Positions 1 to 20,560 of a stretch of DNA of 20,560 nucleotides are shown here, one piece after another. The position numbers and the translations under genes are program-made. This DNA comes from a virus, in the IMG/VR virus record IMGVR_UViG_3300042291_000316, positions 1-20,560 of that record; one strand, 5' to 3'. The first letter of the stretch is position 1; every line of letters starts with the position of its first letter. The notes beneath the pieces are model-generated. The model had not been told where the DNA came from. It made no database searches and was given only the letters and a program-made list of their open reading frames with translations.

Positions 1-42
1 CAAAGCCCTAATTTGCATAATTGCATCTTTTGCGTTCATCAT
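1..42 (-). CDS. Start of the next late gene (partial, leaves window)
   Basis: After the protease gene stops there is an ATG ATG pair at 42 and 39, preceded by the A-rich leader AAACAAAAAGA that resembles the leaders of other genes here. The frame stays open to the window edge and reads MMNAKDAIMQIRAL. A gene directly downstream of an XkdF-type protease is often a scaffold-like or capsid gene, but 14 codons are too few to name it. The reading is supported by leader, spacing and strand only. Confidence 0.45.
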   Translation of the reverse strand, partial: MMNAKDAIMQIRAL

Positions 43-78
43 TCTTTTTGTTTAAATATTAATAAAAGATTTTGTTTA

Positions 79-663
79 TCATTTAACCCTTTGCAATATT
101 TCCTTTATTGCATTCATAAGTTCTTGTTCTTTGGTAGGTTTTGTCTTGTAAGTAAACAAACCCTCTACGCTAAAGCCTTTAAATTTACCCTCTTTAACAT
201 CGTTCCATACCTCGTCATTATCTACTTTAAAGCTACCAAACCAACTTCCGTCTGGTGCATCTTCAAACCCTTTCATTGGTAAGATGCCTCTGCTCTCGTC
301 TGTAATAAAGCTTTCAAACATTGTAACACCTTCTACTTGCGCGTTAGGTGAGTGCATCAAGTTTACGTTTGATTGGTAGCCTCTTTTGAAAAACTTTTGA
401 GCAATCTTAAAAATAGTATCTTTAGAGAACACCACATAGTAATCGCCGTAAGTAGCATCGCTCCTAAAGATAGGAACGTCAGCCAACATAAGAGGTCCAG
501 AAATAATACGCTTATCTTCGCTAACAACTTCAAAGCGTTGTTGGTTTTTAAAGGCATTCCAATTCTTTTGAATAGCAGGGCGGTCTACCAATGCGACGTA
601 ATCTACCTCAGCATCGTCGTTCATATCCTCGCTGATGTCTAATAAATAAACAGGTAAGTCCAT
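79..663 (-). CDS. XkdF-like putative prohead protease
   Basis: A 194-residue protein that resembles the phage serine protease XkdF family (named after the PBSX phage-like element). Such proteases mature the head shell by cleaving scaffold and capsid proteins during assembly. Visible family traits are the N-terminal stretch EVDYVALVDRPAIQKNW (near residues 20-35), a central block with MHSPNAQVEGV that carries a plausible catalytic histidine, and a C-terminal block with GFSVEGLF. Length fits a free-standing protease without fused extra domain. The ATG at 663 follows the tape measure stop by about 35 bp. It marks the beginning of the head module, which continues out of the window. The family call is from pattern recognition; the catalytic residues are not verified. 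Confidence 0.75.
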   Translation of the reverse strand: MDLPVYLLDISEDMNDDAEVDYVALVDRPAIQKNWNAFKNQQRFEVVSEDKRIISGPLMLADVPIFRSDATYGDYYVVFSKDTIFKIAQKFFKRGYQSNVNLMHSPNAQVEGVTMFESFITDESRGILPMKGFEDAPDGSWFGSFKVDNDEVWNDVKEGKFKGFSVEGLFTYKTKPTKEQELMNAIKEILQRVK

Positions 664-698
664 AATCTTAAATATTAAGTGTTTTAAATTGTTATCAT

Positions 699-2570
699 TT
701 AACCGAACCTTGCTCTTTGCTGAATAGCTGCAATACGTTGTTGGCTGCTTGTAACATCGCTCTCTACTACATAAGCTCTTGATGTTTGGCTACCTAAAGC
801 ATTAATAGATTGGCTGTCTAAGGTAGTCGTTTGCGCTTGTGGTTGCGGTGGGGCTATCGGTGCTGATGCTGATATGCTCGGAGCAGCTGCGCCACCTTGG
901 ACGCTACCCGTGCCCTTTGCAGAAGGTACTTTAGTAGAAACAATCTTTTTAACGTTCATAATACCCGCAGCAATTACGGCTCCAGCAGTTACAAAACCGA
1001 GCGCACCGCCCTGTCCTAAGGCTTTTGTCGCACCTTGATAGGTATTAATGATAGCTTGTGCAACTGCAATAGCCTTACCTGCTACGCTATTTTGGTCTAC
1101 AATAGCACTCAGGGCATCTAAAGCCATTTGAGTATCAGCTACTTTTTCGTCTAAGCGTTTTTTGTCTTCTGATGCTAACCACTTGTTTACTGCGCTTATG
1201 TTTTCAGCTGAGTTTTTAGTAGCTTCTTGCTGTTGCTGAATACCCTGCAAAGCAAAGTTTGTAGTAGTCGCTACTACTTTCATTTGCCCGTCTATTCGGT
1301 CATTATTTATTTTGTCTTGCTTGTCTTTGTCTTCTTTAGCTTGTGCGGCATCTAAAGCTGCGATTTCTTTTTGTGTTAATATCTTTGCCTTATTTGCAAT
1401 ACCCCTTCTTTTATCGTATTCAGCTAATAAGTCTTCTGTAAGTTTCTTTTCGTCTTGAAGTTGCTTGTCAAGTCTTGCAGACTGTTCTTCTGCTAATTTA
1501 TCAGCATTGGCTTTTGCAGCATCAGACGTTTGCTTGTTTAAGCTTTGTACTGATAATTGATACCCTGCTTGTTTGTTTTTTAAGTCTGCTAATGTTTTAT
1601 CAATAGCTGCAATTTCTTGTTGCCCTTTCTTTTCTGTTTCTTTAGGGTCAAATACTAATCCTGATAGTTTTTCTGCTACGTTAAATTCAAAGCCTTTGCC
1701 AAATACTTGCGCAACTTTATTAACCCCGTCTATTACTAATTGAAGCGGTGCAGTTACAAAATTTAATATCCCTTGTAGTATTTCTTTATTTCGCTTCTCA
1801 GCTGATAGCTGCGCTTGTAATACTATCTTTTGTTGTGCTACTTGTTTTTCAGTTGCACTAATTACTTCGCCTGTTTGCTTAATCTTTAAGTCTAATATCT
1901 CTTTTTCTGACTTGCCTTGAAGCTTTAAGATATTATCTTGACTATCTATTGTCGATAACTTGTCTTGTTGTGCTTTTGCATCTGCTTGTGTATCTGCTAA
2001 AAGCTTCTTTTGTTCTTCACTTACACCACCTACCGCAGCTTTAATATCGTCCCAAAATGCAACAATGCCACCTAAAGCTAACAATAAAGCACCAATGCCA
2101 GTTGCACCAATACCAGCTTTTACGGCTTGAAAGGCTTTGACTGCTCCTGTTCTTAATTCAGTAAAAGTAGAAACAATAGCACCTCTAAATTCAGCTAAGT
2201 TTTGAACTGCATCTCCGATAGCAAGTGCAGACTGTATTTTAGCTAATTGCTTAATTGTGTCTTCTCCTGCAAGTCCTGTAAGTTCTAAAGCCCCTTGAAC
2301 GCCACCATAAGCAGCTGATAAAGCCGATACTGTCTTAGCTGCATTGTCAAGTCTTTGAGTATTTTCTTCTTGCTTTTGATTTGTTAAGTCTTGTAGATTT
2401 GCTAATCTTTTTTGCGCTGCTTCTACTTCTTTGCTATTCTCACCATACTGCGTACCTAAGTCTTCTACTGCTTTCGTAGTTTTCTCAATCTCTTGCCTTA
2501 GTTCTTTTATCGATTTTGAAGCGTCATTCGACTCGACTGTTACGCTAAAACCTACGTTAGTTGTCTGCAT
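699..2570 (-). CDS. Tail tape measure protein
   Basis: A 623-residue protein that should set tail length and be threaded through the tail tube, then act in DNA delivery. The first 90 residues are a charged heptad-like coiled coil (SIKELRQEIEKTTKAVEDL). A hydrophobic Gly/Ala-rich segment lies near residues 152-175 (TGIGALLLALGGIVAFW), a long Lys/Gln/Asp-rich helical region fills residues 185-460, and a second hydrophobic segment lies near 500-545. The C-terminus has a motif I associate with Bacteroidota tape measures (AYVVESDVTSSQQRI). The length would suit a tail of roughly 90 nm by the usual 1.5 angstrom per residue rule. It ends the tail block, downstream of the other large tail genes, which is not the usual siphovirus order. 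Confidence 0.82.
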   Translation of the reverse strand: MQTTNVGFSVTVESNDASKSIKELRQEIEKTTKAVEDLGTQYGENSKEVEAAQKRLANLQDLTNQKQEENTQRLDNAAKTVSALSAAYGGVQGALELTGLAGEDTIKQLAKIQSALAIGDAVQNLAEFRGAIVSTFTELRTGAVKAFQAVKAGIGATGIGALLLALGGIVAFWDDIKAAVGGVSEEQKKLLADTQADAKAQQDKLSTIDSQDNILKLQGKSEKEILDLKIKQTGEVISATEKQVAQQKIVLQAQLSAEKRNKEILQGILNFVTAPLQLVIDGVNKVAQVFGKGFEFNVAEKLSGLVFDPKETEKKGQQEIAAIDKTLADLKNKQAGYQLSVQSLNKQTSDAAKANADKLAEEQSARLDKQLQDEKKLTEDLLAEYDKRRGIANKAKILTQKEIAALDAAQAKEDKDKQDKINNDRIDGQMKVVATTTNFALQGIQQQQEATKNSAENISAVNKWLASEDKKRLDEKVADTQMALDALSAIVDQNSVAGKAIAVAQAIINTYQGATKALGQGGALGFVTAGAVIAAGIMNVKKIVSTKVPSAKGTGSVQGGAAAPSISASAPIAPPQPQAQTTTLDSQSINALGSQTSRAYVVESDVTSSQQRIAAIQQRARFG

Positions 2571-2579
2571 TATTTATCT

Positions 2580-4643
2580 TTAAGGGTATGTAGTTTGTAT
2601 TACTTTTAAAAATGATAATTTAGTAGTGTTATACTCCATTGGGTTAAAATTTTCGACTTTATTAAGTCTAAATAATACTCCGTCTATATATACATATTTA
2701 CTAAAATCTAAATTGAAAATGTCTACTATATCAAGTAGACCAAAGCAACTTAATAGCTTACTATCTTTGCTTGTTATTTCTGCAAGATAAGGACTGTGAT
2801 AATCAGCAAATAAGTTAAATTCTGTAAAATTAGCAGGGCTAAATTGAACTTCTTTAGGCGCACCAAAGTTAATATCACTTGTAGAATTGATAGGGTCGTT
2901 CAAGTGTCCTGCATAACCATAACTTGTATAAGTTCCTAAAGTTGATGTAGTGTCCATTATTTTCCAACTCGATACACCTGTTATTTTCTTTGTCTGCATT
3001 ATACGAATGATGCTCTCCATTCTGTCTTCTGCACTATTAGTGTTTGACTTCTTATAGATAGCAGGAAATACTTTGTCTTGCCCTTGTTCTTGATATAATA
3101 CTGATGCAGCAAATATAACTTCTAAAACATCTGTTTCTTTTACAAAATCAAACTGAGTATCGTAAATTAAATCGCCATATCCTTCTGTGTACTTCTTACG
3201 ATAGTTTTCGTTATAGAAGTCGTTATCTTGTTTGAATTTATAGTTATAGTAACGAGCATTAACCTCACTCATTGGCTTTATGCTTATAGGTTTTGACCTA
3301 TCTACTTTGTTTGTCCAATCTTCTGCGTTATCTGACTTTTCAGGATAAAAAGTAACGTAAGGACTTATTACAAGCTCTTTGTCGTTAAACTTGTTTTCAT
3401 ATACATAAAGGTTAAACATCTTCACGATACTCAAAAAGAAATCTCTTTGAAATATACCTTTAGGGATTGTATCGTTTACTTTAATAGTTTCGCCTAAGTT
3501 TACAGGTACTTGTGTCGGTGTGCTTGTAGTAACACTAAGTTCTCCTAATGTAATATCAACAATAACCCCGTTAGCTACTATTTCAACTTGCATATAGTCG
3601 CCATTCGCAAACGTAACTCCATTAACAGTAAACTCGCAATTAAAAAAACTGCTAACACTTGCATCGAAATCTTGTCTGCCTATTTCTGTGTTATTCTTTT
3701 TAAGTACAACAGAAAAGTTTGGTAATGGCGGATTGTGATAAAAAACGTCGCCTCTTAATAATAGTTGTATGTTAGTTGTAATTGTTGGTGCTGGAACTAC
3801 GCCATAAGTAAACAACTGCCCTAATCCGTCAAGTGTAAAGCTACCTGCCGTTATCATTGTATACTCTACAATAGAACTAAGGTTTGTATTTATCCTAATT
3901 AATTTAGCTGCTGCGTTTAAACTTGTATTATTTAGCGTAGATATGTTAATTTGGTTATGCGGTATGATAAGCCTTTTAAATAAAGGAGTATCAAAAAACG
4001 GACAATTAAATGTATATTCTGTTCCTTCAAATATCTTTTGTATATATTCCCTAACATACAAAGCAGGTCTAAAAGTTGTATATTGAAAGTCCTTTTTAAG
4101 AACTCCGTACTGACCTGTGCTAACGTTCCCGTAATCAATTAAGGGATAGTAATAACCAGAACCACCTGCATTATCCCAACTATTGCTAATATTAGTTACG
4201 TTGTATGTATGATTGTATGCGCTAAAATTTAAATCTTCTAAACGCTGATTACCTAACTGATTAATAAAACCGCCAAGCTCACCAAACACGCTGCATTGAT
4301 ATTCGATAGTTTCTTTATCAATAACTATTTCTAATATTCTTAAAGTGCCTTTAAATATCTGTACTTTGTCAATAAAGATTTTACAGTTAGCTTGTTTAGT
4401 AACGTTGTAATTATAGCCTACGTTTGGTAGTTCATTATAGGTTACGTTAGCGTTATTAAGTTCGAAGATGTAGCCAAAGATAAGGTTATTAGTTGCAGTA
4501 CCTGGTATGCTTATTGTTTTGCTAAAAGAAGTATTGCGGCTACCGAACTCGCTTACGTCATCAATAGCGTAAGTAAACTCGGTAGATATATCTTGCAATA
4601 AATCAATCTTCTGTTCCTCGATGTATATTTCTGTGCTAATCAT
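2580..4643 (-). CDS. Large phage tail/baseplate-type structural protein
   Basis: A 687-residue protein of the type found next to tape measure genes in Bacteroidota phages. It opens with a beta-rich segment (MISTEIYIEEQKIDL) followed by a stretch with conserved look, SRNTSFSKTISIPGTATN (residues 34-51), which I associate with tail-tip or baseplate proteins. The rest is rich in Asn, Tyr, Thr and Ser, as expected for an extracellular beta-structured virion protein. There is no signal peptide or membrane segment. Its ATG shares one base with the stop of the preceding gene (TAATG), so the two are probably translationally coupled. It could be a hub or a receptor-proximal protein; the sequence does not decide. 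Confidence 0.62.
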   Translation of the reverse strand: MISTEIYIEEQKIDLLQDISTEFTYAIDDVSEFGSRNTSFSKTISIPGTATNNLIFGYIFELNNANVTYNELPNVGYNYNVTKQANCKIFIDKVQIFKGTLRILEIVIDKETIEYQCSVFGELGGFINQLGNQRLEDLNFSAYNHTYNVTNISNSWDNAGGSGYYYPLIDYGNVSTGQYGVLKKDFQYTTFRPALYVREYIQKIFEGTEYTFNCPFFDTPLFKRLIIPHNQINISTLNNTSLNAAAKLIRINTNLSSIVEYTMITAGSFTLDGLGQLFTYGVVPAPTITTNIQLLLRGDVFYHNPPLPNFSVVLKKNNTEIGRQDFDASVSSFFNCEFTVNGVTFANGDYMQVEIVANGVIVDITLGELSVTTSTPTQVPVNLGETIKVNDTIPKGIFQRDFFLSIVKMFNLYVYENKFNDKELVISPYVTFYPEKSDNAEDWTNKVDRSKPISIKPMSEVNARYYNYKFKQDNDFYNENYRKKYTEGYGDLIYDTQFDFVKETDVLEVIFAASVLYQEQGQDKVFPAIYKKSNTNSAEDRMESIIRIMQTKKITGVSSWKIMDTTSTLGTYTSYGYAGHLNDPINSTSDINFGAPKEVQFSPANFTEFNLFADYHSPYLAEITSKDSKLLSCFGLLDIVDIFNLDFSKYVYIDGVLFRLNKVENFNPMEYNTTKLSFLKVIQTTYP

Positions 4644-5857
4644 TATCTGAATTGGCTTGTTAAGTATTTACCTACTTCTATTTCAATCTCAAAGTTAAAT
4701 AGTTTGTCTGCACTTTCTAACTTATACTCGTAGTTAGTTGTACTTATTGTAACAGGGAAGTAAGCACCAAGAACCTCCATATATACAATAGGACTCGATA
4801 CAAGCTGAGCCAACCAAGAATAGTCTTGTTCACTAACCCAATCGCTAATAAGCTTATATTTATCCTTATGCTGAATAGCATAGTTGAAAGTTGTTTCGTT
4901 ATATCTGTTATATCCATCTATATTTGTCATTTGCCCACCTACAAGCTGCCAATCGCTTCGCCTGTAAGATGCTCTTTGATACTCGCTCGACCTTCTATTT
5001 ACAAGGGCAAACTTCTTTGTGTCCCAACCGCCTAATCTATTAAGGAACTCAAGGTTAAATTGTTGGTATTTAGGATAGCACTTATGTCTTATCTTAATAA
5101 CCCTTGTCTTTGCTATGCCTCTTTTTAAATAGAAATTATAGCCGTAAGTATTCTCGTTAATTATAGTTCCAGATGCCCAATCGTTTATATGCCCTGCTTG
5201 TAGGTTAAACATATTAAATTGTCCGTTCAATGTTATGTTACCCGATACAGTATTAGTAACTGCCTCATTTTGTCCTACTACTTCAACCCAAGCAGAATAA
5301 CCGCCCGTTGCTATTCGTAAAAACGTAATGTAAAAGTTATCTCCGTATTCAAGCGTTATGTTATCCGTATCACGTTCTGTTAAGAAATCATCTGTAAAGT
5401 TTTCCAATAGTAAATTATCGTAATAGTCCGATAGCACTAAAGGTGTTTTGTTTTTAGTTAAAAATACGTCGGCAAACAATGGCGGTACAAAGTTGTATGC
5501 TGAGAAGTTACCAGACGCTAAGTTTGTAGTCGTTACACCGCTTACTTCTTCTCCTATTCTTAATTGATAATCTACTTTAATCTTGTCATTTGAAGCTACA
5601 AGTATTGAGTTACCCGAAGGCTCGAAATAGTTAGTAACGAAACTTCTAACCATTGGCGAAGCGTTAAACACTCCGTAGCTACCTTCTGCACTTGGTGAAG
5701 GGAATACTTTAGAACGTATTACTTGACTTCCATTGATGTATACGTCATACACAAATTTAAAGTTAGTAGTTCCGCTATTAGTAGAACTTGATACAAACCA
5801 AAGGTTATCGTGCATAGACGAATAAGGTGCAGGACTACTTGTTACTGTTATTGCCAT
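4643..5857 (-). CDS. Tail structural protein (beta-rich)
   Basis: A 404-residue Asn/Ser/Tyr-rich protein with alternating beta-type sequence, no membrane segment and no recognisable enzyme motif. The N-terminus reads MAITVTSSPAPYSSMHDNLW, similar in style to tail proteins of Bacteroidota phages. The C-terminal part has several aromatic-rich segments (KRGIAKTRVIKIRHKCYPKY, NYEYKLESADKLFNFEIEIE). Its start lies 23 bp inside the end of the upstream gene and its stop overlaps the next ATG by one base, so it sits in a tight structural operon. A tail-tip, distal tail or adhesin role is plausible from position; the exact role is unknown. Confidence 0.6.
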   Translation of the reverse strand: MAITVTSSPAPYSSMHDNLWFVSSSTNSGTTNFKFVYDVYINGSQVIRSKVFPSPSAEGSYGVFNASPMVRSFVTNYFEPSGNSILVASNDKIKVDYQLRIGEEVSGVTTTNLASGNFSAYNFVPPLFADVFLTKNKTPLVLSDYYDNLLLENFTDDFLTERDTDNITLEYGDNFYITFLRIATGGYSAWVEVVGQNEAVTNTVSGNITLNGQFNMFNLQAGHINDWASGTIINENTYGYNFYLKRGIAKTRVIKIRHKCYPKYQQFNLEFLNRLGGWDTKKFALVNRRSSEYQRASYRRSDWQLVGGQMTNIDGYNRYNETTFNYAIQHKDKYKLISDWVSEQDYSWLAQLVSSPIVYMEVLGAYFPVTISTTNYEYKLESADKLFNFEIEIEVGKYLTSQFR

Positions 5858-6506
5858 TTGATATTCTAATTATTTTTAATTCAAAGTCATCGCCTAAAGC
5901 GGCTGAAACATCATTTCTAAATTTCTCGCTTTCAAAGACTTGCGTAACTGCGTTTGTGAAGTAATTAGTAGTTTTTATACCTTTTCTATGTATACTTCGA
6001 GCTATCAAGAATGCAAGACTTTTGCTATCTGTCATAGCTTTTTGCTCTACTCCAAGCTTTGTGTACTTTTTAACTGATACTGCTTTTAAGTTGTTTTGTT
6101 CTATCCAAAGCTTAATATTCTTGATAGGTACAGACTTCTTGCTTGTCTTAAATTTAAAACGAGTGTTTGGATTAGCTTTTTTGTTATCAGTACCTAAAAC
6201 CCCTTCGTCTACAAATTCAAAATATTCAACTTGTGGACTATCTCTTTTGTAACCTACTTCTAAGATGTACTTAGTGCCAAACTTAACTACGACAGGTATC
6301 TCAGGTCTTGCTAAAGCACCAGAAGATATTGAGTTTGTTTTTCTTAAGTTGCTTACAATAGCATCGTTAAACGCTTGACCATATAAAGCAAGAGTTTCCT
6401 CTAAAATAGGCAAACCTATTTCGTCGCCAACTGCTAATGGCTTAAAACCAAGCTTTTGTATAAACTGGTCCCGTAACGCTTGTCTTTGTGCTGAACTTAT
6501 ACTCAC
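5835..6506 (-). CDS. Hypothetical structural protein, possible tail completion type
   Basis: A 223-residue basic protein with a helical N-terminus (AQRQALRDQFIQKLGFK), a middle beta segment and a basic stretch around residues 105-150 (TRFKFKTSKKSVPIKNIKLW). The pattern AFLIARSIHRKGIKTTNYF near residue 165 recalls minor tail or head-tail completion proteins of the HK97 gp10 type, but the match is weak. The only start in reach is a GTG at 6506. It follows a terminator-like hairpin and so may head its own transcript, though I see no promoter. Placement after the tail chaperone rather than before it is unusual for a completion protein. Confidence 0.5.
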   Translation of the reverse strand: MSISSAQRQALRDQFIQKLGFKPLAVGDEIGLPILEETLALYGQAFNDAIVSNLRKTNSISSGALARPEIPVVVKFGTKYILEVGYKRDSPQVEYFEFVDEGVLGTDNKKANPNTRFKFKTSKKSVPIKNIKLWIEQNNLKAVSVKKYTKLGVEQKAMTDSKSLAFLIARSIHRKGIKTTNYFTNAVTQVFESEKFRNDVSAALGDDFELKIIRISNGNNSNK

Positions 6507-6541
6507 GATAATAAATATAAGATAGTTATAAAAATAACTAA

Positions 6542-6561
6542 CCCCACCAAAATTGGCAGGG
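6542..6561 (-). terminator. Candidate intrinsic terminator after the tail chaperone
   Basis: On the minus strand CCCTGCCA, loop ATTT, TGGTGGGG form an 8-bp stem that uses two G-U pairs, followed by TTAGTTATTTTT. It lies between the end of the frameshifted chaperone frame (6579) and the GTG start at 6506. An alternative larger hairpin uses TAACCCC and GGGGTTA at the outer edges (about 6539-6581). The interrupted T tract makes it a moderate candidate. Confidence 0.45.
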
Positions 6562-6578
6562 CTTGTCTATTTGAGGGG

Positions 6579-7336
6579 TTATTTTAGTTTTCTATGCTGT
6601 TCTTTGTCATAATCAGCTTTCGCTTTTAGATAAGATAGCGTATTTAAGAACTCAATCGTACTCAGTTCGTATGATTGTTCTACTGTGATATTCTCGTGGT
6701 CTGCAACAGATTTGGCGCAATACTGCCATCCAAAATCACGCATAAAGTTTGAACCGCCTGGTCTGCTACTTCCTTCGTCAGTCCGCTCTCCATCATTTCC
6801 TTTGCCAAATAATCCTTCGAAATTTCTATCCAATTTCTGTATACTTGATAAAAAAAAACAATGGAATAGTAAATATGAACAAATTTAGCTCCTAACATAT
6901 CTTCTGCATATTCGCTATGCTTCGAAGCGTCATACTTGTCATCGACCCATTTGCCGTACCAATTTTTCTTTTGTGGCATTACCATTGAAGCTGCAATCTT
7001 ATGTAAATTGCCTATTAAATCGCTGCTAAACACTTTGCTTTCTATATATCTTGCTGCGTTAATCTTAAAGACATCATAGATAAATCTGTATCTTTTGCCG
7101 TTTATTTCTGCGAATTTAATAGGCTCTCCCTTAGGTTCTGTACTAACAAAATCTAATGTATTGCGTAAGTTGTTAAACTGCATAACGCTTAGATTGTCTA
7201 CTTGTGCGTCTGTTAGATTGTATACAATACTTACAAGCTTAGTTTGTATATCAAGCTTTGTCCAATCGCTTTGAGGCTTAGTAATTATTGGATAGATTTG
7301 TTGATACTGCCAAACTGTGATTTCGTTCCAAGTCAT
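6579..7336 (-). CDS. Frameshifted long form of the tail assembly chaperone (putative)
   Basis: This is the inferred product of a -1 ribosomal slip from the 218-codon frame into the frame ending at 6579, giving about 252 residues. The slip heptamer T TTT TTT lies in the right phase inside a run of nine T (minus strand, 6858-6850). The -1 frame is open from the slip to 6579. Its last 45 residues look like real protein (VADHENITVEQSYEL and a Lys-rich helical end YLKAKADYDKEQHRKLK). Fusions of this kind (gpG-gpT of lambda) are widespread in long-tailed phages and help assemble the tube around the tape measure. The residues read just after the slip (about 30) look less protein-like, and a separate short gene from the ATG at 6743 is an alternative. 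Confidence 0.5.
6680..7336 (-). CDS. Tail assembly chaperone, zero-frame product
   Basis: A 218-residue protein starting MTWNEITVWQYQQIYPII, whose acidic/aromatic helical character and place before the large tail genes fit a tail assembly chaperone. Such proteins bind the tape measure and recruit tube subunits, and are absent from the finished virion. The start ATG overlaps the stop of a small upstream frame (ATGA). Codons 160-162 (V-F-F) fall in a nine-T run that fits a -1 slippery site. Unlike lambda gpG, the zero frame does not stop soon after the slip but runs another 56 codons with protein-like sequence (KDYLAKEMMESGLTKEVADQ). Identification rests on style and context. Confidence 0.6.
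   Translation of the reverse strand: MTWNEITVWQYQQIYPIITKPQSDWTKLDIQTKLVSIVYNLTDAQVDNLSVMQFNNLRNTLDFVSTEPKGEPIKFAEINGKRYRFIYDVFKINAARYIESKVFSSDLIGNLHKIAASMVMPQKKNWYGKWVDDKYDASKHSEYAEDMLGAKFVHIYYSIVFFYQVYRNWIEISKDYLAKEMMESGLTKEVADQAVQTLCVILDGSIAPNLLQTTRISQ
6850..6858 (-). promoter_or_regulatory. Candidate -1 ribosomal frameshift slippery site (T9)
   Basis: The minus strand reads G TTT TTT TTT A here. In the zero frame the codons are GTT TTT TTT TAT, so the heptamer T TTT TTT is in the phase needed for a -1 slip. The shifted frame continues TTT TTA TCA and is open to 6579. Confidence 0.5.
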
Positions 7337-7425
7337 TTTCTGAGTTTTAACATTAGCTCATAAGCAAGATGCCCACCTATGTAAGCTAACGCTGCCAAAG
7401 GTAAGCAAATTGCAAAGAAGTACAA
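7333..7425 (-). CDS. Very small membrane protein (putative)
   Basis: A 30-codon frame starting with TTG at 7425 that reads MYFFAICLPLAALAYIGGHL and ends ELMLKLRK. It is one membrane-spanning segment with a basic C-terminal tail. It fills the otherwise empty gap between two genes and ends in a perfect ATGA overlap with the chaperone start. That junction type and the membrane-like composition argue that it is real. The absence of an ATG is the main doubt. Function unknown. Confidence 0.42.
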   Translation of the reverse strand: MYFFAICLPLAALAYIGGHLAYELMLKLRK

Positions 7426-7433
7426 TATTTTTA

Positions 7434-7898
7434 TTACTTTAATGATACGGCTACACTTGTTGTGCTACTTTTGGCAGGTGGGTAAACTTTGGTAACCTCG
7501 CCTGTAACTCCGTTAATAATGTCAAGTCCAGAATGAGGTACTTTTTTTAAGAACTCTTCCATATCCTTTTTGCGCTTAGTAGCATCGTTATAGTCAGCCA
7601 TAATTTCCTCGTATGCAGGACTTTCGCATTTGCTAAAGTCATACTTAACGCCTACTTCTCTAATGTTGAACTTTGCACTCATATACTCAAAGTCCTTGCC
7701 ATTAAGTACGGCTGCTTGTAATACTGCATCTTTATAGTCCTTATTTGCCTTTAGGGTTTCAAGCATATCCTCTAAGGCTTTAACCTGAAGATGTGTTTTT
7801 AACGGGTCAAGTTCCCCTGCGTTTAAGCGTTCAATTAATTGGTGGGTAAACTCCACTCGTTGTTCTTTTGTTGTTTCAAAGATTTGTTGTAGTTCCAT
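7434..7898 (-). CDS. Conserved phage hypothetical protein, helical
   Basis: A 154-residue protein counted from the ATG at 7898, which follows the leader AAAACTAAACAA; a longer version from 7934 would overlap the upstream gene and has no such leader. The first 100 residues are strongly helical and charged (LDPLKTHLQVKALEDMLETL). The rest contains VKYDFSKCESPAY, a Lys-rich helix and a conserved-looking tail, TGEVTKVYPPAKSSTTSVAV. I recall similar tails in Bacteroidota phage proteins but no assigned function. It is the last gene of the small-gene cluster before the tail module. It could be a virion-assembly helper or a regulator; nothing in the sequence decides. Confidence 0.7.
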   Translation of the reverse strand: MELQQIFETTKEQRVEFTHQLIERLNAGELDPLKTHLQVKALEDMLETLKANKDYKDAVLQAAVLNGKDFEYMSAKFNIREVGVKYDFSKCESPAYEEIMADYNDATKRKKDMEEFLKKVPHSGLDIINGVTGEVTKVYPPAKSSTTSVAVSLK

Positions 7899-7902
7899 TT
7901 GT

Positions 7903-8112
7903 TTAGTTTTGGTTAAAATATTCTGGATAGTCAAGTAATTTGAATTTACCCGTTTGTTTTAATTTGTTTAATTTTCTCCATAAATACATATAAGATATTT
8001 TACAATCTTTACTCAATTTGCTTATATTTTTATTGTGATTATAGTAAGCTTTTAAAAGTTCTATTTCAAACCAATGCATACTATTAATCAATTTTTTTAT
8101 ATCTGCATTCAT
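7903..8112 (-). CDS. Small helix-turn-helix protein
   Basis: A 69-residue basic protein with a probable helix-turn-helix: KNISKLSKDCKISYMYLWRK (residues 28-47) has the spacing of two helices joined by a tight turn, as in homeodomain-like or sigma region 4-like DNA-binding units. A first helix (IKKLINSMHWFEIELLKAY) precedes it. The ATG at 8112 overlaps the stop of the gene upstream (ATGA), so it is translated in the same operon. Its place between the terminase promoter region and the structural genes suggests a transcription regulator, for instance of late genes; this is inference. Confidence 0.62.
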   Translation of the reverse strand: MNADIKKLINSMHWFEIELLKAYYNHNKNISKLSKDCKISYMYLWRKLNKLKQTGKFKLLDYPEYFNQN

Positions 8113-8321
8113 ATTGTTTCGGGTTTATAGTTATCAATGTCAAAAAAGCCGATTTTTGACTTATGTTCTGGTCGCCTTAATCTACGCTTAGAAGGTTCGT
8201 AACCCTTCTCGTTGCAATAGGTAAGTATCTCAAGATAGGTAGCATCAATGTTATTCATCATTATGCTAATCGGCTCACTTGCGTAATATTTGTCTATGTA
8301 ATCTTTTGTGCTTTGGGTCAT
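8109..8321 (-). CDS. Hypothetical small basic protein
   Basis: A 70-residue protein from the ATG at 8321 (leader TTAAACACA). A TTG seven codons upstream is in frame but has no leader and lies deeper in the preceding small gene. The N-terminal half is helical (STKDYIDKYYASEPISIMMN), and the middle is very basic (SKRRLRRPEHKSK). The half ILTYCNEKGYEPSKRRLRR may be a short DNA-binding helix pair, but there is no clear motif. It overlaps the following HTH gene by four bases and the preceding 41-residue frame by 47 bases. Function unknown. Confidence 0.6.
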   Translation of the reverse strand: MTQSTKDYIDKYYASEPISIMMNNIDATYLEILTYCNEKGYEPSKRRLRRPEHKSKIGFFDIDNYKPETI

Positions 8322-8400
8322 TGTGTTTAATTGTGTAGTCAAATAATGCTGCCATTACAAAACCTGTTGCAATTAGCAGAAGGCATATAGTGTAAATCAT
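8275..8400 (-). CDS. Very small membrane protein, 41 residues
   Basis: The frame reads MIYTICLLLIATGFVMAALF, then a charged tail DYTIKHNDPKHKRLHRQILR. It is a single hydrophobic span with a strongly basic C-terminus, typical of a small inner-membrane protein. Its ATG overlaps the stop of the 28-residue frame (AAAATGA). Its end runs 47 bases into the next gene. Small phage membrane proteins can be holin-like, superinfection-exclusion or regulatory factors; none of these is shown here. Confidence 0.5.
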   Translation of the reverse strand: MIYTICLLLIATGFVMAALFDYTIKHNDPKHKRLHRQILRK

Positions 8401-8483
8401 TTTGAGTAGATGTCTTGAAGTTGACCAATAAGGTAACAAGCTACTAAAAATACGGCTAATAATTGTGCGGTTTCTTTTTTCAT
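8397..8483 (-). CDS. Very small membrane protein, 28 residues
   Basis: The ATG at 8483 begins MKKETAQLLAVFLVACYLIG and ends QLQDIYSK. It has a charged N-terminus, then one hydrophobic span with a Cys, then a polar tail. It begins directly after the stop of the 77-residue gene and overlaps the next small frame by ATGA. A signal-anchor or lipoprotein-like use of the Cys is conceivable, but the lipobox is not convincing. Function unknown. Confidence 0.48.
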   Translation of the reverse strand: MKKETAQLLAVFLVACYLIGQLQDIYSK

Positions 8484-8484
8484 T

Positions 8485-8718
8485 TTATTTCTTTTTATTT
8501 TGTAATACACTACTGTTTTTTTCTAATAAATTACTAAAAACAACTATACAAAATTGTGGGAAAGATATACCTTGCTCTTTTATTTTTTGTTCATTATAAT
8601 CATCTATTAATAATTTATCATATTCTCCGCAAAAATTATATAGCGTTTCAAAATTATCTCCAGCTTTTTCTATAGCTGAAAAGTAAATAAATTCTAATGG
8701 TTTTTTTTCTTTTTTCAT
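8485..8718 (-). CDS. Hypothetical acidic/helical protein
   Basis: A 77-residue protein starting MKKEKKPLEFIYFSAIEKAG and ending in KNKKK. The ATG at 8718 has the leader AAAAAAACACAA. It contains a run of helical segments with two Cys (YNFCGEYDK, PQFCIVVFSNLL) and no recognisable domain. It lies in the small-gene cluster driven by the promoter at 9137-9170. Its base composition is even more AT-rich than its neighbours. Function unknown. Confidence 0.58.
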   Translation of the reverse strand: MKKEKKPLEFIYFSAIEKAGDNFETLYNFCGEYDKLLIDDYNEQKIKEQGISFPQFCIVVFSNLLEKNSSVLQNKKK

Positions 8719-8773
8719 TTGTGTTTTTTTGTGTGGTTAAATTGTGCGTTAGTCAGTCGCACCCCTGAGTATT

Positions 8774-9106
8774 TTAATTATGGATATAATGTCTATCGTA
8801 TTCACCAATTTTAATATTTACGTAAAAATCTGGCTGCCATCCGTAATCACCTGTTTCTCTATAAGATACCTCTTCGTTTGCAATTTTATCTATGATAGTT
8901 AAAACATTTCTTTTTACAGGTTCGGTACTTTCATTTATATAATAGTGATTAACGCTTTCATATGTTTCCGTTAATTTAGCAGGTCCAGATAGAATAACAA
9001 TTGTCACTCCATTATAATGTCTTTTAGTTACAGAAAACTTGTAAGCAGGTAAAACGTTCTTTAATTCGTTTCTGATTTCTTTTACTCTTTGTGTAGTAGT
9101 TTTCAT
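8774..9106 (-). CDS. Small protein, possibly LPD29-like
   Basis: A 110-residue protein from the ATG at 9106. This start is chosen because it has the leader AACACAACACAA and lies about 25 bp after a strong promoter; an upstream in-frame start at 9169 would lie within the promoter itself. The N-terminus (TTQRVKEIRNELKNVLPAYK then FSVTKRHYNGVTIVI) recalls the LPD29 domain, a small alpha/beta unit found in mobile elements, which has a similar R-x-x-L-K...KFSV pattern. The C-terminus has GWQPDFYVNIKIGEYDRHYI. It is the first gene of its transcript. The domain name is a weak match and its role would be unknown even if correct. Confidence 0.65.
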   Translation of the reverse strand: MKTTTQRVKEIRNELKNVLPAYKFSVTKRHYNGVTIVILSGPAKLTETYESVNHYYINESTEPVKRNVLTIIDKIANEEVSYRETGDYGWQPDFYVNIKIGEYDRHYIHN

Positions 9107-9136
9107 TTGTGTTGTGTTTTTGATTAATTGATATAT

Positions 9137-9170
9137 CAAATATACAACTTCTTCACATTCCACAATCAAA
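9137..9170 (-). promoter_or_regulatory. Bacteroidota-type promoter (TTTG-N22-TATATTTG)
   Basis: On the minus strand TTTG (9170-9167), 22 bases, then TATATTTG (9144-9137) match the Bacteroidota -33 and -7 (TAnnTTTG) elements at the expected 26-bp offset. It lies in the gap after the terminase stop and its start point would be near 9130, giving a short leader before the ATG at 9106. Confidence 0.72.
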
Positions 9171-9211
9171 TATGTAAACTTTTTTTAAAAAAAAATGTAA
9201 TATTTTTATTT

Positions 9212-9230
9212 CTTATTGGAAATCAATAAG
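9212..9230 (-). terminator. Hairpin directly after the large terminase gene
   Basis: On the minus strand CTTATTG, loop ATTTC, CAATAAG form a perfect 7-bp stem starting at the base after the terminase stop codon. An AT-rich tract with a long T run (near 9195-9186) follows after about 15 bases. The stem is AT-rich, so termination would be weak; it may instead protect the 3' end of the upstream message. Confidence 0.4.
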
Positions 9231-10379
9231 TTATAGAAAAGCATATCTTCCTGACATTGGGTTGTCCAGGATATTAAGTGACGCATATCTTAGGGCATCT
9301 ATTGCGTGGTTCAAGAAATCTACAGGTTCATTGTCAAGTTTCCCATCTTTATTCTGTTTCCATTTATAGCCATTAAGTTCCTTCTTTAAATTACTTGACC
9401 TTTGCGTTACGTTTAGTTTATACCTCTTTAAAGTATTAATAGATTGCCTAATGCTATCCGGTCCTTTCTTAGCACCCTCTATTTGCCACCCATAAGCCCC
9501 TAATTCAGCGATTGATTTAGGTTCGGCACTATCTGCTATAATACGCCCATTAACGCCTAATTCACGCATTAAATCGCTAATGCGGATATTAAGCAATCCC
9601 CTATCGTAAATAAGCTCGTCTATAACTAACTCTCCAGATTGTGAATAAAGGGCAACTAAAGCCGTAGGGTCATTACTAAAGCCAAAATCCAATCCATACC
9701 CTATTAGTTTTGCATCTGGGCTTACCCCTGAAATTATATTGTAATCTCTAAATATTACCCCTTCAAGTTTACCTGTAAGACCACGAGCATATACCTTGTA
9801 AAGTTCCGGGTCTTCTATTGCCTCAATTTTATCGTGTATCTTTTGGTCTAAGAAAGTATTATGCCTATGGTCGCTGATTATGAGCGTAACGTTTGGCTTT
9901 CCTATTAAGTCAGTATGTACCCAGAACTCATTGTTTGGGTTATAATCAATATAACTTTTCTTTTTTGTACGGATATAAAGTTCATCCCAAATAATCTTAT
10001 CTACGCCATTTGCCTCATTTAAAAATAAGTAATCCCTTTTACCTTGCTTTGCATCCTGGGCATCATCATAACTTTTAAACTCTATAATAGAGCCATTCAC
10101 GAATGTAAACACCCTATCCGATTTGTTATACTCTAAAATGTAATTAGATAATCCTTCTGTATTTTCTACTATGTTATGCGCATCTCTTATCGGTCCTACC
10201 TTTAAGTTAGGTATATCCTGACCTGCAACAGTTATAATTGCCCTGTCATTTTCTATTGCGTGTAAGAATAGATTTTGCAGTATAGAATAGGTTTTACCGC
10301 TACTTGTACCGCCTTGATTAATTATAATATCGGTATCTGCATTCCGGTTACTTAAAAATACATCGGTTGTTTTAAACAT
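9231..10379 (-). CDS. terL: Large terminase subunit
   Basis: A 382-residue terminase of the PBSX/phage terminase large subunit type, the motor that pumps DNA into the prohead and cuts it. The Walker A motif GGTSSGKT is at residues 23-30, and a Walker B-like strand YLFLNEANG lies near residues 115-123 with the catalytic Glu. The nuclease half has GYGLDFGFSNDPTAL near residue 227 (first metal Asp), IIADSAEPKS near 280 (second) and DFLNHAIDALRYA near 355 (third). All key acidic residues are present, so the protein looks intact, although short for the family. The start overlaps the small terminase stop by eight bases. No portal gene follows, which is unusual. Confidence 0.93.
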   Translation of the reverse strand: MFKTTDVFLSNRNADTDIIINQGGTSSGKTYSILQNLFLHAIENDRAIITVAGQDIPNLKVGPIRDAHNIVENTEGLSNYILEYNKSDRVFTFVNGSIIEFKSYDDAQDAKQGKRDYLFLNEANGVDKIIWDELYIRTKKKSYIDYNPNNEFWVHTDLIGKPNVTLIISDHRHNTFLDQKIHDKIEAIEDPELYKVYARGLTGKLEGVIFRDYNIISGVSPDAKLIGYGLDFGFSNDPTALVALYSQSGELVIDELIYDRGLLNIRISDLMRELGVNGRIIADSAEPKSIAELGAYGWQIEGAKKGPDSIRQSINTLKRYKLNVTQRSSNLKKELNGYKWKQNKDGKLDNEPVDFLNHAIDALRYASLNILDNPMSGRYAFL

Positions 10380-10764
10380 CGGTTTCTCTATTGGCTAAAG
10401 GCACTCCGCTTGTAATAACCTCTACTTGTATCTTGCCTGTTAGTTCTGTTTTATTTGTGGTGTCAACTGTTTCTTTAGGCTTACCATAAACACGGGTAAG
10501 CAAAGTTTCTAAACTATAAAGGCTACCCTTCTCTAAGCTCTTACGCATAGCAGCAGCTATTGTTTTTTCTAATACAGTTGCCCTTGGGTTATCCCATACT
10601 GACTTTAGTTCCTCTAAGTCCATTGACATCATCGCCTGTATTGTATCGTTTATCTCGGATACTTTGTAACCTTGCTCTTTAAGTAGGCTGACATACTTTC
10701 TCGGTCTTCCGTTTGGGTTACCAGATTGTCCTGGTTTATATGGTATTAAGTGTTCTTTGCTCAT
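10372..10764 (-). CDS. terS: Small terminase-like protein (DUF5681 type)
   Basis: A 130-residue protein with the N-terminal signature PYKPGQSGNPNGRPRKY (residues 8-24), typical of DUF5681 proteins that sit directly before large terminases. It is therefore taken as the small, DNA-recognising terminase subunit. The middle is helical and suited to oligomerisation (ATVLEKTIAAAMRKSLEKGS), and the C-terminus is a polar beta segment (TGKIQVEVITSGVPL). It overlaps the terL start by eight bases. The family assignment is good; the packaging role is inferred from its neighbour. Confidence 0.8.
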   Translation of the reverse strand: MSKEHLIPYKPGQSGNPNGRPRKYVSLLKEQGYKVSEINDTIQAMMSMDLEELKSVWDNPRATVLEKTIAAAMRKSLEKGSLYSLETLLTRVYGKPKETVDTTNKTELTGKIQVEVITSGVPLANRETDV

Positions 10765-10780
10765 TCTGTTATTATTCTGT

Positions 10781-11515
10781 TTATATCCCCTTTAAAGGTA
10801 TTTTTAATATAGGGTTAAAGTCATAACTTCTTTTGCTTTTTTTATCCTGACTTATTATGTTTGAACCCCATTTTTTTTGCAACAATTCAAATTGTTCTTT
10901 TTCTTTTTGCAGGTTTCTATATGTAGCACACCCGCCAGATTGTTCAGCTTGTTTTACATCATAAAAGGCATAGTTAACTCTAAGGCAACCCCGATTAGCT
11001 TTTATGTGCTGAAGGGTAATATCGTAATCTTCTTTTAAAGGCAAATCTTCGTCGTATCTTATATTATTTTGCAAATGTGCCTGGAAAGGACCGCCAATGT
11101 ATTGTAAAGTACCAAATGGAGTATGTTCTCTATATGCCCCCTTGTCTGGTATGCAATTTAATCCCCAAAACTTAAATCCCCAATCGTTACATAATATAGT
11201 CATTGACTCGCAAAACTCCATTAATTCTTCTGGATTAAACTTAACCTTGCTCTGTTCTTCCCATCTATAAATTCCTTTGCAATCATCATCCAATAAGATA
11301 ACGCAATCTGCATCGAATAGATTGTCTAAAATATAATTCCTAATTCTACATAGGTTGCCCTGTGCACTATCTGGCACAATAAGTATATCGTTACCATTCC
11401 TTATATATTCTTCTGCTTCGCTTTCCCTTACTATTAATTTAACAAATGGGTAGTTGATTTGGGTGATGCTTTTCTGAGGTCTTTTATAAGACGGAGCATA
11501 AAATTTAACCTTCAT
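10781..11515 (-). CDS. Glycosyltransferase of TET-associated (TAGT) type
   Basis: A 244-residue GT-A fold-like enzyme. It begins KVKFYAPSYKRPQKSITQ (residues 2-19), has a GNLCRIRNYIL segment near residue 53, and carries the metal-binding acidic cluster DDD at residues 76-78 inside ILLDDDCKGIYRWE. A later FGTLQYIGGPFQAHL and LKEDYDITLQH (about residues 160-170) supply the usual second acidic motif. This combination matches my memory of the TET-associated glycosyltransferases found in phages and proposed to glycosylate modified DNA bases. No TET/JBP oxygenase is in the window. It lies between a ParB-like protein and the terminases, overlapping the former by 11 bases. A role in glycan synthesis on proteins or lipids is the alternative. 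Confidence 0.72.
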   Translation of the reverse strand: MKVKFYAPSYKRPQKSITQINYPFVKLIVRESEAEEYIRNGNDILIVPDSAQGNLCRIRNYILDNLFDADCVILLDDDCKGIYRWEEQSKVKFNPEELMEFCESMTILCNDWGFKFWGLNCIPDKGAYREHTPFGTLQYIGGPFQAHLQNNIRYDEDLPLKEDYDITLQHIKANRGCLRVNYAFYDVKQAEQSGGCATYRNLQKEKEQFELLQKKWGSNIISQDKKSKRSYDFNPILKIPLKGI

Positions 11516-12107
11516 TTCCGCTTTCTTTAATTTTTAAAATAGCATCTACGCCATCAATTACCCTGCCCACTCCCTTGCTCCAGGTTTTGCCATTCTGTCT
11601 TAGGCTATATGTACTCTCTAATTGAAAAATACTTTGTACCTGTAACCAATCAATATCAGTACTAAATTTTAAAACTATATAATTGCTTTGTTGGTCTAAT
11701 TCATTGCTTATTTTTACTTCTCCTTCTATCTTATCGGCATCGCTTATACCTGGAATGTCTAAACCCCAATTTTCTAAATCTTTTGCATCCCAATTATTAG
11801 CAAGGTCATCCCAATCCCATTCTCCATATCCTATGTTATCTTTTACTATAAACTCCTTTTCTTGTTCTTCGGTTAATTCACTTGCCTTAATAATTGGTAT
11901 CTCTTTAAGTCCAGCTTCCTTACAAGCCTTTAGTCGCATATTGCCACCAAGCACAACCATATCGTCATTAACAACAATAGGTCTAAGGTTTAGCATTTGT
12001 GGGAACTCGTTAATTGATTTTACTAACTTAGCAAACTTATCGTCCTTAATTATTCTTGGGTTGTTAGGGTTTGCTTTTACTGAGTTGATTGGTACGTTTT
12101 GTATCAT
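11505..12107 (-). CDS. ParB/sulfiredoxin-fold nuclease-like protein
   Basis: A 200-residue protein with an N-terminal ParB-like domain: VKANPNNPRIIKDDKFAKLV (residues 10-29), a LRPIVVNDDMVVLGGNMRLK strand-turn (about residues 42-61) with the GGNMR signature, and EIPIIKASELTEEQEKEF next. In phages this domain is often joined or adjacent to a DNA methyltransferase. Here the C-terminal half has no methyltransferase motif (no DPPY or FxGxG) and instead has a small alpha/beta region ending in KTWSKGVGRVIDGVDAILKI. It starts four bases inside the upstream gene (ATGA). A role in DNA handling or modification before packaging is inferred from neighbours. Confidence 0.8.
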   Translation of the reverse strand: MIQNVPINSVKANPNNPRIIKDDKFAKLVKSINEFPQMLNLRPIVVNDDMVVLGGNMRLKACKEAGLKEIPIIKASELTEEQEKEFIVKDNIGYGEWDWDDLANNWDAKDLENWGLDIPGISDADKIEGEVKISNELDQQSNYIVLKFSTDIDWLQVQSIFQLESTYSLRQNGKTWSKGVGRVIDGVDAILKIKESGNEG

Positions 12108-12325
12108 AGTATTCCGTTTATTATATCGTTAGCTTCGTCTAAAGCATCTTCTTGGTCAAGGTAAGTATCTACGTCTTTTATGTGCTTATTAATTAAAGTT
12201 TCTGCCATAGCATAGGTGTAGTGTCCGATTGTAGTCATATCGTCGCCTTGCGTTCCCGTTTTACATACTGCTACAAAGTAAGCCTTATGTGTAATCAATA
12301 ACCAAAGTGCGTTTAGTTTTCTCAT
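12104..12325 (-). CDS. Hypothetical small protein
   Basis: A 73-residue protein starting MRKLNALWLLITHKAYFVAV, with an amphipathic to hydrophobic first 20 residues, then a segment with HYTYAMAETLINKHIKD and an acidic end (DTYLDQEDALDEANDIINGI). I recall similar proteins in Bacteroidota phages with the same start and no function. It overlaps the tiny basic gene upstream and the ParB-like gene downstream by four bases each, so it is a coupled member of the packaging-side operon. Confidence 0.6.
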   Translation of the reverse strand: MRKLNALWLLITHKAYFVAVCKTGTQGDDMTTIGHYTYAMAETLINKHIKDVDTYLDQEDALDEANDIINGIL

Positions 12326-12444
12326 CTGCCTTGACCTCTATATGCTTTTTCTCTGGGTGTATGCTTGTTAAAGGACTTCTTTGCAGAGCCTCGCTTTCTT
12401 TTCCCAAAGCTAATTTTATTCTTGTTCTCGCTACCTTTTGCCAT
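12322..12444 (-). CDS. Conserved-looking 40-residue basic protein
   Basis: A short frame that reads MAKGSENKNKISFGKRKRGS followed by AKKSFNKHTPREKAYRGQGR. It has 16 Lys/Arg in 40 residues, and its ending resembles small basic proteins I remember from other Bacteroidota phages. The ATG at 12444 lies inside the end of the HNH gene and its TGA overlaps the next ATG (ATGA), so it exactly bridges what would otherwise be a 105-bp gap. The composition suggests nucleic-acid binding or a ribosomal-protein-like tail; the function is unknown. Confidence 0.68.
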   Translation of the reverse strand: MAKGSENKNKISFGKRKRGSAKKSFNKHTPREKAYRGQGR

Positions 12445-12703
12445 TTGGTATGTTTTTTAAATGTATCTCAAATATTTCCTCAGCAGTCCACCTGTTCTTA
12501 AAATCATAATCGTAATGGCACTCTCTACACATAGCACATAAATTAGTTATATGGTCTTGCAGTTGTTTTCTTTTACTGCCAAATTTAGACCTTGCAACTA
12601 TGTGCGCTATATCTACAGCAACCTTGCCACACACTTCACAAAGAATGGTATCTGATGAATCAAACCCCATTCCTTGTAAATAGTTTAAAGTGTGTTTCTG
12701 CAT
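12431..12703 (-). CDS. HNH endonuclease
   Basis: A 90-residue HNH nuclease with the zinc-holding pairs C22-x-x-C25 and C59-x-x-C62, and the HNH residues in DIAHI (H34), N54 of ITNLC and H63 of ECHY. All expected ligands are present. Small HNH proteins of this length often sit a few genes before the terminases and take part in DNA cutting during packaging. The position here, 1.7 kb before the small terminase, fits that. A selfish homing function is less likely because the gene overlaps the next one and sits in an unbroken operon. Confidence 0.85.
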   Translation of the reverse strand: MQKHTLNYLQGMGFDSSDTILCEVCGKVAVDIAHIVARSKFGSKRKQLQDHITNLCAMCRECHYDYDFKNRWTAEEIFEIHLKNIPNGKR

Positions 12704-12757
12704 AGTTTCCCCATTAAATTTTCCGTTGATTAATAATTAAAAATTTAACTATGCAAA

Positions 12758-13180
12758 TTATTTTCCGTCTATTTCTTTTAGTTTATTAATCGCCCATTCA
12801 ACACCAGAAGTCCCACCCCAAGCGTCCCACATTAACCCACCGCAACCTTCGCTATAAGGTACATCTTTATGTTGTTGATGTCTTTTAAAGGAAGCCATAC
12901 GAGCAATCGTATCTCTGCTTATTGGTTCTTTGTTTGCTAACTGTCTTGCTCTTGCTTTACCTGTTGCTTCTCCGCACGAACCCCAACCATTTTTCTCTGC
13001 CCATTCTATTGCCCTCTTTGCGTTATTAGTTGCTGACTCAGGATAATCAGTATAGCTTTCGGCAAACTTACCACCTGCAAGGATAGCTTTCCAAACTTGG
13101 TTAGCTTTCTCTTCGGTATCGTAAACGCAACCGCCTGAGCCTATTCTATATTTCCCGTTTGAGCATTTTATTACTGGCAT
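12758..13180 (-). CDS. Free-standing phage head-associated-type domain protein
   Basis: A 140-residue protein with two recognisable parts. Residues 1-37 read like a small Cys-containing beta unit (IKCSNGKYRIGSGGCVYDT). Residues 45-135 form a helical domain with RARQLANKEPISRDTIARMA, FKRHQQHKDVPYSEG and GGLMWDAWGGTSGVEWA. I associate the second domain with large phage head proteins (portal, capsid or protease fusions) in Bacteroidota phages; here it is on its own and not in the head module. It follows the glycosyltransferase by a 10-base overlap. Function unknown; the clustered conserved Trp and Gly suggest a fixed fold. Confidence 0.62.
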   Translation of the reverse strand: MPVIKCSNGKYRIGSGGCVYDTEEKANQVWKAILAGGKFAESYTDYPESATNNAKRAIEWAEKNGWGSCGEATGKARARQLANKEPISRDTIARMASFKRHQQHKDVPYSEGCGGLMWDAWGGTSGVEWAINKLKEIDGK

Positions 13181-14166
13181 AGTTTACTATAAATATACTT
13201 TCGGTCTAAATTTATCTCGTCAAAGTTATACTTCTTTTTGCAAAACTCAAACAACTTCTGTCCGCTTTCCTTTCGCATATCCGCGTCGCTTACTAAATCT
13301 CTTATATGTTTATACCAATCCTTTTGGCTTTTAACGTAATGTAAAGGCATATCTAAGTAAGGATTGACCATACTAACAATAGCAGGGTTCTTTTTAGCAG
13401 CCGTTTCTAATACCTTTAAATTTGACTTCATAGCATTAAACTTGTTATCTACCAATGGAATAACTGAAATGTCTGAGTCCGTATAAGCACCCATATATTC
13501 CGTAACTTTTGCATAGTTATAAATCGTAGGGTTTAGCTTTAGTCCGCAAGTGAAGGCATCAATCATTTTATCCCATATAGGTTTTTCCCCGTCATTGTAA
13601 CCTGCTATAACAGTTCTAATATTCATACCTTGTAGCCTTTTGAAAGGCTGCCTAAGTATTTCTAAATCTCTTTCGTGCGTTCCACTACCGCTCCAAAATA
13701 ATCTAACCTTGTAATCTTCGGTCTTGTTATCCTGGAACTGCTCTTGCCCATAAGGTAATGCGTTTGGTAAGATGTGAACGTTCTTATTGTATTGGTTTAT
13801 CTCTCCTGCTAACCTTTCGTGTGTGCAGGTGCAAAGGTCTGCAATCTCTAAGTAATCGGTAATCTGTTTACCTATGTTATTGTATTTGTATCGGTAATAT
13901 AAAAGATGTGTTTCGCTAAGTTCCCAGTAATCGTCATTGTCTACTACTAACTTGAAGCCATACTTTGTGCGCCAGGTGTCCATTTGCTTTGCATCTATTT
14001 CGTTTAGCATTCTATTCATTAAGACAATATCCCAACCTTGCTCTAATAACTCGTCATTCAATACATCGGTAATAAGTGCGTACTCTTTTTCTAAGTGTAC
14101 TATTGGCATCATTATCCTGTGAAGTCCTACACCTGAGTTGGCAGAAGTTATACAAAGTATTCGCAT
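13171..14166 (-). CDS. GT-B fold glycosyltransferase (GT4-like)
   Basis: A 331-residue protein with the two-domain layout of GT-B enzymes. The N-terminal Rossmann half begins MRILCITSANSGVGLHRIMM, and the linker ILPNALPYGQEQF near residue 134 matches the 'P-N-G' turn of GT4 proteins. The C-terminal half opens RLFWSGSGTHERDLEIL near 155, then holds DISVIPLVDNKFNAMKSN near 230 and LKVLETAAKKNPAIVS, the typical donor-binding Glu region. It probably transfers a sugar from a nucleotide donor in the cytoplasm. It overlaps the GT2 gene by 19 bases, so they likely act on one glycan. Target (host surface, virion or DNA) unknown. Confidence 0.78.
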   Translation of the reverse strand: MRILCITSANSGVGLHRIMMPIVHLEKEYALITDVLNDELLEQGWDIVLMNRMLNEIDAKQMDTWRTKYGFKLVVDNDDYWELSETHLLYYRYKYNNIGKQITDYLEIADLCTCTHERLAGEINQYNKNVHILPNALPYGQEQFQDNKTEDYKVRLFWSGSGTHERDLEILRQPFKRLQGMNIRTVIAGYNDGEKPIWDKMIDAFTCGLKLNPTIYNYAKVTEYMGAYTDSDISVIPLVDNKFNAMKSNLKVLETAAKKNPAIVSMVNPYLDMPLHYVKSQKDWYKHIRDLVSDADMRKESGQKLFEFCKKKYNFDEINLDRKYIYSKLCQ

Positions 14167-14831
14167 CTTACATTCTTTTGGTTGTGATATATGTCTTGGT
14201 ATTTTTCCCAGACGCTTTGCGCCCTTTGTAAGCTTTCGTCCTTCATTCGTCTATAATCAGTTCCGTTGCCGACATCGTGTCCTATATGCTCCGACCTCAT
14301 ATCCGGTAGGTAATAGTTAGTAAAGCCTGATATTGTTGCTCGTTCTCCGTAATCCCTGTCTTGCATTCCATAAGGGTCGTACTCAGTATTGTAACCCCCA
14401 ACTGCATCTATAAGTTCACGAGTAATAAAGTTATCGCCAAAAGGTGTATGTGTTTTATGAACTCCGTCTACTATTGGTGGCAAATCTTCTACACAATGTA
14501 TTCCTATTATGCCTGTCTTCTCTATTCGTTGTGCAAACAAAACAAACTTTGCTAACCAATCTTGTGGCAATAATATGTCGTTGGCTAATAAACATACGGC
14601 ATCATAGTCTTGGGTTAGCCTAAGTCCTGCGTTTACTCCGGCTGCTATTCCACGCTTTTCTTTAGATAAGTCATAACCGGCAAAAGGGTAGTTAAAGTTT
14701 TCGTGCGTGTCGCTTCCGTTATCTATTAAAAAACAATCAGCATTGTAACCAGAGTTAAAAAAGTTTTGGTTAATTACACGCTGCGTTAAATCGTGTCGGT
14801 TTTGTGTAAGTAATAAAATAGCTACTTTCAT
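14148..14831 (-). CDS. GT2-family glycosyltransferase
   Basis: A 227-residue GT-A fold enzyme: MKVAILLLTQNRHDLTQRVI at the start, CFLIDNGSD near residues 33-41 for the nucleotide, GIAAGVNAGL near 61-70, and VCLLANDILLP near 79-89 in the place of the DxD motif. The usual Asp-x-Asp is N-D here, so metal binding relies on one Asp. A later GGYNTEYDPYGMQDRDYGER (about 145-164) supplies the acidic catalytic site. It is short of the C-terminal membrane segments seen in processive members, so a single-sugar transfer is likely. It shares one base with the acyltransferase gene and overlaps the next glycosyltransferase. Confidence 0.82.
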   Translation of the reverse strand: MKVAILLLTQNRHDLTQRVINQNFFNSGYNADCFLIDNGSDTHENFNYPFAGYDLSKEKRGIAAGVNAGLRLTQDYDAVCLLANDILLPQDWLAKFVLFAQRIEKTGIIGIHCVEDLPPIVDGVHKTHTPFGDNFITRELIDAVGGYNTEYDPYGMQDRDYGERATISGFTNYYLPDMRSEHIGHDVGNGTDYRRMKDESLQRAQSVWEKYQDIYHNQKNVRCEYFV

Positions 14832-15310
14832 TATCTTATGTTTGAGCCTATTTCTCTTGCCGGTACTCCTGCGTATTTAGTATTTGCTTTTGCCTCTCCT
14901 TTAAGAAAAGCACTTGCGCCTATCATACAATTTTCTCCGACGTGCGTAAATTGATGTAGAACTGCGTTAAGTCCTATATTAGCACCCTCGTCAATAATTG
15001 AGTGACCGCCTATCTTAGCACCGCAACTTATTGTTACATTGTCAAAGATTTGGCAATCGTGTCCGATGTGTGCGTGTTTCATTATGAAGCAACTATTACC
15101 TATAAATGTATCTATCTCAGTACCTGCGTCTATTGTTACAAGTCCTGTTATAACGTTGTTATTGCCTATATAAACTTTGCCTTTTTCTTTTTCCCAGAAC
15201 TTCTTGTGTTCTGCTTTGTCTCCTATTATACAATAAGCACCGATGTAGTTGCCATCTCCGATAATTACGTTGTCGCCAATAATAGCGGTAGGGTGAATAA
15301 AGTTTGCCAT
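14831..15310 (-). CDS. LpxA-like hexapeptide-repeat acyltransferase
   Basis: A 159-residue left-handed beta-helix protein. Hexapeptide repeats are visible from the start (HPTAIIGDNVIIGDGNYIGA) through KVYIGNNNVI, TFIGNSCFI, CQIFDNVTISCGAKIGGHS and HVGENCMIGASAFLK. The segment MKHAHIGHDCQIF carries the histidine that is catalytic in LpxA, the UDP-GlcNAc O-acyltransferase of lipid A synthesis. It is shorter than cellular LpxA (about 260 residues) and lacks the C-terminal helical domain, so it may be a sugar O-acetyltransferase instead. It starts the sugar-modifying trio. A target in host lipopolysaccharide or the phage glycan is inferred. Confidence 0.8.
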   Translation of the reverse strand: MANFIHPTAIIGDNVIIGDGNYIGAYCIIGDKAEHKKFWEKEKGKVYIGNNNVITGLVTIDAGTEIDTFIGNSCFIMKHAHIGHDCQIFDNVTISCGAKIGGHSIIDEGANIGLNAVLHQFTHVGENCMIGASAFLKGEAKANTKYAGVPAREIGSNIR

Positions 15311-15314
15311 TCTT

Positions 15315-15539
15315 TTATTTTTTAGGTTGTAAATCGTACCATTCGTAAAGCCTTTTAATCATATCAAAAATACAATGGCTGCACCATACTGTCAATATGA
15401 AATCTGGACTCATATACTTTCGGTATATATGCTCATACATTTTTAAGATGTCTAAATCTATATTCCTAACATATCCGTTCTGCACCATTTCGTAATTAGG
15501 TCTATGCAGGTCTAAATATTGGCTATGTTCTATTTCCAT
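15315..15539 (-). CDS. Hypothetical protein with two Cys, cassette member
   Basis: A 74-residue protein from the ATG at 15539 (MEIEHSQYLDLHRPNYEMVQ). The longer frame to 15662 would duplicate the coding of the membrane protein and reads Cys/Tyr-rich noise, so it is rejected. It contains DILKMYEHIYRKYMSPD and then TVWCSHCIFDMIKRLYEWYD, with a CxxC pair. The pair could bind a metal or form a disulfide. It overlaps the membrane protein gene by 10 bases and precedes the acyltransferase. Function unknown. Confidence 0.6.
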   Translation of the reverse strand: MEIEHSQYLDLHRPNYEMVQNGYVRNIDLDILKMYEHIYRKYMSPDFILTVWCSHCIFDMIKRLYEWYDLQPKK

Positions 15540-15763
15540 AAGTTCCACATTATTTTTGAAAGTAAAGGTGCTAACACTCCCGGTATAAATACAAACGCAA
15601 TAACATCTGTACATATTGCAGGTAGTAAATATAAAACTAAACCTGTCCAAGCTGCTAAACAACTCGTGCAGCTAAAAGGCTTAAAATCTAATTTCCACTT
15701 CCTATGAAATTGGTGTATCTCTACAAAGAATATTGCAAAGCATATAGCTGCTATAATTATCAT
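15530..15763 (-). CDS. Small membrane protein with CxxC, DUF1360-like in style
   Basis: A 77-residue protein with an N-terminal hydrophobic span (MIIIAAICFAIFFVEI), a basic turn (HQFHRKWKLDFKP) and the motif PFSCTSCLAAWTGL at residues 29-42, followed by one or two further spans (LYLLPAICTDVIAFVFIPGV). The PFxCxxCxxxW pattern resembles small DUF1360-type membrane proteins in which two Cys sit at the membrane face. It overlaps the sigma-like gene stop by four bases and is followed by another CxxC protein. Function unknown; an inner-membrane location is likely. Confidence 0.65.
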   Translation of the reverse strand: MIIIAAICFAIFFVEIHQFHRKWKLDFKPFSCTSCLAAWTGLVLYLLPAICTDVIAFVFIPGVLAPLLSKIMWNLWK

Positions 15764-16236
15764 TTTCTTAATTGTTTTTTTAATTCACGCTTGGTTAGTT
15801 TTAATACCCTATGTATTGTCATATAAGGTATTCCGGTTACCCTGCTCAATTCCTTTGCGTTGCAGTTATGATTAATAGCATAAAGCCTAAGTAGGTCGCT
15901 ACTAAACCAATGTAGTTTGCTCAACTCGTCTTCTACTTTGTTAAGTAAATCTTCGTCCCTATCATAAACAGGTAACTCAGCTTGTAAAGGTTTGCGGTAT
16001 AATTTATAGAATTGACTTGTATTTGATTGGGTCATATTAAGCATAGTCCTAACCAAGTAGAACCTAAGTACATTCCGGTTGTACATATCGACAAGCTTAT
16101 CTTCGTCCATCTCACATAGCACTTTAAAAATCTCGCTGCGCAGGTCGTCTTGTAAGTCCTCTGGCTGCATCTTTGCAATAGCCTCTTTAAGTTCTTGGCT
16201 ATTCCATAACTTTTCTATTATGCTATTGCGGTTCAT
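15760..16236 (-). CDS. Sigma-factor-like helix-turn-helix protein
   Basis: A 158-residue protein with the look of phage sigma-like regulators: a helical N-terminal half (DDLRSEIFKVLCEMDEDKLV) related in style to sigma region 2, and a C-terminal HTH (CNAKELSRVTGIPYMTIHRV, about residues 123-142) of region 4 type followed by a basic tail. It lacks the full -10 recognition set of a housekeeping sigma. It probably redirects host RNA polymerase or acts as an activator for later genes. It overlaps the VRR-NUC gene by 14 bases. The exact promoter class cannot be read from sequence. Confidence 0.7.
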   Translation of the reverse strand: MNRNSIIEKLWNSQELKEAIAKMQPEDLQDDLRSEIFKVLCEMDEDKLVDMYNRNVLRFYLVRTMLNMTQSNTSQFYKLYRKPLQAELPVYDRDEDLLNKVEDELSKLHWFSSDLLRLYAINHNCNAKELSRVTGIPYMTIHRVLKLTKRELKKQLRK

Positions 16237-16525
16237 ATATGTTTAGTGAAAGGTTGCCATTTTCCTCAGTTGCTATGTAACATAAACATTTACTTGCTTT
16301 TGCTAAATTCAAAAATGCTATTTGGTAACTGCTTAACTTATCGCCTGTTGCTTTTGTTTCGCAGTAAACGGCTATACCTTGATTAGTAAAACCTACTACA
16401 TCTGGAACTCCTTTTAATCCAATAAAGGTTCGACCTCTTACGGCAAGGTTATTATTTCGCCATACAAATGCCCCATTTTTATTTAGGGTCTTGATTGCTT
16501 CTTTTGTTAATTCGTTTGCCGTCAT
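16223..16525 (-). CDS. VRR-NUC domain nuclease
   Basis: A 100-residue minimal nuclease of the VRR-NUC branch of the PD-(D/E)xK superfamily. GLKGVPDVVGF holds D42 and the strand VYCETKATGDKLSSYQIAFL holds E56 and K58, followed by the conserved S/Q helix. All catalytic residues are present. Stand-alone VRR-NUC proteins in phages can cut branched DNA, such as recombination or replication intermediates, before packaging. The gene sits in the replication block after the initiator pair, consistent with that job. Confidence 0.85.
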   Translation of the reverse strand: MTANELTKEAIKTLNKNGAFVWRNNNLAVRGRTFIGLKGVPDVVGFTNQGIAVYCETKATGDKLSSYQIAFLNLAKASKCLCYIATEENGNLSLNIYEPQ

Positions 16526-16539
16526 ATTACAAAACTATA

Positions 16540-17298
16540 TTAAGAAAACGAAACTTTGCCAATTTTTATTTCTTCTTCGAAAAATAAGGCAACCGCTACG
16601 GCTCTGGCTTGATTCTTTAACCAACTTTCAGTCCATTCGTCACGGTACTGCTTTGCGGTTATTATATCCATTCTATTTGCTTTGTAGGTTATAAATTCCA
16701 TTAGTTTCTTTTTAGCCAATGCTCCATCTTCTTTTGTCCACTTCTTTATGCCTGTATCGTTTAGTTTTGTAAATACGCTCAATGGGTTAAACAACTTATC
16801 AAATGTTCGATTTTCCAACAATTTGTATTCTTGGTAACTGTAATCGATTATCTCTAAGTCAGTTAGGTGTGGTATTGCTTCTACATGTTCTTGTGGTATC
16901 ATCTTGCGTACTTCGTTTGCTTTTTTCTTATATCTTTCCATAACCTGACTAAAATATGCAGGACTAAAATTTTGGTAGTGGTCTATAAAGTCATTAGCTA
17001 CCATTTGCTTAAACGCTACCTTGACTTCGTTTATTGTGAAGTACCCATATTCCGAAATAATCCAATCTTCTAAAATCGCAAGTTTAACCTCTCCAGGATT
17101 AGTAATGCCTACAAGCTGCATCAAATAAACAAGGTTTTGTTTAAATATGGTAGAGTTGAGGCTGCGTATCCTCTCCCCCGAAAAGCCTTGCATAATCTCC
17201 CGCTCCATAGGTAGTAGAGTGGATATAGTTGTAGTTGTTAAGGTTGTCGAGTTCGTGTTTATTAAGTTTTGGCTGATTTGTTGTAATTCCTTTTGCAT
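16540..17298 (-). CDS. Replication-linked protein, possible helicase-loader position
   Basis: A 252-residue, mostly helical, polar protein. Residues 1-30 are Thr/Ser/Gln-rich and unstructured; the conserved-looking part begins MEREIMQGFSGERIRSLNST (residues 31-50). Later segments are KLAILEDWIISEYGYFTINE, HYQNFSPAYFSQVMERYKKK and a C-terminal EEEIKIGKVSF. I do not recognise a named domain. It follows the initiator gene exactly where lambda P follows O, so a helicase-loading role is possible, but no AAA+ motif is present. The start at 17298 overlaps the initiator gene by 158 bases; the ATG at 17208 (residue 31) would cut this to 68. Both frames in the overlap look coding. Confidence 0.68.
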   Translation of the reverse strand: MQKELQQISQNLINTNSTTLTTTTISTLLPMEREIMQGFSGERIRSLNSTIFKQNLVYLMQLVGITNPGEVKLAILEDWIISEYGYFTINEVKVAFKQMVANDFIDHYQNFSPAYFSQVMERYKKKANEVRKMIPQEHVEAIPHLTDLEIIDYSYQEYKLLENRTFDKLFNPLSVFTKLNDTGIKKWTKEDGALAKKKLMEFITYKANRMDIITAKQYRDEWTESWLKNQARAVAVALFFEEEIKIGKVSFS

Positions 17299-17875
17299 AT
17301 TTATTTGTGTTAGTTATCCAATTGTTCGCAGCAGCTTTCCAGTTTTTCATCGGGTTTTTGCCTACCTTCCAGCCATTGCTTTCGTAATAATTAAAGAATT
17401 TTTCTCCTTCTATTTTACCTTGCTCTATCCCTAAACGTATACTAAAATACTCTAAAACTTCTTCTAATTTACATTTGCTTTTATTAGTAATAATATCTTT
17501 ATTTATATTTTCATTTACATTTTCCATATGATGAGTCATATGATTATCCATATGAATTTCATATGATGTATTTTCAATAGTTTTTTGTTTACCTTTAATG
17601 TTATTACGCCTGGACTCAGTAAATGTTTTACGTTTATCCTTTTCAATATCAAGCCTGACATTATACCATAAACCTTCATCATCTTGTATAAATTTGCATT
17701 TCACTTGTTCCCACAAGTGACCAACCGTATGTTGTATCATATGCGTATTCATATGACCTCGATTAAATTGAAGCATTAGCAGGTCCATATATGCACCTTT
17801 TTCTTCAAATGTCATTCCCATTGTGCCACTTACATAGTCACCGGGATAAAATAAAAACGCTGGGTCTTTTGCCAT
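17141..17875 (-). CDS. Replication initiator-like protein with DUF1376-type N-terminus
   Basis: A 244-residue protein. The N-terminus (KDPAFLFYPGDYVSGTMGMT then FEEKGAYMDLLMLQF, residues 3-37) is the DUF1376 type found in phage replication proteins, probably a winged-helix DNA-binding domain. Residues 95-130 are a polar linker with repeated His-Met pairs (IHMDNHMTHHMENVN). The C-terminal part FFNYYESNGWKVGKNPMKNW (about 163-182) is a second motif common in initiators. It resembles lambda O in layout: N-terminal DNA binding, linker carrying repeats, C-terminal partner-binding part. The ATG touches a T8 run of the RNA element upstream. The linker codes for the CATATG repeats. Confidence 0.78.
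   Translation of the reverse strand: MAKDPAFLFYPGDYVSGTMGMTFEEKGAYMDLLMLQFNRGHMNTHMIQHTVGHLWEQVKCKFIQDDEGLWYNVRLDIEKDKRKTFTESRRNNIKGKQKTIENTSYEIHMDNHMTHHMENVNENINKDIITNKSKCKLEEVLEYFSIRLGIEQGKIEGEKFFNYYESNGWKVGKNPMKNWKAAANNWITNTNKYAKGITTNQPKLNKHELDNLNNYNYIHSTTYGAGDYARLFGGEDTQPQLYHI
17525..17565. repeat. Four CATATG palindromes at 12, 12 and 11 bp
   Basis: CATATG occurs at 17525, 17537, 17549 and 17560, each followed by A on the plus strand. In the initiator gene three of them read His-Met in frame, while the one at 17560 is read as Ser-Tyr-Glu in another phase. The DNA motif is thus kept even where the peptide is not. A second pair with 12-bp spacing lies at 17738 and 17750. Confidence 0.8.
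17701..17720. repeat. 8-bp inverted repeat TCACTTGT / ACAAGTGA
   Basis: TCACTTGT (17701-17708), four bases TCCC, then ACAAGTGA (17713-17720) form a perfect inverted repeat inside the initiator coding sequence, between the two CATATG groups. It could be a protein-binding site or a DNA/RNA hairpin. Confidence 0.7.
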
Positions 17876-17967
17876 AAAAAAAATAAACCCCGATAGCTGC
17901 GAACTATCAGGGTTATTATTATTTAACCACTAAACACATAGGCGGTTCGCAGTTCGTCTATGTGTCT
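17876..17967 (-). ncRNA. Two-hairpin RNA element with complementary loops and T8 end
   Basis: On the minus strand hairpin A has stem ACACATAG/CTATGTGT (17965-17958 with 17941-17934) and a 16-base loop. Hairpin B has an 11-bp stem (17914-17904 with 17896-17886) and a 7-base loop TTCGCAG. Hairpin A's loop contains CTGCGAA (17952-17946), the exact complement of loop B. Hairpin B is fully paired only as minus-strand RNA, because its one non-Watson-Crick pair is U-G there. It is followed by TTTATTTTTTTT, whose last T touches the ATG at 17875. A promoter-like element lies just upstream. Alternatives are a small RNA of about 90 bases, an attenuator of the initiator gene, or an origin structure. Confidence 0.55.
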
Positions 17968-17973
17968 TTTTTA

Positions 17974-18003
17974 CAAATATAAACTAATTTTCTGTAATTT
18001 CAA
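17974..18003 (-). promoter_or_regulatory. Promoter-like element before the two-hairpin RNA
   Basis: On the minus strand TTG (18003-18001), 19 bases and TATATTTG (17981-17974) fit the Flavobacterium-type consensus TTG-N17-23-TAnnTTTG. The -7 element lies just after the stop codon of the DnaA-like gene and would start RNA near 17967, at the foot of hairpin A. The -33 part is only three bases, so confidence is moderate. Confidence 0.48.
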
Positions 18004-18412
18004 TCTTTTGACAAATTCTTTTCATTTTGTCCTTAAACCAATCTTCCGTGTCAATTAGGTTATTTGCTTGTTTAATGTTATGAATTGCGGTAGTATGGTC
18101 TTTAGTGCCAGTATATGCGCTTATCTCTTTGAGGTTCAATTTAGTATACCTTCTAAGTAAATAAGCGGCAGCCTTGCGACCAAAGGTAGTTCGTAAAGAC
18201 CTATCCCTTCTTGATATATCGCACTCAAATACTTCCTCAACTAATTTAACGATGCTTCTCGCACCTATATCCGCACCTAAAGGCTCGTTATCTTCTATAC
18301 CTAACAACCCTAACTGCGACATCATTTCGTGCAACTTTGCGTGGGTATTACGTTGAGCATAATATAACTCCTTTAACTGTCTTATTGAAACATCTCTATT
18401 TTTCGTTAGCAT
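17984..18412 (-). CDS. Stand-alone DnaA domain IV-like DNA-binding protein
   Basis: A 142-residue protein whose C-terminal half (residues 66-128) matches the DNA-binding domain IV of the initiator DnaA: FGRKAAAYLLRRYTKLNLKE, then ISAYTGTKDHTTAIHNIKQA. The T-x-D-H-T-T-A-x-H signature reads like the DnaA box-binding loop. The N-terminal half is a helical region with no AAA+ ATPase, so it cannot remodel DNA as DnaA does. It may bind DnaA-box-like sites in phage or host DNA to direct or block initiation. It lies directly upstream of the RNA element and the initiator gene, separated from the next gene upstream by only two bases. Confidence 0.85.
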   Translation of the reverse strand: MLTKNRDVSIRQLKELYYAQRNTHAKLHEMMSQLGLLGIEDNEPLGADIGARSIVKLVEEVFECDISRRDRSLRTTFGRKAAAYLLRRYTKLNLKEISAYTGTKDHTTAIHNIKQANNLIDTEDWFKDKMKRICQKIEITEN

Positions 18413-18414
18413 AA

Positions 18415-18609
18415 TTAAAACGGCAGTCCTTCCGTATCTTCTTTAGGTTTGAAATCATTTACATAAATCTTATAATCTGGTTGTTTGTCATCTGTCTTGT
18501 AGGCATTAACCCACATTGAGTAACGTACATCATTGATTGTAAAATTAATTACTTCTCCTTTAGCGGTGGTCTTTTTCCAAGCACCTGCACTCCATTTTTT
18601 TTGTTCCAT
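18415..18609 (-). CDS. Small beta-rich protein with SSB-like acidic tail
   Basis: A 64-residue protein: WSAGAWKKTTAKGEVINFTI, then NDVRYSMWVNAYKTDDK and DYKIYVNDFKPKEDTEGLPF. The alternating strands with several aromatics could form a small OB-like or SH3-like barrel. The C-terminal tip EDTEGLPF resembles the acidic D-D-D-I-P-F tip by which bacterial single-strand DNA-binding proteins recruit partners. The gene lies between an ERF annealing protein and the DnaA-like gene, a place where phages often encode an SSB. I do not recognise a named family; the SSB idea is inference. Confidence 0.62.
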   Translation of the reverse strand: MEQKKWSAGAWKKTTAKGEVINFTINDVRYSMWVNAYKTDDKQPDYKIYVNDFKPKEDTEGLPF

Positions 18610-18611
18610 TT

Positions 18612-18821
18612 TTATTTGTTTTTAATTGAATATTTAGCTACTAATTTACTTTGTTTTTTCGTACCTACGTTAATTAATTCCGTTTGTACTTTGTAGCCTT
18701 TGCGTTTTAATTCAAACACTACGGCTGCTAATCTTAGGCTATTGTACTTCGTTAAAGCCTGGATTGGTGTCAAGGTCTTGCCCGTAAGCAAGTGGTTCAA
18801 GATTTGTTGTTGTTGTGTCAT
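18612..18821 (-). CDS. Small helix-turn-helix domain protein
   Basis: A 69-residue basic protein that reads as a winged helix-turn-helix of the small phage type: TQQQQILNHLLTGKTLTPIQ (residues 2-21), ALTKYNSLRLAAVVFELKRK (the second and recognition helices) and a beta wing YKVQTELINVGTKKQSKLVA. This is the pattern of HTH proteins (HTH_39-like) common in early regions of Bacteroidota phages. It probably binds DNA as a small regulator. Its start lies 83 bases inside the end of the preceding gene. Leader AAATCAATAACA. Confidence 0.72.
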   Translation of the reverse strand: MTQQQQILNHLLTGKTLTPIQALTKYNSLRLAAVVFELKRKGYKVQTELINVGTKKQSKLVAKYSIKNK

Positions 18822-18978
18822 TGTTATTGATTTGGTTAAAAAAAACTGGTTTGTCTAAAAGTGTTTGATATTTTTCTATAAAAATTAATAGGTCTTTATA
18901 TGCCTCTTCGTTATACCAAGCGTAATGGTAAACCTCAGCCAGAAGCATTTGCCTTTCAAATGGTAATAGTTCCCTCAT
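18739..18978 (-). CDS. Hypothetical helical protein
   Basis: A 79-residue protein starting MRELLPFERQMLLAEVYHYA, with a second helix YKDLLIFIEKYQTLLDKP and a low-complexity end of Asn/Thr (INNNDTTTTNLEP). Its ATG shares a base with the ERF stop (TAATG), so the two are coupled. The last 83 bases also code the start of the HTH protein in another frame, and the tail encoded there looks unstructured, so the shorter gene may constrain it. Function unknown. Confidence 0.58.
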   Translation of the reverse strand: MRELLPFERQMLLAEVYHYAWYNEEAYKDLLIFIEKYQTLLDKPVFFNQINNNDTTTTNLEPLAYGQDLDTNPGFNEVQ

Positions 18979-19511
18979 TAGCTTTTCTTTATTGTTTCCT
19001 TAATCTTGTTAAATTCGTCTAATGTCTTGATAGCATTGATTTTCAAGGCAGCCTTTACTTTTTGGTCTTCGGTAAACTTTGTCTTGTCAAGTGCTTCTAT
19101 CAAGAACGCTTTTTGCCCTTCGCTTACTTCGTCTTTATGCTCATTGGTAGCATCTGCATCTTTGGTGTCATCGATTGCAAAGAGTCCGTTAAGCGCATAC
19201 TTTCGAGCATACGAACTACACGCTCCGGTTAGCTGCGCTGCATCCATTCCTTTTTTATTTTCTTCTTCACGAGCAATCCCGGTGCAAGTAATGTTATCTT
19301 CTCCATTACTTAGACAAGCGGTTGCCTTTACATATACCCTACCGCCTACTTCAATTACTTCGTCGCTTAACATTAAAGCATAGCCGTATTTATGGCAGAT
19401 AGGTTTTGCTGCTTCGATTATATCTTCTGCACTTCGGTACTTGTATTTAGCAAAAGCGTTGAATTGGTTTTTAGGTGCTTTTAGTTCCTGTTGAATTTTA
19501 ATTAGGCTCAT
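18978..19511 (-). CDS. ERF-family single-strand annealing protein
   Basis: A 177-residue recombination protein of the ERF family, which pairs complementary single strands during phage recombination and replication. The family core is clear: AFAKYKYRSAEDIIEAAKPI (residues 19-38), GGRVYVKATACLSNGED, and the signature GMDAAQLTGACSSYARKYAL followed by NGLFAIDDTKDAD (about residues 88-120). A Lys/Glu-rich helical tail follows. Length is slightly short for the family, but the whole core is present. It has the leader AAAACAAATAAA and is the first recognisable enzyme of the early operon. The window holds no obvious partner exonuclease apart from the VRR-NUC protein. Confidence 0.9.
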   Translation of the reverse strand: MSLIKIQQELKAPKNQFNAFAKYKYRSAEDIIEAAKPICHKYGYALMLSDEVIEVGGRVYVKATACLSNGEDNITCTGIAREEENKKGMDAAQLTGACSSYARKYALNGLFAIDDTKDADATNEHKDEVSEGQKAFLIEALDKTKFTEDQKVKAALKINAIKTLDEFNKIKETIKKS

Positions 19512-19512
19512 T

Positions 19513-19710
19513 TTATTTGTTTTGGGTGTCTACTGAATAGTGTTCTAAAATTTCGATAATAGGTTCTTGTCTTTTCTTTAAGCTAAGAAAATACTCGTAG
19601 GCTTGTGAGTATTCCATATACATACTCATACCATCGTATTTGTTATCTACTAAAGTATAATAAAAAATAGTGCCGTCTGGCTTTGTTTCTTTTACAAATT
19701 CAATCTTCAT
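19513..19710 (-). CDS. Hypothetical small protein
   Basis: A 65-residue protein: MKIEFVKETKPDGTIFYYTL, then DNKYDGMSMYMEYSQAYEYF and a charged end. The first 30 residues look like a beta hairpin with D-G turns and the rest a helix. It overlaps the upstream gene by 11 bases and is followed within two bases by the ERF gene. I recall similar early genes in Bacteroidota phages, with no function assigned. Confidence 0.62.
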   Translation of the reverse strand: MKIEFVKETKPDGTIFYYTLVDNKYDGMSMYMEYSQAYEYFLSLKKRQEPIIEILEHYSVDTQNK

Positions 19711-19906
19711 ATTGTTCGGTTTTTAAAAGTTCAAGTTCTGCATTGTTTTCCATCCAACGAGCGAAGGTGTAATCGTCATCTTCGTAATCGTAGTTTTTAG
19801 GCAATAGAGCAGGGTCGTAGGGGTTTGATGTACTGCTATCCCCTTGCAGTAAGATGTTCCCGTATCTCTCGAATTGGAACTTCTGGTAGTAGGTTAAATG
19901 TGTCAT
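19700..19906 (-). CDS. Hypothetical acidic protein, first gene of early operon
   Basis: A 68-residue protein starting MTHLTYYQKFQFERYGNILL and ending in an acidic helix (ENNAELELLKTEQYED), with the acidic segment NYDYEDDDYTFARW in the middle. The ATG at 19906 carries the leader AAAACACAA and lies 17 bases from a strong promoter element, so it heads the early transcript. Small acidic first-expressed phage proteins often act on host enzymes or as DNA mimics; that is only a suggestion from composition and place. Confidence 0.65.
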   Translation of the reverse strand: MTHLTYYQKFQFERYGNILLQGDSSTSNPYDPALLPKNYDYEDDDYTFARWMENNAELELLKTEQYED

Positions 19907-19922
19907 TTGTGTTTTGTTTCAA

Positions 19923-19956
19923 CAAATTTACTACAATTAACAATACAAAGTTCAAA
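19923..19956 (-). promoter_or_regulatory. Bacteroidota-type early promoter (TTTG-N22-TAAATTTG)
   Basis: On the minus strand TTTG (19956-19953), 22 bases and TAAATTTG (19930-19923) fit the -33 and -7 elements, with the same 22-base spacer as the promoter at 9137-9170. The start point would be near 19917, giving a leader of about 10 bases before the ATG at 19906. It should drive the long leftward early operon. Confidence 0.74.
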
Positions 19957-20039
19957 ACTATTAAAATATTTTAAAATTATTTTTAAGGTTTGCATGAAAT
20001 TTCCTGAAAATGTATGCAGTTCGTAACATATTTATACTA

Positions 20040-20056
20040 TTATTTGTTACAAATAA
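20040..20056. promoter_or_regulatory. 17-bp palindrome, operator-like
   Basis: TTATTTGT, T, ACAAATAA is a perfect 8+1+8 palindrome about 85 bp upstream of the early promoter. The length and symmetry fit the site of a dimeric repressor. No repressor gene is in the window. Confidence 0.5.
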
Positions 20057-20237
20057 CGTGTCATATAACGGAAAAAATCCGTATTAATGTGCATTTTATC
20101 GCACATTATGTAAAGAAAAGGTATCTAATTATGTAAAATTCCGACATAAAGCGCAGCATATTGCACTTTAGATTGTGCTATTTATACGTATAATTGTACG
20201 CATATACGTACAAAAGTGTTACATATTTATATAAAAG

Positions 20238-20303
20238 TGTAACAAAGTAAGGGTAAAACTTGACTAAAAATGTAATAAAGTAAAGGTAAATCTTTACTAA
20301 AAG
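20238..20303. repeat. 33-bp imperfect tandem direct repeat
   Basis: Two adjacent 33-base units (20238-20270 and 20271-20303) match at 28 of 33 positions. The unit begins TGTAAcAAAGTAA. The second copy contains the perfect inverted repeat AGTAAAG/CTTTACT, and the first copy has it with two changes. Part of the unit (AAAAGTGT-x-AC) also occurs just upstream near 20212. The arrangement is iteron-like. Confidence 0.72.
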
Positions 20304-20318
20304 TAGTAGTATTACTAC
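20299..20318 (-). terminator. Weak terminator-like hairpin after the GNAT gene
   Basis: On the minus strand GTAGTA, loop ATAC, TACTAC, then TTTT. The stem begins three bases after the GNAT stop codon, and a second hairpin (AGTAAAG/CTTTACT) follows at once. Stems are short and AT-rich. Confidence 0.35.
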
Positions 20319-20321
20319 CTT

Positions 20322-20560
20322 TTAAAGCAACTTCTGGAAGTAAAGTTTGTCGCTACCCCCGTAAGAATACTCAGGAAGGTAGAGCCTAAACCCACAAGCT
20401 ATAAGGTTATTTGCGCTCGGAAAGTTGTCTAAGGTTGTGTATGTAATAGCTATATGGCAAAAAGTAGAAGCAGCCTTTAACCTTGTTTTTATCATTCGCT
20501 TTTGTATTCCTTGCCCTCGATGTGATTTCTTAACCCACGCTCTGTTAAAAATACAAATGC
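20322..20560 (-). CDS. GNAT-family N-acetyltransferase, C-terminal part (partial)
   Basis: The frame is open from the window edge (first full codon at 20558) to the TAA at 20324-20322 and gives 78 residues without a start. It begins ICIFNRAWVKKSHRGQGIQK, containing the R-G-Q-G acetyl-CoA pyrophosphate-binding loop of GNAT motif A, followed by the expected helix (RMIKTRLKAAS), the beta strand with AITYTTLDNFPSANN (motif B, with the conserved Asn) and CGFRLYLPEY near the end. It therefore transfers an acetyl group from acetyl-CoA to an amine on an unknown substrate. Phage GNATs of this kind can modify host proteins or nucleosides. It lies upstream of the early promoter, in a separate transcript from the rest. 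Confidence 0.75.
   Translation of the reverse strand, partial: ICIFNRAWVKKSHRGQGIQKRMIKTRLKAASTFCHIAITYTTLDNFPSANNLIACGFRLYLPEYSYGGSDKLYFQKLL

Follow-up and report, generated by a model that had tools for sequence, protein, structure and literature searches.

The window analysed here, a virus record of 20,560 bases, carries in the 108-bp gap between two of its minus-strand genes (17876-17983) a leader with two hairpins whose loops are fully complementary to each other, and the relatives of this leader confirm that the two-hairpin kissing fold is real. Elements of this kind seem to head the initiator mRNA in many viruses of Bacteroidetes-type bacteria and probably represent an RNA switch, so far uncatalogued, that controls the replication genes of phages. 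We propose that it works as a cis-acting transcription attenuator, in which the kissing-loop fold including the terminator gates the initiator operon, a reading to which we give a probability of about 0.6. To our knowledge, little is known about how Bacteroidetes phages time and limit DNA replication, and no description of such a leader was found in the open-licence literature. The element is supported by covariation and stands ahead of initiators whose N-terminal domains are unrelated, both in uncultured viruses and in named isolates. It would be a natural case of a terminator that incorporates a kissing-loop fold, with a large set of natural loop pairs at hand, and the named Flavobacterium, Cellulophaga and Olleya isolates make it testable in existing phage-host pairs.

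Two hairpins with complementary loops ahead of the initiator gene

On the minus strand, the gap leads from the DnaA-C-domain gene to the initiator-like gene through a promoter motif and then hairpin A, which an AU-rich linker joins to hairpin B; a U-rich tract follows and runs up to the ATG (Table 1). The protein encoded behind the leader gives a weak DUF1376 match, under the curated cutoff, together with PHROG 'primosomal protein' matches, and helicase or primase genes come next after its counterparts in the relatives. The length of the gap, both stems, the U-run ending at the ATG and the TTG-N19-TATATTTG element had all been described in an earlier note made on this DNA, and all are present in the sequence.

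Table 1. Positions of the leader features and of the flanking genes in the window.
Feature	Position	Strand	Basis
-33 element TTG	18001..18003	-	sequence; N19 ahead of the -7 element
-7 element TATATTTG (TAnnTTTG)	17974..17981	-	sequence and published box position
Hairpin A (H1), at the predicted RNA 5' end	17933..17966	-	11 pairs counted, 34 relatives
Loop 1, CTGCGAA, half of the kissing helix	17946..17952	-	7 pairs; covariation in relatives
AU-rich linker between the hairpins	17915..17932	-	sequence
Hairpin B (H2), intrinsic-terminator-like	17886..17914	-	11 pairs, 34 relatives; terminator call
Loop 2, TTCGCAG, 7 nt, other kissing half	17897..17903	-	complementarity to loop 1
U-rich tract TATTTTTTTT	17876..17885	-	right after hairpin B; abuts the ATG at 17875
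Replication initiator / replisome-organizer-like gene, 244 aa, led by the element	17141..17875	-	protein matches
Upstream gene, DnaA C-terminal helix-turn-helix domain, 142 aa	17984..18412	-	Pfam Bac_DnaA_C, E = 2.9e-11

Judging from its sequence pattern, TTG-N19-TATATTTG would be an active promoter of the Flavobacteria type, its -33 box sitting within the 3' end of the DnaA-domain gene. TATATT and the final G of the -7 element are invariant across the 34 distinct close relatives. When the spacing between the TTG and the -7 box was counted in 128 elements, sharp peaks were obtained at 19 (25 cases) and 20 (29 cases), with 0-4 cases at the neighbouring values and a smaller peak of 16 cases at 22. 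Since the TAnnTTTG box of F. psychrophilum has been placed at -12 to -5 (PMC9723704), the start is predicted at about 17969, a few bases ahead of hairpin A, and the leader RNA is predicted to measure about 94 nt if its 3' end lies at the U-run.

Hairpin A is built on an 8-bp stem, ACACATAG/CTATGTGT (17965-17958 / 17941-17934), with a 16-nt interval. The stem is as the earlier note gave it, while the loop of 16 bases that it had drawn shrinks to an effective 10 nt, two more inner C-G/G-C pairs being formed around a loop that contains CTGCGAAC (17952-17945). Hairpin B has an 11-bp stem, AACCCTGATAG/CTATCGGGGTT (17914-17904 / 17896-17886), with one U-G pair. Loop 1 is complementary to all seven bases of loop 2, and an eighth pair is gained when hairpin B contributes its closing G; by an arithmetic estimate, the chance that a 7-nt loop finds its complement in a 16-nt interval is roughly 10/4^7, about 6e-4. 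The folding energy of the leader RNA has a z of -2.3, with 4 of 200 shuffles equally good. Hairpin B is among the three terminator-like sites that a terminator scan found in the region, against 0.9 in shuffles. The leader combines a stem and an immediate U-run ahead of a coding region, as in intrinsic-terminator attenuators, with two hairpins whose loops of about 7 nt are fully complementary, as in RNAI-RNAII kissing but within one molecule.

Some other features of the gap were noted. A GGTTA/TAACC alternative, pairing the linker with the 5' arm of hairpin B, is weak (-3.3 kcal/mol folded alone) and is limited to the window's family. In the plus direction, hairpin A (17934-17965) has a T6 run behind it and resembles a terminator; this antisense terminator is not kept in the relatives and was rejected as a part of the element. 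A short minus-strand reading frame, MCLVVK-stop (17924-17944), begins in the 3' arm of hairpin A and is found in most of the window's family and not in others. Among the 4227 covariance models of Rfam, none matched the window at the gathering score, and nothing was obtained at E <= 1 for the window locus and four divergent relatives.

Covariation in close and divergent relatives

Relatives of the initiator were first collected by protein search, and the promoter, both hairpins, the U-run and the ATG are kept in 57/57 close relatives with the linker. The loop pairs of this close family are CTGCGAA/TTCGCAG, GTACGAA/TTCGTAC and CTACGAA/TTCGTAG. A search with the linker only, in which neither loop nor protein information was used, returned 65 stretches, 64 of them readable; perfectly complementary 7-nt loops, in three covarying versions, are present in 63/64, so that the pairing of all seven loop-B bases with loop A, already pointed out in the earlier note, holds in the relatives too. 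The gene after the element is the same initiator in 54 of the 65 window-family stretches, the other followers being a Lin1244-type initiator, another initiator or an HNH gene.

The close relatives were aligned as A1 (34 distinct sequences, 91% mean identity), in which the number of independent events is small because of their close kinship. Overall, 99.6% of the cells in A1 are paired: 98.9% for the 11 pairs of hairpin A, with a compensatory change at 2 pairs, 100% for the 11 pairs of hairpin B, and 100% for the 7 pairs of the loop-loop helix, where both partners have changed at 2 pairs, in 14 and 16 sequences. The T7-8 tract is present in all 34. The G-U pairs of A1 exist in the sense reading only (82 cells in the mRNA sense, against 0 cells with a G-U pair specific to the other strand), which points to the RNA of mRNA sense as the selected strand. 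In the divergent alignment A2 described below, the ratio is 34 to 18, sense versus opposite, a weaker signal because unpaired cells of A2 were included in the count.

More divergent homologues have a leader of the same plan with a largely different sequence. A pattern scan of viral contigs was designed with four bases fixed per loop and the middle two left free, and these free bases are complementary in 63 of the 80 matches, where chance would give roughly 1 in 16 for each candidate. A2 comprises 47 distinct divergent sequences, collected with a scanner that demanded the U-run and complementary loops; this selection affects A2 only, A1 and the linker-found set being free of it. The loop-loop helix of A2 is 100% paired, which is partly built in by the scanner, with both-sided changes at 5 of the 7 pairs and a covariation score of 0.605, against 0.08-0.16 for slid partners and 0.183 in shuffles; the variety of pair types is not a product of the scanner selection. 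A loose scan for kissing hairpins gave about 4 chance matches per shuffled window and was tightened, after which 60 stretches of the relatives' contigs (0.997 Mb) yielded 19 matches versus 0 when reversed. Taken together, these data support a short minus-strand kissing-loop leader, as the earlier note had suggested, with hairpin A standing at its predicted promoter and hairpin B resembling a terminator. The paired changes that it proposed to look for in relatives were found in both stems and in the loop-loop helix, the opposite of the case it had named against itself, namely relatives keeping neither the stems nor the loop complementarity.

In most families an internal loop separates the apical kissing hairpin from a basal stem, and the paired loops are usually of 7 nt + 7 nt. 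A few members have imperfect U-runs, such as ACTTTTAATTT in L092, from which poor termination is expected. No conserved antiterminator helix was seen by eye in A2. The covariance model R1 gives the window element a weak score (17.6 bits, E 0.12); in a search of 395 Bacteroidota genomes, run with no positive control and with 10 candidates scored per genome, it returned no match. A narrow exact pattern gave 2 matches in 395 Bacteroidota genomes versus 7 in the control, by our own count about the control level; because this pattern is narrow, the element may still be present in host genomes. A blastn search of one element against phages returned nothing credible, and in Pseudanabaena phage Pan5 and a human faecal contig the related genes are present and the element is absent.

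Genes behind the leader and named phages

Among 59 pattern-found elements with a promoter, 45 stand directly upstream of replication initiators, whose N-terminal types include DUF1376-like, Lin1244_N, DUF6291, DnaD-like and HTH_36. The remaining followers include HNH endonucleases (8), a methyltransferase-like gene (2) and a protein that is GIY-YIG-like by its sequence (1). Downstream reading frames labelled 'none' were largely the antisense strand of the element itself and were dropped. Where an initiator has no adjacent leader, the leader is often found one or two genes upstream with an endonuclease or methyltransferase between, and in a few contigs an HNH gene of the structural-gene region carries its own copy. 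An attenuator of the replication initiator, as the earlier note had it, is probable, the leader preceding several initiator types; the leader is not confined to initiator genes, since HNH, GIY-YIG and methyltransferase-like genes can follow it too.

The plan is also present in Flavobacterium phages tooticki6-1, lillamy9-1, elemoA and elemoC, in Cellulophaga phages phi19:3 and phi13:2 and in Olleya phage Harreka_1. These elements were recognised by eye in the gap sequences, most of them having been missed by the scanner, which was tuned to short loops; their terminator loops are larger and the complementarity extends over 7-9 bases. The terminator geometry and the U-run are thus found outside the choice of the scanner in tooticki, lillamy, elemo, phi19:3, phi13:2 and Harreka as well. 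Between the terminator and the ATG, most families have about 10 nt; in the named phages this distance ranges from about 20 to about 55 nt, and because of this variation the shared feature is the terminator and not a fixed spacing to the ATG.

Two side observations were made on these loci. The initiators behind the leaders of L352, L309, L321, L324, L365 and L328 differ in their N-terminal domains and several have similar C-terminal parts, as if N-terminal domains had been exchanged behind a constant leader. In L219, L220 and L223, a third partial copy of loop 1 (CGCAGC) lies just ahead of the ATG of the next gene and could pair with loop 2.

A proposed gate on transcription and its alternatives

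The comparisons above show a sense-strand fold with three helices, its wide conservation and its position. Both stems and the loop helix are kept simultaneously, so that selection acts on the complete kissing fold, of which the terminator-like hairpin is a part, and because the distance from terminator to ATG varies between families, transcription rather than translation would be the common function. In the mechanism that we propose, the RNA would start just ahead of hairpin A, from a sigma-A-type promoter that overlaps the upstream gene at its end. Hairpin A would form at the 5' end; its loop would then pair with the loop of hairpin B as B emerges, giving a compact fold. Hairpin B and its U-run would act as an intrinsic terminator before the first codon, as their pattern suggests. 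Much of the transcription coming from the leader promoter and from the upstream operon would stop there, leaving a stable RNA of about 94 nt, and the initiator and the genes that follow it would be expressed from read-through mRNA. How efficiently this gate works would depend on kissing, which would most likely fix the terminator hairpin in a defined conformation to which RNA polymerase or a structure-reading protein responds. Kissing may either strengthen or weaken termination in this mechanism, and the pairing by itself is no demonstration of regulation. A fixed geometry with a free sequence would fit shape recognition, as reported for Rop.

Several other hypotheses could be issued. The fold could serve translation or mRNA stability, setting ribosome access or protecting the mRNA, with termination playing a minor part. 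In its favour, most families have about 10 nt between the end of hairpin B and the ATG, H1 is placed at the 5' end predicted for the RNA, and mRNA structure tunes translation in Flavobacterium (PMC6847099). The named phages argue against this, their hairpin and U-run being still present at about 20 to 55 nt from the ATG, and so does the unchanged leader in families where the first gene varies (HNH, methyltransferase); we consider this explanation unlikely. It is also rather improbable that the terminated RNA of about 94 nt is a discrete small RNA acting in trans on phage or host RNA, the adjacent gene being incidental. A 5' hairpin and a 3' terminator with kissing loops would make a plausible stable small RNA, but the position right before the start codon is kept across many families and the element is linked mainly to replication initiators. 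Moreover, the loops vary freely yet always with a partner in the same RNA, with which an external target would have to co-vary.

A third hypothesis, a sensor of concentration, would have loop 1 of one leader pair in trans with loop 2 of another, giving a plasmid-like feedback on template number. The 7-nt complementary loops do resemble those that start the ColE1 RNAI-RNAII pairing, and loops differ in the contigs with two elements (L079, L298, L303, L312, G009 and L417). Intramolecular pairing should win, however, and six multi-element contigs, in which the difference is suggestive, are too few to show selection for differing loops. In addition, none of 128 elements has an antisense promoter of the form TTG-N18-20-TAnnTTTG opposite the initial 300 nt of the gene, and no antisense terminator is conserved in the relatives. 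Such a sensor is accordingly given little credit. With no antisense promoter of this form, no conserved antisense terminator and the partner in the same RNA, the plasmid-style copy-number control put forward in the earlier note, acting through an antisense RNA, is not supported.

A DNA-level element, whose inverted repeats would belong to a replication origin or be bound by a protein, with an incidental RNA fold, would suit a place adjoining a DnaA-domain gene and an initiator gene, but is disfavoured to the point of being very improbable by the sense-only G-U pairs (82 vs 0), the fixed order of promoter and U-run, a loose DnaA-box pattern whose single match in the window is at 9640 with none at the element, and the copies preceding endonuclease genes in structural-gene regions. 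Equally improbable is leader-peptide attenuation, in which translation of ATGTGTTTAGTGGTTAAATAA (MCLVVK-stop), lying between hairpins A and B and kept in the window's family with a one-base change in some members, would control terminator formation: other families have a start-stop (ATGTAG, ATGTAA, ATGTGA) or no ATG there, and without such an ORF this is not a general mechanism.

The attenuator reading can be compared with known systems. Like the pT181-type plasmid rep attenuators, the phage leader has a predicted terminator in the leader of an initiator gene and loop-loop contacts, and would set the level of the initiator. In pT181 the trigger for termination is an antisense RNA with its own transcription, whereas in the phage the complementary loop belongs to the same RNA and an antisense promoter of the TTG/TAnnTTTG type was not found. 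The phage leader also shares some features with the lambda pR'/6S RNA/tR'/Q system, namely a constitutive-looking promoter, a short and presumably terminated leader and a read-through that downstream phage genes would require, but no qut-like DNA site or Q-like protein was identified for it. The put element of HK022 is likewise an RNA with two stem-loops; it causes antitermination and, unlike the leader proposed here, is itself no terminator with complementary loops. With riboswitch, T-box and protein-responsive leaders the common point is a structured 5' leader RNA with a terminator, predicted in the phage, ahead of a gene; unlike these leaders, the phage element has no conserved ligand-binding core, its sequence being free while geometry and complementarity are kept, and neither an alternative antiterminator helix nor an Rfam match was found. 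The c4 RNA is a structured phage RNA as well, but acts as an antisense on another transcript, and the sequence and structure of the phage leader, which has no Rfam match, are unrelated to it. The c4 antisense RNA of P1-like phages is listed among known RNAs (PMC2864571).

Complementary hairpin loops are likewise those of ColE1 RNAI-RNAII with Rom/Rop. The sequences of the ColE1 kissing loops can change with the interaction kept (PMC9458437), and for Rop, recognition of loop-loop complexes has been reported, as has binding to the unrelated TAR-R06 pair (PMC3127992). Unlike ColE1, where two RNAs act on primer formation, the phage has one leader involving a putative terminator, and the partner hairpin is not carried by a second RNA. 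An extension of the attenuator reading, which we put forward as tentative, would make the leader one of a broad, so far uncatalogued phage class, the intramolecular 7-bp kissing complex being the signal; a factor of the phage or the host would read its shape rather than its sequence and so gate transcription into initiator and homing-endonuclease operons, and the loops would be free to diversify, avoiding cross-pairing between elements of one cell.

Further copies were observed ahead of endonuclease genes. HNH homing-endonuclease genes (several of the NUMOD4 type) have their own kissing-loop leader in L298, L303, L312, L315, L262 and L417, and in some contigs such genes adjoin portal or terminase genes. 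In L302 and L371, a GTGCGAT/ATCGCAC version lies upstream of an HNH-like gene with no clear TAnnTTTG box, and both contigs contain replication genes, nuclease- and helicase-like by eye. In G014 (L239, L240; also L310 and L319), the element lies near one contig end and its first part recurs at the other, suggesting the terminal redundancy of a complete genome.
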